A DNA stretch of 64,000 bases from Chryseobacterium sp. Its GTDB lineage: Bacteria; Bacteroidota; Bacteroidia; Flavobacteriales; Weeksellaceae. Under the pieces are notes generated by a model. The model did no database searches. It was given only the letters and a program-made list of their open reading frames with translations, and had not been told where the DNA came from. The translations under genes were made by a program, and so were the position numbers. Of this stretch, positions 1 through 64,000 are shown piece by piece; position 1 is the stretch's first letter; each line of letters begins with the position of its first letter. The DNA lies in contig NZ_VOXE01000003.1 in NCBI RefSeq assembly GCF_008014695.1, positions 186,001-250,000 on the forward strand. The letters are read 5' to 3'.

Positions 1-377
1 TGGTGGGAGCCGTCATCGGGTTTTTCTGGTACAATACCTATCCGGCGCAGGTGTTCATGGGCGATACAGGAAGTCTGATGCTGGGCGGCGTAATTGCCGT
101 TTTGGCGGTGATTTTAAGAAAAGAACTGATGATTCCGGTGCTCTGCGGAATATTTCTGATCGAAAATATTTCAGTGATGCTTCAGGTGGCCGTTTTTAAA
201 TACAGAAAAAGAAAATTCGGGCTCGAATACGCACAGAATAACAGACTTTTCAAGATGTCTCCGCTTCACCATCATTATCAGAAAGAAGGATATCACGAAA
301 GTAAGATTGTGAACCGTATGGTCATTATCGGAGTCATGTTTGCGATTATCTGTCTAATCACTCTTAAAGTAAGATAG
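1..377 (+). CDS. mraY: Phospho-N-acetylmuramoyl-pentapeptide transferase MraY, C-terminal part
   Basis: Transfers phospho-MurNAc-pentapeptide from UDP to undecaprenyl phosphate, making lipid I at the inner face of the cytoplasmic membrane. Only about 125 C-terminal residues are in the window; the frame is open to the left edge, so the gene begins upstream. Visible family signatures are FMGDTGSL, which contains a conserved active-site aspartate, and the histidine cluster [10 protein letters not shown], both typical of MraY rather than of WecA-type relatives. Hydrophobic stretches on either side fit the last membrane segments. It is the first visible gene of the + strand division and cell-wall cluster, 59 bases before murD. 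Identification is secure; the start cannot be seen. Confidence 0.96.
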
Positions 378-436
378 AGATTTGCCTGAATTGGAGAAAT
401 TTAATAATGGTTTTCCATTAAAATAAAAAAGTTAGA

Positions 437-1765
437 ATGAAAATAGTTGTTTTGGGAGGAGGAGAAAGCGGTTTTGGGGCAGCTTATTTAGCGCAAAAAA
501 AAGGTCTGGAAGTTTTTCTCTCAGACAAGGGGATCATTAACGATGAATATAAAAATCTTCTGAACGAAGCCGGAATTGAATATGAAGAAGAAAATCACGA
601 TGAAGAAAGGATTTTAGCCGCCGACTGGATCATTAAGTCTCCCGGGATTCCCAAAAAAGCCGATATTATTTATAAAATCAATCAGAAAGGAATCAGGCTC
701 TCATCAGAAATTGAATTCGCCTCAGAATTTACCACTGCCAAGATCATTGCCATTACAGGAAGCAATGGGAAAACAACCACCACCTCGCTCATCTATCATT
801 TACTCAAAAACGATGATCTGAAAGTAGGTCTGGGCGGAAACATCGGGAAAAGTTTCGCAAAGCAGGTAGCTGATGAAAATTTCGATTACTATGTACTCGA
901 AGTAAGCTCTTTTCAGCTGGATGATATTCAGAATTTCAGACCGCATATTTCTCTGCTGTTAAATTTGAGTCAGGATCATTTGGATCAGTACAACTACAAT
1001 TACGAGGAATATTCCATGGCAAAATTCAGAATCGCCGAAAATCAGGAGAATGACAATTTCTTTATTTACAATAAAGATGACATCATGAGCATGAACCTTC
1101 TGGAGAAACTTGAGATCAAGGCCCAAATGATTCCTTTTTCAACCAAAGAAAAACTAAAGGAAGGTGGTTTTGTGAACAACGATAAAATTGTGGTAAAGCT
1201 TGCAGATGAATTCTCAATGAAGATTGAGGAGCTTTCGCTTGTCGGAAATCACAATGTGGCAAACAGTTTAGCAGCCTCAATTGCCGGAAAAATTCTGCAG
1301 ATCAGCAATGAAAGCATCCGAAATTCCCTGATGACCTTTCAGGCCGTAGAACACCGGCTGGAAGACGTGGCAGAAATTGACGGTGTAAAATTCATCAACG
1401 ACAGTAAGGCAACGAATGTAAATGCAGCCTATTATGCACTCGAAAGCATGAAAAATCCAACAATATGGATCGTCGGCGGAGTGGATAAAGGAAACGATTA
1501 TACCGAAATTGAAGAACTGGTTAAAAGAAAAGTAAAAGCAATCGTGTGCCTTGGTCTTGATAATGATAAAATCATCGATTTCTTTCAGGGCAAAAAAGAT
1601 CTGATTTACAGCACTTCAAGTATGGAAGAAGCGGTAAAAGTTTCAAAATCCATCGCCGAAAAAGGTGATACGGTCTTGCTTTCGCCGTGTTGCGCAAGCT
1701 TTGATTTATTCGACAATTACGAAGACCGCGGAAACCAGTTTAAAGCAGAAGTTCTAAAAAAATAA
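437..1765 (+). CDS. murD: UDP-N-acetylmuramoylalanine--D-glutamate ligase MurD
   Basis: Cytoplasmic ATP-dependent ligase that adds D-glutamate to UDP-MurNAc-L-Ala. The 442 residues match the family length. The N-terminus has a UDP-binding Rossmann start (VVLGGGESG, residues 4-12). The Mur-ligase P-loop GSNGKTTTT lies at residues 108-116. The central domain contains NLSQDHLDQY, and the C-terminal domain contains HRLEDVAEIDG and NDSKATN, the MurD-specific block. The position between mraY and ftsW is the standard dcw order. No strong Shine-Dalgarno sequence is visible, as is usual in Bacteroidota. The start is the first ATG in frame and aligns with the expected N-terminus. Confidence 0.97.
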   Translation: MKIVVLGGGESGFGAAYLAQKKGLEVFLSDKGIINDEYKNLLNEAGIEYEEENHDEERILAADWIIKSPGIPKKADIIYKINQKGIRLSSEIEFASEFTTAKIIAITGSNGKTTTTSLIYHLLKNDDLKVGLGGNIGKSFAKQVADENFDYYVLEVSSFQLDDIQNFRPHISLLLNLSQDHLDQYNYNYEEYSMAKFRIAENQENDNFFIYNKDDIMSMNLLEKLEIKAQMIPFSTKEKLKEGGFVNNDKIVVKLADEFSMKIEELSLVGNHNVANSLAASIAGKILQISNESIRNSLMTFQAVEHRLEDVAEIDGVKFINDSKATNVNAAYYALESMKNPTIWIVGGVDKGNDYTEIEELVKRKVKAIVCLGLDNDKIIDFFQGKKDLIYSTSSMEEAVKVSKSIAEKGDTVLLSPCCASFDLFDNYEDRGNQFKAEVLKK

Positions 1766-1783
1766 AAAACTTCACAAAAAACA

Positions 1784-3022
1784 ATGAACGAACAGTATAC
1801 AGAAGACAAATTTGAATACCTGAAAGGCGACAAAGTCCTTTGGGCGGTCATCATTTTGATTTCCGTTTTCTCCATATTTCCGGTATATTCTGCAAGTTCG
1901 AATCTGGAGTATATCGTTAACAACGGAACCACAACGGGCCATGTCATGAAACACATGTTTTTTGTGGTCATCGGTTTGGGCGTGATGCGCGGGGTTGGTT
2001 TTGTAAAATATGAGCACATCGGGAAACTGAGCACCATTTTACTCGGAATTTCTGTCCTTCTGTTGATTGTAACGATGTTTTCCGGACAAACCATCGACGG
2101 AGCAAGTGCGTCGCGGTGGCTGAAGATTCCGGGAACACCTTTCTCCTTTCAGCCTTCATCTTTCGCCTATTTAACGCTCATTATTTATCTCTGCAGGTAT
2201 CTGACTAAAAAAATCAACCGGGAAAGGCTCCCAATTGAGAACATTTTATACATTTTCGGACCCATCTTATTAGTTTTCGTTTTAGTGGCGAAAGACAACG
2301 GTTCTACTGCGCTCATGATTCTGATGGTTTCCGTAGCAGTATTGATTGTCGGACAGCTGAACTGGAAGTATGTCGCAGGATTTATTTCGACCTCGGTTGT
2401 AGCGATTGTCCTGTTCATTATGGTTGCCTTAAACACCAGTCTCATTGGCGGAAACCGGGTACATACCTGGATGAGCCGTGTGGAAACATTCACAAGTGCC
2501 AAAGCAAAAACCGCTGATTTAGAAGATGAAAGCGTAAAAGCAAAAAACTATCAGGTCATGCAGGCAAAGGCAGCCATCGTTCATGGTGGCATCACCGGAA
2601 TGGGGCCTGGAAAAAGCGCTTTGAAACAGATGCTCCCACAGTCGGCCTCAGATTTTATATTTGCAATTATTGTTGAAGAATACGGCCTTTTCGGAGCTTT
2701 CTTTCTCATTACCCTTTACCTCATCATGATCATCAGGATTGTGATGATTGCAAGCAAAATGCCCGCTTTTTTCGGGTCCCTGCTCGTGCTTTCAATGGGA
2801 ATCATGATTTTTATACAGCTTTCTGTAAATATTGCCGTAGCTATCAATCTCATACCGGTAACGGGGCAGCCTTTACCGCTGATCAGTTATGGAGGAACTT
2901 CGATGCTTGTCACCTATTTCCAGCTCGGAATTATTTTAAATGTAAGTTCCAGAATTCAGGTTTATGACGAAGAAGGAATGGGAAAAAAACAAAATTACGA
3001 AGAGATAAATGATATTGCATAA
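1784..3022 (+). CDS. ftsW: Septal peptidoglycan glycosyltransferase FtsW (SEDS family)
   Basis: Integral membrane polymerase of the SEDS family (FtsW/RodA/SpoVE), which builds septal glycan strands from lipid II together with its partner FtsI. The 412-residue protein has about ten hydrophobic segments. It carries the SEDS signature near the C-terminus, TGQPLPLISYGGTSML, just before the last membrane helix, and a large central loop with the ordinary FtsW features. It sits 18 bases after murD and 23 bases before murG. FtsW rather than RodA is chosen from this position inside the division cluster; the sequence alone would allow either. Confidence 0.95.
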   Translation: MNEQYTEDKFEYLKGDKVLWAVIILISVFSIFPVYSASSNLEYIVNNGTTTGHVMKHMFFVVIGLGVMRGVGFVKYEHIGKLSTILLGISVLLLIVTMFSGQTIDGASASRWLKIPGTPFSFQPSSFAYLTLIIYLCRYLTKKINRERLPIENILYIFGPILLVFVLVAKDNGSTALMILMVSVAVLIVGQLNWKYVAGFISTSVVAIVLFIMVALNTSLIGGNRVHTWMSRVETFTSAKAKTADLEDESVKAKNYQVMQAKAAIVHGGITGMGPGKSALKQMLPQSASDFIFAIIVEEYGLFGAFFLITLYLIMIIRIVMIASKMPAFFGSLLVLSMGIMIFIQLSVNIAVAINLIPVTGQPLPLISYGGTSMLVTYFQLGIILNVSSRIQVYDEEGMGKKQNYEEINDIA

Positions 3023-3045
3023 ATATCAGTTTCAAAAATAAAAAA

Positions 3046-4155
3046 ATGAACAGAAAATTAAGAATTTTACTCAGTGGAGGCGGTACAGGAGGACATATTT
3101 TCCCTGCAATTGCTCTTGCCGATGAAATCAGAAAAAGATTTCCGGAGGCTGAATTTCTGTTCATTGGTGCCAAAGGAAAAATGGAAATGGAAAAAATTCC
3201 GCAGGCCGGTTACAAAATCGAAGGAATTGACATCGCCGGAATCGACAGGGGAAACCCTTTATCGAATTTCGGTTTGCCCATTAAAATTTTAAAAAGTGTA
3301 TCGAGATCAAAAAAAATAGTGAAAGATTTCAAACCCGATTTCGCCATCGGAACCGGCGGTTTCGCGAGCGGACCCGCTTTGTATGCCGCATCTTCACTTG
3401 GAATTCCTATTTTTATTCAGGAGCAGAATTCCCACGCCGGAATTACGAACAAAATTCTGAGCAAAAAAGCGAAAAAGATTTTCACCGCATATCCTGATGT
3501 GGAAGGTTTTGCTAAAAGCAAAACTGCCTTTCTTGGAAATCCTGTCCGCCAGAATATCATTGCCGGACTGATGGACACTGATGAGGCCAAAGAAAAACTT
3601 GGACTGGATAAAAATAAATTAACCATTCTTTCCGTCGGCGGATCTTTAGGGTCAAAAACGTTAAACGATGCCTGGAAAGAAAATATAGAAAAATTGACAG
3701 ATAAAGGCTACCAACTCATCTGGCAGACGGGAAAGCTTCAGTACAAAGAACTGAGCGAAAATGCAGCATTCAATAATTCAGAATTGGTTCAGTTGAAGGA
3801 ATTTATTGCCGATATGGCGCTTGCCTATTCTGCTGCAGATGTAATTGTTTCCCGTGCCGGAGCGATTGCGATATCGGAATTGGCGATTGCGCAGAAGCCC
3901 GTTTTACTGGTTCCCTTTCCTTTCGCAGCCGAAGATCATCAGACCAAAAACGCGATGAATCTGGTCGATAAAAAAGCGGCAAAAATGGTAAAGGATTCCG
4001 AAATGCAGGAGAAATTCTGGAATACGCTGCTTGAAATCTGCGAAAATGAAAACCTGAGACACGAAATGTCTTCAAACCTGAAGTTTTTTGCAAAACCAAA
4101 TGCGACGGAAGAAATTGTGGATGGGATTTTAGCCCAATTAAATTTAGAAAATTAA
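3046..4155 (+). CDS. murG: UDP-GlcNAc:lipid I N-acetylglucosaminyltransferase MurG
   Basis: Adds GlcNAc to lipid I to give lipid II at the cytoplasmic membrane surface. The 369-residue protein has the GT28 N-terminal glycine-rich loop GGGTGGHIFPAIALADE (about residues 11-27). The UDP-GlcNAc binding block is in the second domain (SAADVIVSRAGAIAISELA), followed by PFPFAAEDHQ. Length and both domains are complete. The stop is followed after a single base by the murC ATG, so the two genes are probably translationally coupled. Confidence 0.97.
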   Translation: MNRKLRILLSGGGTGGHIFPAIALADEIRKRFPEAEFLFIGAKGKMEMEKIPQAGYKIEGIDIAGIDRGNPLSNFGLPIKILKSVSRSKKIVKDFKPDFAIGTGGFASGPALYAASSLGIPIFIQEQNSHAGITNKILSKKAKKIFTAYPDVEGFAKSKTAFLGNPVRQNIIAGLMDTDEAKEKLGLDKNKLTILSVGGSLGSKTLNDAWKENIEKLTDKGYQLIWQTGKLQYKELSENAAFNNSELVQLKEFIADMALAYSAADVIVSRAGAIAISELAIAQKPVLLVPFPFAAEDHQTKNAMNLVDKKAAKMVKDSEMQEKFWNTLLEICENENLRHEMSSNLKFFAKPNATEEIVDGILAQLNLEN

Positions 4156-4156
4156 G

Positions 4157-5518
4157 ATGAAATCTTTAGAAACATATCAGAACTTCTACTTTGTAGGGAT
4201 CGGCGGCATCGGGATGAGCGCTTTGGCGCGCTATTTCAATGCTTCCGGGAAAAAAGTTCTGGGGTACGACAAAACCGTGACAAAACTCACTTCTGCTTTG
4301 GTATCGGAAGGGATTGACATTGTTTTTGAAGATACCGTTGATGCTAAAATTTCAGATTTAAACAAAGACAATACGCTTGTTATTTTTACTCCTGCCATTA
4401 AAAAGCTGGAGATTCTCAAGCATTTCCATGACGAAGGCTTTACCGTTCTGAAAAGAGCAAAAGTTCTCGGAATGATTACCGAAAATACCAACTGTATTGC
4501 GATTGCTGGAACCCACGGAAAAACAACGACCTCATCTCTCGTGGCGCATCTTTGTAAAGAAGCCAACCTTCCTTTCTCCTGTTTTTTAGGCGGGATTGCG
4601 GAGAATTTCAAGTCCAATTTTCATTATAATGGAAATGAATATTCAGTCGTTGAAGCTGATGAATACGACAGGAGCTTTCTCTCCCTTTCTCCGGACTGGG
4701 CGGTCATTACTTCAATTGATGCAGATCACTTGGATATTTATGGCGATGCTGCAACCATTGAACAGGGTTTCCGGGATTTTGCAGGCTTGGTTCCGGAAAA
4801 TGACCGGCTTTTTGTGAGAAAAGGAATCAACATCGGCAGAGCCTCAAAAACCTATGCCGTAAACGAGGAAGCCGACTATTATTCCGATAACATCCGCGAA
4901 GAAGGTGATAAAATCTATTTCGATTTTCACACCCCGGATGAAGAAATTGATGATTTTGTCTGGGAAATCCCGGGAATTCACAATGTTGAAAATGCAACTG
5001 CAGCCATCGCCATCCTTCACCGTTTGGGGGTTGATTTCGAAGTGATCAAACGCGGAATTGCCGGTTTCAAAGGCATTAAAAGAAGATACACGAAACACCG
5101 TTTCGAAAACGGGAAGATTTATATTGATGATTATGCACACCATCCGACTGAACTGAACGCCGTAATCGGATCGATAAAAACTTTTTATCCGAAAAAGAAG
5201 CTTTTGGTGGTTTTTCAGCCGCATCTGTTCAGCCGGACGCGCGATTTTGCGGACGGTTTTGCCGACAGTCTGAACAAAGCCGATGAACTGATCCTCCTGG
5301 ACATTTACCCTGCGCGCGAAATTCAGGAAAATTTCGAAGGAATTACTTCAAAATGGCTGTCAGATAAAATCAAACTTGAAAAAAAGGAAGTTTCAACGCT
5401 TGATGAAACTTTCGGACGAATAAAAGAGAAGGATTTCGATATTTTACTCACGGTGGGAGCCGGGAATATCGATACTTTATACGATGGAATTACAGAATGG
5501 CTTCAAAATAAAATTTAA
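4157..5518 (+). CDS. murC: UDP-N-acetylmuramate--L-alanine ligase MurC
   Basis: Adds the first amino acid (L-Ala) to UDP-MurNAc in the cytoplasm. The 453 residues have the MurC Rossmann start GIGGIGMSALA (14-24), the P-loop GTHGKTTTSS (118-127), EADEYDRSFL in the central domain, and DYAHHPTEL in the C-terminal domain. All the landmarks of a normal, active MurC are present. This matters because a second MurC-like gene lacking the GTHGKT form starts at 62846. The gene lies one base after murG and 19 bases before ftsQ. Confidence 0.97.
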   Translation: MKSLETYQNFYFVGIGGIGMSALARYFNASGKKVLGYDKTVTKLTSALVSEGIDIVFEDTVDAKISDLNKDNTLVIFTPAIKKLEILKHFHDEGFTVLKRAKVLGMITENTNCIAIAGTHGKTTTSSLVAHLCKEANLPFSCFLGGIAENFKSNFHYNGNEYSVVEADEYDRSFLSLSPDWAVITSIDADHLDIYGDAATIEQGFRDFAGLVPENDRLFVRKGINIGRASKTYAVNEEADYYSDNIREEGDKIYFDFHTPDEEIDDFVWEIPGIHNVENATAAIAILHRLGVDFEVIKRGIAGFKGIKRRYTKHRFENGKIYIDDYAHHPTELNAVIGSIKTFYPKKKLLVVFQPHLFSRTRDFADGFADSLNKADELILLDIYPAREIQENFEGITSKWLSDKIKLEKKEVSTLDETFGRIKEKDFDILLTVGAGNIDTLYDGITEWLQNKI

Positions 5519-5537
5519 GAAACAGGAGCTTTAAAAA

Positions 5538-6524
5538 ATGAAAAACAAATACAGAATACTGAAAATAGCCGTAACGGTAATCATCCTCGGGTTTTTATTG
5601 AGCTTTTCCCTGAAAAGATTCAATGATAAATCCCTGGAAAATGTTTCTGTAAACCTGACGAAAACCAAAAACCCCGTTTATTTTATTGATGAAAAAGACA
5701 TCAGGGAAATTGTAAAAAAATCGAGCCCGACAAAAAGACTTGGCGACCTCGACATTCCGGCTCTTGAAAAAAGGCTCAATCAGCTTCCGGCGGTGGACAG
5801 CGCGAATGTATTCCTTAACCTGAACGGCAAACTGAATCTGGACATCAAACAGCGCGTTCCGTCTTTCAGGCTGAATAACAACGGCAAAGATTTCTATGTT
5901 GATGAAAAAGGAAACGAGTTCCCGCTTTCCGACAACTATTCTTATCCGTGCATGTTGGTAATGGGCGATGTAAAAAAATCTGAATATAAAAAACTCGCGG
6001 AACTCATTGATAAAATTGACCGCGATGAATTCAGCAGGAAATATTTTATCGGCATTGCAAAAGAAAAGGAAAGCTACCATCTTTTCACAAGCGAAGGAAA
6101 TTACAAAGTAGAAATCGGTGATCTCGACAATATTGAAATTAAAGTGAAAGGATTTAAAACATTTGTCGAAAAATATCTAGTAGAACAGTCGCCGGAAAAA
6201 TATACCAAAATATCTGTAAAGTTTGATAACCAGATCGTTACGACTTTAAATCCGAATTTTGAAGAAAATGACAGCATTCTGGAAGTCGGGAACAAGGAAA
6301 TGGCTAAACTCCCGCTGACTGCTGCAAAAAAAGAACACGCGGAAGCCAGGACTCAAAAACCTTCACAAAAAATCGCCTCAAAACCTGCCGCAAGAAAAGG
6401 GCAGACCAAAGAAAAGTCAAAAATCACCGCTGCGAAACCTGTAACTACAGAAAAAAAGAAAAAAACCGCTTCTTCAACTGCCAAACCTGCAGCGAAAAAG
6501 AAAGCAACCGTTAAAATAGAATAA
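5538..6524 (+). CDS. ftsQ: Cell division protein FtsQ with basic C-terminal tail
   Basis: Bitopic divisome protein linking cytoplasmic and periplasmic division factors. A short basic N-terminus is followed by one membrane helix (about residues 9-26), then a periplasmic POTRA/FtsQ region to about residue 255. The position between murC and ftsA is diagnostic, because sequence conservation in this family is weak. The last 70 or so residues (about 258-328) are a low-complexity Lys/Ala/Pro/Thr tail (for example STAKPAAKKKATVK) resembling histone-H1 or AlgP tails. That tail would lie in the periplasm under normal FtsQ topology, and it makes the protein longer than I would expect for the family. The function of the tail is unknown. 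Confidence 0.88.
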   Translation: MKNKYRILKIAVTVIILGFLLSFSLKRFNDKSLENVSVNLTKTKNPVYFIDEKDIREIVKKSSPTKRLGDLDIPALEKRLNQLPAVDSANVFLNLNGKLNLDIKQRVPSFRLNNNGKDFYVDEKGNEFPLSDNYSYPCMLVMGDVKKSEYKKLAELIDKIDRDEFSRKYFIGIAKEKESYHLFTSEGNYKVEIGDLDNIEIKVKGFKTFVEKYLVEQSPEKYTKISVKFDNQIVTTLNPNFEENDSILEVGNKEMAKLPLTAAKKEHAEARTQKPSQKIASKPAARKGQTKEKSKITAAKPVTTEKKKKTASSTAKPAAKKKATVKIE

Positions 6525-6542
6525 AAAATCAAATCATATCAA

Positions 6543-7910
6543 ATGGAAACAAACGAATATTCAGTAGGTCTCGATATCGGAACTACTAAAATCGTAGCCA
6601 TTGTCGGCAGAAGAAATGCGCACGGAAAAATTGAAATTCTGGGCGTTGGGAAAGCGAAGAGCCTTGGCGTTCACAAAGGGATCGTGAATAACATTTCGCA
6701 GACCATCAATTCGATAAAAATGGCCGTCGCAGAAGCGCAGACCAGCGCAGGCGTTCCCATCAGGAACGTTACGGTGGGAATTGCCGGAAAACACATCAGA
6801 AGTCTCCAGCATTCCGACTATATTATGCGGGAACACCCCGACCAATATATTACCGAAGACGATATTGAAAAACTCAAAGATCAGGTGAAAAAACTGGTCA
6901 TGCTTCCGGGTGAAGAAATTATCCATGTTCTTCCACAGGAATATAAAGTAGATTCCGAAGGGGAAATCCAGGAACCGGTCGGCATGCACGGAAAACGTCT
7001 TGAAGCCAATTTCCATGTGGTAGTGGGTCAGATGGGGAGTATCCGCAACATCGCCCGTTGCGTTCGCGAAGCCGGCCTTGAAATGGAAGCGCTGACTCTG
7101 GAACCGCTCGCCTCTTCCGAAGCCGTTCTGACCAAAGAAGAAAAAGAGGCCGGAGTCGCCATTGTTGATATCGGCGGCGGAACGACAGATATCGCGATTT
7201 TCAAAGACAATATTATCCGTCACACCTGTGTCATTCCTTACGGCGGCGGAATCATTACCGATGACATCAAAGAAGGATGTTCCATTATTGAAAAACACGC
7301 TGAACAATTGAAGACAAAATTTGGGTCTGCCGTTCCTGAACTGGAAAAAGACAGCACTTTTGTCACAATTCCCGGACTTCACGGAAGACCGGACAAAGAA
7401 ATTTCCTTAAAAACACTGGCTCAGATCGTAAATGCGAGGGTTGAAGAGATTCTGGAAATGGTAAACACCGAACTGAAAGCGTACGGCGCCTTCGAACAGA
7501 AGAAAAAACTCATAGCTGGAATCGTTCTGACGGGTGGTGGTTCCAATCTGCGTCATCTTCGCCAATTGGCCAATTACACCACCGGGTTCGACAGCAGAAT
7601 CGGTTTTGCGAATGAATATGTCGCCAACGATAAAAACCAATATCTGAAAGGTCCCGAATTTGCAACATCCATCGGACTTTTGATGGAGAGTTTAAAGATC
7701 CGCGACAAAAAAATCCTTCCGGAAATTGAAGAAAAACCTGAAAAAACGAAAGCTCAGGAGCCTGAAAATGCCGTAAGTACAGAAATCGCAACAGAATTCA
7801 GGGCGGAAGAAACGGCAATCAGAGAAATGATTGAAACCAGGAAAGCAAAACCCACTTTCGGCCAGTCGTTAATGGAAAAAGTTAAAAAATTCTTTGAAGA
7901 AGTAGAATAA
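6543..7910 (+). CDS. ftsA: Cell division protein FtsA
   Basis: Actin-like ATPase that tethers FtsZ filaments to the membrane and recruits later division proteins. The 455-residue protein shows the actin-fold phosphate loops GLDIGTTKIVAIVG (about 9-22) and VDIGGGTTDIAIF (about 210), and the adenosine motif VLTGGGSNL (about 330). The region between the first phosphate loops fits the 1C/SHS2 domain. The end (SLMEKVKKFFEEVE) looks like the C-terminal amphipathic membrane-targeting helix of FtsA, after a variable charged linker. It precedes ftsZ by 20 bases, the normal arrangement. Confidence 0.97.
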   Translation: METNEYSVGLDIGTTKIVAIVGRRNAHGKIEILGVGKAKSLGVHKGIVNNISQTINSIKMAVAEAQTSAGVPIRNVTVGIAGKHIRSLQHSDYIMREHPDQYITEDDIEKLKDQVKKLVMLPGEEIIHVLPQEYKVDSEGEIQEPVGMHGKRLEANFHVVVGQMGSIRNIARCVREAGLEMEALTLEPLASSEAVLTKEEKEAGVAIVDIGGGTTDIAIFKDNIIRHTCVIPYGGGIITDDIKEGCSIIEKHAEQLKTKFGSAVPELEKDSTFVTIPGLHGRPDKEISLKTLAQIVNARVEEILEMVNTELKAYGAFEQKKKLIAGIVLTGGGSNLRHLRQLANYTTGFDSRIGFANEYVANDKNQYLKGPEFATSIGLLMESLKIRDKKILPEIEEKPEKTKAQEPENAVSTEIATEFRAEETAIREMIETRKAKPTFGQSLMEKVKKFFEEVE

Positions 7911-7930
7911 ATCTAAAAAAACACAGCACT

Positions 7931-9787
7931 ATGGAAAATATGAACACACACGGATTTTCATTTGATTTGCCCAAAGGAAATTCATCAATTATAAAAGTGA
8001 TCGGAGTTGGAGGCGGCGGTAACAACGCTTTGAAACACATGTACGAGAGAGGAATTCACGGCGTAGATTTCGTCATCTGCAATACCGATGCACAGACTTT
8101 GGACAACAATCCGGTTTCCAATAAAGTTCAGCTCGGGGTTACAATTACCGAAGGGCTTGGCGCAGGTGCAGATCCTGAAGTTGGGGAAAAAGCGGCCATC
8201 GAAAGCATCGAAGACATTAAAGCAGCAATGGGCCAGAACACCAAAATGGTCTTCATTACAGCCGGAATGGGGGGCGGCACAGGAACCGGCGCGGCTCCAG
8301 TGATTGCAAAAGTGGCAAAAGACATGGGAATTCTGACCGTTGGAATTGTAACTATCCCTTTTAATTTCGAAGGAAAAAGAAGACTGGAACAGGCTGATCT
8401 GGGTCTTGAAAAATTAAGAAATAATGTCGATTCTTTAATCGTCATCAATAATGATAAATTAAGACAGCAGTACGGAAATCTCGGTTTCAAATCAGGTTTT
8501 TCAAAAGCTGATGAAGTGTTGACGAACGCTGCAAAAGGAATGGCAGAGGTAATTACCGGATATTTTGATGTCAATATTGATTTCCGGGATGCAAAATCTG
8601 TCCTGGCCAACTCCGGAACGGCGCTGATGTCGAACGGAATTGCTTCCGGCGAAAACAAAGCTGAAGAAGCGGTGAAAAAAGCCCTCGATTCTCCATTGCT
8701 GAACGATAACAAAATCACAGGCGCGAAAAACGTCCTACTCCTGATCAGAAGCGGTTCCGAAGAGGTGACCATGGATGAAATCGGGGTGATTATGGATCAT
8801 ATTCAGAAAGAAGCTGGAAACACTGCTGATATTATTTTTGGAGTGGGAACTGACGAAGAATTGGGCGATGCAGTGAGCGTACTCGTTATAGCGACAGGTT
8901 TTGCAAAAGACAACCAGAAACACTCGGGACCGACAGAAAAGATCAAATTTACTTTAAATGACCACCGCGAGGCGGCTGTGCCGAAAGAATCTCCGTTCAA
9001 ACAGAGAATGGAAACCGAGGAAAACAAAAATGATGATTTTGCAGGCAAAAGCCTTTTCCGGCTGGATGATGAAGATGATGCAATAACGCCACAGTTTAAT
9101 GTAAAAACTGTAGAAAAAAAAATGACTGTTGAAGAAGAAATTTCAACCGAGATCCGTTTTTTTGACAGAAATGAGGAAATAAACGAAACGCCTCTTCAGA
9201 ATTACTCCGGAATAGAGGACGAAGTGGTGGAAACAGACCTTTTTTCATACGATGACCGTGCGGACGACAGAATGGAATCACAGTCTTTCAGTTTCGGTTT
9301 CGAAGAAAAACCTGACCTTTCCCAGAATGTGAATTCCTTATTTTCCGAAGAAAAGCCAATGGAATTCAGTTTCTTCATTGACGAACCTGTTGAAGAGAAA
9401 ACGCCACAGGCTGAGCCTGAGATGAAAATTCAGGAAACTCCGGTTCAGAAGACAGAAGTTTTTACCGAACCGAAATCAGAGCCAAAAACACCTGAAATTA
9501 AAGAGGAAAGTAACAAATTTGAAAGAGAAGATGACTTCACCTTCATCACCAAGACTTCTTCAAACGATAAAATCTTTGAAAGAAGAAACAAACTGAAGGA
9601 ATTCAATTCCCGATACCACAATCTGGATGCTGAAAACGATTTCGAAATGGTTCCTGCTTTCAAAAGAAAAAACATTGCTTTAGACGGTGGAAATGCTTCA
9701 GAACAGAACATCAGCACGTTTCTTTCGGAAAACAACGGGACCATGCAGATCAGAGAAAATAAATTTCTCAATAAAGATGTAGATTAA
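7931..9787 (+). CDS. ftsZ: Cell division GTPase FtsZ with long C-terminal linker
   Basis: Tubulin-like GTPase that forms the Z-ring. The globular GTPase domain covers about residues 18-325, with VGGGGNNA (26-33) and the tubulin signature GGGTGTGAAP (114-123). A T7-like loop (NIDFRDAKSVL, about 215) completes the catalytic site between subunits. A roughly 250-residue acidic linker follows. The conserved FtsA-binding peptide seems to be VPAFKRKN at 574-581, compared with IPAFLRK in E. coli, and it is followed by another 37 residues. The total of 618 residues is much longer than E. coli FtsZ (383). As I recall, long linkers and an internal peptide are usual in Flavobacteriia. Confidence 0.97.
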   Translation: MENMNTHGFSFDLPKGNSSIIKVIGVGGGGNNALKHMYERGIHGVDFVICNTDAQTLDNNPVSNKVQLGVTITEGLGAGADPEVGEKAAIESIEDIKAAMGQNTKMVFITAGMGGGTGTGAAPVIAKVAKDMGILTVGIVTIPFNFEGKRRLEQADLGLEKLRNNVDSLIVINNDKLRQQYGNLGFKSGFSKADEVLTNAAKGMAEVITGYFDVNIDFRDAKSVLANSGTALMSNGIASGENKAEEAVKKALDSPLLNDNKITGAKNVLLLIRSGSEEVTMDEIGVIMDHIQKEAGNTADIIFGVGTDEELGDAVSVLVIATGFAKDNQKHSGPTEKIKFTLNDHREAAVPKESPFKQRMETEENKNDDFAGKSLFRLDDEDDAITPQFNVKTVEKKMTVEEEISTEIRFFDRNEEINETPLQNYSGIEDEVVETDLFSYDDRADDRMESQSFSFGFEEKPDLSQNVNSLFSEEKPMEFSFFIDEPVEEKTPQAEPEMKIQETPVQKTEVFTEPKSEPKTPEIKEESNKFEREDDFTFITKTSSNDKIFERRNKLKEFNSRYHNLDAENDFEMVPAFKRKNIALDGGNASEQNISTFLSENNGTMQIRENKFLNKDVD

Positions 9788-9801
9788 TTAAAATCAAGAC
9801 C

Positions 9802-10248
9802 ATGAGTTTAGAAATAACCATCACCGAAGCGATTAAAACCGCGATGAGAGAGAAGGATAAAGTTGCTCTCGATTCCCTGCGTGCCGTAAAAGCACAGATA
9901 TTACTGCTGAAAACCGAATCCAGAGGTGCAGAAGTTTCTCCGGATCAGGAAATTGCGATTGTGCAACGCATGATCAAACAGCGTAAGGATTCTTACGACC
10001 AGTTTGTTGCGCAGAACAGACATGATCTGGCGGATGTAGAAGCTGCACAGATGAAAATCATCGAAAAGTTCCTTCCAAAGCAGTTTTCCACAGAAGAACT
10101 CGAAACTGAAATGAAGAAAATCATTCAGGAAACTGGTGCTGAAAGTATTAAAGATTTAGGAAAAGTAATGGGCATCGCCAATAAAAGTTTTGCCGGAAAA
10201 AGCGACGGAAAAAGCATATCTGAAATGGCTAAAAAACTGCTTTCCTGA
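9802..10248 (+). CDS. GatB/YqeY-family protein
   Basis: Small helical protein of 148 residues in the YqeY family, homologous to the tail domain of the GatB subunit of Asp/Glu-tRNA amidotransferase. The helical start (SLEITITEAIKTAMREKDK), the central EIAIVQRMIKQRKDSYDQF and the C-terminal block DLGKVMGIANKSFAGKSDGK are characteristic. The family binds RNA or tRNA by homology, but its cellular role is not established. It lies 14 bases after ftsZ and is probably the last gene of the division operon, because a strong terminator follows at 10329-10360. Confidence 0.92.
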   Translation: MSLEITITEAIKTAMREKDKVALDSLRAVKAQILLLKTESRGAEVSPDQEIAIVQRMIKQRKDSYDQFVAQNRHDLADVEAAQMKIIEKFLPKQFSTEELETEMKKIIQETGAESIKDLGKVMGIANKSFAGKSDGKSISEMAKKLLS

Positions 10249-10328
10249 TTGGAATGAAAGGGAATCCGGATATTTCTGATTTCCATATTTAACACAGATA
10301 TTCAACCTTTGCATATCGATTTGATTGG

Positions 10329-10360
10329 AATTCCGGAATCAGCAGATTCCGGAATTTTTT
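10329..10360 (+). terminator. Rho-independent terminator of the division cluster
   Basis: A perfect 12-bp stem (AATTCCGGAATC at 10329-10340 with its complement at 10345-10356) with the tetraloop AGCA, running into six T residues. It lies about 80 bases after the YqeY-family stop, with nothing else encoded between, so it should end the mraY-to-yqeY transcript. Confidence 0.85.
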
Positions 10361-10406
10361 GCCATTTTGTCCGTCATAGGGATTTGGAATGATTTTGATA
10401 ATTAAA

Positions 10407-10442
10407 TTGAATGAATTTAGTTTATAAAATGCACTAAATTTG
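10407..10442 (+). promoter_or_regulatory. Candidate flavobacterial promoter of the bacilliredoxin gene
   Basis: A -7 type box TAAATTTG at 10435-10442 fits the Bacteroidota TAnnTTTG consensus. A TTG at 10407-10409 lies 25 bases upstream, a little beyond the usual 17-23 spacing, so the -33 assignment is weak. Downstream, in the presumed leader, is a perfect 7-bp inverted repeat AAGGAAT-T-ATTCCTT (10454-10468) that could be an operator or an RNA hairpin. Confidence 0.45.
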
Positions 10443-10503
10443 TAAACTATTTCAAGGAATTATTCCTTTACATCATTAACAAATAACTTTAAACAAATAT
10501 ATT

Positions 10504-10914
10504 ATGTATCCAGAAGAATTAGTAATGCCCATGAAGGCAGAACTTACCGATAAAGGTTTCAAAGATTTAACGACACCGGATCAGGTAGTTGATGCGATCA
10601 ATGAGCCGGGAACTACCCTGCTGATGATCAATTCAGTTTGCGGCTGTGCTGCAGGAGCTGCAAGACCGGGAGCTGTATTTTCTTTGACAGGAGATAAAAA
10701 GCCTGATCATTTAACGACTGTTTTTGCAGGATTTGACGGCGATGCTGTTTCAGAAGCCAGAAAATTTTTAGCACCTTTTCCACCGAGTTCACCATGTATC
10801 GCACTTTTCAAAGACGGCGAACTTGTTCACATGCTCGAAAGACATCATATTGAAGGAAATCCGGCCGGTGCAATCGCGGCGAACCTTCAAGCTGCATATG
10901 ACGAATACTGCTAA
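10504..10914 (+). CDS. BrxA/BrxB-family bacilliredoxin (YphP/YqiW type)
   Basis: Thioredoxin-fold disulfide oxidoreductase family which, in Bacillus, removes bacillithiol from mixed disulfides on proteins after oxidative stress. The 136-residue protein has the family's CGC active-site motif in SVCGCAAGAARPG (about residues 50-62). The rest matches the YphP fold (HLTTVFAGFDGDAV, PSSPCIALFKDGELVHMLERHHIEG). It has its own promoter candidate and a terminator immediately downstream, so it is monocistronic. Whether this organism makes bacillithiol is not shown here; the substrate thiol is inferred from the family. Confidence 0.92.
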   Translation: MYPEELVMPMKAELTDKGFKDLTTPDQVVDAINEPGTTLLMINSVCGCAAGAARPGAVFSLTGDKKPDHLTTVFAGFDGDAVSEARKFLAPFPPSSPCIALFKDGELVHMLERHHIEGNPAGAIAANLQAAYDEYC

Positions 10915-10932
10915 CACCAGATTTAAATTTTA

Positions 10933-10966
10933 AAAAATTCCGTTCTGACCTGAACGGAATTTTTTG
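10933..10966 (+). terminator. Rho-independent terminator after the bacilliredoxin gene
   Basis: A 10-bp stem AATTCCGTTC (10936-10945) pairs with GAACGGAATT (10952-10961) around a 6-base loop and is followed by a T-run. It begins about 20 bases after the bacilliredoxin stop. Confidence 0.85.
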
Positions 10967-11003
10967 TTTTCGACAGGTCGGCAAATGTCTCCATAGTTTT
11001 TAT

Positions 11004-11011
11004 TATATTTG
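11004..11011 (+). promoter_or_regulatory. Candidate -7 box of the GH3-family gene
   Basis: TATATTTG matches TAnnTTTG and ends only five bases before the ATG at 11017. If it is used, transcription would start at or next to the start codon, giving a leaderless or nearly leaderless mRNA. No convincing TTG -33 element was found at the right distance. Confidence 0.4.
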
Positions 11012-11016
11012 TCCCA

Positions 11017-12531
11017 ATGGCAACTAAAGCGCTTTTCAATACCGTGGTGAACTGGTTTATCCGTCAACGGATCGATCAGATTCAGAACTTCATGAAACAC
11101 CCGATTGAAACGCAGAACGGTGTGCTTTTTTCCCAATTGTATCATGCTGAAAATACGGAGTACGGGAAAATCCACGGCTTCAGTTCCATTTCCAGTTATA
11201 ACGATTTCAAAGAGCGCATTCCGATTGTCACTTATGAGGATTTTGAACCTTATATCGAGAAAGCCAGACAGGGAAATCCGGACATCATCTGGCCCGGTTA
11301 CATCCGGAAATTTGCAAAATCTTCTGGTACAACGAATGCGAAAAGCAAATTCATCCCGATTACTGATGAAAGTCTGGAAGACTGCCATTTCAAGGCTGGT
11401 AAAGATCTTCTGTCAATTTATGCCAACAATCATCCTGAAAACACGCTTTTCCTGAATAAAAATTTAAGACTAGGAGGCAGTTCTGAACTGTATGAAGATT
11501 TCAATACCAAATTCGGCGATTTATCGGCGATTATGATTGAAAACCTTCCCTTCTGGATCGAAATCACCACTACCCCAAGCAAGAAAATCTCCCTGATGTC
11601 GGAGTGGGAAAGCAAGCTGAAAGCCATTGTATCTGAAGTAAAAAATGAGGAAGTCGGAAGTCTGACCGGTGTTCCGAGCTGGATGCTCGTTTTACTGCAG
11701 CGCATCCTGGCCGATACCGGAAACAAAAACATTGCTGAACTCTGGCCAAACCTTGAAGTTTTTTTCCACGGCGGCATCAGCTTTAAACCGTATAAAGAAC
11801 AGTACCGGAATATTATCGGGAAGGACATCAACTACTATGAAATTTACAATGCATCCGAAGGTTTTTTCGGCATCCAGGACCAGTCCGGAAGCGACGAAAT
11901 GCTGCTGATGCTCGATTACGGGATTTTTTATGAATTCATTCCGATGGATAAATTCGACCGTAGTAATCTGCAGGCCATTCCGCTGGAAGAAGTGGAGATT
12001 GGTAAAAACTATGCGATCGTCATCACCACAAACGGCGGACTTTGGCGCTATCTGATCGGAGATACCGTAAAATTCACCTCGCTGACTCCTTTCCGTATCA
12101 AAATATCAGGACGAACGAAACACTACATCAACGCTTTTGGGGAAGAACTGATGATCGATAATGTGGAAGCTGCACTTGTAAAAGCCTGCGAAGGAACTCA
12201 GGCTTCCGTTTCTGATTTTACAGGAGCGCCGGTTTTTATGAAAGACGGAGAAGGCGGGGCTCACGAATGGATTTTTGAGTTCAGCACCCCTCCTGAAAAC
12301 CTTGATCTTTTCACGGATCTGTTTGACAGCCATCTAAAATCCATTAACTCGGATTACGAAGCAAAACGGTATAACAACATGACCCTGAAAAAACCCATCG
12401 TTCACGTAGCGAAACCACATTTATTCTACAGCTGGATGGCGGAACGCGGAAAACTCGGCGGACAGAATAAGGTTCCGCGCTTAAGCAATGACCGCGAATA
12501 CATCGACCCGCTTCTCAGAATGAACAGGTAG
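11017..12531 (+). CDS. GH3-family acyl-adenylating protein
   Basis: Member of the GH3 family (named for plant auxin-responsive genes) within the ANL superfamily of adenylating enzymes. Plant members join amino acids to carboxylic hormones through an acyl-AMP intermediate. The 504-residue protein is full length. It has the ATP-binding motif SSGTTNAKSKFIP (102-114), a second substrate/ATP block (YNASEGFFG, about 277-285), and the late motif RTKHYINAFGEEL (about 367-379). These genes are common in Bacteroidota, but I know of no assigned bacterial substrate. It is convergent with the lipoprotein gene that follows after 13 bases, and the neighbours give no clue to the substrate. Confidence 0.9.
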   Translation: MATKALFNTVVNWFIRQRIDQIQNFMKHPIETQNGVLFSQLYHAENTEYGKIHGFSSISSYNDFKERIPIVTYEDFEPYIEKARQGNPDIIWPGYIRKFAKSSGTTNAKSKFIPITDESLEDCHFKAGKDLLSIYANNHPENTLFLNKNLRLGGSSELYEDFNTKFGDLSAIMIENLPFWIEITTTPSKKISLMSEWESKLKAIVSEVKNEEVGSLTGVPSWMLVLLQRILADTGNKNIAELWPNLEVFFHGGISFKPYKEQYRNIIGKDINYYEIYNASEGFFGIQDQSGSDEMLLMLDYGIFYEFIPMDKFDRSNLQAIPLEEVEIGKNYAIVITTNGGLWRYLIGDTVKFTSLTPFRIKISGRTKHYINAFGEELMIDNVEAALVKACEGTQASVSDFTGAPVFMKDGEGGAHEWIFEFSTPPENLDLFTDLFDSHLKSINSDYEAKRYNNMTLKKPIVHVAKPHLFYSWMAERGKLGGQNKVPRLSNDREYIDPLLRMNR

Positions 12532-12544
12532 TTAGAATAAATTC

Positions 12545-12886
12545 TTATTTTTTCTTCAGATCTTCCTTCACTTTTTCAGCGCCTTTTTCTACTTTCTCTG
12601 CACCTTTCGCGGCGGCTTCTTTTACATCTTCACCGGCTTCTTTCAGTTTTTCTCCGGCTTTGTCGGCAGCGTCATCAATTTTTTCGCCGGCGGTGTTGAG
12701 TTTATCTTTGGCCTTATCAACAGTATTATTGATTTTAGCAGAGTCCAGTCCTGAAGATTTTTCAGTCTCGATGGTTGTAGTCGTCACACTTCCGTCCGGA
12801 TTTTCGGTGGTTTCGATTTTGGTTTCGGATTTTTTACAGGAAAGAAGGGTTAAAAACACAATTCCTGCAGCTAAAAATAATTTCAT
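12545..12886 (-). CDS. Small lipoprotein with amphipathic LEA/apolipoprotein-like repeats
   Basis: A 113-residue predicted lipoprotein. The signal peptide ends in a lipobox with Cys17 (FLTLLSC). A short Thr/Ser/Glu linker (20-48) is followed by about 65 residues of Lys/Glu/Ala-rich repeat resembling the 11-residue units of LEA and apolipoprotein helices (DKAKDKLNTAGEKIDD and related units, ending EKVEKGAEKVKEDLKKK). It probably forms one long amphipathic helix in the periplasm or at a membrane surface. I recognise no enzymatic domain. LEA-like proteins are often linked to desiccation or osmotic stress, but that is only an analogy. It is monocistronic and convergent with the GH3 gene. Confidence 0.75.
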   Translation of the reverse strand: MKLFLAAGIVFLTLLSCKKSETKIETTENPDGSVTTTTIETEKSSGLDSAKINNTVDKAKDKLNTAGEKIDDAADKAGEKLKEAGEDVKEAAAKGAEKVEKGAEKVKEDLKKK

Positions 12887-12999
12887 TGTTTTAAATTTAA
12901 GACATAAAATTACGGATTTTTCCTGGCTTCCGTTGTTTTTGCTTCTGTCGTTACAGAATTTCTTTTTGCTTTGGTTTCTGCAGCAATCTGCTTTTGTTG

Positions 13000-15015
13000 T
13001 TACTTTTTAATAATTTTATGGGAATAATTATTTCCGAATTGATCTTTCAAATAAAGTATGTAAATCCCTGATTTCAGACGGCTTATCGACATTGATTTTT
13101 CATCAAGCTTAGTCTGTAAAACCATTTTACCGCTCATATCATATATTTTTGCTTCCACAGGAATAAAATCGCTTTTTGTATTGAAATTGATTATATCATC
13201 GGCAGGATTTGGGTAAACCGTAAACAATCCTTTGTTATTCTGAATTTCATTGACTTTCAGGAATGAGCCTTCCAGTACGAATAATGTTGAATTGGGAGTG
13301 ACATTGTTAATAACGTCTACTGTTCCTGAAGGCCATTTCACTACTACTTTTGTAATGGTTGTGGCCTGTCCGATTCCGAAATGGGTATTCAGGGTATTCA
13401 TATTTTGAAATCCTACTCCGCTCTGTACATCGCGAATCTGTTTTCCCCAACTTCCATAGATTTCTATTCTTGCTCCGATTCCATTTCGGTTACTTTGTAC
13501 TCCCTGTAGCGTAACTTTTAACCATTTATTTGTATTTCCATTATTCATCAAAACATTGCTGCCATTCTGAATATCCAGAAATCCGTCATTATTCAGATCT
13601 CCGATTGGCCGGTCATACAATGAAAGGTTGTAGGAATTGGCATTTGGGGTAAATTTAAAGGTTCCGTCTCCAAACATAATGTTATTGTTCGCTCCCAAAA
13701 CATCTAAAAACCCATCATTATCAAAATCGTATGCTACATATTCTCTGCTGGTTGCTGATGTTATATCATATCCCGAACCCGTAGAAAGATCAGTGAAAGT
13801 TCCGTCGCCGTTATTCTTCATCACTTTACTCAGTCCGTTTGAAGTAGAATTAATTCCTATAACGGCATCCATCCATCCGTCATTATTAAAATCTCCCCAC
13901 GCAGAAGACCAGGTTTGTGTCGGGTTTGCCATATTTGCCGTTGCCGCTACATTGGTGAAAGTTCCGTTTCCGTTATTTTTGTGAAGTTCATCAATGTTTC
14001 CCCCCGGACCTGATCCTCCCCCACTGCATTTTGCAATGTATAAATCTAAATCTCCGTCATTATCATAATCGATCCAGATCGAACCATAATTTCCGCCTGA
14101 AGGGAAGTCACCCAATCCTCCCTGGTTATGATTCAAATTGGAGCCGTCATTGAGATAAAATCTGTTTGGTGAATTGTCATCACAAACAAATGCGTCTAAT
14201 TTACCATCATTATTAATGTCTATAAAATTGGTGCGCTGTACTAAAAAAGACTGAGGCTTTTTCTCAGAAGTATAACCAGTTCCTGCAGAATTTGCTTTCA
14301 CAAAAGCAATTCCGCTTCCTGAACCGTACATCAAATCATTAAAACCATTATTGTCAATATCTCCCGCAGAAATGCTCCAGCTTGGTGTAACAACAGTGCT
14401 TGGAATGGTGTAAGAAACATTGTTAAATCCACCTCCGGGCTGTTGGTATGAAATCACAATTTGCGTAGCGCTTACAACTGAAACGATATCATCACGGTAA
14501 TCGCCATTCATATCTACAATACAATTATTTAAGATTCCGGCAACGGTTACGGGAGTATTGGTAAATGAAAGCCTGTCTGCAGGAACTACTACCTGACTTA
14601 ATGTAAAGTTAAATCCTAAACTCGACCACCTATTGTCAAAAGCGATGTAATAGGTAGTACCGGCTGTTACACCAAAGGTTGCCTGCGCAGAATAACCTGA
14701 AAAGTCATCATTGGATGCAACACAGGTAAGAGATCCGCAAGTCCCCGAATAAACGATTACTCTGGTATCGACATTCTGCCCTGAGATTACTGTGGAAACT
14801 GTAATATTTCCAGTTTGTGTTGCGGTGTATTTATACCACAACCCTGCTGTACCTGCGGGATTGCTTAATCCACAAACAGATGTAGGAGGTGTTCCTGTAA
14901 CTGCGGGTGCTGTATGAGTACCCAATGAAAGAGTTACTGCTGTACTGCATGTCAGCTGAGCCATCGCCCAGGTTACGTTCAGCAGTACAAGAAGAAAAAA
15001 GATTTTTTTATTCAT
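13000..15015 (-). CDS. Secreted FG-GAP/ASPIC propeller protein with type IX sorting domain
   Basis: A secreted 671-residue protein. It has a signal peptide (about 1-19, ending AMAQ) and a PPC-like beta domain (about 20-140). Seven calcium-loop motifs of the FG-GAP/VCBS type follow between about 165 and 500, such as DIDNNGFNDL, DYDNDGDLDL, DFNNDGWMDA and DFDNDGFLDV, consistent with a seven-bladed beta-propeller. An ASPIC/UnbV domain comes next (FGIGQATTITKVVVKWPSG, about 545-563). The last 75 residues form a type A T9SS sorting domain (VYPNPADD onward). Such proteins are exported by the type IX system and often end on the cell surface; binding or adhesion is a guess. It lies 20 bases after the cytochrome gene and is probably co-transcribed with it. 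The region looks more A+T-rich than the division cluster. Confidence 0.9.
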   Translation of the reverse strand: MNKKIFFLLVLLNVTWAMAQLTCSTAVTLSLGTHTAPAVTGTPPTSVCGLSNPAGTAGLWYKYTATQTGNITVSTVISGQNVDTRVIVYSGTCGSLTCVASNDDFSGYSAQATFGVTAGTTYYIAFDNRWSSLGFNFTLSQVVVPADRLSFTNTPVTVAGILNNCIVDMNGDYRDDIVSVVSATQIVISYQQPGGGFNNVSYTIPSTVVTPSWSISAGDIDNNGFNDLMYGSGSGIAFVKANSAGTGYTSEKKPQSFLVQRTNFIDINNDGKLDAFVCDDNSPNRFYLNDGSNLNHNQGGLGDFPSGGNYGSIWIDYDNDGDLDLYIAKCSGGGSGPGGNIDELHKNNGNGTFTNVAATANMANPTQTWSSAWGDFNNDGWMDAVIGINSTSNGLSKVMKNNGDGTFTDLSTGSGYDITSATSREYVAYDFDNDGFLDVLGANNNIMFGDGTFKFTPNANSYNLSLYDRPIGDLNNDGFLDIQNGSNVLMNNGNTNKWLKVTLQGVQSNRNGIGARIEIYGSWGKQIRDVQSGVGFQNMNTLNTHFGIGQATTITKVVVKWPSGTVDVINNVTPNSTLFVLEGSFLKVNEIQNNKGLFTVYPNPADDIINFNTKSDFIPVEAKIYDMSGKMVLQTKLDEKSMSISRLKSGIYILYLKDQFGNNYSHKIIKK

Positions 15016-15035
15016 CGTTTAGTCTTTAAATTAAT

Positions 15036-16127
15036 TTAATTGCAGGGCTGGGTCATAGAATCGATCCATTGCTGTATGAGGAAAACTCCGTCGTCATGCA
15101 CAACTGTTCTTCCCAGTAGAGGCATTCTGTTACTTTCATCAACGGAAGAAAGCCTGAAATTCATGACTGATTTACTATGATTTCCAGGACTAATGATCTT
15201 TTGTATAGATGAATTTACGGGTTCATCTGCCGTTACACAAACGCCCAGATTTGTCAGGTTTGCAGTCTGGCTGAAGCTTAAACGAATTGCGCGATAATCA
15301 CAACGGGCATTATCCTGATGACAATGCGCACAATTTACATCTAAATAAGAACGCACCCTTAAGTCCAAAGGTTTGCTGGTGTCTCTATAATCTACTGTAG
15401 AAACGATGTTAGAAGGATAACTCACTAAATATCCTTCATCAACCAGTTTCTGGAGCTGATTTTTAACACCTTCCGGATAGATGTGGGATTTGTTTAAGTT
15501 TTGTGGTTTTACGCCAATAGGAACGGGTTTATTATCTAATTTGTGACAGGCATAACACTCCGATTCAGAAGGAATTCTGTAATCTGTTGTGATAATGTCA
15601 TTATTTTCTTTTTTAAATGTGATGGTTTTGGAGCTTCCGCTTGTAAAATCACTTCCAGTAACCAATGTGGCTTCTGTCTGTGAATCGTTCCAAAGATATT
15701 CTGCAAAGGTCCAGCCACTTGACTTCTTTATCATTAATCTTGTTTCGATAATTTTTGTCGTATTGTTTGGCTGAATGGTAGTATAGTAAAAATTCTTAAT
15801 AAGAACAGTTCCTACCGGAAAATTAAGTGTTTTATTATCTCCGTCGAAAGTAGATTTTGTTCCTTCCGGCATCCAGATAAATCGCTTTTTCAATGCATAA
15901 TCTGTAAATAATGAACTTGAAGGCTCATATGGAATCACTTTGTGGGTAGGTATTAAATTTTTTAAATCCCCAGTAAAGAATGCATAAGTAGATAATTTGT
16001 TATACGGAACCTCGTTGATATTGAAATTGACAAACGATGATTGTGTTATTTCGGACATTCCTTCGTCATTTTTACAGGCGGTAAACAAGAGAATACACAT
16101 GATGCACAACAAATAGTTTTTTTTCAT
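15036..16127 (-). CDS. Diheme c-type cytochrome lipoprotein, SO2930/HNE_0200-like
   Basis: A 363-residue predicted lipoprotein (lipobox LLFTAC, Cys18) with two heme c attachment motifs, CYACH at 191-195 and CAHCH at 266-270. The block around the second motif (DVNCAHCHQDNARCDYRA) and the C-terminal SVDESNRMPLLGR are, as I recall, the features of the HNE_0200/SO2930 family of diheme proteins, whose function is not established. By signal type it should be anchored in the periplasm or outer membrane. It is the first gene of a two-gene unit with the FG-GAP protein; the 185 bases upstream hold no other gene. Confidence 0.85.
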   Translation of the reverse strand: MKKNYLLCIMCILLFTACKNDEGMSEITQSSFVNFNINEVPYNKLSTYAFFTGDLKNLIPTHKVIPYEPSSSLFTDYALKKRFIWMPEGTKSTFDGDNKTLNFPVGTVLIKNFYYTTIQPNNTTKIIETRLMIKKSSGWTFAEYLWNDSQTEATLVTGSDFTSGSSKTITFKKENNDIITTDYRIPSESECYACHKLDNKPVPIGVKPQNLNKSHIYPEGVKNQLQKLVDEGYLVSYPSNIVSTVDYRDTSKPLDLRVRSYLDVNCAHCHQDNARCDYRAIRLSFSQTANLTNLGVCVTADEPVNSSIQKIISPGNHSKSVMNFRLSSVDESNRMPLLGRTVVHDDGVFLIQQWIDSMTQPCN

Positions 16128-16312
16128 GAAAATAATATTTCGTCAAACGAATTTAAAATAATATCGTCAAACTCAAAAAGATATTTTCTAAAAAAAACAA
16201 AGAATCACATAAATAATTACAATAGAAATTTGTAAATATTATGAAAGCATTAGTATCACAGCATATTTATGAGATAATTCACAATCACATCTGTTAAAAA
16301 ATTTATCCAAAG

Positions 16313-16555
16313 TTATTTGTTCAGCTCCACTGGCATCTTGTTACGGATTTCCGCCAGAGAATCCTGATATTTTTGGGTTGAAACCCTTATTTCTTGCGCA
16401 ACATCTGCAGAAATGGCACCCTCAGAAAAAGAATCTACTGCCATAGTATCATATTGAATAACGGCTTGCTCCTGATTAAAACTGGAAGATTCAGTCTTTT
16501 TATTTTTCCCGCAGGAGAAAATAAGTATGCAGCCAAATAGGAATATGTATTTCAT
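16313..16555 (-). CDS. Small hypothetical lipoprotein
   Basis: An 80-residue protein with a clear lipoprotein signal (FGCILIFSCGKN, Cys15) followed by a polar segment with no domain I recognise. The ATG lies two bases after the stop of the EEP-family gene, so it is most likely the last gene of the mutL operon. No function can be assigned. Confidence 0.7.
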   Translation of the reverse strand: MKYIFLFGCILIFSCGKNKKTESSSFNQEQAVIQYDTMAVDSFSEGAISADVAQEIRVSTQKYQDSLAEIRNKMPVELNK

Positions 16556-16557
16556 TT

Positions 16558-17535
16558 TTACTCAATTTTAAATTCCGCAATAACCGGATAATGATCGGAA
16601 ATCTTAACGTTCCTGTCAACACTGTAACTCACCGGCTTGAGTTCCTTTGAACAGAAAACATAATCGATCCTGATCGGGAACTTATAGTCGTGAAAACTCG
16701 TTGCGCTCCCATTGCCTGTTTCCACAAAAACATCCTTCAGATTTTTTCCGATCTGATAATATTCATAAGAATTGGGAACCGAATTGAAATCTCCCGCTAC
16801 AATCACCGGATACGGCGAATCTGCAATGGCTTTCTGAATGACCAGAACTTCTTCCTGATGGATTTTAAAACCCGGAATCAGCCTTTTCAGAATGTATTTG
16901 ACGGTGGTTTTGTTCTGATCAAAATCCTCCGTGGGTTTCACTTTACCTTTATCGAAGGAAAACGGTGTTAAGTACACATTAATCAGGCGGATGATCCTGC
17001 CGTTACATCTAATATCAGCAAAGAAAGCATTTCCTACCCCCTCTGATTCCAAATGTTCCTGTTTAAGAATTTCGGTTTTGGAATTGAGGCAAACCAAAGG
17101 GAAATCTGTGGTGTGATATTGATAGCCTGGAATTTTCATTTGCTGCGACACCTCCTGATTCAGAATAATGTCGGCACCTGAATTTTTTAAATAGTCTTGG
17201 ATCTTATCAATTCCAAGGGTGCCCCCCTTGATGTTGACGGTTACAATTTTCAGATTTGGCGTTTCCGCACTTTCTCCGCTGTAATTGATCCATCGCCTTA
17301 CTGGCATTATTAAAAGCAATGAAACTGCAAGGAAGATTAAGGCTCTTTTTTTTCTGAGCAGCATCCAAAATAAAATGAGCGCAACATTCAGCATCATCAG
17401 AACAGGAAAAGCCAGCGAAAGGAGATTGAACAAAGGAAATACTTTCGGTGTCACATAGGCATTTGCGATCGTTCCCAAAAGCAAGGCAATCAGAACAAAA
17501 TGCGCGACTGTTATGAGGAGACGGAAAATTTTCAC
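16558..17535 (-). CDS. Membrane-anchored endonuclease/exonuclease/phosphatase (EEP) family protein
   Basis: A 325-residue protein with three N-terminal hydrophobic segments (about 8-28, 33-60 and 67-84) followed by an EEP catalytic domain. Metal and catalytic signatures of the DNase I-like fold are visible: ILNQEV, VAGDFNSVP (the D-x-N motif), RIDYVF, and the terminal SDHYPVIAEF. The fold cleaves phosphoester bonds in nucleic acids, lipids or inositol phosphates, and the substrate cannot be told from sequence. The membrane anchor places the active site at the cell envelope. The start is a GTG immediately after the rhomboid stop codon with no gap, which suggests coupled translation. Confidence 0.85.
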   Translation of the reverse strand: MKIFRLLITVAHFVLIALLLGTIANAYVTPKVFPLFNLLSLAFPVLMMLNVALILFWMLLRKKRALIFLAVSLLLIMPVRRWINYSGESAETPNLKIVTVNIKGGTLGIDKIQDYLKNSGADIILNQEVSQQMKIPGYQYHTTDFPLVCLNSKTEILKQEHLESEGVGNAFFADIRCNGRIIRLINVYLTPFSFDKGKVKPTEDFDQNKTTVKYILKRLIPGFKIHQEEVLVIQKAIADSPYPVIVAGDFNSVPNSYEYYQIGKNLKDVFVETGNGSATSFHDYKFPIRIDYVFCSKELKPVSYSVDRNVKISDHYPVIAEFKIE

Positions 17536-18177
17536 TTAGTTAATTCTGAATTGATTGTTTTTCCAGTATCTCGCCATTAAAAATCCGGCAACTGCACCAC
17601 CAATATGCGCAAAATGGGCGATTCCCCCCATTGAGCCACTGAAACCAAGATAAAGGGAAATAACGATAATTCCCGGTAAAAGATATTTTGCTTTTATGGG
17701 GAACGGAATAAACATAAAAAAAAGTTTTGAATCAGGAAAAAGAGTCGAAAACGCTGCTACAACTCCGAAAATAGCTCCGGAAGCGCCCATCATAGGAATG
17801 CCGTAAATATCTTCCGGATTTGCGCCCTGCATGATTTCAAAATAATTCCAGGCACAGTTCAGAAAGTACGCGGCAATTCCGCTCGCAAAATAGAGCAGCA
17901 TATATTTTTTCTGCCCCAGGACTTGCTCCAGCACGGGACCGAAACTGAACAGTGTGAGCATATTGAAAAGGATATGCGTAATTCCGATTCCCTGTCCGAA
18001 AGGTGCGTGCATAAACATATGCGTAATGACCTGCCAAATTCTGAAATAGGGAGATCCAACATAAAATGCAGAAAAAATTTCGTACAGTTTGGGAAACATG
18101 ACAAAATTGGAAATCAGATAAAGCAGGACATTCAGGACAATGATATTTCTGGTAATGGGCGTAAGTCTTGGAAACAT
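17536..18177 (-). CDS. Rhomboid-family intramembrane serine protease
   Basis: A polytopic 213-residue membrane protein of the rhomboid family, which cleaves substrate transmembrane helices within the bilayer. The catalytic serine motif is GASGAIFGVV (about 130-139), and the catalytic histidine lies in HFAHIGGAVAGF on the last helix. The early HILFNMLTLFSFGP block (about 65-78) supplies the conserved asparagine of the oxyanion hole. About six hydrophobic segments are present. It is the second gene of the mutL - rhomboid - EEP - lipoprotein operon, starting three bases after the mutL stop. The substrate is unknown. Confidence 0.93.
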   Translation of the reverse strand: MFPRLTPITRNIIVLNVLLYLISNFVMFPKLYEIFSAFYVGSPYFRIWQVITHMFMHAPFGQGIGITHILFNMLTLFSFGPVLEQVLGQKKYMLLYFASGIAAYFLNCAWNYFEIMQGANPEDIYGIPMMGASGAIFGVVAAFSTLFPDSKLFFMFIPFPIKAKYLLPGIIVISLYLGFSGSMGGIAHFAHIGGAVAGFLMARYWKNNQFRIN

Positions 18178-18180
18178 AAT

Positions 18181-19941
18181 TTAAAATTTATTTTTTAATT
18201 CATCGAGGGGCATCTCAATGAAACATCTTTTCCCTGACGGCAAATATTCGGGGAAGCCAAGTAAGGTAAAGTCTCTAATCACCTGTTCCGCATCTATTTT
18301 ATAAATGAAATCGAAACGCGATTTGCTCTGGATCTTGCTCCATTTATTGTTGTAAAAGTTCATGAACTCTTCTTCACTTCTGTACTCCAGGATTTCGAAA
18401 AGTTCTTCGAGAAATTTCATGACCTGGGTTTCCTTTAAGCCTTCCGGAACAGCATCAATTCTCAGAACATGATCGTTGGCAATAACCATTTCAAAACCCA
18501 GTTCAGGCAGAAATTTTTTAATGGAGCGGAACTTGTTTTTCTCCGTCTCATTCATGTGATATTCAAGAGAAAAAAGCAGTGAATGGCTGTTTCCGGAAGG
18601 TTTTTTATTCGCATTCCTTTTGCTCACGACCAAACGGTGCATCCTTCCCAGATCCAACATGAGTGTTTTTCCGTTTTTGTTGAAAAGCCAGTAGCCGTTC
18701 GGCAGGCGCATAAGGTCCTCATCAAAATCCTCTTCTTCAAAAAGGTTGATTTTAGACGGTTCCGGCGAAAGATTCTGGTGATAGATTTCCGTCATCGCCA
18801 TTTTTTCTCCGGCGGAATTTCTTTCTTCAATAAACGGATTATAGTCTCTGTCAACCGTAATTTCCGGAGCCTTGAAATTGCCGCCGCTGTTTTTCTGATG
18901 AACAAAAGCATCGATGCTCGTATCTCTGTCGAAGTTCAGGCTTGGCGCCACATTGTAAATCCCCAGAGCTCTTTTGATCGTTGAACGGACCAATGCGAAA
19001 ATCAGATTTTCATCTTCAAATTTCACTTCGGTTTTCTGCGGATGAATATTGACATCTACTTTTTCGGGATCAAGCTCCAGAAAAAGAAAAAAGGTGGGGA
19101 TATAACCCGGCAAAAGCAGTCCTTCAAAGGCGTCCTGAACCGATTTGTTAAAATAAGCGCTGCGGAAATACCTCCCGTTCACGAAAAAGAACTGTTCGCC
19201 GCGCACTTTTTTCGCGCCTTCCGGCTTTGCGACAAAACCGTTGAGTTTTACCCACCCCATATCTTCCCTAATCGGAACCAGAAGGGGCTGGAGTTTTCTT
19301 CCGAAAACCTCAATAATGCGCTGCAGCAAAGTAGATTTGCGAAGTCTGAAGACAATATCATCATTATGGAAAAGTTCAAAATCAAGATTCTCGTGAGCCA
19401 GGGCTACCCTCTGAAACTCATCGATGATATGACGGAACTCTACATTATTGTTTTTAAGGAATTTCCTCCGCGCCGGAACGTTATAGAACAGGTTTTTCAC
19501 CAAAAAATTGGAACCTTCGGCAGTCTGTACTGGTTCCTGAAACTGGAAACTCCCGCCTTCAATATAAATATTCGTACCGTTTTTGGCGTCTTTGGTCTTT
19601 GTTTTCAGTTCGACCTGAGCAACGGCAGCAATAGAAGCAAGCGCTTCGCCGCGGAATCCTTTTGTAGAAATCCTGAAAATATCTTCGGTCGTGCTTATTT
19701 TTGAGGTCGCATGTCGTTCGAAAGCCATTCGGGCATCGGTAGCGCTCATTCCACTGCCGTTATCCACTACCTGAATCAGGTTTTTCCCCGCATCACGGAT
19801 GATGAGTTCAATTTTTGTGGCGTGCGCATCGATGGCATTTTCCATCAGTTCCTTTACGATGGATGCAGGTCGCTGCACCACTTCACCGGCGGCGATCTGG
19901 TTGGCTACATGGTCCGGCAAAAGTTTTATGATATCTGACAT
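18181..19941 (-). CDS. mutL: DNA mismatch repair protein MutL with degenerate endonuclease motifs
   Basis: GHKL ATPase that couples MutS mismatch recognition to strand removal. The N-terminal ATPase domain is intact: ENAIDAH (34-40), DNGSGM (60-65), TSKIST (79-84) and GFRGEAL (95-101). The C-terminal dimerisation domain is present, and the 586-residue length is reasonable. In most bacteria without MutH, MutL carries the endonuclease motif DQHAxxExxxxE. Here the matching place reads LDLGRMHRLVVSK (429-441), keeping only the Asp and one His. The late CPHGRP-type zinc motif is replaced by LPSGKR (567-572). The protein therefore appears to lack the nuclease centre. A -7 box candidate lies at 19957-19964. 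Confidence 0.95.
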   Translation of the reverse strand: MSDIIKLLPDHVANQIAAGEVVQRPASIVKELMENAIDAHATKIELIIRDAGKNLIQVVDNGSGMSATDARMAFERHATSKISTTEDIFRISTKGFRGEALASIAAVAQVELKTKTKDAKNGTNIYIEGGSFQFQEPVQTAEGSNFLVKNLFYNVPARRKFLKNNNVEFRHIIDEFQRVALAHENLDFELFHNDDIVFRLRKSTLLQRIIEVFGRKLQPLLVPIREDMGWVKLNGFVAKPEGAKKVRGEQFFFVNGRYFRSAYFNKSVQDAFEGLLLPGYIPTFFLFLELDPEKVDVNIHPQKTEVKFEDENLIFALVRSTIKRALGIYNVAPSLNFDRDTSIDAFVHQKNSGGNFKAPEITVDRDYNPFIEERNSAGEKMAMTEIYHQNLSPEPSKINLFEEEDFDEDLMRLPNGYWLFNKNGKTLMLDLGRMHRLVVSKRNANKKPSGNSHSLLFSLEYHMNETEKNKFRSIKKFLPELGFEMVIANDHVLRIDAVPEGLKETQVMKFLEELFEILEYRSEEEFMNFYNNKWSKIQSKSRFDFIYKIDAEQVIRDFTLLGFPEYLPSGKRCFIEMPLDELKNKF

Positions 19942-19956
19942 CTTTCTCTAATCCCA

Positions 19957-19964
19957 CAAAAATA
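19957..19964 (-). promoter_or_regulatory. Candidate -7 box of the mutL operon
   Basis: Read on the minus strand this is TATTTTTG, matching TAnnTTTG, 16 bases before the mutL ATG. No TTG is found at the expected -33 distance. Confidence 0.4.
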
Positions 19965-20072
19965 ACGATAAGATTCGGGGTTGTGAAATAATTTAGATTC
20001 TATTTTGTCCTGCCTTTTTTATCTGTAGATTTAAGGTAGAGCTATTATTTCTTACAGAGGGCGTGTTAAAAC

Positions 20073-20112
20073 AAAAAAAGCATTGCAATCAAATGATTAA
20101 CAATGCTTTTTT
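20073..20112 (-). terminator. Terminator of the tRNA operon
   Basis: AAAAAGCATTG (20075-20085) pairs with CAATGCTTTTT (20101-20111). The loop contains a second small hairpin (AATCA/TGATT, 20087-20098). On the minus strand the stem is followed by seven T residues, directly downstream of the last tRNA. It also insulates the mutL promoter region. Confidence 0.8.
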
Positions 20113-20115
20113 AAG

Positions 20116-20199
20116 TACCCCGGACGGGACTTGAACCCGTACGTCCTTGCGGACACAGGATTTTAAGTCCTGCGTGTCTACCAGTTCCACCACCAGGGC
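20116..20199 (-). tRNA. tRNA-Leu (anticodon TAA)
   Basis: An 84-base cloverleaf of class II type. The acceptor GCCCTGG pairs with CCGGGGT, the D-arm is GGTGGAACTGGTAGACAC, the anticodon stem-loop is GGACTTAAAATCC with TAA, a long variable arm follows, and the T-loop is GGGTTCAAGTCCC. The 3' CCA is not encoded. It is the third gene of a three-tRNA transcript. Confidence 0.95.
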
Positions 20200-20210
20200 G
20201 AGTAGAAGTG

Positions 20211-20283
<73 letters not shown>

Positions 20284-20298
20284 AAAAAATTTTAGTAG

Positions 20299-20380
20299 TG
20301 CGGATGAAGGGACTCGAACCCCCACGCCTCACGGCACCAGATCCTAAGTCTGGCATGGCTACCAATTACATCACATCCGC
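20299..20380 (-). tRNA. tRNA-Leu (anticodon TAG)
   Basis: An 82-base class II cloverleaf with acceptor GCGGATG/CATCCGC, the anticodon arm CCAGACTTAGGATCTGG reading TAG, a variable arm, and T-arm GGGGGTTCGAGTCCC. The CCA end is not encoded. It is the first gene of the tRNA operon, about 30 bases after its promoter. Confidence 0.95.
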
Positions 20381-20410
20381 AAAAAACTTCTTCTCTTTTT
20401 TAAGTGAGTG

Positions 20411-20441
20411 CAAATATAAAAACTTTTCCTTTTGCTACCAA
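20411..20441 (-). promoter_or_regulatory. Promoter of the tRNA-Leu/Gly/Leu operon
   Basis: On the minus strand, TTG (20441-20439) is followed after 20 bases by TATATTTG (20418-20411). This fits the flavobacterial TTG-N17-23-TAnnTTTG consensus in both boxes and spacing. It lies about 30 bases before the first tRNA. Confidence 0.7.
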
Positions 20442-20539
20442 CTAAATTTGCAACTTTTATTTTTTTGCTAAAAAGATTTGCCGCTGCTTTTCTTTATGCT
20501 TCTAATTTATTACTTTTACACCTCATTAATCTACAAACT

Positions 20540-20920
20540 ATGGAATTACAAGGAACAATAAAGAAAATATCTGATATTCAGACTTTTGCCAGCGGCTTTC
20601 AGAAACGGGAAATGGTGATTCTTACGGAAGAGCAGTATCCGCAGCCCATCAATATCGAATTTCTACAGGAGAAAGGCGACCTTCTGAATACTTTTAAAGA
20701 AGGCGAAAAAGTGAAGGTTCAAATCAATATCCGCGGCAGAGAATGGACTTCCCCCCAGGGAGAAGTGAAATATTTCAATTCCATCACCGGCTGGAGAATC
20801 GAAAAAGCAGATGCTTCAAATGATTTCAACGAACCTACAGAAGCAAAACAGTCCGAAGCAAAACCTTCATCTACAGCAACCGATGTTTTTGCTGAAGAAG
20901 ATGACGATTTGCCTTTCTAA
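20540..20920 (+). CDS. DUF3127 domain protein
   Basis: A 126-residue protein. The start is placed at the ATG of MELQGTIKKISD; the frame is open further upstream but that part does not fit the family. The first 95 residues form the DUF3127 beta domain (KREMVILTEEQYPQPINIEF, then VKVQINIRGREWTSP and FNSITGWRIEK), which has an OB-like or single-strand-binding flavour. An acidic tail ending DDDLPF follows, strongly reminiscent of the C-terminal tip of SSB (DDDIPF) that recruits partner proteins. A role in DNA metabolism is therefore plausible, but it is an inference from the tail and fold. Monocistronic, with a terminator immediately after. Confidence 0.85.
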   Translation: MELQGTIKKISDIQTFASGFQKREMVILTEEQYPQPINIEFLQEKGDLLNTFKEGEKVKVQINIRGREWTSPQGEVKYFNSITGWRIEKADASNDFNEPTEAKQSEAKPSSTATDVFAEEDDDLPF

Positions 20921-20943
20921 ACCTTCCTATATAAAAAACATAA

Positions 20944-20978
20944 AAATCCTGCTTTTCCGAGAGCAGGATTTCATTTTT
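20944..20978 (+). terminator. Rho-independent terminator after the DUF3127 gene
   Basis: AAATCCTGCT (20944-20953) pairs with AGCAGGATTT (20962-20971), followed by a T-rich stretch. It lies between the DUF3127 gene and aat. Confidence 0.75.
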
Positions 20979-20983
20979 AAAAA

Positions 20984-21634
20984 ATGATTTTCCTGAATCC
21001 CAATGAAATTTCTTTTCCGGACCCTGAATCTACAGTGTCCGAAAGCGGCTTGATGGCCATTGGTGGTGATTTATCTCCTGAAAGACTCCTTTTCGCTTAT
21101 CAGATCGGTCTTTTCCCGTGGTTTAATGAGGGCGAGGAAATTCTCTGGTGGTGTCCGGATCCGCGTTTCGTGATTTTTCCGGAAGAATTGAAAGTCTCAA
21201 AATCGATGAAGAAAATCCTGAGGGATCAGATTTTTACTTTTACGGAGAACAAATGTTTCCGGGAGGTAATGGAAAACTGCAGGAATGCTTACCGCCAAGA
21301 TCAGGACGGCACATGGATTTCCGAAGAACTCGTGGAATCCTATACGAAACTGCACAAAGCCGGCTTTGCAAAAAGTATTGAAGTTTGGCAGGGCAGTGAA
21401 CTGGTGGGCGGATTTTACGGCGTGCAGCTCGGCAGAGTTTTCTGCGGCGAAAGCATGTTTGCAAAAGTCAGTAACGCGTCTAAAGCCGGATTCATTCAAT
21501 ACATTCTGAAAGAAAAAGAACATATTGACCTTATCGACTGTCAGATCCATTCGGAACATCTGGAGAGTTTAGGCGCCAAAATGATTTCCAAAAAAGAATA
21601 TTTACAAGTTTTAAAAAGAAACAATGAATCCTGA
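20984..21634 (+). CDS. aat: Leucyl/phenylalanyl-tRNA--protein transferase
   Basis: Cytoplasmic enzyme that adds Leu or Phe from aminoacyl-tRNA to proteins with N-terminal Arg or Lys, marking them for ClpAP under the N-end rule. The 216 residues match the family. The start block FLNPNEISFPDPE, then GLMAIGGDLSPERLLFAYQIGLFPWF (about 22-47), WWCPDPRFVI, and GGFYGVQLGRVFCGESMF are all diagnostic. The last 11 bases overlap the start of the EamA transporter gene, so the two are probably coupled. Confidence 0.96.
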   Translation: MIFLNPNEISFPDPESTVSESGLMAIGGDLSPERLLFAYQIGLFPWFNEGEEILWWCPDPRFVIFPEELKVSKSMKKILRDQIFTFTENKCFREVMENCRNAYRQDQDGTWISEELVESYTKLHKAGFAKSIEVWQGSELVGGFYGVQLGRVFCGESMFAKVSNASKAGFIQYILKEKEHIDLIDCQIHSEHLESLGAKMISKKEYLQVLKRNNES

Positions 21635-22508
21635 AAAAGAAAAGTGGCTATTGCTGGGATTGCTTTCCGTCATCTGGGGCTCTTCCTTCATCCTGATCAA
21701 AAAATCGCTGGAGCATTTCAATCCGTATGAAGTGGGCGCTTTGCGCGTACTCATCGCAGGAATACTGTTGCTTCCTTTCGCCATCATCAACATTAAAAAA
21801 TTTCCGAAGAAAAATATCAAATGGCTGATTCTTGCGGCAATCACAGGAAATTTCGTCCCAATGTTCCTCTTTCCGATTGCGGAAACGGAGGTGAGCAGCA
21901 GCATTGCGGGAATCATCAATTCGATGATGCCTATTTTCGTGATTATTGTAGGGGCTATGCTCTGGAAATTCAAGACGACAAAAAGACAGATGACCGGAGT
22001 CGCCATCAGCTTCGCAGGAACCTGTATTCTGGCTTTTTCAGGCGGCGTTGGCGGTGAGTTTAAGTTAATTCCGATGCTGCTTTTGCTGCTCGCCACACTT
22101 TGCTATGCCATCAGTACAACGACGGTAAAATCCAAACTTGGGGATATTCCGGCTAAAATTTTATCGGCATATGTATTTTCCTTTGTTTTGATTCTTCCTT
22201 CGATCATTGCGTTGATACTGGCAGGATTTTTCAAGGATCTGGAACCGGGCCGGGATCTTTATATCGGATTGGGATTTGTGAGCCTGCTCTCGGTTTTCGG
22301 AACCGGTCTGGCGATGATGATGAATTACAGGCTTCTGAACATCTCAACTCCCCTTTTTGCATCCACCGTTACTTTGCTGATGCCTGTTGTAGCAGTGATT
22401 TGGGGAATTCTGGACGGAGAAAAACTCACACTTTTGCAGGGCTTCGGAGGATTTGTTATTTTGGCAGGATTGATTTTTCTGCGGGCTAAACCTTTGGTTA
22501 AAATCTAA
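21624..22508 (+). CDS. EamA/DMT-family transporter
   Basis: A 294-residue inner-membrane protein with ten hydrophobic segments arranged as two EamA repeats. The first repeat starts with LGLLSVIWGSSFILIKKSL and the second is around residues 145-285. The drug/metabolite transporter superfamily exports amino acids, metabolites or drugs, and the substrate cannot be predicted. The ATG overlaps the end of aat by 11 bases. It is convergent with the TPR gene, with a hairpin between. Confidence 0.92.
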   Translation: MNPEKEKWLLLGLLSVIWGSSFILIKKSLEHFNPYEVGALRVLIAGILLLPFAIINIKKFPKKNIKWLILAAITGNFVPMFLFPIAETEVSSSIAGIINSMMPIFVIIVGAMLWKFKTTKRQMTGVAISFAGTCILAFSGGVGGEFKLIPMLLLLLATLCYAISTTTVKSKLGDIPAKILSAYVFSFVLILPSIIALILAGFFKDLEPGRDLYIGLGFVSLLSVFGTGLAMMMNYRLLNISTPLFASTVTLLMPVVAVIWGILDGEKLTLLQGFGGFVILAGLIFLRAKPLVKI

Positions 22509-22530
22509 AAAATGCGCTCAAGGCGCATTT
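22505..22530 (-). terminator. Terminator between the convergent EamA and TPR genes
   Basis: AAATGCGC (22510-22517) pairs with GCGCATTT (22523-22530). On the minus strand the stem runs into six T residues, so it best serves the TPR gene, but it could act in both directions. Confidence 0.65.
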
Positions 22531-22534
22531 CAAA

Positions 22535-23905
22535 TTATTTCTTTCTTGATTTTTTCTTACCAGCCTCTTCTTTAATAAAAGGATATTTCTGCTGCATGTC
22601 TTCGAGCAGATTCGGATCAAGTTCCAGGGCCGTTGCCAATGCCTTGTTGCCGTCTTTCTTGTTATTCATGTGGAAATAACAGTTGCTCAGCTGATAAAAA
22701 AGTTCCGCCCTGTGGTGAATTTTAGTGGCTTCTTGAAGAACCGTAATGGCTTCTTCGAATTCACCAATCAGCATTAGGACTTCAGAATAAGCATACCAGT
22801 TATAAAACCTGCCGGTTTCGAAATCCACGAGCTTTTTCAGACACGTCAAACTTTCCTCGAATTTGCCGGAATCGATGTAAAGAAAAGCGAGTCTTTTCTG
22901 GTATTCCAGATTGTTTTCGTTCAGAGAAACCGCTTCCATGGCAAAATGCAGGGCTTCCTTCATGCCGCCCATTTCTTCATAGATGTTGCTCTGCTCCATC
23001 ATTGAAAGATAAAACTGCGGATCTTCTTTCACCGACTTCTGAAAAGCATTCAGCGCCGGAATAAGCTGTTTGTTCTCTTTGTAGCAAAGCCCGATCTTAT
23101 AAAAAGTAAATGCTTTGGTATATTCAAGTTCCAGCATTTCTTCGTACACCTCAATTGCTTTTTGCCATTCTTTCATAGCTTCGTAACATGCCGCTTTATT
23201 GGCAAAGACTCCAACCGACTGCGAATTGATCGCCAAAAGATAATCAAACCCTTTAATCGCCTGTTCGTAGTTTTTTTTGTTGAAATAAAACTGCCCGTAT
23301 TCATACCACGCAGTTTCTGAAAACGGATAGCGGTCGAGATAACCATTCAGAAAGTCCATGGCTTCTTCCCCCCTTTTCAGCTGGTTGTAGCATACCATGA
23401 CATTTTCCAGAGAATATTCGTCCTGCGCATCGAAATTAAGAGCAAGTTTATAATGTTTAAGCGCGTTAAACGGATCTTCAAGATTGATGTACTCATCTGC
23501 AATGAAGTTATGCAGGAAATTTTCTTCCTCTTCAAGTTCCAGGGCTTTTTCACAGTATTCGATTGATTTCCTCGGGTTTCCCAGATTGGAGTAATACTTT
23601 GCGCAGCACACCAGAAAATCTGTAATTTCCATAGAGGATTCTTTCAACTCATTGATGAGTTCTTTGGCCTGAGGATAATTCTCTAGCTCCAGTAAAACCT
23701 CCAGCTTTTTGTTTTTAAGTTCCAGGGAATTTGGATGCAGTTTAAGCGCATAATTAGTGGCCATTTCTGCAAAATTGATATCCCCAAGCTCTAGATAATA
23801 GATGATAATGTCCTCATACTCTTCGGTTTCGAAGTAGAGTTCCACATTATTTTCCACCATTTCCTCAAACTTTTTTACGAGTTCGTTGTCAAAAAATTCT
23901 TCCAA
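22535..23905 (-). CDS. Tetratricopeptide-repeat protein
   Basis: A soluble protein of about 456 residues built almost entirely of TPR helices (roughly ten 34-residue units, e.g. ALKHYKLALNFDAQDEYSLE, AIKGFDYLLAINSQSVGVFA, ALNAFQKSVKEDPQFYLS). It ends in a Lys-rich tail (AGKKKSRKK). TPR arrays bind partner proteins, and the partner here is unknown. The start is uncertain. No ATG exists near the 5' end; the chosen TTG gives MEEFFDNELVKKF, another TTG lies at 23929, and the first in-frame ATG is at 23860. There is no signal peptide, so it is probably cytoplasmic. Confidence 0.85.
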   Translation of the reverse strand: MEEFFDNELVKKFEEMVENNVELYFETEEYEDIIIYYLELGDINFAEMATNYALKLHPNSLELKNKKLEVLLELENYPQAKELINELKESSMEITDFLVCCAKYYSNLGNPRKSIEYCEKALELEEEENFLHNFIADEYINLEDPFNALKHYKLALNFDAQDEYSLENVMVCYNQLKRGEEAMDFLNGYLDRYPFSETAWYEYGQFYFNKKNYEQAIKGFDYLLAINSQSVGVFANKAACYEAMKEWQKAIEVYEEMLELEYTKAFTFYKIGLCYKENKQLIPALNAFQKSVKEDPQFYLSMMEQSNIYEEMGGMKEALHFAMEAVSLNENNLEYQKRLAFLYIDSGKFEESLTCLKKLVDFETGRFYNWYAYSEVLMLIGEFEEAITVLQEATKIHHRAELFYQLSNCYFHMNNKKDGNKALATALELDPNLLEDMQQKYPFIKEEAGKKKSRKK

Positions 23906-24001
23906 TTTATTATCTCGGTGTCTTTGCAATGTCTGAAATTACTTTACAGACCTTGAAAAAACGTTTTATTAAACAATACTAAAATTAATAAAAAATTTAA
24001 A

Positions 24002-25384
24002 TTAAACCAAACTTTTTATTTTATCGATCATCCGGTCTCCCAAATCATCAGCTTCTTCCTGAGAGAAGGCTTCGGTATAAATCCTGATAATGGGTTCCGT
24101 ATTCGACTTTCTTAAATGTACCCAGGTGTTTTCAAAATCTATCTTTACGCCGTCAATTGTGGAGACGTCTTCGTTTTGATACTCTTTTTCCATTTTGGTT
24201 AAAAGGGAATCCACATCAATATCAGGTGTGAGTTCAATTTTCTTTTTACCCATGAAATAGCTCGGATACGTTGCCCGAAGTTGCGATACGGTCTTATTTT
24301 CTTTCGCCAAGTGCGTTAAAAACAATGCGACTCCAACCAAAGAATCCCTTCCGTAATGAAGGTCCGGATAAATAATTCCGCCGTTTCCTTCACCACCAAT
24401 GATGGCATTTTTCTCCTTCATTAAAGTCACTACGTTTACTTCTCCAACAGCGCTCGCGAAATATTCAGAATCATGTTTTAAGGCAACATCCCGTAAAGCG
24501 CGGCTTGATGATAAATTGGATATTGCTGCGCCCTTGCAGTTTTTAAGCAAATAATCAGCCACGGCAACCAACGTATACTCTTCTCCGAAAAGGTCACCGT
24601 TTTCATCCACTAAAGCGAGCCGGTCAACATCCGGATCAACAACGATTCCCAAATCTGCCTGTTCTTTTTTTACGAGTCCGCAGATATCACCTAAATGTTC
24701 TTTCAGAGGCTCCGGATTGTGCGGAAACTGACCGTTTGGTTCGCAGTAAAGCTTGATCACTTCACAGCCAAATTTTTCAAGCAGCTGCGGAATGGCAATT
24801 CCTCCGGTTGAATTAACAGCATCAACGACAATTTTAAATTTTTTAGCTTTAATCGCCTCCGCATCTACCATCGGCAGATCCAGGATTTTCTGAATATGAA
24901 TGTCGAAGGCATCATCTCTTGTTTCGTAACGTCCCAAATCATCCACCTCAGCATAACTGAAATCCTCATTTTCGGCTAAAGCCAAAACTTCCGCGCCATT
25001 TTCACCGTTTATGAATTCGCCTTTTTCATTCAGCAGTTTCAGGGCGTTCCACTGTTTTGGATTATGAGATGCTGTCAGGATAATTCCACCGTCTGCATTG
25101 AGCTCAGGAACCATCACTTCAACAGTTGGGGTTGTGGAGAGTCCAAGATCAATCACATGAATCCCCAAACCCTGTAAAGTTGCGGTCACGAGTGAATTCA
25201 CCATTTTTCCGGAAATTCTTGCGTCACGACCCACAACAAGTGTTAAATCTTTCCTGTTTTTAATATTCTGAAGCCAGGTTCCGAATGCGGAAGCAAATTT
25301 TACCACATCAAGCGGAGTCAGATTTTCATTGACTTTACCACCAATGGTACCGCGGATTCCTGAAATACTTTTAATCAAAGACAT
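24002..25384 (-). CDS. glmM: Phosphoglucosamine mutase
   Basis: Converts glucosamine-6-phosphate to glucosamine-1-phosphate, feeding UDP-GlcNAc for peptidoglycan and lipopolysaccharide. The 460-residue alpha-D-phosphohexomutase has the phosphoserine loop TASHNPKQWNALK (Ser106), the metal loop DPDVDRLAL (about 253-261), the sugar-binding GGEGNGGIIYP loop, and the phosphate-binding tail RKSNTEPIIRIYTEA. GlmM rather than phosphomannomutase is the usual assignment for the Bacteroidota form, but substrate range cannot be read from sequence. A -7 box candidate lies about 25 bases upstream. Confidence 0.88.
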   Translation of the reverse strand: MSLIKSISGIRGTIGGKVNENLTPLDVVKFASAFGTWLQNIKNRKDLTLVVGRDARISGKMVNSLVTATLQGLGIHVIDLGLSTTPTVEVMVPELNADGGIILTASHNPKQWNALKLLNEKGEFINGENGAEVLALAENEDFSYAEVDDLGRYETRDDAFDIHIQKILDLPMVDAEAIKAKKFKIVVDAVNSTGGIAIPQLLEKFGCEVIKLYCEPNGQFPHNPEPLKEHLGDICGLVKKEQADLGIVVDPDVDRLALVDENGDLFGEEYTLVAVADYLLKNCKGAAISNLSSSRALRDVALKHDSEYFASAVGEVNVVTLMKEKNAIIGGEGNGGIIYPDLHYGRDSLVGVALFLTHLAKENKTVSQLRATYPSYFMGKKKIELTPDIDVDSLLTKMEKEYQNEDVSTIDGVKIDFENTWVHLRKSNTEPIIRIYTEAFSQEEADDLGDRMIDKIKSLV

Positions 25385-25407
25385 AGCCTTACTTCTTTAA
25401 ATTTTTG

Positions 25408-25415
25408 CAAAAATA
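25408..25415 (-). promoter_or_regulatory. Candidate -7 box of glmM
   Basis: On the minus strand this reads TATTTTTG (TAnnTTTG), 24 bases before the glmM ATG. A -33 TTG is not evident. Confidence 0.4.
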
Positions 25416-25444
25416 CGAATAAAAAAGGAGAGGAAATAAATGCG

Positions 25445-25597
25445 TCAGGAACACCCGCAATCCGAATCGCAGCCGGGTTTTCCTTTTTTGAATTTTTTTG
25501 GGGAGAAATTCTTCCGGATGATTTTGAAAAGAGCATATCCCGCGAAAATAACAATTGCCGCAACTAGTAGATACTGTAAAATAATTGAAGTTTCCAT
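25445..25597 (-). CDS. FeoB-associated Cys-rich membrane protein (50 residues)
   Basis: A very short gene encoding 50 residues: an N-terminal membrane helix (about residues 5-25, LQYLLVAAIVIFAGYALF), a basic stretch (RKNFSPKKFKKGK) and a cysteine cluster CDSDCGC at 43-49. This is the layout of the small Cys-rich proteins regularly encoded next to feoB, thought to assist ferrous iron transport or handle iron at the membrane. The ATG lies four bases after the feoB stop, so it belongs to the feoA-feoB operon. Confidence 0.88.
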   Translation of the reverse strand: METSIILQYLLVAAIVIFAGYALFKIIRKNFSPKKFKKGKPGCDSDCGCS

Positions 25598-25601
25598 CGC
25601 A

Positions 25602-27644
25602 CTATTTTAGGATCTGATAAACAATGAGTGAAGCCAAATATGCAATTCCCGACATTCCGAGGAGCTGTGCCACTGTCCATTTCCAGGATTTGGTTTCCCT
25701 GTATACTACAGCCAAAGTTGAAACACACTGCATGGCAAAAGCGTAAAAGAAAAGAATTGAAACTCCAGTTGCAAAGTTAAAGACTTTTTCGCCGTTCGGT
25801 TTCACATCGTGACGCATTTTATCGATCACTTTTCCTTCTGGCGCGTCGTCATCGAGGCTGTAAAGCGTCGACATTGTGCCCACAAATACTTCCCTTGCCA
25901 CAAAACTGGTCAGAATTCCAACTCCCATTTTCCAGTCATAACCTAGCGGTGCAATAGCAGGTTCTATCGATTTTCCCATTTTTGCCAGATAGGAATTTTC
26001 GAGTTTAACATCAGATGCCAGCCATTGACCAGATTTATGATTGGGCCCGAAATAACTGAAAAACCAGATTAATATACTCACAATAAAAATGATTTTTCCG
26101 GCGCCGGTTATAAATTCCCAGACTTTTTCAAGCATCAGTCTGAAATCATATCCGAAAAGAGGCATTTTATACGTCGGCAAATCCATCACAAGGAATGATT
26201 TGCCTTTATTTTTAATGAATTTCTTTAAAACAATCGCCGCCAGTAAAGACATAAAAAATCCTAAAAAATACATCGCCATCAACGCCAGTGCTTTGTAACT
26301 GATTCCGCCGAAATATTCATCGGGAATGATGAGCCCAATAATGATACTGTACACTGGAAGCCTTGCGGAGCAGGTCATAAAAGGTGTTACCAAAATGGTA
26401 ATTAGTCTTTCTTTTACATTTTCGATGTTTCTAGTCGACATGATCGCCGGTATAGCACAAGCAGTTCCGGAAACGAGCGGTACAATGCTTTTTCCGTTCA
26501 ATCCGAACGGTCTTAAAAACCGGTCCATGAGGAAAATAACCCGCGCCATATATCCCGAATCCTCTAAAAGATAAAGGAAATAAAGCAAAATCCCGATCTG
26601 CGGCGCGAAAATGATGATTCCGCCCAGCCCGGGAATAATTCCGTTTGAAATAAGCGAATTGATAGGTCCTTCTGGAAGCGCATCCTTTGCAGTGTTCGAA
26701 AGCCAGAGAAAAGTACTGTCAATCCAGTTCATCGGGTATTCCGCTAAAAAGAAAACACTCTGGAAAATCAGCAACAGAATAGCTGCGAAAATAAAATAGC
26801 CCCAAAACCTGTGAACGAGAACTTTATCCAGTTTTTCGGTGAGGAGTTCTTTAAACTGTGGCTTTTTTGATAAAACTTTTGAGATGATCCGGTCGATATT
26901 CTGATACCTTCTGATGGTTTCCTGAGTCTGAAGTCTTTTCGGAACCAGACATTTGGCATCTTCATAGTTCATCTGATCCCGTACAGATTCCAGCTTACCG
27001 AGATAAGTATCTGAGGAAAGCAGGGTCCAGACTTTATAATGATTGCTCTCTGCAGTATTGGAAAGTATCTTGAAAATCAAGCCCTTCTGTTCTACCGGAA
27101 TTTCGAAGGAAATTTTATCGGATTTTAAGAATCCGGAACGGAATATTTCTTCCCGGAGTTCATCAATTCCCAGATTCTGTTTGGCATTGGTCTGCAGCAC
27201 TTTAACACCCAATTCTTTGGACAGTTCCTCAAGATTGATGTTGATGCCGCGTCTTTCTGCCTGATCAATCTGGTTCACCACCAATAGAATGGGAATTCCT
27301 AAATCCTGAATCTGTTGAAAAAGTAACAAACCTCTTTTGATGCTCAGTGCTTCAAGAATATACACCACACCGGCGTAATGATGCTGTTCTTCAATTAAAA
27401 ATTTAGAAAAAATGGCTTCATCTTCGGAGGTCGGATAAACACTGTAGGAGCCCGGCAAATCAATTATTTCAACATTTTCATCTTTATAATCGTAGTTCCC
27501 GGAATGGCTGGCTACGGTTACTCCGGCATAATTGCCGGTTTTCTGCTTTTTATTACAGAGCAGGTTGAAAACGGTAGATTTTCCGACATTTGGATTTCCG
27601 ACAAGAAGTATTTGTTTTTTTTTAGAAGTTTCCTGCATGTTCAT
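25602..27644 (-). CDS. feoB: Ferrous iron transporter FeoB
   Basis: Inner-membrane Fe(II) transporter with an N-terminal G-protein domain. Visible are G1 GNPNVGKSTVFN (about residues 15-26), the G2 region NYAGVTV, G3 DLPGSYS and G4 NQID, then about ten membrane helices with two Gate domains (SGTACAIPAIMSTRN and FVAREVFVGTMS are characteristic). About 680 residues, slightly short of E. coli FeoB (773). Three starts are possible (GTG 27647, ATG 27644, ATG 27638). An AAGG three bases before the 27644 ATG and nine before 27638 allows either ATG. It follows feoA by 26 bases. Confidence 0.96.
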   Translation of the reverse strand: MNMQETSKKKQILLVGNPNVGKSTVFNLLCNKKQKTGNYAGVTVASHSGNYDYKDENVEIIDLPGSYSVYPTSEDEAIFSKFLIEEQHHYAGVVYILEALSIKRGLLLFQQIQDLGIPILLVVNQIDQAERRGININLEELSKELGVKVLQTNAKQNLGIDELREEIFRSGFLKSDKISFEIPVEQKGLIFKILSNTAESNHYKVWTLLSSDTYLGKLESVRDQMNYEDAKCLVPKRLQTQETIRRYQNIDRIISKVLSKKPQFKELLTEKLDKVLVHRFWGYFIFAAILLLIFQSVFFLAEYPMNWIDSTFLWLSNTAKDALPEGPINSLISNGIIPGLGGIIIFAPQIGILLYFLYLLEDSGYMARVIFLMDRFLRPFGLNGKSIVPLVSGTACAIPAIMSTRNIENVKERLITILVTPFMTCSARLPVYSIIIGLIIPDEYFGGISYKALALMAMYFLGFFMSLLAAIVLKKFIKNKGKSFLVMDLPTYKMPLFGYDFRLMLEKVWEFITGAGKIIFIVSILIWFFSYFGPNHKSGQWLASDVKLENSYLAKMGKSIEPAIAPLGYDWKMGVGILTSFVAREVFVGTMSTLYSLDDDAPEGKVIDKMRHDVKPNGEKVFNFATGVSILFFYAFAMQCVSTLAVVYRETKSWKWTVAQLLGMSGIAYLASLIVYQILK

Positions 27645-27670
27645 CACCTTAATCCATTAAAAATTGAAAA

Positions 27671-27925
27671 TCAGCTTAAGGCCTCAACAATGATGAAGCG
27701 TGCTTCTTCCTCGCGAAGTGCAATTCTGCTTTTTTCATCACCGAACTCTATATAAAGTGGCCCTTTAAACGGTGCCTGATAAAGAATCCTGAAAGCGGTT
27801 TCCGGTAAAAGTCCCATTTCAATGATTTTGTTCGGCATTCTGAGGTCTTCATTTTCGTAGCCCACTATTTTCCCGAGTTTGTCTTTCGGGAAACAGCATA
27901 ATTTATCTGAAATGTCTCTTTTCAA
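27671..27925 (-). CDS. feoA: FeoA-family protein
   Basis: Small cytoplasmic SH3-like protein needed for FeoB function. The core GKIVGYENEDLRMPNKIIEMGLLPETAFRILY has the family pattern of a conserved glycine followed by a helix with MGL. The start is placed at a TTG giving MKRDISDKL (84 residues). The frame is open to a TTG at 27946, but that codon lies inside the presumed -7 box, and the first in-frame ATG would cut into the domain. It is the first gene of the feoA - feoB - Cys-rich operon. Confidence 0.88.
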   Translation of the reverse strand: MKRDISDKLCCFPKDKLGKIVGYENEDLRMPNKIIEMGLLPETAFRILYQAPFKGPLYIEFGDEKSRIALREEEARFIIVEALS

Positions 27926-27943
27926 TAGGAAGAATTTGTGGAA

Positions 27944-27951
27944 CAAAGATA
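27944..27951 (-). promoter_or_regulatory. Candidate -7 box of the feo operon
   Basis: On the minus strand this reads TATCTTTG (TAnnTTTG), about 19 bases before the TTG start of feoA at 27925. It overlaps the longest possible reading frame, which argues for the shorter FeoA. No Fur box was recognised. Confidence 0.45.
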
Positions 27952-28000
27952 GTTATTTAAATTTAATCTAAATAAGCACTTTCTGGATACATGACTAATT

Positions 28001-28038
28001 TCATATAAAAAATCCGGAAACATTTCTGTTCCCGGATT
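28001..28038 (-). terminator. Terminator after the first GLPGLI gene
   Basis: A 12-bp stem with one G-T pair (AATCCGGAAACA at 28011-28022 with 28027-28038) and a TTTC loop. On the minus strand it is followed by a T-rich run. It lies about 27 bases after the stop at 28065. Confidence 0.8.
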
Positions 28039-28064
28039 CACAATATAATTTAGCTGATATGAAT

Positions 28065-28967
28065 TTAGTTTTTCTTTTTTCCTGAGGTCGGCTCCGCATC
28101 AATTTCTATAGGATTGGTGTTCGCATCATAAAAATCACGCATCATTTTTTCCTGCTGTTTCACCATTTCGCCGATAGTCGTATCGCTTCCGGGCATTTTC
28201 TGGGATAAAACTTCAGGTTTTAAATAAGGTCTAGCTGAAGCCATTGGATCTTTTTTGAAATCTCCAAAGGTTTTATTGAATTTTTCTCTGGAAACTTCTA
28301 CGGGTTTTCCACCATCACCTCCGGGCGAAATACTTTCAGCATAAGAGACTTCTTTAAAGTTTTCAATTTTTTTATTTCCTCTCAGTTCCCACGAATAGTT
28401 TTTGGCATCATCTTCAATTTTCACGATCAAACCGGGAAGCCCGTAAAATTTATAGGGTCCGTCCTGAAATGGAAGATCTGCAGAAAACCATGCGGTCCAT
28501 TTTCTTCCACCGAACTCTGTGGTGGCTTTCTGAGTATTGTAAGTGCCTACTTTCTCTTTTTCATTCTGAATATTCCATTTGAACTTCACCTCATCATTGT
28601 AGGCAATGTTCATCGGTGTGAAGCCATTGGCGATCCTTTCGATATAAAGAATTTTCATATCAGGATACATTTTATAGATTTTTTCGGAAAACTTCGGCAT
28701 TTTAATCGTCTTTGAAATATCCTTAAACGTTCCCGATTTCTGCATTGCCTCTATCTGAACTTTAAGAATGGAATCCTGAGCAATTAAAGTGTAGTCGCGG
28801 TATATTGATTTTTCTTTCGTAATGTCCAAAATCATGATTACCTTTTCAGTAGCCTCTACGCCTTTTTTAGGTTTGAACGTGAGTTCATAAAAAAACCGGT
28901 TTGCTGTTTCCTGTGCATTCACAGCGAAGAAGGCAGTAAGCAAAAACAAAGTAACTATTCTTTTCAT
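28065..28967 (-). CDS. GLPGLI-family secreted protein (first copy)
   Basis: A 300-residue exported protein with a signal peptide (about 1-18, AFFAVNAQ). The family-naming motif is in FYGLPGLIVKIEDD (about 178-191), preceded by the conserved WTAWFSADLPFQDGPYKF. The family is confined largely to Bacteroidota, has no assigned biochemical activity, and is often encoded beside TonB-dependent or beta-barrel outer-membrane proteins, as is the second copy here at 29628. The two copies share the same layout and are clearly paralogous. Probably periplasmic or outer-membrane-associated. Monocistronic, ended by the hairpin at 28001-28038. Confidence 0.9.
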   Translation of the reverse strand: MKRIVTLFLLTAFFAVNAQETANRFFYELTFKPKKGVEATEKVIMILDITKEKSIYRDYTLIAQDSILKVQIEAMQKSGTFKDISKTIKMPKFSEKIYKMYPDMKILYIERIANGFTPMNIAYNDEVKFKWNIQNEKEKVGTYNTQKATTEFGGRKWTAWFSADLPFQDGPYKFYGLPGLIVKIEDDAKNYSWELRGNKKIENFKEVSYAESISPGGDGGKPVEVSREKFNKTFGDFKKDPMASARPYLKPEVLSQKMPGSDTTIGEMVKQQEKMMRDFYDANTNPIEIDAEPTSGKKKN

Positions 28968-29088
28968 TTTTTAATTATTTACTGTATTAGTTCAGAAAGG
29001 CACCAGATTGTTACAGAAATTTTATGAAAATTTTAATAAATAATTTATTTAAAAGTGGCGCCGGAATTTTTAACTTTATAAAAAAATT

Positions 29089-29616
29089 ATGGATTCTTTA
29101 CCACATCTAAGAAAAGAACTGCAGCAGGAGTATGAAACCACTAAAAAGTTCTTTGACCTTTTTCCGGAGGGAAAAAACGATTATGCTCCACATGAAAAAA
29201 GCATGAAACTGATGCCCCTTGCCACGCATGTTGCCGAAATTTTCGGGTGGCCTGATTTTATGCTGAAAACGGATAAACTTGATTTTGCAGCAGGTGATTA
29301 TCAACCTACTTTTTTAACCACAAAAAAGGAACTTCAGCAAAAATTTGAAGAAGATTATGCGAACAGCAAAAAAGCGCTTGAAAACATCACCGAAGAGGAC
29401 TTGAACGGTCGCTGGACGATGCATGTTGGTGAAAAACAGCTTGCAGATTATAACAAATACGAAGCGATAAGGGTGGCGCTGGATCAGATCACGCATCACC
29501 GCGCCCAACTTGGTGTTTATTACCGTTTGCTCGACATTCCGCTTCCCGGAAGTTACGGCCCGACTGCAGATGATGAAGTTTTTAAAAATACGTTACAAAG
29601 AAGCCCCATAATTTGA
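29089..29616 (+). CDS. DinB/YfiT-like metal-dependent protein
   Basis: A 175-residue four-helix-bundle protein of the DinB family, whose members bind a divalent metal through three histidines and often act as thiol-dependent transferases. The candidate ligands are in LATHVAEIFGW (about 45-55) and ITHHRAQLGVYYRLL (about 138-152), the usual first and last positions. Its biochemical role is unknown. It is the only + strand gene between two minus-strand GLPGLI genes, and its stop codon lies inside its own terminator hairpin. Confidence 0.88.
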   Translation: MDSLPHLRKELQQEYETTKKFFDLFPEGKNDYAPHEKSMKLMPLATHVAEIFGWPDFMLKTDKLDFAAGDYQPTFLTTKKELQQKFEEDYANSKKALENITEEDLNGRWTMHVGEKQLADYNKYEAIRVALDQITHHRAQLGVYYRLLDIPLPGSYGPTADDEVFKNTLQRSPII

Positions 29617-29630
29617 GGCTTCTTTTTTTA
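29597..29630 (+). terminator. Terminator overlapping the end of the DinB gene
   Basis: AAAGAAGCC (29597-29605) pairs with GGCTTCTTT (29617-29625) and is followed by a run of T. The left arm is coding and the TGA stop (29614-29616) lies in the loop. It also abuts the convergent GLPGLI gene. Confidence 0.85.
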
Positions 29631-30500
29631 TGGTTTCAGTTCTATTTTGTTGTTGTTGGCCGCCATTTCTTCGCGGGCCGCTTTCTCCATTTCTCTTAAA
29701 ACATCTTTTGGTTCCGAAATCTCCTTCCCGTTGATGTTGATTTTTACTTTGGAATTGGGGCGGTTAAGCATTTCGCGCATTCCCTGCACCGGATCATTTT
29801 CGTGCTGTTTAAGCAGCTTTACGTACTGTTGACGGTTCACTTCAAGGGGTTTTTTCCTGAGCAGAGGGATGTCTTTCCCTTTGGTGTCCAGTTCTTCCTG
29901 TTTGGTTTCCGGAATTTTTTTAATTCCTTTCAGTTCCATATTATGACTTCCTGTCTCGTCTGATATTTCAACGATCAGCCCGGGAAGTCCAGAGAATTTA
30001 TACGGTCCGTCCTGAACAGGAACATCGGTTGTAAACCAGGCGGTCCAGTTTCTTCCGGTAAAAGTGGTTGCCGCTTTCTGGACGTTAAATTCACCCAACT
30101 GCTTTTTCTCGGGCGAAATTTTCCAGACCGGTTTCCTGTCTTCCAGCACTTTATAGGAGTCGTTGCCGATGGAGGTCACTAAAAATGTTTTATAATCGGG
30201 ATAGGTTTTTTCCACCTCATAATCCACCTCCCCTCCATTTCTTTGTCTGGATACCGAAATGCTTTTCATTCCGGATGCCATCTGTTTTTTGATGCTCTCA
30301 TTGATTATGGAATCGCTTTCAAAAGCACTTTTGCTGTAATATTTTGAGCCGTTTTTATGAATATCGAGATACATCCATTCTTTTTTCAGACTGTCGGTTT
30401 TTGTAGAATCCGGCCTAAATCTGTATTCATAGATCACTCTGCTGTTCTGCGCTGAAAAAAACAATGAGAACAACACAAAAAGAAGTGCAATTTTTTTCAT
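29628..30500 (-). CDS. GLPGLI-family secreted protein (second copy)
   Basis: A 290-residue exported protein with a signal peptide (about 1-17, FSLFFSAQ) and the motif FSGLPGLIVEISDE, preceded by WTAWFTTDVPVQDGPYKF. It is closely similar in layout to the copy at 28065, including the C-terminal region rich in charged residues. It begins seven bases after the stop of the outer-membrane beta-barrel gene, so the two are probably one operon, the context usual for this family. The function is not established; a role supporting the barrel protein is inferred from linkage only. Confidence 0.9.
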   Translation of the reverse strand: MKKIALLFVLFSLFFSAQNSRVIYEYRFRPDSTKTDSLKKEWMYLDIHKNGSKYYSKSAFESDSIINESIKKQMASGMKSISVSRQRNGGEVDYEVEKTYPDYKTFLVTSIGNDSYKVLEDRKPVWKISPEKKQLGEFNVQKAATTFTGRNWTAWFTTDVPVQDGPYKFSGLPGLIVEISDETGSHNMELKGIKKIPETKQEELDTKGKDIPLLRKKPLEVNRQQYVKLLKQHENDPVQGMREMLNRPNSKVKININGKEISEPKDVLREMEKAAREEMAANNNKIELKP

Positions 30501-30507
30501 GAATTTT

Positions 30508-33204
30508 TTATTTAAAATTGAATTTTACTGTAAACATGACCTGACTTGGGCGCAGCTGCATTCTTGTAAAACTTTCTGAAGTCGCGTTTACCGAATATCT
30601 TTCGAAAACTTTCCTGTTCGCAATATTCATCCATTTCACTTCAAAATCCACTTTTTTTGCTGCCCATGTGTACTGGTAAGACAGATCGTAAAATGCATTT
30701 TTGTAGCTCGTCAGATTGGATCCGGAATTGATTTGGTCCCAGTTAAATCCAATCGTATGGTTCTCCACCGGATAAAAATAAGTACTTAAATTATGGTTAA
30801 AGCCATTGTTTTTAGAATTATTGAGGAAACTTTCCTGCTCGTTCCACGAATAAGTGAGGTTATAATCTAAACTCATCCATGAGAAATAAGTATTATTGAG
30901 TTTAAAACCTACTCTGTTGGAAGTGTTTTTGACTTCGTAAAATTCTTCACCAAACTCCGGAAAAGTGTTGAGAGCATCAGATTGTGATACCGTATTATTG
31001 AAGTTTAAGGAAGCGTTGCTCTTAAATTTTGGAAAATATTTCCCGATCTCAACTCCTGCTGTTCTGGAAGTGGTTTGATTGTCGCGTTCTTCAAATTGGG
31101 TTTTCGTAAATCCGGAACCGTCGAGAAAAGAATTACCGATAATATTCCGGTCTGAATTGCTGTAGCGGTAACTTACATTGAAGAAAAGGTTGTTCAGTGG
31201 ATTCCGGTACTCAATCCTTGATCCTGCAGATTTCGAAAATGTTTCGGGAAGCGGATTGGCTGCGCTCATTGCAGACGGCGAAGTGGGACTGGAAAATATG
31301 AATCCTGCATAACTGTCGTTTGTACTTCCGAAGTTATAGTTCATGTTCGCGCTTACACTGGCTTTCCAAAAAGAGGCGAATGAATACTGCGCGAAAAGTG
31401 AAGGCTCGAAAGTCAGTTTATTTACCGTTTTTGAAACGTTCCTCGCCGGGTCGTCTGCTTTAATATTGTTGAAATTAATGGGAAACTGGGAATAAAGCAT
31501 CCAGGCATCGCTTTTAAAGTTAATTCCTAAAGAAGCATACGGAACTGCATTCGTAAAAGTAAGGTCGTTCGTGTAATCAGTTCCGTACGGAGAAATAACG
31601 CCGTTGGTCACAGTAGAAAACTCGGTATTGAGCTGATCTCTGGAAAAATTTAACCCGACTTCGGGTGTAAACGTCCATTTTTTTGCAGAAAAACCAACAC
31701 TTGCGGAATGATTGATTTCTAAAGTTTTAATGCGGAGATCCTGGATTACAGAATCTGTGTTTTCAAAAAGAAAATCATCTTCGTCAGTTTTAGTGTTTTC
31801 AAATCTCAAATAAGAAGACGGCAGAATTTCCAGCGCCTGTCTGTCGTCCTGATAACTGATGTAAGACATGAAATTCACCAGTTTTTCTTTCCACGGAATA
31901 ATCGTGCTTAAAGAGTTTTGAAATGAAGAAGTTGGCGACTCTACTGATTGCTGCCCGGTAATGGACGAACTTCTTTCCACATTGGCCCGGTCGGCGTTCC
32001 AGAACTGTGAAAAAGTAGTTACGTTCTTAAAAAATCCTTTTTTGGCATTTTTGGTGAAAATCAATTCCCCTTTGGCCTTGTCGGTGTAGAACTTATTTGA
32101 AATATTAGTAATCACAGAATTCTGCGCAGCGAAATAGTAATCCTCATTATACGAATCCCGGGTAACTGCATTATTGGTATAGCTGGCGTTGGCTTTTAGT
32201 TCCCATTCCTTATTTTTGAAAGGATTGGTGAGGAGGTTTGCGGATAGATAGTGCACATTGTTCATGAGGTATCTTTTTTCCGGCAGGTTTGGTGTTGAGG
32301 CGTTTTCAACATTCAGCCAGTCGTTTTGGGAGACATTTCCTCTCCTTCCTTCATATCGGTTTCCGAAAGAAAGGATATTTCCTTCACTTTCCACCTGTTC
32401 GCCGTTGTTATTGGTTTTATAGTTGATAACCCACTGGTTTTTCTGCCCGAAAAACATCGGCGTCAGTTTCAGATTCCAAAGCCAGGGATCTCCGAAGCCG
32501 GTTCCGGCTTCACCCCTACCGGTCATTGTGACTGATTTTTTAAGCTGAACATTCAGTGCTGCATTTTCTGAAGGCACTTTGTCCTGAAGAATTTTCACCG
32601 GCTGGTGGTTTTCCATCACCTCCACTTTCTGCACGGCATCTTTCGGCAATGAGTTGTTGATGGTTCCGTAACCGCCTTCCATTAAATCTTTTCCGTTTAC
32701 ATAGAATTTATTAATCGGTTCGCCCTGATAAAGAACGGTTCCATCCCCATTTACTTCAATTCCCGGGATTTTTCTGAGAACATCGGCAAGGGTGCGGTCG
32801 GCTTTGCTTTCAAAAGCTTTTAAATCATAAGAAATCGTGTCGCCTTTTTTGGTGATGAGTTTGGTTTTCAGTTTCACCTCCTTAATTTCAGTGGCTTCAG
32901 AATCCATCGAAAAATTAAGGTTCTGGTTCTCATTTTTCACCGATTTGGTCTGAGGTTTCTGATTAAAGGCTTTAACTTTCATCTCCACAGTAGGCTCCGC
33001 AGTGGTAAAAGTAACTTTATATTCCCCTTTAGCATTCGAAATTCCATAAGCAATAATGGCATCTTTGCCGGGTTCTTCAACCGTCACACTTGCGCTCGGA
33101 ACTGCTTCCCCGTCAGAATCCACTACTTTTCCGGTAATGGTCTTCTGTGCAAATGCGCTGGTGGTGAAAAATAAAATCAGAAAAAAAGTAAGCGATTGTT
33201 TCAT
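30508..33204 (-). CDS. TonB-dependent-receptor-like outer-membrane beta-barrel protein
   Basis: An 898-residue outer-membrane protein. Signal peptide (about 1-19), then a carboxypeptidase-regulatory-like Ig domain (about 21-105, ITGKVVDSDGEAVPSASVTV), then a plug-like domain (about 115-215, with LADVLRKIPGIEVNGDGTV and KFYVNGKDLMEGGYG), then a long beta-barrel rich in alternating aromatic strands ending in VMFTVKFNFK. This architecture is the outer-membrane beta-barrel family (OMP_b-brl_3) related to SusC/TonB receptors, but I see no N-terminal TonB box. The transported substrate is unknown. It is co-transcribed with the second GLPGLI gene. Confidence 0.88.
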   Translation of the reverse strand: MKQSLTFFLILFFTTSAFAQKTITGKVVDSDGEAVPSASVTVEEPGKDAIIAYGISNAKGEYKVTFTTAEPTVEMKVKAFNQKPQTKSVKNENQNLNFSMDSEATEIKEVKLKTKLITKKGDTISYDLKAFESKADRTLADVLRKIPGIEVNGDGTVLYQGEPINKFYVNGKDLMEGGYGTINNSLPKDAVQKVEVMENHQPVKILQDKVPSENAALNVQLKKSVTMTGRGEAGTGFGDPWLWNLKLTPMFFGQKNQWVINYKTNNNGEQVESEGNILSFGNRYEGRRGNVSQNDWLNVENASTPNLPEKRYLMNNVHYLSANLLTNPFKNKEWELKANASYTNNAVTRDSYNEDYYFAAQNSVITNISNKFYTDKAKGELIFTKNAKKGFFKNVTTFSQFWNADRANVERSSSITGQQSVESPTSSFQNSLSTIIPWKEKLVNFMSYISYQDDRQALEILPSSYLRFENTKTDEDDFLFENTDSVIQDLRIKTLEINHSASVGFSAKKWTFTPEVGLNFSRDQLNTEFSTVTNGVISPYGTDYTNDLTFTNAVPYASLGINFKSDAWMLYSQFPINFNNIKADDPARNVSKTVNKLTFEPSLFAQYSFASFWKASVSANMNYNFGSTNDSYAGFIFSSPTSPSAMSAANPLPETFSKSAGSRIEYRNPLNNLFFNVSYRYSNSDRNIIGNSFLDGSGFTKTQFEERDNQTTSRTAGVEIGKYFPKFKSNASLNFNNTVSQSDALNTFPEFGEEFYEVKNTSNRVGFKLNNTYFSWMSLDYNLTYSWNEQESFLNNSKNNGFNHNLSTYFYPVENHTIGFNWDQINSGSNLTSYKNAFYDLSYQYTWAAKKVDFEVKWMNIANRKVFERYSVNATSESFTRMQLRPSQVMFTVKFNFK

Positions 33205-33403
33205 AGTTTTAATTTAAGGTCATGATATTAGTTAAAAAACCTTTTGAATTGTTACAAAACTTTTGAGCTGAAGGACTTGAGAAAATTATTTCATTGATCT
33301 GCGTTTTTTTTTCTGAAAGGGAGATTTTAGGATTAATTATTGATAAGGATGATAGCCTGCCTTCTGAACAACGCAAAATTTACGACGGTGGTAAAAAATT
33401 TAA

Positions 33404-33411
33404 TACTTTTG
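33404..33411 (+). promoter_or_regulatory. Candidate -7 box of the cupin-8 gene
   Basis: TACTTTTG (TAnnTTTG) ends 20 bases before the ATG at 33432. The rest of the 227-base divergent gap between this gene and the barrel gene shows no other recognisable element. Confidence 0.4.
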
Positions 33412-33431
33412 ACAATTAATATTTTCAGAAT

Positions 33432-34316
33432 ATGGGACTTCACTTAAAACCGATCGATGTTGTAGACGATATTTCGCAAGAAGAATTCCTTGAAAAATAC
33501 CTCAAACCCCGAAAACCTGTCGTGATCCGTAACATGGCAAAGAAATGGCCGGCTTACCAAAAATGGACCCTCGCATATATGAAGGAAATAGTGGGAGACA
33601 CGCAAGTTCCGCTTTACGATTCTTCAAAAGCTGATCCTGCCGCTCCTATTAACACGCCAACAACCAAAATGAAATTTGGCGATTATATAGATTTGATTCA
33701 AAAAGAACCAACAGACCTCAGAATTTTCTTTTTTGATCCCATAAAGCAGGCGAAAAAACTACTTGATGATTATCTTCCTCCGAAAGATTTGATGGGTGGA
33801 TTCCTGGACAAATATCCAAGCATGTTTTTTGGCGGAAAAGGTTCTGTAACCTTCCTGCATTATGATATTGATCTGGCGCATATTTTCCACACCCATTTCA
33901 ACGGCCGGAAACACATTCTTCTTTTTGATTATAAATGGAAAGACCGGCTCTATAAACTTCCGTATGCAACATATGCGTTGGAGGATTATAATATAGAAAA
34001 CCCCGATTTTGAAAAATACCCTGCCTTAGAGGGCGTGGAAGGTTTGGAATGCTTCCTGGAACATGGCGACACCCTTTTTATGCCGACCGGTTACTGGCAC
34101 TGGATGAAATATCTGGACGGAAGTTTTTCGATTTCCCAGCGCGCATGGGATAAGTCCCTGACGGTAAAAGCCCGTTCACTCTGGAACCTCACCGTGCAGA
34201 GAAATGCAGACAATTTCATGAAGAAACTATTGAAGCAGCGGTATATGGACTGGAAAGAAAAAACGGCTATAGCCAATGCAAACTATGCCCTAAAAAAAAA
34301 TCTGCCGAAAAAATAA
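33432..34316 (+). CDS. Cupin-8/JmjC-like Fe(II)/2-oxoglutarate oxygenase-type protein
   Basis: A 294-residue cytoplasmic protein of the cupin-8 (JmjC-like) family. The start PRKPVVIRNMAKKWPAYQKWT (about 26-46) is typical. The metal-binding H-x-D pattern is in FLHYDIDLAHIFHTHF (about 139-154), and the third histidine lies in FMPTGYWHWMKYLDG (about 216-230). Relatives hydroxylate proteins or small molecules using Fe(II) and 2-oxoglutarate, so a hydroxylase is likely, with target unknown. Its stop codon directly abuts that of the convergent M14 peptidase gene, with no base between. Confidence 0.85.
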   Translation: MGLHLKPIDVVDDISQEEFLEKYLKPRKPVVIRNMAKKWPAYQKWTLAYMKEIVGDTQVPLYDSSKADPAAPINTPTTKMKFGDYIDLIQKEPTDLRIFFFDPIKQAKKLLDDYLPPKDLMGGFLDKYPSMFFGGKGSVTFLHYDIDLAHIFHTHFNGRKHILLFDYKWKDRLYKLPYATYALEDYNIENPDFEKYPALEGVEGLECFLEHGDTLFMPTGYWHWMKYLDGSFSISQRAWDKSLTVKARSLWNLTVQRNADNFMKKLLKQRYMDWKEKTAIANANYALKKNLPKK

Positions 34317-36011
34317 TTATAGAATCCTGAAAATTGGGTAAAGATTTACACTCCCTTCATAATACTCGGAGTTTTTGTAGATCCACTCCAACTGCGCATT
34401 TGCGTCCTGCGCAAAATCGGGTTCTGCAATTTTTTTAAATTCGAAAGCAGTCCTTAAAACCTGGCTTTTTTTCAGCAATTCTGCGGCGGTATCTTCAAAA
34501 ACATAATCAGAGAAATATTCCTTTTGACCCAGAATCGCATCAAAGAAATTCCAGTTGAAAAAGGAGTCTGTAGCTTCGGGCTCCAGAGTTTCGAGCAGAT
34601 ATTTTACTCCTTCCTGCTTCGTAGAAATCAGAAAATCCCCTTTTCTGAAACTTCTGTGCTGTAATTCGGATATCGTTTTGGTCTCATAATGAAGGTAATG
34701 TCCTTCGTAAGGGTTTTTCACTGTTTTAAAATCCGCCATGCGGTACATCTCAATATTCATCGCAGAATCCTGGCCAATTTTCTTCATTTTAATGTTGTTC
34801 CGCTTCAGAAATTCAATCACTTTGTATTCGGATTTCGGAATCACATAGTAACGCGGAATTGTAATTTCCTTTGTAGAAACATACTCATCAAAAAACTTCA
34901 CTTTTCTGTTAAAAGGCTTTGTTCTGTCATAAAACAATCTTGGTTTACCGGAAACTTCACTCGTCTTTTTACCGGCCTCATAGCCTTTAAAATCAATGAG
35001 CTGAAACTTTGTGTCATCCAGTTTCCACTGTAAGGTGTATTGATTTCCGGGTTGCAACTGAGTTGAACTTTCCGTCATTTTTTTCTGAATTTCTGACACA
35101 TTTTTTCCGACAAAATTCATCGATTCCAACATATATTCATACGTCACTCGAACACGGTCTTTGTATGGCTTAAGCATATGGGTTTCCACAACCGTTCCCA
35201 ATGTATTGAATAGCGTGGTATAGCCCGTCGCATAACGCGGTGAATCCATAAACGCAGGAAAACCTTCCTCAGGAGAATCCCCGTGAATATTCACATAAGG
35301 CGTTGTAAGGATTCCCTTTTTTTCTAAATTTTCCAGAATTTCAGGCTGCATTTTCTCGTTGAAATAATCGCCTAATGTTTTCCCCAGTCTTTCTTTATTG
35401 GTGGAAATATAGGTAAAAAGATACTGATAATCTGCTCCGTTACTTACATGATTATCAATAAAATAAATCGGTTTATAATAATGAAAGATTTGCTGAAAGC
35501 TTTTGGAATTTTCGCTGTCGTTTTTAATGAAGTCGCGGTTAAGGTCATAGTTTCTTGCATTTCCGCGGAAGCCGTATTCTTCCGGCCCATTTTGGTTCGC
35601 CCGGCTGTATTTTCCGCGTCGCAGCATTCCGGAAATATTGTAAGACTGCACCGCAGCAATTTTCAGATTGTTTGAGGAGATTTTTCCGGTTGCCAGATCG
35701 CGCATGAGCATCATTGTCGCATCAATTCCGTCGGGTTCGCCCGGATGAATTCCGTTGTTAATCAAGATTACAGGGCTTTTTTCATTTTTTAAAGGCGTAA
35801 AAACCACCACTTTTATCGGTTCGCCATTGTCATCTGTGCCGAAATTTTTAACAGTAATTGCTTCAAAATTATGGTCTAAATTGTCGTAGTATTTGACCAT
35901 TTCTTCATAAGTAACCGACTGGTTGCCGTTTCCTTTTTCGAAGGGTGTTTTGAAATTCTGAGCGTAAAGAAATATATTTTGAAGAATAAAAAATAATAGA
36001 AGTTTTTTCAT
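34317..36011 (-). CDS. Secreted M14-family zinc metallopeptidase
   Basis: A 564-residue exported protein with a signal peptide (about 1-17). It has an M14 carboxypeptidase domain: zinc ligands in NNGIHPGEPDGIDA (the H-x-x-E motif, about 85-98) and IDNHVSNGADYQYLF (third ligand His, about 189). The segment TVVETHMLKPYKDRVRVTYEY lies late in the domain. About 250 further residues of unassigned sequence follow. M14 enzymes remove C-terminal residues or cut muropeptides, and the substrate here is unknown. No type IX sorting domain is visible, so it is probably periplasmic. Confidence 0.87.
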   Translation of the reverse strand: MKKLLLFFILQNIFLYAQNFKTPFEKGNGNQSVTYEEMVKYYDNLDHNFEAITVKNFGTDDNGEPIKVVVFTPLKNEKSPVILINNGIHPGEPDGIDATMMLMRDLATGKISSNNLKIAAVQSYNISGMLRRGKYSRANQNGPEEYGFRGNARNYDLNRDFIKNDSENSKSFQQIFHYYKPIYFIDNHVSNGADYQYLFTYISTNKERLGKTLGDYFNEKMQPEILENLEKKGILTTPYVNIHGDSPEEGFPAFMDSPRYATGYTTLFNTLGTVVETHMLKPYKDRVRVTYEYMLESMNFVGKNVSEIQKKMTESSTQLQPGNQYTLQWKLDDTKFQLIDFKGYEAGKKTSEVSGKPRLFYDRTKPFNRKVKFFDEYVSTKEITIPRYYVIPKSEYKVIEFLKRNNIKMKKIGQDSAMNIEMYRMADFKTVKNPYEGHYLHYETKTISELQHRSFRKGDFLISTKQEGVKYLLETLEPEATDSFFNWNFFDAILGQKEYFSDYVFEDTAAELLKKSQVLRTAFEFKKIAEPDFAQDANAQLEWIYKNSEYYEGSVNLYPIFRIL

Positions 36012-36021
36012 AAGAATAAAT

Positions 36022-36288
36022 TTAAAAGAATTCCAAAACCAATAAGGTAAAGGAAACGATGTTAATAATTATTGCATAAAGAATAGGAGAATAGAATCGA
36101 AACTCACCTTTTTTCCAAAGGAAGGGTAATATGAATAATTGTGCTGTTGTTAAAATTAGTAAGGGAATTACGGAAAATTCCATCAGAGTGCCAATAACAA
36201 TTCCCACATTTAGAAATAATCCTACGACTATTTTATAGAAAATGATATATAAAAGTATTGCTGAGTTAAAAATTACCTTTCCATTCAT
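36022..36288 (-). CDS. Small hypothetical membrane protein
   Basis: An 88-residue protein with three hydrophobic segments (about 5-27, 32-58 and 66-87) and almost no polar sequence except WKKGEFRFYS. It is noticeably more A+T-rich than its neighbours. It lies 10 bases before the M14 gene on the same strand, so it may be co-transcribed with it. Not a family I recognise. Confidence 0.55.
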   Translation of the reverse strand: MNGKVIFNSAILLYIIFYKIVVGLFLNVGIVIGTLMEFSVIPLLILTTAQLFILPFLWKKGEFRFYSPILYAIIINIVSFTLLVLEFF

Positions 36289-36301
36289 TATACTACATCT
36301 T

Positions 36302-36332
36302 AAAAATCCGCAGAAAATTTTCTACGGATTTG
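36302..36332 (-). terminator. Terminator after lepA
   Basis: AAATCCG (36304-36310) pairs with CGGATTT (36325-36331), extended inward by AGAAAA/TTTTCT with one mismatch. On the minus strand it is followed by five T residues. It lies about 37 bases after the lepA stop. Confidence 0.75.
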
Positions 36333-36368
36333 TTTATTTTCGAAACGCATACAAGCGAGTACTTAAGA

Positions 36369-38165
36369 TTAATCATTCAGCTTCAGAACCGCCATAAATG
36401 CCGATTGCGGAACCTCAACCCTACCGATTTGCTTCATTTTTTTCTTTCCTTCTTTCTGTTTTTCAAGAAGCTTACGTTTTCTCGAAATATCCCCTCCGTA
36501 ACATTTTGCGGTAACATCTTTTCTCAAAGCCTTGATGGTTTCCCTTGCGATTACTTTCGCACCCAAAGCGGCCTGAACGGCAATGTCAAACTGCTGTCTC
36601 GGGATCAGTTCGCGCAGTTTTTCGCACATTCTTTTTCCGATATAATATGCGTTGCTGTCGTGAATAAGGGATGAAAGTGCATCTACCATATCGCCATTGA
36701 TCAGAATATCCATCTTCACCAGTTTTGAGGCGCGGAAACCGATCGGGTGATAATCGAAAGATGCGTAACCTTTGGAAATAGATTTTAAACGGTCGTAAAA
36801 ATCGAAAACCACTTCTGCCAGAGGCATATTGAAAACCATCTCTACACGGTCTGAGGTTAAATAATTCTGGGTAACAATTTCGCCTCTTTTTTCGATACAT
36901 AAAGTCATTACAGCGCCTACAAAATCTGATTTTGTAATGATGGATGCTTTAATAAAAGGTTCCTCTACCCGATCCATCGTCATGGGATCAGTCATTTCTG
37001 AAGGATTGTTAATCAAGATCATCTTTTCCGGATCTTTTTTGGTGTAACCGTGGTAAGAAACGTTGGGAACGGTCGTGATGACATCCATATTAAATTCCCG
37101 GTCGAGTCTCTCCTGAACGATTTCCATGTGAAGCATTCCAAGGAATCCGCAACGGAATCCAAAACCCAATGCTGCTGAACTTTCCGGCTCAAAAACCAGA
37201 GAAGCATCATTCAGCCTGAGTTTTTCAAGCGAAAATCTCAGTTCTTCAAAATCTTCGGCTTCAATCGGATAAATTCCGGCGAAAACCATCGGTTTTACTT
37301 CTTCGAAACCTTCAATCGCTTTTTCTGCGCCATTTTCGTAAGTGGTGATCGTGTCTCCAACCTTTACTTCCCGCGCATCTTTAATCCCGGAAATAATATA
37401 GCCTACGTCTCCGGTTTTAATTTCAGTTTTTGGAGCCTGTTTCAGTTTTAAAGTCCCTACTTCATCAGCTTCATACATTTTACCGGTAGCCATGAATTTA
37501 ATGCGCTGCCCTTTTTTGATGCTTCCGTTTACCACTTTAAAGTAAGCCTCAATTCCGCGGAACGGATTGTAAACCGAATCGAAAACCAGAGCCTGTAAAG
37601 GCCCATTTTCATCTCCGACGGGAGCAGGAATCCTGTTTACGATATGCTCTAAGAGTTCGTGTACCCCTTCGCCCGTTTTTCCGGAAACTCGCAGAACATC
37701 TTCGTATTCGCAGCCGATCAGATTCATGATTTCATCAGTCACTTCTTCCGGATTTGCAGACGGTAAATCGATTTTATTCAGAATCGGGATGATCGTTAAG
37801 TCATTTTCAAGAGCCAGATAAAGATTGCTGATGGTCTGTGCCTGAATGCTTTGTGCTGCGTCTACAATAAGAAGCGCACCTTCGCAGGCAGCGATGGAAC
37901 GTGAAACTTCGTAGGAGAAATCTACGTGCCCCGGTGTGTCGATCAGATTCAGAATATATTTTTCACCATTCAGCTCATAATCCATCTGTATGGCGTGTGA
38001 CTTTATGGTAATTCCGCGTTCTTTTTCAATATCCATATCATCCAGGGTCTGCGACTGCAGTTCCCTTTGGGTCACGGTATGGGTATATTCTAGAAGGCGG
38101 TCTGCCAGTGTGGATTTTCCGTGATCGATATGTGCAATGATGCAGAAATTTCTTATGTTTTTCAT
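36369..38165 (-). CDS. lepA: Elongation factor 4 (LepA)
   Basis: Ribosome-associated GTPase that acts in translation initiation or back-translocation. The 598-residue length is exact for the family. G1 is [16 protein letters not shown] (about 11-26), with [12 protein letters not shown] (G3), NKIDLPSA (G4) and the LepA-specific C-terminal domain ([31 protein letters not shown]). A -7 box candidate lies 19 bases before the ATG. Confidence 0.97.
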
Positions 38166-38184
38166 TAAATTACAAGATAGGTTG

Positions 38185-38192
38185 CAAATTTA
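38185..38192 (-). promoter_or_regulatory. Candidate -7 box of lepA
   Basis: On the minus strand this reads TAAATTTG (TAnnTTTG), 19 bases before the lepA ATG. A -33 TTG was not found. A separate inverted repeat at 38229-38260 (AACGCCCT with AGGGCGTT, around a GCAAA/TTTGC core) lies upstream, between this box and the end of the CpxP/Spy-like gene. It lacks a T-run, so its role is unclear. Confidence 0.4.
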
Positions 38193-38280
38193 GTGTTTTC
38201 ATTTGATTTTATGAATGATTACATGCAGAACGCCCTCCGCAAAATTTGCAAAGGGCGTTCAAACATTAAAAAATAAACTA

Positions 38281-38838
38281 TTATGGGCGTTTTGTACTCC
38301 GGAAGCCCCCCGGTGCAGACCTGCTTCTGAAAGATGAACTTTCATTTGGGGTCCGTATATTGTTTTGTCTTTCATTTACCCGTTCCCGCATTTTACCTTC
38401 GGTCTGGAAAAGTTCCAGAACCTGTTGCGGCTTGATTAGCCTTTGAAACTTCTGGGAATATTTCTTCCGGTTGTCTAAAAGCTGCTGGCCAATTTCAAAA
38501 CTGCGTTCGAGTTCTGCTTTTGCTTCCTCTTCACTTAGTTTGTCGTAAGTTTCCTTCGGCGTGAACTTGTTTTTGATCTGTTTCTGGCTTTCCTGATATT
38601 CAGTATACAAATCTCTGAATTCCTCTTCATTCTCTTTTGTCACTTCCAGTTCAGAAATCATCATTTTTTCCCTGAATTCTTTCAAAAGTTCCTTCCTTTC
38701 TTCCGGGGTCATTTTTTTAATCAGTTCCTTTCTTTCATTCTCACTCATTCTCTTCCAGTTATCGGAGGTAAGTTTCTGTGAAAACATGAGTGAACCCATG
38801 GAGAGAAACAGTAAAAAAACGGTTTTCATTATCTTCAT
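38281..38838 (-). CDS. Exported helical protein, CpxP/Spy-like, in sigma-factor operon
   Basis: A 185-residue exported protein with a signal peptide (about 1-20, MGSLMFSQ), then a long charged helical region (KMTPEERKELLKEFREKMM, and NRKKYSQKFQRLIKPQQV). The pattern resembles the periplasmic LTxxQ/Spy-like chaperones commonly found beside ECF sigma systems in Bacteroidota. The C-terminal 30 residues are Ser/Arg-rich and probably disordered. It lies 25 bases after the anti-sigma gene and is likely the third gene of that operon. The chaperone or stress-sensor role is inferred, not demonstrated. Confidence 0.7.
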   Translation of the reverse strand: MKIMKTVFLLFLSMGSLMFSQKLTSDNWKRMSENERKELIKKMTPEERKELLKEFREKMMISELEVTKENEEEFRDLYTEYQESQKQIKNKFTPKETYDKLSEEEAKAELERSFEIGQQLLDNRKKYSQKFQRLIKPQQVLELFQTEGKMRERVNERQNNIRTPNESSSFRSRSAPGGFRSTKRP

Positions 38839-38863
38839 TTTTAAGTCTTTAGGTTATTCAAAT

Positions 38864-39409
38864 TTAATTATATAAATCCAAATACACATCCTGATCTGAA
38901 TTCTTGCTTATTTCTGAAAGTTCAACTTCAGTAAAAACTGCTAAAAGCTGGTCGATCTGTTCGGCTTCTGTAACCGTTTCTGATTTTGTTTTATTTTTTT
39001 GTGTCCCTACAGGTTGTTTAACTGCAACCGCATTATTCTCTGCAAACCCCTCTTCTTCTTTCTGATTCAATTTCTCGACAGAGGTTAAATCATTTTTTAC
39101 CGTTTCATACGCGATCATTTCCTCACTCTTGGTTTGTTCACCCGCTAATGGTGTTGTTTTTTGTACTTCAGTGTCTGCAATAGTTGTACTCGCCGGGTCC
39201 TGTTTATCCGTAAAGAAGAAAGCGGTGAGTCCTGCAATCAAAATAACTGCGGCCGCGGCCGCCCATTTAAAGTCCAGTTTAAAAACTTTTGTTCTGTTTT
39301 CCTTAAAAACGGTTTGCGACAATACCTTGTTCTGAACTTCAGGAAAAAAACTTTCCGGAGTTTTAAAGGCGTTGATGCGTTCCATTTTTTCTATATCAAA
39401 ATTTTTCAT
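38864..39409 (-). CDS. Probable membrane anti-sigma factor
   Basis: A 181-residue single-pass membrane protein. A cytoplasmic N-terminus of about 45 residues is followed by one membrane helix (WAAAAAVILIAGLTAFFF, about 49-66), then a periplasmic Thr/Glu-rich part. The start is the ATG giving MKNFDIEKMERINAFKTP, one base after the sigma gene stop; an upstream in-frame codon would overlap the sigma gene. Sequence alone does not name the family. The assignment rests on topology and its place directly after an ECF sigma gene. Confidence 0.72.
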   Translation of the reverse strand: MKNFDIEKMERINAFKTPESFFPEVQNKVLSQTVFKENRTKVFKLDFKWAAAAAVILIAGLTAFFFTDKQDPASTTIADTEVQKTTPLAGEQTKSEEMIAYETVKNDLTSVEKLNQKEEEGFAENNAVAVKQPVGTQKNKTKSETVTEAEQIDQLLAVFTEVELSEISKNSDQDVYLDLYN

Positions 39410-39410
39410 T

Positions 39411-39971
39411 TTAAAAAATTTGTTCTTCGTAATTCTCTTTAATATAATCTTCAATCTTCTGTTTGGCGTAGTGGTAGTTGGTCTTGAGTGTTCCTACCGA
39501 CATGTCCAGAATTTTACTCATCTCTTCGTAAGGCAGGTCATCATAGTACCGCATATTGAACACCAGTTTCTGTTTATCGGGCAGCGTATGGATGGCCTTC
39601 TGAAGAAGAACCTGAATCTCCCCTGCATCACTCTGCACATTGTCTGCGACTAAATTCTGCATGTGATATTCAGCATCTTCATCTGTTTTCTGCATCTTTT
39701 TCATTTTGTTAAGCTGCTGGAGCGCTTCGTTGGTAGCGATCCGGTATAGCCAGGTGTACAACTGACTGTCCTGCTTGAACTGATGAAAGTTTGTGTAGGC
39801 TTTAATGAACGTATCCTGTAAAATATCCTGAGACAGCGCATGATCTACAATAAATCTTCGGATATGCCAATAAAGCCGGCTTTGATAAGCATCCATCATC
39901 AGGCGAACTCCCTTTTCACGGGATCTTTCGCTGGACATCAACTCAATAATTTCGGCTTCCTTAATCTTCAT
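39411..39971 (-). CDS. ECF-type RNA polymerase sigma factor
   Basis: A 186-residue group IV sigma factor. Region 2 covers about residues 22-95 (DHALSQDILQDTFIKAYTN, then DSQLYTWLYRIATNEALQQL), and region 4 about 125-180 (LPDKQKLVFNMRYYDDLPYEEMSKILDMSVGTLKTNYHYAKQKI). It presumably directs transcription of a cell-envelope stress or other regulon together with the following anti-sigma and Spy-like genes. Its promoter (39997-40029) is an ordinary housekeeping type. The regulon and signal cannot be read from this window. Confidence 0.93.
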   Translation of the reverse strand: MKIKEAEIIELMSSERSREKGVRLMMDAYQSRLYWHIRRFIVDHALSQDILQDTFIKAYTNFHQFKQDSQLYTWLYRIATNEALQQLNKMKKMQKTDEDAEYHMQNLVADNVQSDAGEIQVLLQKAIHTLPDKQKLVFNMRYYDDLPYEEMSKILDMSVGTLKTNYHYAKQKIEDYIKENYEEQIF

Positions 39972-39996
39972 GGAGATGCATTCGTGGTTTTGATGG

Positions 39997-40029
39997 CAAA
40001 TTTAATTAAAAGTTAAATAGACATTCCAA
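39997..40029 (-). promoter_or_regulatory. Promoter of the sigma factor operon
   Basis: On the minus strand, TTG (40029-40027) is separated by 22 bases from TAAATTTG (40004-39997), matching the flavobacterial housekeeping consensus in both boxes and spacing. It lies 26 bases before the sigma ATG. Confidence 0.6.
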
Positions 40030-40051
40030 TTTTCAGTCCAAACCAAAATAT

Positions 40052-40059
40052 TATCTTTG
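40052..40059 (+). promoter_or_regulatory. Candidate -7 box of the DUF2520 gene
   Basis: TATCTTTG (TAnnTTTG) ends 15 bases before the ATG at 40075. It lies back to back with the promoter of the divergent sigma factor operon. Confidence 0.45.
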
Positions 40060-40074
40060 TTCATATATATTTAC

Positions 40075-40827
40075 ATGAAAATTGTAATTCTCGGTTCAGG
40101 CAATATTGCTTTTCATCTTGCCAAAGCTTTTTACGATAAAAAAATTGAAATTTCCCAGATTTTTGGCAGGAATGAAGAGGCGTTGAAAGAAATTTCCGAA
40201 AAATTTTCCGTCCCCTTTTCTTCCGAAAACCTAGCTGATGCCGATTTCTATCTGATTGCCGTGAATGATGATGCCGTTCAGGAAGTTTCCAAAAAAATTA
40301 AAAAAGAAAACTGTCTCGTAGCACACACTTCAGGGTCGCTGCCAAAAGATATTCTGGAAGGAAATTACCGGAAAGCCAGTTTTTATCCTTTGCAGACATT
40401 TTCAAAGTCTAAAGAACTGAATTATCACGAAATCCCATTTTTCATTGAAGGCGAAAATGAGAAAGATGTGGAATTGATGAGAAAGATTGCTTTAAAAATC
40501 TCACCGAACGTGGCTACTTCCGATTACGAAAAGAGAAAATATGTTCATCTGACCGCTGTTTTCGCCTGCAACTTTGTAAATCATCTGTTTGCGAGAGCTA
40601 AAGAAATTTCCGACTCCCAAAACATTCCGTTTTCCTGGTTTTTTCCTTTAATTGAGGAAACGACTTCGAAAATCTTAAAAATAGAGCCCAAACAGGCTCA
40701 AACGGGACCCGCCGTCAGAAACGACGAACGGGTTTTAAAACTTCATGAATCTTTACTGACAGAGGAAGAGCATCTCAAAATCTACAGAACCATGAATGAA
40801 TCTATAAAAAAAATGTATGAGTTATAA
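40075..40827 (+). CDS. Rossmann-like and DUF2520 domain protein
   Basis: A 250-residue cytoplasmic protein. The start is the ATG of MKIVILGSGNIAFHLAKAF; an upstream TTG in frame would fall in the promoter. The N-terminal NAD(P)-type Rossmann domain (GSGNIAFHLA, about 7-16; LIAVNDDAV) is followed by the helical DUF2520 domain (SFYPLQTFSK, KYVHLTAVFACNFVNHLFARA). It resembles ketopantoate/6-phosphogluconate-type dehydrogenases, but no substrate is known for the family. It overlaps the KdsC-like gene by 11 bases, so the two are translationally coupled. Confidence 0.88.
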   Translation: MKIVILGSGNIAFHLAKAFYDKKIEISQIFGRNEEALKEISEKFSVPFSSENLADADFYLIAVNDDAVQEVSKKIKKENCLVAHTSGSLPKDILEGNYRKASFYPLQTFSKSKELNYHEIPFFIEGENEKDVELMRKIALKISPNVATSDYEKRKYVHLTAVFACNFVNHLFARAKEISDSQNIPFSWFFPLIEETTSKILKIEPKQAQTGPAVRNDERVLKLHESLLTEEEHLKIYRTMNESIKKMYEL

Positions 40828-41335
40828 ATCGAAACTTGCAAACATAAAAGCCTTTGTATTTGATGTTGATGGTGTTTTTACCGATGGAAGCGTTTATCTG
40901 ATGCCCGATAACAGCATGTGCCGCGTGATGAATGTTCTGGACGGTTACGCAGTGGTAAAAGCAGTAAAAAATAATTATAAAATCGCGGTAATAACAGGCG
41001 GCGATGATCCTGCCGTGCGACATCGCATCAATTATTTGGGAATTACAGACTATTATGCGAAAGTTTCTGATAAATTTCAAAAATTCGAAGAGTTTAAATC
41101 GAAATACAATTTGCAGAACGAAGAAATTCTGACCATGGGCGACGATATGCCCGATATGAAAATCATGCGGATTTCCGGAATTTCCTCCTGCCCAATTAAT
41201 GCCGTTCCCGAAGTGAAGGAAATTTCCGAATACATTTCCCCTGTCCATGGCGGAAAAGGCGCAGTGCGCGATGTAATAGAACAGGTTATGAAAATTCAGG
41301 GCAACTGGATTGAAGATAATACCCAATCCGTGTAA
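40817..41335 (+). CDS. KdsC-like HAD phosphatase (3-deoxy-D-manno-octulosonate 8-phosphatase family)
   Basis: A 172-residue HAD-superfamily phosphatase of type IIIA, without a cap domain. Motif I is VFDVDGVFTDGSVYL (about 15-29, nucleophile Asp). The conserved ITGGDDPAVRHR corresponds to motif II, with MGDDMPDMKIM late (motif IV). This is the KdsC pattern; KdsC removes phosphate from KDO-8-phosphate in lipopolysaccharide core synthesis. No other KDO genes are in the window, so the substrate is inferred from the family. It overlaps the end of the DUF2520 gene and precedes maf by 10 bases. Confidence 0.85.
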   Translation: MSYKSKLANIKAFVFDVDGVFTDGSVYLMPDNSMCRVMNVLDGYAVVKAVKNNYKIAVITGGDDPAVRHRINYLGITDYYAKVSDKFQKFEEFKSKYNLQNEEILTMGDDMPDMKIMRISGISSCPINAVPEVKEISEYISPVHGGKGAVRDVIEQVMKIQGNWIEDNTQSV

Positions 41336-41345
41336 ATTTTAAAAA

Positions 41346-41903
41346 ATGAAGATCCTTCTTGCCTCACAGTCTCCCCGGAGAAAAGAACTCCTGCTGGGTT
41401 TAGGTTATGATTTTGAAACCGTTCCTGTTGTCTGTGATGAAATTTATCCGGAAACGCTGGATGTGAAAGAAATTGCACAATATCTTTCAGAACTAAAGGC
41501 CAATGCTTTTCGGCAACTGGAAAAAGATGAAATATTAATTACTGCCGATACGATTGTAGCTGTTGGAAATGAAGTCCTGGGGAAACCTCGGGATGCAGAC
41601 CATGCAAAGGAAATGATCAGGAAACTCTCCGGGCAAACCCACGAAGTCTACACCGGAATTACCCTCAGAACTTCTGAAAAAACAGTTTCCAGGACCGATG
41701 TCGCGCTTGTAGAAATTGAAGAAGTGGGTGATGAAGAAATCGACTTTTATATTGAACGGTGCAGACCTTTCGACAAAGCAGGAAGTTATGGTGTGCAGGA
41801 ATGGTTCGGAATGGCGAAAATCAAAAAAATTGAGGGCAGTTTCTACACGGTTATGGGCCTTCCAACCCACCTCATCTACCAGCTGCTGCGCGATTGGCAA
41901 TAA
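41346..41903 (+). CDS. Maf-family nucleoside triphosphate pyrophosphatase
   Basis: A 185-residue housecleaning enzyme that hydrolyses non-canonical or selected nucleoside triphosphates (dTTP, UTP or modified pyrimidines). Signatures are LASQSPRRKELL (4-15), the catalytic ITADTIVAVGNEVLGKP (about 65-81), SGQTHEVYTGITL and KAGSYGVQEWFG. Length and motifs are complete. It is the third gene of the DUF2520 - kdsC-like - maf unit. Which of the YhdE or YceF substrate types applies is not decided. Confidence 0.94.
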   Translation: MKILLASQSPRRKELLLGLGYDFETVPVVCDEIYPETLDVKEIAQYLSELKANAFRQLEKDEILITADTIVAVGNEVLGKPRDADHAKEMIRKLSGQTHEVYTGITLRTSEKTVSRTDVALVEIEEVGDEEIDFYIERCRPFDKAGSYGVQEWFGMAKIKKIEGSFYTVMGLPTHLIYQLLRDWQ

Positions 41904-41993
41904 TTGAGCGATAAAATGGTTCCAAATAATTTTTTCATTATTTTTACAGATAAATAATCGGTCTTTATTATACTAAAATGATATTTAGACAGT

Positions 41994-42001
41994 TATATTT
42001 G
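41994..42001 (+). promoter_or_regulatory. Candidate -7 box of the PorW/SprE-like gene
   Basis: TATATTTG (TAnnTTTG) ends four bases before the ATG at 42006, which would make the mRNA leaderless or nearly so. No good -33 TTG was seen. Confidence 0.4.
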
Positions 42002-42005
42002 AATA

Positions 42006-44456
42006 ATGAAAAAAAACATCTTTTACTTCCTCATACTTATTGCCATCGTTTCCTGTGCTACAAAGAAACCTGAGAAACGTTCTGCTTTCCTGAAAGGCTT
42101 TTCAACCAATTATAACACGCTTTTTAATGCGAAGGACGCTCTCAATTTCGAGTTTGAAAGCAGAGACAAAGCATATAAGGATAATTTTTACGCGCCGTAT
42201 ATTCCGTTGCTTACTTATGAGGAGCAGCCGGTCGGAAGTGAACTGGGGCAAAGTCAGTTCCTGACAGACAAAACCACCGTAAATGCGCCTTCAATTCCCG
42301 GACAACCCTCAACCACTTCCGCCTCCGTATTGGAAATTGCTGAGGCAAAAGCTTTAAAAGCGATTGACAAATATTCAGTGATCAGAGACGGTGAAGAAAA
42401 AAACAAGGCCATTTTTGATGCTTATATCGTATTGGCTCAGTCAAGAATTTATCAAAATAAGCCTCTTCCTGCACTTGATGCGCTCAATTATCTTTTCACC
42501 AGCATGAAAGATGACAAACGGATTCCACTCGCTAAAATTTATCAGGGTCTGGCATACGCGAAGATGAAGGATTATCACAAAGCGGAAGATGTTTTTACCC
42601 AACTAAGAAGTCAGAAACTGGATAAAGATTATGAAAAACTCCTGAGCATTTACTTTTCCGAATCTCTTTTGAATTCAGGAAAAAAAGACATGGCGATTCA
42701 GGAACTCGAAAATGCATTTTCCGTAAACGGAAACCGCAAAATAAAAAGCCGTATCGCTTTTCTGAGAGGGCAGATTCTGGCCAGCCAAGGCAAAAATGAA
42801 CAGGCCCGCGAAAGTTTTCTTTCGGCCTACCAGCTTGCGAATGATTTTGAATTTGAAGTAAAATCCCAGATTGAGATTGCAAAAACCTACAATGGTAAAG
42901 GCGATTACAACGGCGCTAAGGAATATCTTGAAAAAATAAGCAAAAAAGGAACTTATGGTTCCAGAAAGAATGAATTTTACTACGCGCTGGGATTAATGGC
43001 CGCGAAAGCCGGAAAAAAAGAGGAAGCTTCTGCTTTTTTCAGGAAATCACTGAACGAAAAAGTTTCCGATCCACAGATCAGGGGTTTGAATTATTATGAA
43101 ATCGGGAAAAGCTATCTGGAGGATAACGAATACATCTCAGCCGGAGCTTTTTACGATTCAGCATTGGCTTCGATGACCTACGAACCTTCTAAAATTCTCC
43201 TGAAGGAACAGTCGGAATACATTAAGAAAATCGCAAAAAACTATTACCTCATCAAAAAGAATGACAGTATTTTGGCTTTGACCCGAATGAATGAAAACCA
43301 GCGGAACGATTACTTTGCTGCATACATCACCAAAATAAAAGCAAAGGAAGAGCAGGAAGAACTGGCCCGGAAACGCGATGAAAGAGCCAAAGATTTTGCC
43401 GGTGGCGATTACAGTGCGAATTCAATTTTTGCCAACAACAGTAACGGTTTTCAGGATTTTTCCTCTTCTAAGGGTTTCTATTTCGCCAACCAGAACAATA
43501 TTGCCAAAGGAACAGCTACCTTTAAACAGGTCTGGGGAAACCGAGCCTTATCGGATAACTGGAGATATTCAGCAAGAATGTCTTCCATTGATGATTTGAA
43601 AAATGACGCGCTGGGCATTACTTCAGTCCAGAACCCCCGAAGGTTTGAACCTTCTTTTTACACCGAAAAAATACCGACTGATCAGAATGTTTTGATGAGC
43701 CTAAAAAAAGACCGCGATACCGCCTCCTTAGGCCTCGGAATCATGTATGAGAATTTCTTCTCCAACACTCCGCTTGCCACCAAAACACTTTATGATCTGG
43801 TAGATCAGAGACCGGAAGAAAAAGTGATGCTGCAGACGCTTTACGAGATTTTCGCTATGAATTATGAAAAAAATCCTGCCGCAGGCGAAAGAGCAAAACA
43901 GATTCTTTTGGCTGAGTACCCATATACTTCTTACGCAGAATTTGCAAGAAATCCTCGCAACAGTTCTTTTGTAAAATCGAATATAGAAGCCGAAAATTCT
44001 TACAAAACCGCTTTTGCACTGTATGAAAATGAACGATTTGAAGAAAGCAGAAGCACCATCGAAAAAGCGTTGGCCGCTTATCCCAAAGATGCGCTGGTTC
44101 CGAAACTATCACTGCTGAACGCCTTTAATGCTGGCAAGACCAGTGGTAAAGAGATTATGATCCTACAGCTTGAACAGATTGCCCTGAATTATGCAAAAAC
44201 GCCTGAAGGCGAAAAGGCCAAAGAAATGCTGCTTTACCTAAAAAGTGACTTGGGAGTACAGATGACTGACAGTCAGGGAAAAATCATTGCAAATCCAACC
44301 CCAAAAACGCCCGAAAAGGAGAATGCCCCAGTTATGCAGGAAGAACTGAAAGAAATGCAGAGAAAACTCGAACAGGAGGCCACTCAGCAAAAAATAAAAC
44401 AGGAAAAGGTGCAAAATTTAAAGGTCACGCCTCAGGAAATTCAGATTAAAAAATAG
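42006..44456 (+). CDS. TPR lipoprotein resembling type IX secretion protein PorW/SprE
   Basis: An 816-residue predicted lipoprotein (LIAIVSCATKK, Cys17) with a short basic stretch, then FLKGFSTNYNTLFNAKDALN (about 29-48). That block resembles the N-terminus of PorW/SprE, a periplasmic lipoprotein needed for type IX secretion and gliding. Several TPR units follow (AYAKMKDYHKAEDVFTQL, ESLLNSGKKDMAIQELENA, ARESFLSAYQLAND, and more near 640-720). The C-terminus is coiled-coil-like and rich in Glu/Gln/Lys. Presence of a T9SS cargo at 13000 supports the need for such a component. The assignment rests on recalled similarity, so the symbol is left blank. Monocistronic, terminated by the hairpin at 44457-44490. 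Confidence 0.75.
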   Translation: MKKNIFYFLILIAIVSCATKKPEKRSAFLKGFSTNYNTLFNAKDALNFEFESRDKAYKDNFYAPYIPLLTYEEQPVGSELGQSQFLTDKTTVNAPSIPGQPSTTSASVLEIAEAKALKAIDKYSVIRDGEEKNKAIFDAYIVLAQSRIYQNKPLPALDALNYLFTSMKDDKRIPLAKIYQGLAYAKMKDYHKAEDVFTQLRSQKLDKDYEKLLSIYFSESLLNSGKKDMAIQELENAFSVNGNRKIKSRIAFLRGQILASQGKNEQARESFLSAYQLANDFEFEVKSQIEIAKTYNGKGDYNGAKEYLEKISKKGTYGSRKNEFYYALGLMAAKAGKKEEASAFFRKSLNEKVSDPQIRGLNYYEIGKSYLEDNEYISAGAFYDSALASMTYEPSKILLKEQSEYIKKIAKNYYLIKKNDSILALTRMNENQRNDYFAAYITKIKAKEEQEELARKRDERAKDFAGGDYSANSIFANNSNGFQDFSSSKGFYFANQNNIAKGTATFKQVWGNRALSDNWRYSARMSSIDDLKNDALGITSVQNPRRFEPSFYTEKIPTDQNVLMSLKKDRDTASLGLGIMYENFFSNTPLATKTLYDLVDQRPEEKVMLQTLYEIFAMNYEKNPAAGERAKQILLAEYPYTSYAEFARNPRNSSFVKSNIEAENSYKTAFALYENERFEESRSTIEKALAAYPKDALVPKLSLLNAFNAGKTSGKEIMILQLEQIALNYAKTPEGEKAKEMLLYLKSDLGVQMTDSQGKIIANPTPKTPEKENAPVMQEELKEMQRKLEQEATQQKIKQEKVQNLKVTPQEIQIKK

Positions 44457-44490
44457 AAAAAAAGCGGAGATTATTCTCCGCTTTTCTTTT
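44457..44490 (+). terminator. Shared terminator between the PorW/SprE-like gene and tsaB
   Basis: GCGGAGA (44464-44470) pairs with TCTCCGC (44475-44481), with A residues before and T residues after, so it can act in both directions. The tsaB stop codon lies inside its TTAT loop. Confidence 0.8.
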
Positions 44491-45151
44491 TCTTCACTCC
44501 CTGAAATTCTTTCAGGTAAAATGGCTCGAAATACGCCACATCCTCAAAATCATTTTGCAGGAATTTCTCAACTGATTTTTTGATCAGAAATTTAGCAGAA
44601 GGAAAAACACTTCCGTTGAATTCCGCATTTGGAAGTTCGATAATTTCTTTTGTTTTAGGCGCGCCGTCTCCAATAAAAAGCACTTTTTTATCTTTAAAAT
44701 TCTCAAAAGAATGCTCATCAAGAATTTTTGCTTCGGTTGGCATGAGCATTTCACCTGAATTTCCGTCAAAAACGGCGGTATAGACCTCCATCCTTCTCGC
44801 ATCGATCAATGGAATGATCAATTCATACTTCTGCCCTAAAAAAGGTGCGATCATGGTTTCCATGGAATTTACAGCAATAAGCGGAATCTTTAACCCATAA
44901 CAGAACCCTTTCGCAGAAGAAGCGCCGATCCGTAATCCTGTGTAGGAGCCCGGGCCCATTCCCAAGGAAACAGCATCAAGATCCTTCAGGGTGATTTCTG
45001 CCCCTTCCAGAGCCCATTGTACAAAAGTGTGGAGGCTTTCGGACTGTTTATAGTTTTCGGAGATTTCTTCACATAAACACAGCAATTCTTCACCATCAGA
45101 AATGGCGACCGAACAGTTTTTAGAAGAAGTTTCGAGGTGGAGAATTTTCAT
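44471..45151 (-). CDS. tsaB: tRNA threonylcarbamoyladenosine biosynthesis protein TsaB
   Basis: Non-catalytic partner of TsaD in forming t6A at position 37 of ANN-decoding tRNAs. The 226-residue protein begins with MKILHLETSSKNCSVAI, the usual N-terminus; the frame is open further upstream but that part is not conserved. SLGMGPGSYTGLRIGASSAKG (about 64-84) is the family signature. The actin-like fold is truncated relative to TsaD, as expected for TsaB. It is the last gene of the long minus-strand unit, and its stop lies in the shared terminator. Confidence 0.94.
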   Translation of the reverse strand: MKILHLETSSKNCSVAISDGEELLCLCEEISENYKQSESLHTFVQWALEGAEITLKDLDAVSLGMGPGSYTGLRIGASSAKGFCYGLKIPLIAVNSMETMIAPFLGQKYELIIPLIDARRMEVYTAVFDGNSGEMLMPTEAKILDEHSFENFKDKKVLFIGDGAPKTKEIIELPNAEFNGSVFPSAKFLIKKSVEKFLQNDFEDVAYFEPFYLKEFQGVKKKKSGE

Positions 45152-45170
45152 TTTTAAGAAAGCATATTTA

Positions 45171-45794
45171 TTATTTGAGGAATCCGTTTTTTCTGATTTC
45201 CCTGTATATTTCGGCAATATTTTCCGGAACATTTCCGAGGGTAAGCCAGTTTACATCTAAACCATGGTGTTTGGCGGTTGCCATCAGGTGTTGACTATTT
45301 CCGATAAGGGTTCCAAGTTCCTTTAATTCATCTGAAAATTCGGAAAAAAAATCTTCGTGGAGCTTATTAATAATGAGCAATACTTTAAAAACCCTTGCAA
45401 TTACTGCTATACTGAACTTTTCCTGTCTGCGCTGTCCTGATAGATTTCCTTTATTCAGTTTTAAAATCTGGTTCAGCATCCACAGATTGAGCCAGGCTTC
45501 CCCAAATTTATCTTTGGTGATGAATACATGTTCGCTGATGATGCCGCTCATAGAACGGATTTCCACATTTAAATAATCGGCCGATCTGAAATTTTTGGTC
45601 GCTCTTTTTATTCCCTCCTCCAGCTTTTGCTTCACTTCATCCCTTCTCTGATCTGCGGTTTGCTCACTTACCAGCTCAAAAAGCAGGCGTTCCGTTAAAA
45701 GCCGGTCCTTCTTTAAAAGCCTTAAAATAAGTTTGTCTTTTTCTGATGAAGGGAGATGGCTTATCGCTTCTTTCAGTTCTTTTGGAAAGGTCAT
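45171..45794 (-). CDS. Conserved hypothetical helical protein
   Basis: A 207-residue soluble protein, mostly alpha-helical and charged (LPSSEKDKLILRLLKKDRLLTERLLFELV near the start; SIAVIARVFKVLLIINKLHEDF in the middle; HHGLDVNWLTLGNVPENIAEIY near the end). It has no signal peptide or membrane segment. I recall similar proteins in other flavobacteria but cannot name a domain or activity. It lies 19 bases before tsaB and 39 bases after the SDR gene on the same strand, so it is probably co-transcribed with them. Confidence 0.75.
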   Translation of the reverse strand: MTFPKELKEAISHLPSSEKDKLILRLLKKDRLLTERLLFELVSEQTADQRRDEVKQKLEEGIKRATKNFRSADYLNVEIRSMSGIISEHVFITKDKFGEAWLNLWMLNQILKLNKGNLSGQRRQEKFSIAVIARVFKVLLIINKLHEDFFSEFSDELKELGTLIGNSQHLMATAKHHGLDVNWLTLGNVPENIAEIYREIRKNGFLK

Positions 45795-45833
45795 TTATTT
45801 ATATTTCTTGAAACCAAAATTGGTTTTCCTATT

Positions 45834-46583
45834 CTATTTTTTATAAACCGTTCTCGGTTCACTTTGCGCACTTGGATAAATCGTAAGGTCCGAAATGGCC
45901 ACATGCTTTGGTGCATTGATGCAGTAGTAAATCGTGTCAGCAATATCTTCCGGTTCCAGCGCTTTATAGCCTTCATAAACCATTTTTGCCCTTTCCTCAT
46001 CACCTTTGAAACGGACACTGGAGAAATCAGTTTCCACGAGTCCGGGTTGGATGTTGGTCACTTTAATCCCGAATTCCGTGAGCTCAAGCCGCATTCCATC
46101 AGAAATAACGTCAACAGCTCTTTTTGAAGCGCAGTACACCACTCCGTTCGCGTAAGTCTGACGGGCTGCAACAGAAGATATATTCACGATATGTCCGGAA
46201 TTTTTCTCCTTCATCCCCGGAATAATGAGTTTGGAAACGTAAAGGATCCCTTTCACGTTTCCGTCGATCATTGCGTCCCAGTCTTCAATTCTTCCGTCTG
46301 CAAGGGAATCAAGACCATGCGCATTTCCGGCATTGTTGATAAGGACATCAATATTTTTCCAGTTTTCCGGCAACGTTTTAAAGGCGTTTTCGGTCTCTTC
46401 AAAATACCGCTGGTCAAAATTCAGACTAAAGATTTCGGTGAAAGCGGAAAGTTCTGCTTTTGTGTGCTCCAGAGCTTCAGTTCTCCTTCCGCAGATGATG
46501 AGCCTGAAACCGTTCTTGGCCAATAGTGTGGCAGTGGCTTTGCCTATTCCCGACGTGGCGCCGGTGATGAATGCTGTTCTCAT
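45834..46583 (-). CDS. Short-chain dehydrogenase/reductase (SDR), YdfG-like
   Basis: A 249-residue NAD(P)-dependent oxidoreductase. It has the cofactor motif ITGATSGIGKATATLL (about 5-20) with RR in the next strand (CGRRTEAL), favouring NADP. The NNAGNAHG loop (about 86-93), catalytic Ser in NISSVAARQ and the YCASKRA Tyr/Lys pair follow. The overall pattern is near E. coli YdfG, which reduces 3-hydroxy acids and malonic semialdehyde, but substrate specificity in SDRs is not reliable from sequence. It lies 21 bases after yraN. Confidence 0.9.
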   Translation of the reverse strand: MRTAFITGATSGIGKATATLLAKNGFRLIICGRRTEALEHTKAELSAFTEIFSLNFDQRYFEETENAFKTLPENWKNIDVLINNAGNAHGLDSLADGRIEDWDAMIDGNVKGILYVSKLIIPGMKEKNSGHIVNISSVAARQTYANGVVYCASKRAVDVISDGMRLELTEFGIKVTNIQPGLVETDFSSVRFKGDEERAKMVYEGYKALEPEDIADTIYYCINAPKHVAISDLTIYPSAQSEPRTVYKK

Positions 46584-46604
46584 TTAATTTTTTATTGTCG
46601 TTGA

Positions 46605-46976
46605 TTAATTGGCATCAAAACTCTGAAAAGCCTCTTCAATATGATTAATCTGAAGAATGCCTTTTTCATCTGGAAGCACGGTAATGATGTCAAAACGAAC
46701 TTCCTGATTGATATTTCTTTCTTTCATGAAGAAATCTGCGCACATCACAATTGATTTTATTTTCTTTTTTGTAACCGCTTCTTGGGGCTCTATGACGGTA
46801 TTATAACTTCTGGCCTTTACTTCCACCACAACAATTTGGTCTTCAAATTCAGCCACAATATCAATTTCGGCTTTTTGGTAACGGAAATTTCTGGCTAAAA
46901 TTTTATAATTTCTTTTAATTAAAAAATCAGCTGCCAAATCTTCTGCAAGATGCCCAAAATCGTTGTGTTCAGCCAT
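46605..46976 (-). CDS. YraN/UPF0102-family protein
   Basis: A 123-residue protein with an endonuclease-like fold of the YraN family. The start AEDLAADFLIKRNYKILARNFRYQKAEIDIVAE (about 10-42) and VVVEVKARSYNTVIEPQEAV carry the E-x-K type core of PD-(D/E)XK nucleases. A Holliday-junction or other DNA nuclease role has been proposed for the family but is not established. It sits just after the remnant of a DoxX-like gene; its start codon lies two bases before the end of that remnant. Confidence 0.9.
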   Translation of the reverse strand: MAEHNDFGHLAEDLAADFLIKRNYKILARNFRYQKAEIDIVAEFEDQIVVVEVKARSYNTVIEPQEAVTKKKIKSIVMCADFFMKERNINQEVRFDIITVLPDEKGILQINHIEEAFQSFDAN

Positions 46977-47117
46977 TCTGTGTAAATTTAAAAGCCCACC
47001 AGATCAGAAGGATCTGCAATGGCAGACGTAAAACGGTAAGCCAAAGTCCTTGGTAATAAAATGCATAATTCCTGTGGTAATCAAAAACGCAGAAAAAATG
47101 TACCTTGAAAACTCCAT
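46969..47117 (-). pseudogene. Decayed DoxX-family membrane protein gene
   Basis: Starting at the ATG at 47117, the sequence encodes MEFSRYIFSAFLITTGIMHF and a few more residues, the usual first membrane helix of small DoxX-family proteins, then runs to a TGA in that frame. In another frame the same stretch continues as LTVLRLPLQILLIWWAFKFT to a TGA at 46969, which is the usual last helix of the same family. About 75-80 codons that should lie between them are absent and the frame is broken at the junction near 47040-47050. This is best read as a gene that lost its middle by deletion. It sits nine bases after the LD-carboxypeptidase stop and overlaps the yraN start slightly, in the position of a normal operon gene. 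Confidence 0.7.
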
Positions 47118-47125
47118 AACATCCG

Positions 47126-48055
47126 TCAGAATTCTATTTTGCAGATGTCACCTGATTTCATTTTGATGTTGGCACCAATAATTAATGGCCTGTTGTCAAA
47201 AATATGCCCGTTTGGAAAACCGAAAACCGCCGGAAAATCATATCTCGCTATGCGTTCGGAGATTATTTTACAGGCAAATTCATCAAAACTTTCGTTATAG
47301 TTTTTATTCTCTTTTTCATCCTCCATGAGCGTCATTCCGCCTACAATCAATCCTTTAATTTTTCGGAAAACACCAGCCAGTTCCAGTGACATCAGCATAC
47401 GGTCGAGCGCATAGAATTTCTCACCGATGTCTTCAATAAAAAGGATTTTATCCTTAAAATCGAATGAGTAGGGAGTTCCCAAAAGCGCATAAATCAGCGC
47501 CAGATTTCCGCCAACAATTATTCCTTCTGCTTTTCCAGGCTTATTGTATTGATTTTTTTCAACGGAATAATGCGGCATTTTTCCATTCAGAATGTCAAAG
47601 GTTTGCTCATAGCTTTTTGAACTCACCCCGAAACCCGATGTTTTCACAGTCTGTGCATGAATGGAAGCGAAGCCTTTTTTCAGCAGATAACTCTGAATTA
47701 CGGTATTATCGGAATATCCGATAAACCACTTCGGATTTTTGCTGAATTCTGTCAACTTTATGCCTTCTAAGAGATGCTGGCATCCATAACCCCCTCTAGA
47801 GGCCCAAACCGCTGAAATTTCGTTATCATTGAGCGCCCAGTTTAGAGCGTCGGTTCTCTCCGCTTCCGTTCCGGCGTATAAATAGCCGTTTGAAAATTTA
47901 GTATAGACATTTTTCCCTAAAACCGGTTCGAAACCGTTTGCCTGAATAAGTTTCAATCCTTTTTCCAGCTGGGATTCCTCCACAGCTCCTGCGGGTGAAA
48001 TAACTGCGATTCGGTCTCCTTTTTTTAAAGATTTTGGAAAGATCATAGCCTTCAT
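47126..48055 (-). CDS. LD-carboxypeptidase (peptidase family S66)
   Basis: A 309-residue cytoplasmic enzyme of family S66, which removes D-alanine from recycled muropeptide tetrapeptides (or cleaves microcin C-type peptides in related members). Seen are LKKGDRIAVISPAG at the start, VWASRGGYGCQHLL (about 82-95), the nucleophile region FIGYSDNTVIQSYL (Ser about 118), and the late IEDIGEKFYALDRML and FPAVFGFPNGH. The start ATG overlaps the stop of the LysE-like gene in an ATGA; an internal ATG three codons later is an alternative. A cell-wall recycling role is the most likely reading. Confidence 0.9.
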   Translation of the reverse strand: MKAMIFPKSLKKGDRIAVISPAGAVEESQLEKGLKLIQANGFEPVLGKNVYTKFSNGYLYAGTEAERTDALNWALNDNEISAVWASRGGYGCQHLLEGIKLTEFSKNPKWFIGYSDNTVIQSYLLKKGFASIHAQTVKTSGFGVSSKSYEQTFDILNGKMPHYSVEKNQYNKPGKAEGIIVGGNLALIYALLGTPYSFDFKDKILFIEDIGEKFYALDRMLMSLELAGVFRKIKGLIVGGMTLMEDEKENKNYNESFDEFACKIISERIARYDFPAVFGFPNGHIFDNRPLIIGANIKMKSGDICKIEF

Positions 48056-48732
48056 TCGCTTTGTTTTTGCTGAGTCTGTTCAGCCTGTTCAAGCTTTTTA
48101 TCGAACTGATTGAATTTTTTGAAACTCTGTAAAAAGATAAAGATGCTGAAACCCACGAGGATAAATCCTACTCCTTTCCGGATCTGATTGGCCAGTTTTT
48201 CCGTCAGTCTGTAGTGAAACTGCTTTGCCAGCGATATTTTAAAGAAATCAATAACGAGATAGGTTCCAATCACTGCCGTCATGTATAAAAGGAATTCATC
48301 CAGTTTTGGATAGGCATTCCGGACCGAAATTACGGTTACAAGCCAGAAAAGCACCACTCCGATATTCAAAATATTAAAGAAAAAACCATTGAGAAAGGTC
48401 TTGAGATAATTTTGCTCTATCAGTTTTTCTTCGCCCGGCAAATGCATTTTTGTTTTGGAAACAATCATGTATACCGCATAAATGAGGATTATAAAAGAGG
48501 TAATCCTATAAAATCCCGGATGCTTATCGATAATTTCGACCAGATCCCCGCTGGCAAAAAATGCAGCAGCAATGCACAGGATATCGGCAAATATTACCCC
48601 TAAATCCAAGGCGAGGGCGTGTTTTGGTCCACGGGAAAAACTGGTCTCAATCAGCAGGAAAAAAATAGGTCCTATGAAAACCAGACTTAGCATAATTCCC
48701 AGACCCATTGCGGAAAACAGAAGTTCTATCAT
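48052..48732 (-). CDS. LysE/RhtB-family amino-acid exporter
   Basis: A 226-residue inner-membrane protein with about six hydrophobic segments. The start MGLGIMLSLVFIGPIFFLLIETSF (about 9-32) and GPKHALALDLGVIFADILCIAA (about 35-56) are the LysE-superfamily pattern. Members export amino acids or related small molecules, but the substrate is unknown. A Gln-rich tail follows (EQAEQTQQKQSE). It overlaps the LD-carboxypeptidase gene by four bases and follows rnr by 29 bases. Confidence 0.87.
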   Translation of the reverse strand: MIELLFSAMGLGIMLSLVFIGPIFFLLIETSFSRGPKHALALDLGVIFADILCIAAAFFASGDLVEIIDKHPGFYRITSFIILIYAVYMIVSKTKMHLPGEEKLIEQNYLKTFLNGFFFNILNIGVVLFWLVTVISVRNAYPKLDEFLLYMTAVIGTYLVIDFFKISLAKQFHYRLTEKLANQIRKGVGFILVGFSIFIFLQSFKKFNQFDKKLEQAEQTQQKQSE

Positions 48733-48761
48733 GTAGTTAGCTTCAGTACAAATTACTTTTT

Positions 48762-50918
48762 TTACTCGGAAATAATTTTGAAATCCAGCTGTTTCTGAAT
48801 TAAATTGGCTTTCGTCACCTGAATGTTCACTTTATCGCCCAACTGGTATTTATTGCCGGTTCTTGCGCCCTGAACCAAATGGTTTTTGGCATCATAGCTG
48901 TAAGAATCATCCATCAGATCACGCAATTTGATCAAACCTTCTGCCCCATTTTCGGGAATCTGAACCCAGAAACCGAAATCGGCAACGCCCGAAATAACGC
49001 CGGTAAAGGTCTCCCCCAAATGTTTCTGCATGAATTTTACCTGCATGAATTTAATGGAATCGCGCTCCGCATCGGCGGCAAGCCTTTCCATCGCACTGCA
49101 GTGTTTCGATTTCTCTTCGTATTCCGGTTTGTATGGTGAACGTCCTCCATCAAGATAATGCTGCAAAAGACGGTGCGCAATAAGGTCGGGATATCTTCGG
49201 ATTGGCGAGGTAAAATGCGAATAATATTCAAATCCCAATCCGTAATGCCCGATCGGTTCTGTTGAATAAACGGCTTTACTCATGGAACGCATGGCTAAAG
49301 TTTCAATCATACCTTCTTCGCCTTTTCCTTTAACATCAAGAAGAAGTTTGTTTAAAGATTCTGCGACTTTTTTGGTGTTTGCCAAATCCATCTGGTAACC
49401 GAAAGTGGATACAAAATCCCGTAACGCCTCTAATTTTGCAGGATCCGGATCATCATGGATTCTGTAGATGAAAGTATTTCCTGTTGGATCACCACTGCGC
49501 TTCAGGGAAACGAATTCCGAAACTTTCCGGTTGGCCAGCAGCATAAATTCTTCAATCAAATGATTGGAGTCTTTACTGATTTTGAAATATACACCGATCG
49601 GTTCGTTGTTTTCGTCAAGATTAAAGCGTACTTCGCTGCGGTCAAAAGTGATCGCCCCGTTTTTTATTCTTGTTTTTCTTAAAATTTTTGCGAGACGGTC
49701 CAGAACCAGAATCTCTTCTGCAAGATCTCCTTCTTTGGTTTCAATTCTTTCCTGGGCTTCCTCGTAGCTGAATCTTCGGTCTGAGTGAATCACGGTTCTC
49801 CCAAACCACTCTTTTACGACATCTGCATTTTCATCCAGCTCAAAAACTGCAGAAAAGGTATATTTATCTTCATTCGGGCGGAGTGAACACACATCGTTAC
49901 TCAGAACTTCAGGTAGCATCGGTACTACCCTGTCGACAAGATACACGGAAGTTGCGCGTTCATAAGCTTCATCATCCAGCAAAGTTCCCGGGGTCACATA
50001 ATGGGAAACATCCGCGATATGAACGCCGATTTCCCAGTTTCCGTTTTCAAGCTTCTGAATGGAAAGGGCATCATCAAAATCCTTTGCATCTTTCGGGTCA
50101 ATCGTGAACGTGCAGATTTTACGCATGTCGCGACGCTTTGCCACTTCACTTTCATGGATCTGGCGGTCGATGGCTTCTGCCTCTCTGTCAACTTCTTCAG
50201 GAAAAGTATAAGGCAAGCCGTATTCGGCAAGAATGGAATGAATCTCGGTTTCATGTTCGCCAGGAGCTCCCAGAACTTTAATGATTTCCCCTTCAGGGTT
50301 TTTTTCGCCCGGTCTCCACTGGATCATTTTAACCACTACTTTATCACCGTCTTCAGCGCCGCCTATCCTTCCTTTTGGTACAAATATATCGGTGTTGATG
50401 GTTTTTTTATCACACACCACGAAACCGAAATCTTTATGCTGGATCAGCTGAAAAGTTCCGACGAACTGATCTCTTTTTCTCTCAATAACTTCGAGAACAG
50501 AGCCTTCCATTTTTTTTCCTTTATAATGGTAGGTTACGATGAGCACTTTATCGCCCTGGAGCGCATCTTTCACATTTTTGGAATGGATAAAGACGTCATC
50601 GTCCATCCCTTCTACGCGCACGTAGGCATTTCCGGCCTGGTTAAAATCGATTACGCCGGTCAGTGTTCCTGCAATTTTCAGATTGAGGATGAACTTTCCT
50701 TTTTCCACTTCAATAATCCGGTCATCTGCCAAAAGTTTGTGGAGGGTCTGGATCACCAGTTCCCGCTGGCGAGGGTTTTTATAGTCGATTCCGTCTGAAA
50801 TCTGTTTGTAGTTGTAGATTTTAGTAGAGTTCCCATTCATGAAACTTAAAATCAAACGTCCGATTTCCTGGAGTTTTGTATTGTTTTTGGGCGATATAAA
50901 TTTGCTTTTTTTAGCCAT
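48762..50918 (-). CDS. rnr: Ribonuclease R
   Basis: A 3'-5' exoribonuclease of the RNB family that degrades structured RNA and aids RNA quality control. The 718-residue protein has an N-terminal helix-turn-helix-like segment, cold-shock OB domains (about 80-230), the RNB catalytic block with DPKDAKDFDDALSIQ (about 275-289; three of the Asp residues bind metal), the conserved HFTSPIRRYPDLIAHRLLQ, and a C-terminal S1 domain (FTGVISGVADFGFWVQIPENGAEGL). The usual Lys-rich tail is short. It follows rpiB by 23 bases. Confidence 0.96.
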   Translation of the reverse strand: MAKKSKFISPKNNTKLQEIGRLILSFMNGNSTKIYNYKQISDGIDYKNPRQRELVIQTLHKLLADDRIIEVEKGKFILNLKIAGTLTGVIDFNQAGNAYVRVEGMDDDVFIHSKNVKDALQGDKVLIVTYHYKGKKMEGSVLEVIERKRDQFVGTFQLIQHKDFGFVVCDKKTINTDIFVPKGRIGGAEDGDKVVVKMIQWRPGEKNPEGEIIKVLGAPGEHETEIHSILAEYGLPYTFPEEVDREAEAIDRQIHESEVAKRRDMRKICTFTIDPKDAKDFDDALSIQKLENGNWEIGVHIADVSHYVTPGTLLDDEAYERATSVYLVDRVVPMLPEVLSNDVCSLRPNEDKYTFSAVFELDENADVVKEWFGRTVIHSDRRFSYEEAQERIETKEGDLAEEILVLDRLAKILRKTRIKNGAITFDRSEVRFNLDENNEPIGVYFKISKDSNHLIEEFMLLANRKVSEFVSLKRSGDPTGNTFIYRIHDDPDPAKLEALRDFVSTFGYQMDLANTKKVAESLNKLLLDVKGKGEEGMIETLAMRSMSKAVYSTEPIGHYGLGFEYYSHFTSPIRRYPDLIAHRLLQHYLDGGRSPYKPEYEEKSKHCSAMERLAADAERDSIKFMQVKFMQKHLGETFTGVISGVADFGFWVQIPENGAEGLIKLRDLMDDSYSYDAKNHLVQGARTGNKYQLGDKVNIQVTKANLIQKQLDFKIISE

Positions 50919-50941
50919 AATTTTTTTGTTGTTTGAAAAAG

Positions 50942-51373
50942 TTAACAGAAGGAGATCTTCTCGACTCTGTTTTGGTGCCTTCCGCCTTCAAATTCCGTAG
51001 AAAGGAAAGCATCGACCATGTTTAAAGCCAGCTCTTCTGTAACAAATCTAGCGGGAACTGCCAACATATTGGCATTGTTATGCTTTCTGGCCAGTTCTGC
51101 CAATTCCACCTCCCAACAAAGGGCACAGCGGATTCCCTGATGCTTGTTGGCCGTGATCTGAACACCGTTTCCGCTTCCACAGATCAGGATACCGAATTCA
51201 TTTTCACCGTTTTCAACCGAAGTGGCCGCTGGGTGAACAAAATCGGGATAATCCACAGAATCCCTGGAAAATGTTCCGAAATCTTTTATTTCAAATTTTC
51301 CTTCAAGATGCTTTTTTATCAGTTCTTTATAATCGAAACCGGCATGATCACACGCAATTGCTAACTTTTTCAT
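50942..51373 (-). CDS. rpiB: Ribose-5-phosphate isomerase B
   Basis: Interconverts ribose-5-phosphate and ribulose-5-phosphate in the pentose phosphate pathway. The 143-residue protein has ACDHAGFDYKE (8-18), DFGTFSRDSVDYPDF, the active-site loop GILICGSGNGVQI, and NMLAVPARF. Typical length. It is the first gene of the long minus-strand unit, with a -7 box candidate 29 bases upstream at 51403-51410. A LacA-type sugar isomerase activity is the only alternative, and less likely. Confidence 0.95.
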   Translation of the reverse strand: MKKLAIACDHAGFDYKELIKKHLEGKFEIKDFGTFSRDSVDYPDFVHPAATSVENGENEFGILICGSGNGVQITANKHQGIRCALCWEVELAELARKHNNANMLAVPARFVTEELALNMVDAFLSTEFEGGRHQNRVEKISFC

Positions 51374-51402
51374 TGCTTTTAATATAGAATTTTCAATTCT
51401 TA

Positions 51403-51410
51403 CAAATTTA
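51403..51410 (-). promoter_or_regulatory. Candidate -7 box of rpiB
   Basis: On the minus strand this reads TAAATTTG (TAnnTTTG), 29 bases before the rpiB ATG. If the following genes form one operon, this would serve rpiB through tsaB. No -33 TTG was found. Confidence 0.4.
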
Positions 51411-51919
51411 ATACTATTAAAATAAATAGGGTAGGATTGCTGAGGAAATGTTGTAAATCATTCACCACAAGTGTAATTTGGTATACAATTGGCTGAAAGA
51501 TCAGAATTTGAAAAACTTGTGAAGATGACCTCTAAAACCTGTTGATAAGTTTACAAAAGAATTGCTTTTTTAATTCATATTTAATTCATATTGGAAATTG
51601 TTTTTGGATTTTCTTAGATTTATTTTCAGAAAGTTTCGGAACGAATAAGGACAGATTTTCCATAGTTAAGTTCCCAATACTGCGATCTTCAGGACTTACT
51701 GACAAATGTTGGTAAAGGAATTATACAGCTGAATTACAAACATTTGCAATGTTAATTAAATATGAACTCACCAGCTACTCGCTGTGGCTAAATAAAGAAG
51801 AATTATTTCTCAACAAAACCACACACTACAACAACAGTATTCATATTCTTTTATATAAAAAAAAGATAATGTAGATAAGATGAGGCTTTGTGGATTGTGG
51901 ATTTTAAAGTGAAATTAAA

Positions 51920-51950
51920 TTTCAAACAAAGTGAATTAATCTTAAATTTG
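51920..51950 (+). promoter_or_regulatory. Candidate promoter of pgk
   Basis: TTTC (51920-51923, one mismatch to TTTG) is separated by 19 bases from TAAATTTG (51943-51950), a full TAnnTTTG box. It lies 23 bases before the pgk ATG. The reading frame is open upstream to a GTG at 51950, but that falls on the -7 box, which supports the internal ATG at 51974. Confidence 0.5.
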
Positions 51951-51973
51951 TGCAACTAAAAAGACGACGAATA

Positions 51974-53164
51974 ATGAAAACAATCGAAGATTTTAATTTT
52001 AAGGACAAAAAGGCTTTAGTGCGTGTAGATTTTAATGTACCGCAAAGTGCAGACCTGAAGGTAACGGATAATTCCCGGATTCAGGCTGTAAAACCTACCA
52101 TTGAAAAAATCTTGAAAGACGGCGGTTCTGTGATTCTGATGACCCACCTCGGGAGACCGCAAGGGAAACATTTAGATGAATTTTCATTAAAAAATATAGT
52201 TCCTGAAATTGAGCAGGTTTTAGGAGCACCAGTAAAATTTTGTCCTGATTGTATGGGTGAAGATGCCACGAAAATGACTGGAAATCTGAAACCCGGAGAA
52301 ATCCTTCTTCTGGAAAACCTTAGATTTTACGAAGAAGAAGAGAAGGGAGACAGCCAATTTGCAGAAAAACTTGCAAAATATGCAGATGCTTATGTAAATG
52401 ACGCATTCGGAACTGCCCACCGTGAACATGCATCTACAGCAGTAATTGCCAAATATTTTCCATCAACTAAATTTTTCGGTTTACTGATGGCCAAGGAGCT
52501 TGAAGCCATCAATAAAGTTTTGGGAAGCGGAGAAAAACCAGTTACTGCGATTTTAGGAGGTTCTAAAGTTTCCACCAAAATTACCATTATTGAAAATATT
52601 TTACCGGCCGTTGACAACCTGATCATAGGCGGTGGGATGGCTTTTACGTTTATTAAAGCGCTTGGAGGAAAGATTGGTAAATCGCTTCTGGAAGAAGATA
52701 AAATGGGTCTTGCTCTTGAAATTATTGAAAAAGCGAAAGCCCAGAATGTTAAATTATATCTGCCGGTTGATGCCATTATCGCTGATGAATTCAGTAATGA
52801 TGCAGAAAGAAAAGAAGAGGAGATATACGATATTCCAGACGGATGGATGGGTATGGATGTAGGGAAGAAAACTCAGGAGCTTTTTAATGATGTAATTATG
52901 AATTCCAGAACAATCCTGTGGAACGGACCGGTAGGTGTTTTTGAAATGCCTAATTTCTCTGCCGGAACGATTGCATTGGGAGACAGTATTGCGGAAGCTA
53001 CCAAATTAGGTGCATTTTCGCTTGTTGGGGGAGGAGACAGCGTGGCATTTGTGAAACATTTTGGTTATGAAAACAAAGTAAGCTATGTTTCAACAGGAGG
53101 TGGTGCGATGCTAGAAAGTCTGGAAGGAAAAGAACTGCCTGGAATTGCAGCCATCAACAGCTAG
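51974..53164 (+). CDS. pgk: Phosphoglycerate kinase
   Basis: Glycolytic enzyme that makes ATP and 3-phosphoglycerate from 1,3-bisphosphoglycerate. The 396-residue length is standard. Seen are the substrate loop RVDFNVP (about 17-23), TPxIK-like [38 protein letters not shown], and the C-terminal nucleotide signature [10 protein letters not shown] plus [12 protein letters not shown]. The start is the ATG giving [20 protein letters not shown], chosen for the conserved N-terminus and promoter position. Monocistronic, with a strong terminator. Confidence 0.97.
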
Positions 53165-53191
53165 AAAAATCTTAAAATTTAGAATTAAAAA

Positions 53192-53224
53192 TAAAAGTTG
53201 CCCAAATTGGGGCAACTTTTTTAT
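53192..53224 (+). terminator. Rho-independent terminator after pgk
   Basis: AAAAGTTGCCC (53193-53203) pairs with GGGCAACTTTT (53210-53220) and is followed by a T-run, about 28 bases after the pgk stop. Confidence 0.85.
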
Positions 53225-53249
53225 TTGTTGTTTGGAGGAAAAATTTTCT

Positions 53250-53280
53250 TGAAAAATAAAAATGACTCAGTAAACTGAGC
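53250..53280 (-). terminator. Possible weak terminator of the methyltransferase gene
   Basis: CTCAG (53266-53270) and CTGAG (53275-53279) form a short stem with a four-base loop. On the minus strand a T-rich run follows. The stem is only five pairs, so this is tentative. Confidence 0.35.
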
Positions 53281-53338
53281 GTAATTTTCCTGAATATGAT
53301 GAAAATTGACTCTCAGAAACGGTTCGAAAATCGAAAAA

Positions 53339-54157
53339 CTATTTTTTTTCGATAACATATATCAAACTGGAAAATTGACCGTTTTTTGATGCTTTAAAAT
53401 TAGAAATGGCTCCGTAAATGAATCCTTTTAACCAAAATAATGGTGATTTTCTGTATTTTTCACTCAGCATCGAAATATAAAAAGAGTCGAGCAGGAGGGG
53501 TTTGATTTTTTTAATTTTCCAGTTTTGATTGTTCATCAGATTTTCCATTCCTGTTCTGGAAAAGTGGAAGACATGCCTCGGAACATCATATGCTGCCCAG
53601 TACTCCCGGTATCTTTTTGCATCATCAGATGTGTGATTGGGAACCGCAATAATAAGCAAACCATTGGATTTCAGTTTATTATAAAATAAACTTAAGATAT
53701 CCTGCTGATTTTCAATATGTTCGAAAACATGCCAGAGCGTTATCGCATCTAAACTTCCATCCTGTACTGTTTCAAGACTGCTTAATAATTGGGTTTTTAT
53801 TAATTTTTTGGAAGCGAACACACGTGCTGACTCATTGGGTTCATATCCGTAAGTTTGGAAATCCTGTTCTACGAACTTCAGAAATTCTCCTGCCCCGCAT
53901 CCATAATCCAAAACCTTTGCGCCTATAGGCAGTTCTTTTGCAAGAATATTCCTCTTGTAATTGAGGTTAAAGCTTTGAAGAAATTTATACAGTTTTTCTT
54001 TGAAACTCCCTGAATCCTGATGATGGGAAATATAGTCTTTGCTTTCGTAATAAGCTGCCATATTTTCAGGCAGGGGAGAGGTTTTCAATACGTCATTGGT
54101 TTCCGTTTCTCTTATCTCAAATATTTCTCCGGTTAGGAAATGATCCTTAATTTTCAT
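53339..54157 (-). CDS. Class I SAM-dependent methyltransferase
   Basis: A 272-residue protein with a Rossmann SAM-binding motif I VLDYGCGAGEFLKF (about 88-101) and the post-motif DAITLWHVFEHIENQ (about 134-148), typical of Methyltransf_11/23-type enzymes on small molecules or lipids. The N-terminal block (KTSPLPENMAAYYESKDYISHHQ) occurs in members linked to surface-glycan pathways in Bacteroidota, but the substrate is not shown. It starts 18 bases beyond a parS site and follows mnmG on the same strand, so it may be the last gene of that unit. Confidence 0.87.
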   Translation of the reverse strand: MKIKDHFLTGEIFEIRETETNDVLKTSPLPENMAAYYESKDYISHHQDSGSFKEKLYKFLQSFNLNYKRNILAKELPIGAKVLDYGCGAGEFLKFVEQDFQTYGYEPNESARVFASKKLIKTQLLSSLETVQDGSLDAITLWHVFEHIENQQDILSLFYNKLKSNGLLIIAVPNHTSDDAKRYREYWAAYDVPRHVFHFSRTGMENLMNNQNWKIKKIKPLLLDSFYISMLSEKYRKSPLFWLKGFIYGAISNFKASKNGQFSSLIYVIEKK

Positions 54158-54174
54158 AATGATTAATTTTCGTA

Positions 54175-54190
54175 TGTTTCACGTGAAACA
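54175..54190. other. parS centromere site (downstream of mnmG)
   Basis: The perfect 16-bp palindrome TGTTTCACGTGAAACA matches the bacterial parS consensus (TGTTNCACGTGAAACA) bound by ParB. With one flanking base each side it is an 18-bp palindrome. It directly abuts the mnmG stop codon at 54191-54193, and lies 17 bases before the methyltransferase start. Confidence 0.93.
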
Positions 54191-56053
54191 TTAACGCCCT
54201 AAATAGATTAAAAGAACATTGATATCTGCTGGTGAAACACCGCTGATTCGGCCGGCCTGAGCAATGGTTTTGGGTTTAACTTTATTCAGCTTCTGTTTGG
54301 CTTCGGAGGATAGGGAATTGATGACCATATAATCAAACTCTTCCGGAATCTTTATGGTTTCCAGGCGGTTGAGTTTGGCCACATTTTCTTTCTCTTTTTC
54401 AATGTATCCCTTATACTTGATATTGATTTCTGCCTGCTCTTTTACTTCTTCTTCAAAAGTTGCAGAGATATCTTTAATAAAATCAATATTTTCCAGCACC
54501 TGAAGGGTCATATTGGGTCTTGTAAGGATTTGTGCTGCACGGAAAGCCTGATCAACAGGAGAAGAATCAATAGTTTCAAGGATTGGATTGATAATACCAG
54601 GTTTTAAAGAAGTATCCCGTAAGAAAGCCTCCAGTTCATTGCTCTTTTTGATTTTTTCCTGCACATTGATCAGACGTTTTTCGTCTGCTAAGCCTAATTG
54701 ATAGGCTTTTTCTGTCAAACGGATATCTGCATTGTCCTGCCTTAAAAGGAGTCTGTATTCAGCCCTTGAAGTAAACATACGGTACGGTTCTTCGGTTCCT
54801 TTTGTGATCAGATCATCAATCAGAACGCCGATATATGCTTCGTCTCGGTTCAGGATAAATTCTTCTTTTCCATGAACTTTATTGTGGGCGTTTATTCCGG
54901 CCATTAATCCCTGACCAGCAGCTTCCTCGTAGCCTGTTGTACCGTTGATCTGTCCGGCGAAATAAAGATTCTCAATCAGTTTTGTTTCAAGTGTATGGTT
55001 GAGTTGAGTAGGAGGGAAGTAATCATATTCAATCGCATATCCCGGGCGGAAGACCTTTACGTTTTCGAAACCTGGGATGTATTTCATCGCTTTTAGCTGA
55101 ATATCCTCGGGTAAAGAGGAACTGAATCCGTTTACGTAGATTTCTACAGTTCTCCAACCTTCCGGTTCTACAAATAACTGGTGACGGGTCCTTTCCGCGA
55201 AACGGTTGATTTTATCTTCAATACTCGGGCAGTATCTCGGTCCAATACTCTGAATGGTACCATTGAACATCGGACTTCTGTCAAATCCTTCGCGAAGAAT
55301 ATCATGTACCTGCTCATTGGTGTAAACGATATGGCAGCTTAGCTGTTTTGTAAGTTTCGGGGTATCGGTGTAAGAGAATTTTTGAGGATTTTCGTCCCCT
55401 TTCTGTTCTTCCATTTTGGAATAATCAAGAGACCTTCCGTCTACACGTGGTGGAGTACCGGTTTTCATCCGGCCTGCTTCGAAACCCAATGACACAAGCT
55501 GTTCGGTAATCCCAAAAGCTCGGGGTTCACCCATTCTACCGCCTCCAATCTGTTTGTCCCCAACGTGGATCAGCCCATTTAGAAATGTACCGTTAGTTAG
55601 TACAACCGATTTCGCTTTGATTTGAATGCCCAAAGAAGTGGTAACACCGCACGCCTGATTGTTTTCGATGATTAGACTTTTTACCATGTCTTGAAAAAAA
55701 TCAAGATTTGGAGTGTTTTCAAGAGCAATTCTCCATTCTTCAGAAAACATCATCCTGTCATTCTGTGTACGTGGGGACCACATTGCGGGTCCTTTAGAAA
55801 GATTCAGCATTTTAAACTGAATCGCAGATTTATCTGCAATAATACCGGAATAACCGCCCATTGCATCAATTTCACGCACAATCTGTCCTTTTGCAATACC
55901 ACCCATTGCAGGATTACAGGACATTTGTCCTATCGTCTGCATATTCATTGTTATCAGGAGTGTTTTTGATCCTAAATTGGCCGCAGCAGCTGCAGCTTCG
56001 CATCCTGCATGGCCTGCACCAACAACAATGACATCATATACTTCGTTTATCAT
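54191..56053 (-). CDS. mnmG: tRNA uridine-5-carboxymethylaminomethyl modification enzyme MnmG (GidA)
   Basis: FAD-dependent enzyme which, with MnmE, forms the (carboxymethyl)aminomethyl group on wobble uridine-34 of several tRNAs. The 620-residue protein has the FAD motif VIVVGAGHAGCEAAAAAANLG (about 9-29), MSCNPAMGGIAKGQIVREIDAMGG, GTFLNGLIHVG, GRMKTGTPPRVDG, and the late PYRMFTSRAEYRLLLRQDNAD. Historically gidA lies close to oriC in many bacteria. Here it is bracketed by two exact parS sites. No MnmE gene is present in the window. Confidence 0.97.
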   Translation of the reverse strand: MINEVYDVIVVGAGHAGCEAAAAAANLGSKTLLITMNMQTIGQMSCNPAMGGIAKGQIVREIDAMGGYSGIIADKSAIQFKMLNLSKGPAMWSPRTQNDRMMFSEEWRIALENTPNLDFFQDMVKSLIIENNQACGVTTSLGIQIKAKSVVLTNGTFLNGLIHVGDKQIGGGRMGEPRAFGITEQLVSLGFEAGRMKTGTPPRVDGRSLDYSKMEEQKGDENPQKFSYTDTPKLTKQLSCHIVYTNEQVHDILREGFDRSPMFNGTIQSIGPRYCPSIEDKINRFAERTRHQLFVEPEGWRTVEIYVNGFSSSLPEDIQLKAMKYIPGFENVKVFRPGYAIEYDYFPPTQLNHTLETKLIENLYFAGQINGTTGYEEAAGQGLMAGINAHNKVHGKEEFILNRDEAYIGVLIDDLITKGTEEPYRMFTSRAEYRLLLRQDNADIRLTEKAYQLGLADEKRLINVQEKIKKSNELEAFLRDTSLKPGIINPILETIDSSPVDQAFRAAQILTRPNMTLQVLENIDFIKDISATFEEEVKEQAEINIKYKGYIEKEKENVAKLNRLETIKIPEEFDYMVINSLSSEAKQKLNKVKPKTIAQAGRISGVSPADINVLLIYLGR

Positions 56054-56069
56054 CTCTTGAAATTAAATA

Positions 56070-56085
56070 TGTTTCACGTGAAACA
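56070..56085. other. parS centromere site (upstream of mnmG)
   Basis: A second exact TGTTTCACGTGAAACA, 16 bases before the mnmG ATG (56053) and 30 bases after the ybeY stop. It shares the extended context TATGTTTCACGTGAAACATTAA in part with the first site (the identical core plus two bases before and four after). It may overlap the promoter or leader of mnmG if mnmG is separately transcribed. Confidence 0.93.
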
Positions 56086-56115
56086 TTAATGTAAGTGTAA
56101 AACATGGACCGAATC

Positions 56116-56526
56116 CTAAAGCCTCACACTTAAATAAAAATCTTCTTTTTTGCGCATTTCTGCTACCTCCAATTCTGATTTATCTTTATATCCGCACAAA
56201 TGCAAAAGCCCGTGAGCAAGTACTCTGTGAAGTTCTGAATCAAAATTTTTCTGATGGAGATCTGCATTTTCAGAAATGCGGGGCAAAGATACAAAAATAT
56301 CACCTGAAATTATTTTACCCTTTACATAGTCGAATGTAATGATGTCTGTGTAATAGTCGTGCTGAAGATAATCACGGTTTACCTGCAGGAGATATTCGTC
56401 ATCGCAGAAGATGTAGGTGATTTCACCGACTTTGCGATTTTCAGAAATGATCAGATTTTCCAGCCAATTAACGGTGGCGGAAGGGATCTTGACTTCGTTT
56501 ATATTTTCAAAGAAAAAATGTATCAT
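56116..56526 (-). CDS. ybeY: Endoribonuclease YbeY
   Basis: Metal-dependent endoribonuclease for 16S rRNA maturation and ribosome quality control. The 136-residue protein has the core AHGLLHLCGYKDKSE (104-118), which corresponds to the UPF0054 signature HGxLHLxGYDH. His105 and His109 are kept, but the third zinc ligand position holds Asp115 rather than His. I recall GYKDK in other Bacteroidota, so this may be the family's local form. It is one base after the patatin-like gene. Confidence 0.92.
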   Translation of the reverse strand: MIHFFFENINEVKIPSATVNWLENLIISENRKVGEITYIFCDDEYLLQVNRDYLQHDYYTDIITFDYVKGKIISGDIFVSLPRISENADLHQKNFDSELHRVLAHGLLHLCGYKDKSELEVAEMRKKEDFYLSVRL

Positions 56527-56527
56527 A

Positions 56528-58693
56528 TTAAAACCAATGTCCTAAAATTACACTGAAAACCCCATTATTTCTGTTTAATGAATGGCTGTAGTTAAGTTTG
56601 ATCTGCCCGAATGGTGATTTGTAGCCTGCTGTTAAACCAGCAGAGGATTCAGAAATATGGAAAATATCATCTACCTGTATGTCATTGAAAAGATTGGCCA
56701 AACTTACGGTGGCATCAAGGTAATAATTTTTATAAATTTTAAACTGGGCAGTATTAGAAGCAGTTAAGAGGTTCGATGAATCCAGTTGCCCAAACTCATA
56801 GCCTTCAAATTTAGTAAAATTGCCTAAATTTTGGTCGAAAATTCCGCCGATCCGATATTGGTAAAATTTATTGATGTCATTTCCAATGGTTAATCCGGCG
56901 AAAAGCCCAATCCTGTAAGTCAGCCATCCGGAAAGTGGAAAGTTGATCTGGGATGTAATTTTTGTCTGGAAAGTGCGGCCTTGCTGTTCGTCGCTAAGCA
57001 GATCGAGGATTTTTCCTTCTGCATTCAGAACAAATCCTCTTGTCGGAAAGCTTTTGTCATCCTGCGTATCACTTTTAATGAATACAAAAGGATTCAGAAA
57101 GTTTCTGGACCCGGAGAAGTCTGCATTGCCGCTTATTTTGGACTCAAAATAATCGTGATTGATTCCGCCGCCGATCGCAAATTTATCGCGCCATATGGAC
57201 TGTATAAAGGCTTCGTTGTGCAGCCAGTTCCAACTGTCATATACATTCGAATCAATATCCTTCAAATCAAGGGACATTCCGGAAGCATAGATTCCAAACC
57301 CGGGAATATAACCATTGTCAATAAAGTAATTGAAATAATACCGCGGCTTGTCACCCACAACAATGTCCAGTGAGACGGTAGAGTTTTTAAACAGCAGGCG
57401 TTTCGCAGTGGCATTCACCAGCAAACCTGTCTTGAATACTTCATCGTAATGAAGGCCGAATTTGACGAAAATTCGGGTGTCATCTTCAGTTACGTTTATT
57501 TTAAGGTAATTTTTATCGTTTTTCTGAATGATATCATAATTGATCAGTTTGTAATTATTCGTCGCATAAAGTTTATCAATCATTTTATTGATTCCTCCGT
57601 AAGTAAGGAGTGCGGGAAGTTTGAGGTTCATTTTTCCCGCGACATAGTTCTGTCCAAAAATTTCGTTGTTTTCCAGTACTAAACTGTCGATTTTATAAAC
57701 ATTCGAGTAAATGGAATTAATAGGAGCGCGAAGCAGATTTTCATCTTTTTTCGGAAGAAGCGAAAGTACCCGGGTGTACTTTTGTGCTTCTGCATAGCCG
57801 GAATCCAGAATGGCCTGCTTTGCATCATAACTTGTAGCGCTCATGCCCGTAAGATCAGGATGGATATTGATATCAGTGTATGCATACTGATTTTTGGTTT
57901 CTTTCTGAATTCCAAAATCAATGACCTGATTCAGTATATCAATGGCACTCTGTAAATTTGCGCGGTTTGCCAGACCCTGGCTTAAATCCACACCGATTAC
58001 AATGTCTATTCCTTTATCTTTGAGTGGTTTGGAAGGGTAGTTGATGGTCATCGCCCCGTCTATATATAAGGAATCTCCAATTTTAACCGGATCCATCAAT
58101 GAAGGGAATGCTGAACTGGCCATTATGGAACTTACCAAATCACCATTTTCGAAAACTTCCATTTTGCCGCTTTCCAGGTTGGTTGCAATGCACATAAACG
58201 GAATCGGTAATTTTGAGAAATCCTCTATTACGGAAACGTTTTTAAAGAGTTCCTTCAATAGATAAATGTTTTTCTGACCGGTTGAGATCGCTTTCGGCAA
58301 AAGATTGAACTTACCGTTCTTTACCGGAATGGTAAGAATATATTTATTAACAGATTTATTGAAAAAAGAGGTTTCCTGACGCGTTTTTTCATTCGCAATA
58401 ATGGTATAAAAGTCAGTGTCGATGACTATTTTTTCGATTTCTTTTCCGGTGTACCCGGAAGCATAAAGGCCGCCAACAATAGCTCCCATACTGGTTCCCG
58501 AAATATAATCCACCTTTACTCCCAATGAGTCAAGTACTTTCAAAACACCAATATGCGCAAAACCTTTGGCACCGCCACCGGAGAGTGATAATCCGATTTT
58601 AGGATTTTTAGGGATTACAAAGCCTTCTTTAATCTGAGCTTTTATCGAAAAACTCAGGAGAACAAGAAAGGTAAAGATGTAAAGTTTTTTCAT
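56528..58693 (-). CDS. Patatin-like phospholipase with C-terminal outer-membrane barrel domain
   Basis: A 721-residue exported protein with a signal peptide (about 1-19, SFSIKAQ). The patatin domain (about 32-320) has GLSLSGGGAKGFAHIGVL (oxyanion loop), the nucleophile GTSMGAIVGG (Ser68) and the Asp of YIDGAMTINYP (about 214). It is followed by a POTRA-like region and a BamA/surface-antigen-like beta-barrel (from about 420, ending VILGHWF). This layout resembles PlpD-type (type Vd) patatin secretion proteins, so the lipase domain probably lies at the periplasmic or surface side. The substrate is unknown. Its ATG shares one base with the murF-alr stop. Confidence 0.88.
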   Translation of the reverse strand: MKKLYIFTFLVLLSFSIKAQIKEGFVIPKNPKIGLSLSGGGAKGFAHIGVLKVLDSLGVKVDYISGTSMGAIVGGLYASGYTGKEIEKIVIDTDFYTIIANEKTRQETSFFNKSVNKYILTIPVKNGKFNLLPKAISTGQKNIYLLKELFKNVSVIEDFSKLPIPFMCIATNLESGKMEVFENGDLVSSIMASSAFPSLMDPVKIGDSLYIDGAMTINYPSKPLKDKGIDIVIGVDLSQGLANRANLQSAIDILNQVIDFGIQKETKNQYAYTDINIHPDLTGMSATSYDAKQAILDSGYAEAQKYTRVLSLLPKKDENLLRAPINSIYSNVYKIDSLVLENNEIFGQNYVAGKMNLKLPALLTYGGINKMIDKLYATNNYKLINYDIIQKNDKNYLKINVTEDDTRIFVKFGLHYDEVFKTGLLVNATAKRLLFKNSTVSLDIVVGDKPRYYFNYFIDNGYIPGFGIYASGMSLDLKDIDSNVYDSWNWLHNEAFIQSIWRDKFAIGGGINHDYFESKISGNADFSGSRNFLNPFVFIKSDTQDDKSFPTRGFVLNAEGKILDLLSDEQQGRTFQTKITSQINFPLSGWLTYRIGLFAGLTIGNDINKFYQYRIGGIFDQNLGNFTKFEGYEFGQLDSSNLLTASNTAQFKIYKNYYLDATVSLANLFNDIQVDDIFHISESSAGLTAGYKSPFGQIKLNYSHSLNRNNGVFSVILGHWF

Positions 58694-61137
58694 TAGTCTT
58701 TTATATAAATTCTTTTAACCCGGGATGAAATGGAAGTCAGGACTTCATAAGGAATGGTACCGCAATATCCGGAAAATTCCTCCAGGGTAGGGTTCGAATT
58801 GAAAATAATGACTTCGTCTCCCTCTCTGGCAGGATGGGTTCCAATATTAATCATCATCATATCCATACACACATTTCCGACAATAGGGAAAAGGGTTTTA
58901 TTGATGCCCACTTTACCCAATTCATTACCGATCAGCCGCGGGATTCCATCAGCATAACCAACGGGAATCGTTGCAATACAGGTGTCATTTTCAGCACGGT
59001 ATTTTCTGCTGTATCCTATAGAATCACCTTTTTTCACGGCTGAAATCTGCGAAATAACGGTTTTAAAACTTACCGCATTTTTCAGTTGCTTTTTGATTTT
59101 GGGATTAGCCGATATTCCTACCATTCCGATCCCGATTCTGACCATATCAAACTGACATTCGGGATAATTGACAATTCCCGAAGTATTCAGAATATGTCTT
59201 AAAGGATTGTAATTTAACCCTTTGCTTAATAATTCTGCACTTTTGCAAAAAATTTCAATCTGTTCAAAGGTATACTCTTTTTCTTCAGGTACATCAGAAG
59301 AAGAAAGATGACTGAAAACGGATTCCACTTTTACTTCCATCTTATTCAACTTTTGGATGAGTTCATCTAGGTCTTCTTCCTTAAAACCAAGCCTGTGCAT
59401 TCCGGTTTCCAGCTTGATGTGGATGGGATATTTCTTTTGGATTCCCTTCTGCCTCAGTTGATGATAAAACAGCTCCAGAACCCTGAAGCTGTATATTTCG
59501 GGCTCCAGATCGTAATCAATAATTGTATCGTAACTGTGCTGCTCCGGATTCATGACCATGATGGGGACCGTAATGCCTTTTTTTCGCAGATCAGCACCTT
59601 CATCCGCAAATGCGACACCAAGATAATCAATATGGTGGTGCTGTAGAAACTCAGCCATTTCATAACCTCCCAAGCCGTAGCTATTGGCTTTTACCATCGC
59701 CATCATCTTTGTTTCAGGCTTCAGAAGCGATTTATGCACATTGATGTTATGCAGAACCGCATTTAGATTCACTTCCAGAATGGTGTCGTGTTTCTGTAGT
59801 TCGAGATAATTTTTCACTTTTTCAATCTCAAACTTTCTTGCACCTTTCAGTAAAATAAGTTCGTTCTCTATTTGATCAAGTTGATGACTGTCAATAAGTT
59901 CAGAAGTGCTATTAAAAGTAAAGGTTTCAGCTTCAAAAAGGGATTCATATTGAACTATTTCTTCGCCAACCAGAAAAACTTTGCTGAAATGCTGCGCATT
60001 GGTGAGTTGAGCGACTCTAAGATAAAGGCTTTCGGAATCTTTTCCCTCAACAAAATCGGTAAGGACCAGAGACTGCCTCTTTTTCTTATATTCTTTAATA
60101 AACTGGAAAGCGATCTTTAACGAATCGAGATCCAGGTTGAAGGAATCGTTGATGAGGACATTGTTTCTCAATCCTGTGACGCTTTCAAGCCGCATTTCCA
60201 CTGGCCTTAGTGAACTTATTTTTTCTCTGATCTTCTCATTGTTTAACCCTAACTCTTTTAAAACAGCAATGATACAGAGCGCATTCGAAAGAGTCGCTTC
60301 ATCCCGCTGGTAGATGGGAAGTATAATTTCTTCACCAAAATATTTGAAAGAGATCTCTGACTTTTTATTTTTCAAGTCTGTGTTGAGATGAAGATCATTA
60401 CGGCTTTTGAAACCGTAGGATATTAATCTTTTGCTTGAAAACTCAACATTTATTCGATTAAAAACCAAGTCATTATCTCCATTAAAAATGATGGTGGTGC
60501 TGTTTCTGAAAAGGAGTATTTTATCCTCAATGAGTTCCTCTTCGGAACTAAAATTGGAAGCGTGTGCAGAACCGATATGCGTCAGGATTCCTATGTTGGG
60601 GGAAAATACTTCTTCCTGAAGTTTCATTTCGCCGGGTTTTGAAATTCCAACTTCAAAAATTCCAAGTTCGTGTTTTTCGTTGATTTCAAGTAATGACAGG
60701 GGAAGCCCGATCTGTGAATTGAAACTCTTCGGACTTTTAACCGTAGCAAACTCCCCAAAAAGACTCTGATACAGCCATTCTTTAACAATGGTTTTTCCGT
60801 TGCTTCCCGTTATGCCGATGGTTTGCAGGTTAAAACGGGTAAGATGGTATTTTGCAAGCTGTTTTAGGAATTGAATGGCGTCTCTAACAATAATCCATGT
60901 AATATCAGGTGTATCATGCAATTGATGTCGGGAAATGATGATTTTGATCCCTTTTTCAATGGCTGAATAAATGTATTTTTCACCTGAGTTTTTGGAAGTA
61001 TTGAGGGCCAGAAACGCAGTATCTGCGGATGAATAGATCGTACGGCTATCAAACGCAATGTTTTTTACGCAGATATTGCCGTCTCCAATTAATTGTGAAT
61101 CCGTAATTTCAGCAATTTCTCTGGTGGTATAGTTCAT
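58693..61137 (-). CDS. Bifunctional MurF ligase/alanine racemase fusion
   Basis: An 814-residue two-domain enzyme. The N-terminal half (about 1-450) is MurF, which adds D-Ala-D-Ala to UDP-MurNAc-tripeptide, with P-loop [10 protein letters not shown] at 111-120. The C-terminal half (about 453-814) is a PLP-dependent alanine racemase, with the PLP lysine K483 in [13 protein letters not shown] and the catalytic Tyr709 in [10 protein letters not shown]. Both active sites look intact. The fusion links formation of D-alanine to its use. Such murF-alr fusions are known in Bacteroidota. The start overlaps the end of tdk by four bases (ATGA). murF is absent from the division cluster at the left of the window. 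Confidence 0.96.
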
Positions 61138-61721
61138 GGATGCTTCTTCAACATTTCATCATTAAAGACTTTTCTGCTCACCGCTTCATAACTTTCTGTT
61201 TCGCCCAATTGCACGAGATCGCGGCTTGCCGAAATCCGCATGGAATAATTGGCCAGATTTCCTGTTCTTTTGCAGATGGCATGAACTTTTGTTACATATT
61301 CTGCAGTGGCCATAAGGTTGGGAATAGGACCGAAAGGACGCCCCAGGAAATCCATATCCAGTCCCGCGATTACTACACGCACACCGTTGTTGGCCAGTTG
61401 GTTGGCTACTTCTACCACACTTTCATCGAAAAACTGGGCTTCATCAATCCCTACAACATCGCAATTGGATCCCAAAAGCAGGATTTCGCTGGGGCTTTCA
61501 ACGGGAGTGCTCCGGATTTTGTTCTGATTATGGGAAACCACCTCAGCTTCGGCATATCGGGTATCGAGTTTAGGCTTGAAGATTTCCACGTTCTGTCCGG
61601 CCATTTCAGCGCGGCGCAAACGGCGGATCAGTTCCTCGGTTTTCCCCGAAAACATTGAGCCGCAGATCACTTCCATCCACCCGCTTTGTTTTGCGTGATT
61701 TATTGTATTTTCTAAAAACAT
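61134..61721 (-). CDS. tdk: Thymidine kinase (type II)
   Basis: Salvages thymidine to dTMP. The 195-residue protein has the P-loop [18 protein letters not shown] (about 20-37), DEAQFFDES (about 93-101, catalytic and Walker-B-like), and [17 protein letters not shown]. In zinc-containing type II kinases four cysteines form the lasso structure. Here only the first is kept (VHAICKRTG, then [10 protein letters not shown]), so the zinc site is probably absent. It is the first gene of the tdk - murF/alr - patatin - ybeY - mnmG unit, divergent from the acidic hypothetical gene. Confidence 0.94.
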
Positions 61722-61750
61722 TTGTTAAATTAGCCGTAATATTTAAGAAT

Positions 61751-61758
61751 CAAAAATA
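61751..61758 (-). promoter_or_regulatory. Candidate -7 box of tdk
   Basis: On the minus strand this reads TATTTTTG (TAnnTTTG), 29 bases before the tdk ATG. The same 58-base gap contains an imperfect operator-like inverted repeat TAATAAG-A-CTTATTA (61766-61780) that runs up to the ATG of the divergent gene. Confidence 0.35.
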
Positions 61759-61779
61759 AGGAATATAATAAGACTTATT

Positions 61780-62844
61780 ATGCAAAACCTTCAGGATATA
61801 CAGGAAAAGATTTTTTTTGAATCGAAAAGCATCCTCGAATCGCTTTCGAAAATCGCTTCCAGAGACGAGTTGCTGGCCAGACAGGATCTGTTTGCGGAGT
61901 TAAGTGACAGAATTGCATTTTTAAGGATTCTTGAAAAAAACAAAGAAGCTTTTGTTGCGGAGATTCCTGTGCAAAATGCAGTTATTAATATCACAAATCA
62001 ACAGAATGAAGATTACCGCGATGAGCAGTACTTTGAAGATTTGCCGCACGAAGATGATGTGATTGAAGAAGAAGTGATGTTCACCAATGAACTGAATGAT
62101 ATCGGCAACAGAGAAACTTTTGTAGAACGTGAACAAGAGGAAAATGGAATAACTGAACATCAAGAACAGGAAAGTCTGACTTTCGATGATTTGGCTCCTG
62201 AAAATGTTTTCGGGACAGAAAATGAGGAAGCGATGGATTTAACTTCAGGTTTCTCAGATGAGAAAGAAATTACCGAGCAGGATATGCAGCAGGAAGATGA
62301 AGAAAAAGTCCGCAATGAAAAGGAATTTCTGGAAATGGAGGAAAACCGCAGAAAAATTATAGAGTTTGAGAGGGAAGAAACCGGAAACCCTCAAAAACCG
62401 CATCTTTTCGAGGATGAAAATGAAGCCGCACGTCATCATGCGGAAAAAAAATTCAAACTCGCCCACATAAAAGGACTTAAAGCAGTCCAGAATCTTTTCG
62501 ATGAAGATCCGCTGGAGAATATCCGGGAAGAGGAACTGCGTAAACCAGAACAGAAAAGCGATTCGGGAAGCATTCTCAAAACCAATATTTCAACCGACTT
62601 TATGGAAGCGGAAAAGCGGAAACCCGATTTCCGACTGGATCTGAATGATAAAGTATCTTTCACCAAAATACTCTTTAACGGGAATGAAGAAGATCTGAAG
62701 TCCACTATAGCCAAACTGAATACCTTTGATAATCTGGAAGAAGCAAAACAATATTTAAGCGATACGTATTATCAGAAAAACTGGAGTAAGAATGATGAAT
62801 TGGCGCAGCGGCTTTGGAGCCTCGTAGAAGGAAAATTTTTGTAG
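61780..62844 (+). CDS. Acidic conserved hypothetical protein
   Basis: A 354-residue soluble protein with no signal peptide or membrane segment. Three parts are visible. Residues 1-65 form a helical N-terminus (QNLQDIQEKIFFESKSILES, then RQDLFAELSDRIAFLRIL). About 70-190 is a very acidic, low-complexity stretch (EEEVMF, EREQEENGITEHQEQE, MEENRRKIIEFEREE). A more ordered C-terminal domain (about 285-354: DLNDKVSFTKILFNGNEEDL, LNTFDNLEEAKQYL, WSKNDELAQRLWSLVEGKF) has the look of a conserved helical module. I do not recognise it as a named family. The stop is followed after one base by the MurC-like gene, so the two are probably coupled. Confidence 0.8.
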   Translation: MQNLQDIQEKIFFESKSILESLSKIASRDELLARQDLFAELSDRIAFLRILEKNKEAFVAEIPVQNAVINITNQQNEDYRDEQYFEDLPHEDDVIEEEVMFTNELNDIGNRETFVEREQEENGITEHQEQESLTFDDLAPENVFGTENEEAMDLTSGFSDEKEITEQDMQQEDEEKVRNEKEFLEMEENRRKIIEFEREETGNPQKPHLFEDENEAARHHAEKKFKLAHIKGLKAVQNLFDEDPLENIREEELRKPEQKSDSGSILKTNISTDFMEAEKRKPDFRLDLNDKVSFTKILFNGNEEDLKSTIAKLNTFDNLEEAKQYLSDTYYQKNWSKNDELAQRLWSLVEGKFL

Positions 62845-62845
62845 G

Positions 62846-64000
62846 ATGAGTGAACTAAAGACCGGATCCGTTTCCGATTTTCAGCGTGTTTTCTTCATCG
62901 GCGTGGCCGGAGTCGGCATGAGTGCAATTGCCCAGTATTTAAAAGGAATTGGAAAGGAGGTGGCCGGGAGCGACCGCTATTTTCACCCCGATGAATATAA
63001 TAAAACCAAGGACCAGCTCGAAGCCGAAGGAATTGAATGTTTTCTGCAGGACGGAAGCGGAATTTCTGAAAAAACAGATTTAGTGGTGGTATCAACTGCG
63101 ATTGAAGACACGGTTTTCGAAGTACAGAAAGCAAAAGAACTCGGAATACCGATTATGAAGAGAAGCGAACTGCTTTCGGTGATCGCCAAAAGCAAAAAAA
63201 CCATTGCCGTTGCCGGAACTTCCGGTAAATCAACGACCTCCGCGATGCTTTACCAGATTCTTCTGGATGCCGGTCTTGAACCGAGCATCATTTCGGGGGC
63301 CGGTCTCACGAGCATTATTAAACAGGGTAAAATCGGAAACGCTGCTGTTGGAAAAGGAGATTGGCTGATTATTGAAGCCGACGAAAGCGACGGTTCTGTG
63401 GTTCAGTACGAACCGGAAATCGGACTTCTTTTAAACGTTGATAAAGACCATCAGGAAATTGATGAACTGATGGAACTTTTCACGATATTTAAAAGCAACA
63501 CGAAGAGCTTATTCATTGTAAATCAATCAAATACACTGGCCAAAAAACTCTCTGCCAATGCTGCAAATGATTTTGGTTTTGAAGATAAAAATGCGGGATT
63601 TTCCGCAGAAAAATTTAAGCAGGAAGGTCTGTCATTAACCTTTGAAATCCTGAACCAGAAATTTCATATGACTTCACTCGGGAGGCATTCCGTAGAAAAT
63701 GCCGCCGCAGCGGTTGCGGTCGCAAACCAAATAGGAGTTGATCTGAAAACCTGCGCTGAAAGTCTGGCGAATTACGAGGGAATTTACCGCCGTCACCAGA
63801 TTCTCGGGCAAAAAGAAGGAGTCTGGGTCATTGATGATTACGCACACAACCCCGCAAAATGCGCCGCCTCCATCAGAGCCTGTCAGCCTTTGGCTGAAAA
63901 AGTTATTGCGTGGTTTCAGCCGCACGGTTACGGTCCTACAAAATTTCTGAGAAAGGATTTTGTCGAGGAAATTGCCTTGGCACTCCGACCACAGGATGAA
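62846..64000 (+). CDS. MurC-like Mur ligase family protein, N-terminal part
   Basis: The ATG at 62846 opens a frame of 385 codons to the right edge without a stop; the gene is incomplete. It is a Mur ligase with N-terminal Rossmann start VFFIGVAGVGMSAIAQYL (about 15-32), P-loop GTSGKSTTSAM (124-134), IEADESDGSVV in the central domain, LGRHSVENAAAAVAVA, and DDYAHNPAKCAA. The pattern is closest to MurC, but GTHGKT is replaced by GTSGKS. Since a normal MurC is present at 4157, this is a second, divergent copy with another role. Candidates are another amino-acid ligase or a recycling ligase. It follows the acidic protein by one base. Confidence 0.88.
   Translation, partial: MSELKTGSVSDFQRVFFIGVAGVGMSAIAQYLKGIGKEVAGSDRYFHPDEYNKTKDQLEAEGIECFLQDGSGISEKTDLVVVSTAIEDTVFEVQKAKELGIPIMKRSELLSVIAKSKKTIAVAGTSGKSTTSAMLYQILLDAGLEPSIISGAGLTSIIKQGKIGNAAVGKGDWLIIEADESDGSVVQYEPEIGLLLNVDKDHQEIDELMELFTIFKSNTKSLFIVNQSNTLAKKLSANAANDFGFEDKNAGFSAEKFKQEGLSLTFEILNQKFHMTSLGRHSVENAAAAVAVANQIGVDLKTCAESLANYEGIYRRHQILGQKEGVWVIDDYAHNPAKCAASIRACQPLAEKVIAWFQPHGYGPTKFLRKDFVEEIALALRPQDE

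Follow-up and report, generated by a model that had tools for sequence, protein, structure and literature searches.

The two perfect palindromes that bracket mnmG in the window (the whole 64-kb stretch of DNA that was analysed) very probably constitute the whole parS centromere of the chromosome, close to the replication origin. This reading is based on the sequence of the sites, their copy number, a local GC-skew minimum beside them, their conservation and a ParB that carries parS-reading residues. The two sites and the gene between them are the following.

54175 to 54190, no strand assigned: parS site in the 3' flank of mnmG, exact TGTTTCACGTGAAACA
56070 to 56085, no strand assigned: parS site in the 5' flank of mnmG, exact TGTTTCACGTGAAACA
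54191 to 56053, minus strand: mnmG (gidA), tRNA U34 modification enzyme, between both sites (TIGR00136, 870.6 bits, cut-off 524.85)

The 3' site ends (54190) directly against the mnmG stop codon and the 5' site starts (56070) 16 bases before the mnmG ATG; the first-pass annotation had reported two exact 16-mers at these coordinates, one against the stop and the other 16 bases before the start, and had both coordinates and distances right. The 16-bp parS palindrome TGTTNCACGTGAAACA of chromosomal ParABS systems was found in the scans of both the window and the genome. No further TGTTTCACGTGAAACA match was observed in the 64-kb window at up to three mismatches, a laxness at which shuffles gave a mean of 0.49 matches and 7 of 100 shuffles reached two. 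In the genome (2,765,614 bases in 6 contigs, 99.98% complete) these two are the only exact copies, with approximately 0.0006 expected by chance (our own arithmetic, assuming equal base frequencies); there are no one-mismatch copies in the whole genome, and the two-mismatch matches are two, as with a reversed-pattern control. Sites scattered over the genome would have spoken against the earlier proposal, and both copies are at mnmG, none being present elsewhere even at one mismatch.

The sites are near the replication origin as located by GC skew only. In this genome, the cumulative GC-skew minimum is at contig position 237,414, 2.8 kb from the nearer site (240,175), within one 400-kb piece from one of the 6 contigs, in which the signal is weak. 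Local minima were also observed in the relatives G145 (2,075,877, with the site at 2,069,967; 5.9 kb, 400-kb piece), G066 (942,440, with the site at 949,317; 6.9 kb, 400-kb piece) and G065 (2,318,737, with the site at 2,312,908; 5.8 kb, 100-kb piece), so that a skew minimum is beside the site pair in all four genomes examined. A coarse skew, less exact since it was calculated from 20 samples of 18 kb per chromosome (one of them masked in G066), was lowest in G145 at 1.79 Mb, in G066 at 1.07 Mb and in G065 at 2.09 Mb, and the distances to the sites are 277 kb (7.4% of the chromosome), 119 kb (3.6%) and 218 kb (8.0%), respectively. Fine and coarse minima alike indicate an origin around the sites and far from dnaA. 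The first-pass annotation had called the region a probable origin-proximal segregation centre and had looked to the skew for confirmation; its proposal is supported by the copy number, the presence of ParAB and the local skew minimum, which the sites adjoin here and in G065, G145 and G066.

Within Weeksellaceae, an exact site was identified in 91 of 148 genomes (0/148 with the reversed control), with two copies in 66, one in 25, none in 57 and more than two in none. Frequent site variants fit TGTTYCACGTGRAACA, which was matched by 50 of the 57 genomes without an exact site (37 with two matches, 13 with one; none with the reversed control), and a one-mismatch search of the other seven together with the 25 single-copy genomes gave a match in 32/32 (reversed control: one match in 6/32), with three matches in four of them (G067, G086, G106 and G121). 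The pair is 1,885–1,952 bases apart, approximately the length of mnmG plus flanks, in 92 of the 97 genomes for which matches were listed in full and a partner was sought (32 of the 66, all 25, 33 of the 37 and all seven, the 13 genomes with one TGTTYCACGTGRAACA site being outside the weaker-partner search), a count made by distance and not by confirmation of the intervening gene genome by genome. The five exceptions are G042, with its sites on two contigs, G067, with a site 1,760 bases into its contig plus two weaker matches elsewhere, G021, whose two sites are separated by 816 bases, and the one-site genomes G011 and G012. Among 80 named loci, the best 80 of 569, picked by mnmG similarity alone and partly overlapping with the family genomes, 78 have a site (up to two mismatches) at both mnmG flanks, exact at both in 62; of the remaining two, L104 is truncated within mnmG and L110 (Crocinitomicaceae) carries two sites, both upstream of the gene.

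Ten of the 16 site positions are invariant over 157 sites (one of 158 was dropped for lack of flank). The A and T just outside the palindrome hardly vary (present in 152 and 150 of 157 sites), so that the working site may be 18 bases long, ATGTTTCACGTGAAACAT. Separately, we noticed an off-palindrome variant, TGTTTCCCGTGAAACA / TGTTTCACGGGAAACA, in some relatives (L101, G052, G002, G028, G021 and G086), which in L101 and G052 makes up both sites, in opposite orientations. We take this variant to resemble a hybrid, half parS and half Noc site (NBS motif).

At the order level, a site (up to two mismatches) is present in the mnmG flanks of 24 of 30 loci, four of which belong to Weeksellaceae; excluding these, 20 of 26 loci have a site, at both flanks in eight. 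A further 27 mnmG loci represent the class (a split-gene fragment, L308, was left out and one of the 30 class genomes had no mnmG match), and 20 of these have a site, at both flanks in three. Flanks were of up to 1,500 bases in both samples, with several loci ending at contig ends. These counts far exceed the approximately 0.004 sites per locus expected by chance, a value taken from the two stray two-mismatch matches in our genome, and for this reason mnmG is predicted to be a parS neighbour class-wide: putative parS sites beside mnmG extend across the class, and their two-sided bracket is a mark of Weeksellaceae, sporadic outside the family. Among the literature matches listed, parS bracketing of mnmG is not named in titles or abstract openings, and the parS survey of Livny et al. 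(2007) may mention it.

The proteins expected to act on these sites are encoded elsewhere. The genome has a single ParB-family match, on another contig than the parS pair, and a ParA-type gene adjoins parB, as in ParABS systems; the presence of a parB, on which the first-pass proposal depended, was thus verified, with a ParA-type neighbour in addition. For this neighbour, which has ParA/MinD-type matches, the best 25 of 30 are all below their cut-offs. The ParB contains the GERRFR motif and, in Caulobacter numbering, the equivalents of Q162, G170, K171, R173, N178, G201 and R204 (the register was set by the spacing of Q162, G170, K171, N178 and R204), with a glutamate replacing S172, a position that alignments show to vary among other ParB chains too; the Caulobacter ParB chain 6t1f matched it. 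R173 and G201 are described, in an excerpt, as absolutely conserved in extant ParBs (PMC7383237), and, since both equivalents are present, this ParB is expected to read parS. A Noc with Q173/R201, as in Noc/NBS nucleoid occlusion, was not found, the residues at those positions being R and G and the top NCBIfam match of ParB, TIGR04285, reaching 235.3 bits, below its cut-off of 315. The parA-parB pair is on another contig here and parB is 0.259–0.496 of the chromosome away from the parS sites in seven relatives, so that these genes are separated from the sites on which their products would act.

No Smc above cut-off was identified in the genome, the best TIGR02168 match having 20.8 bits for a cut-off of 567.35, and TIGR00281 gave no match for ScpB; in 14 control genomes these models were over their cut-offs in 10 and 9, respectively. 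A Smc above cut-off and a ScpB, which a ParB-Smc-ScpAB loading centre would include, were not found in this genome, the Smc matches having only about 20 bits.

We hypothesize that ParB dimers, from the parA-parB pair elsewhere in the genome, would bind and be loaded at both sites and, with CTP, form closed clamps that slide along mnmG and nearby DNA. Once the origin, located here by skew, has been copied, ParA would soon draw apart the ParB patches so formed. Such a system is a minimal form of the known ParABS, to which it adds the family-wide two-site bracket and an origin region parted from dnaA; the layout around mnmG is unusually fixed, and we consider it a solid instance of the known ParABS kind. 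A more specific reading, which we regard as doubtful, is that of a minimal family centromere with two loading sites across one gene, in which the pair would be the unit and ParB clamps would enter from both ends and fill mnmG; since Smc-ScpAB would be missing, segregation would then be achieved by ParA alone or with some other condensin.

The placement of the sites also raises the question, put forward in the first-pass annotation, of an effect on mnmG expression. The genes next to the two sites are the following.

53339 to 54157, minus strand: methyltransferase-like gene, kept neighbour on the 3' side (sub-cut-off matches only)
56116 to 56526, minus strand: ybeY, kept neighbour on the 5' side (profile match and locus comparison)

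Neighbours are kept among the 80 loci, the methyltransferase-like gene in 78, ybeY in 78, a patatin-like gene in 77 and pgk in 64 (many loci end before or within pgk). The patatin-like gene, ybeY, mnmG and the methyltransferase-like gene are on the same strand and probably form one operon. Elsewhere in the window (58693–61137), an 814-aa reading frame resembles, judged from its translation, MurF fused with an alanine racemase. A pattern scan called no promoter- or terminator-like pattern on either parS site, the promoter patterns being of sigma-70 type, a poor fit to the phylum Bacteroidota.

That the palindromes are operators for an mnmG regulator, or that bound ParB chiefly tunes mnmG expression, would agree with sites that closely adjoin a single gene on its 5' and 3' sides, an arrangement kept in 78 of 80 loci. 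An induction of comCDE, reportedly in Streptococcus pneumoniae, also speaks for this reading. There, comCDE, 5 kb off, was induced when ParB binding at one parS was blocked (PMC7022226, excerpt); in B. subtilis without Spo0J, on the contrary, the genes adjoining its sites were unchanged, and the known parS effects on nearby gene expression, as the same excerpt presents them, point both ways (PMC7022226). The sequence, moreover, corresponds to the parS consensus of bacteria in general (PMC7022226 and PMC10197239, excerpts), an operator 3' of a gene would be oddly placed, mnmG and the flanking patatin-like, ybeY and methyltransferase-like genes are co-stranded, probably as one operon, and outside Weeksellaceae the site is often at one side of mnmG only. 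On account of the consensus, the odd 3' site, the probable operon and the one-sided sites outside the family, we disfavour the regulator-operator reading and consider it very unlikely.

A true parS pair close to the origin, the reading that we prefer, has also to be reconciled with dnaA, which usually marks oriC in other bacteria and which the first-pass annotation had taken as an origin guide. This expectation failed: dnaA is on another contig than the parS pair in this genome and 0.243–0.451 of the chromosome away from the parS sites in seven relatives (six of them single contigs and G145 in two), and dnaA is no guide to the origin here. It might be argued that the pair is a true parS located away from the working origin, with replication beginning beside dnaA, and, in fact, the coarse skew minima miss the exact positions of the sites. 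Nevertheless, in the 3.77-Mb G145 dnaA starts at position 97 and the coarse and fine minima are at 1.79 and 2.08 Mb, and in the 3.29-Mb G066 dnaA starts at position 25 and these minima are at 1.07 and 0.94 Mb; a Hi-C study of 12 gut bacteria, in the excerpt cited, also describes the origin as not systematically located by dnaA (PMC10197239). An origin beside dnaA is thus very unlikely. The most likely start of replication is near pgk, and the rpiB/pgk gap is the first candidate for oriC.

50942 to 51373, minus strand: rpiB, on the opposite side of the candidate oriC (profile match)
51374 to 51973, no strand assigned: rpiB/pgk intergenic region, candidate oriC, 600 bp, 2.2 kb from the pair, with the skew minimum at 51414
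51540 to 51548, minus strand: DnaA-box-like TTATCAACA, 1 mismatch
51783 to 51791, minus strand: DnaA-box-like TTAGCCACA, 1 mismatch
51870 to 51878, minus strand: DnaA-box-like TTATCTACA, 1 mismatch
51974 to 53164, plus strand: pgk, neighbour of the candidate oriC (one match, below its cut-off)

Strict clusters (TTATMCACA, at least three within 600 bases) were found in none of three 400-kb pieces, and one-mismatch DnaA boxes were used after that. The comparison covered 22 pgk-upstream regions, our own and those of the 21 loci, among the 64 with a pgk match, that contain the pgk start and 400 bases or more beyond it. These regions have 59 boxes with up to one mismatch (shuffles: 5.1 ± 2.3); 11 of the 22 have an exact box (shuffles: 0.17), and one, L081, has no box at up to one mismatch. 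The density upstream of pgk is 4.5 boxes per kb, compared with 0.45 elsewhere in these loci. Our rpiB/pgk gap contains three one-mismatch boxes, a number that 0.3% of its shuffles reach, and no exact one. In G145, the region directly upstream of pgk ties for the top rank with one other place, rpiB being 2.3 kb farther; G065 has two boxes in the gap and one within rpiB; and the densest box clusters of G066 do not include the pgk-upstream region. Only our genome has its fine skew minimum inside the gap; in G145 and G065 the minimum is past the sites, approximately 10 kb from pgk, and G066 has it at a distance of 4.8 kb from pgk. Since our three boxes tie with three other clusters on the 400-kb piece and the minima of the relatives are 5–10 kb from pgk, we infer the exact oriC as a candidate only.

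The possibility that the palindromes are RNA hairpins, such as a terminator 3' of mnmG, is negligible: both can be folded (−7.4 and −6.0 kcal/mol; z −1.86 and −3.06), but the hairpin loop ACGT, expected to vary, is near-invariant (156, 157, 157 and 156 of 157 sites) and a terminator-like pattern was called at neither site, for which reasons we disfavour this reading, and the identical sequence also stands before mnmG.

If the parS reading is true, the pair provides an origin marker for Weeksellaceae, in which dnaA misleads, as well as a natural two-site centromere in a genome with no detected Smc above cut-off or ScpB. Because of this combination, it would be a good setting in which to study the role of one or two parS sites when Smc is not loaded.

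The B. subtilis ParABS has the same 16-bp palindrome class near the origin. In the excerpts cited, Spo0J binds approximately ten parS sequences (PMC7022226), one parS is within parB, in a 7.2-kb fragment extending as far as gidA (PMC4442127), and SMC is recruited to parS by ParB (PMC13342612); our genome, in contrast, has two sites and a parAB located on a different contig, and gave neither a Smc match above cut-off nor a ScpB match. In the 12 gut bacteria, two of them Bacteroidetes, parS clusters by the origin and no known condensin was found in these two, according to the excerpt (PMC10197239). Our genome resembles that set in having parS by the origin and the origin not by dnaA, and our Smc/ScpB result agrees with its two Bacteroidetes; the set differs in comprising other families, and mnmG bracketing is not mentioned in the excerpt (PMC10197239). 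The classical chromosomal gid-par neighbourhood, as an excerpt describes it, joins GidA, MnmE and GidB with ParB (PMC10653881). Here too mnmG/gidA partners a partition locus, although it is parS that is located at mnmG, with parA-parB elsewhere.
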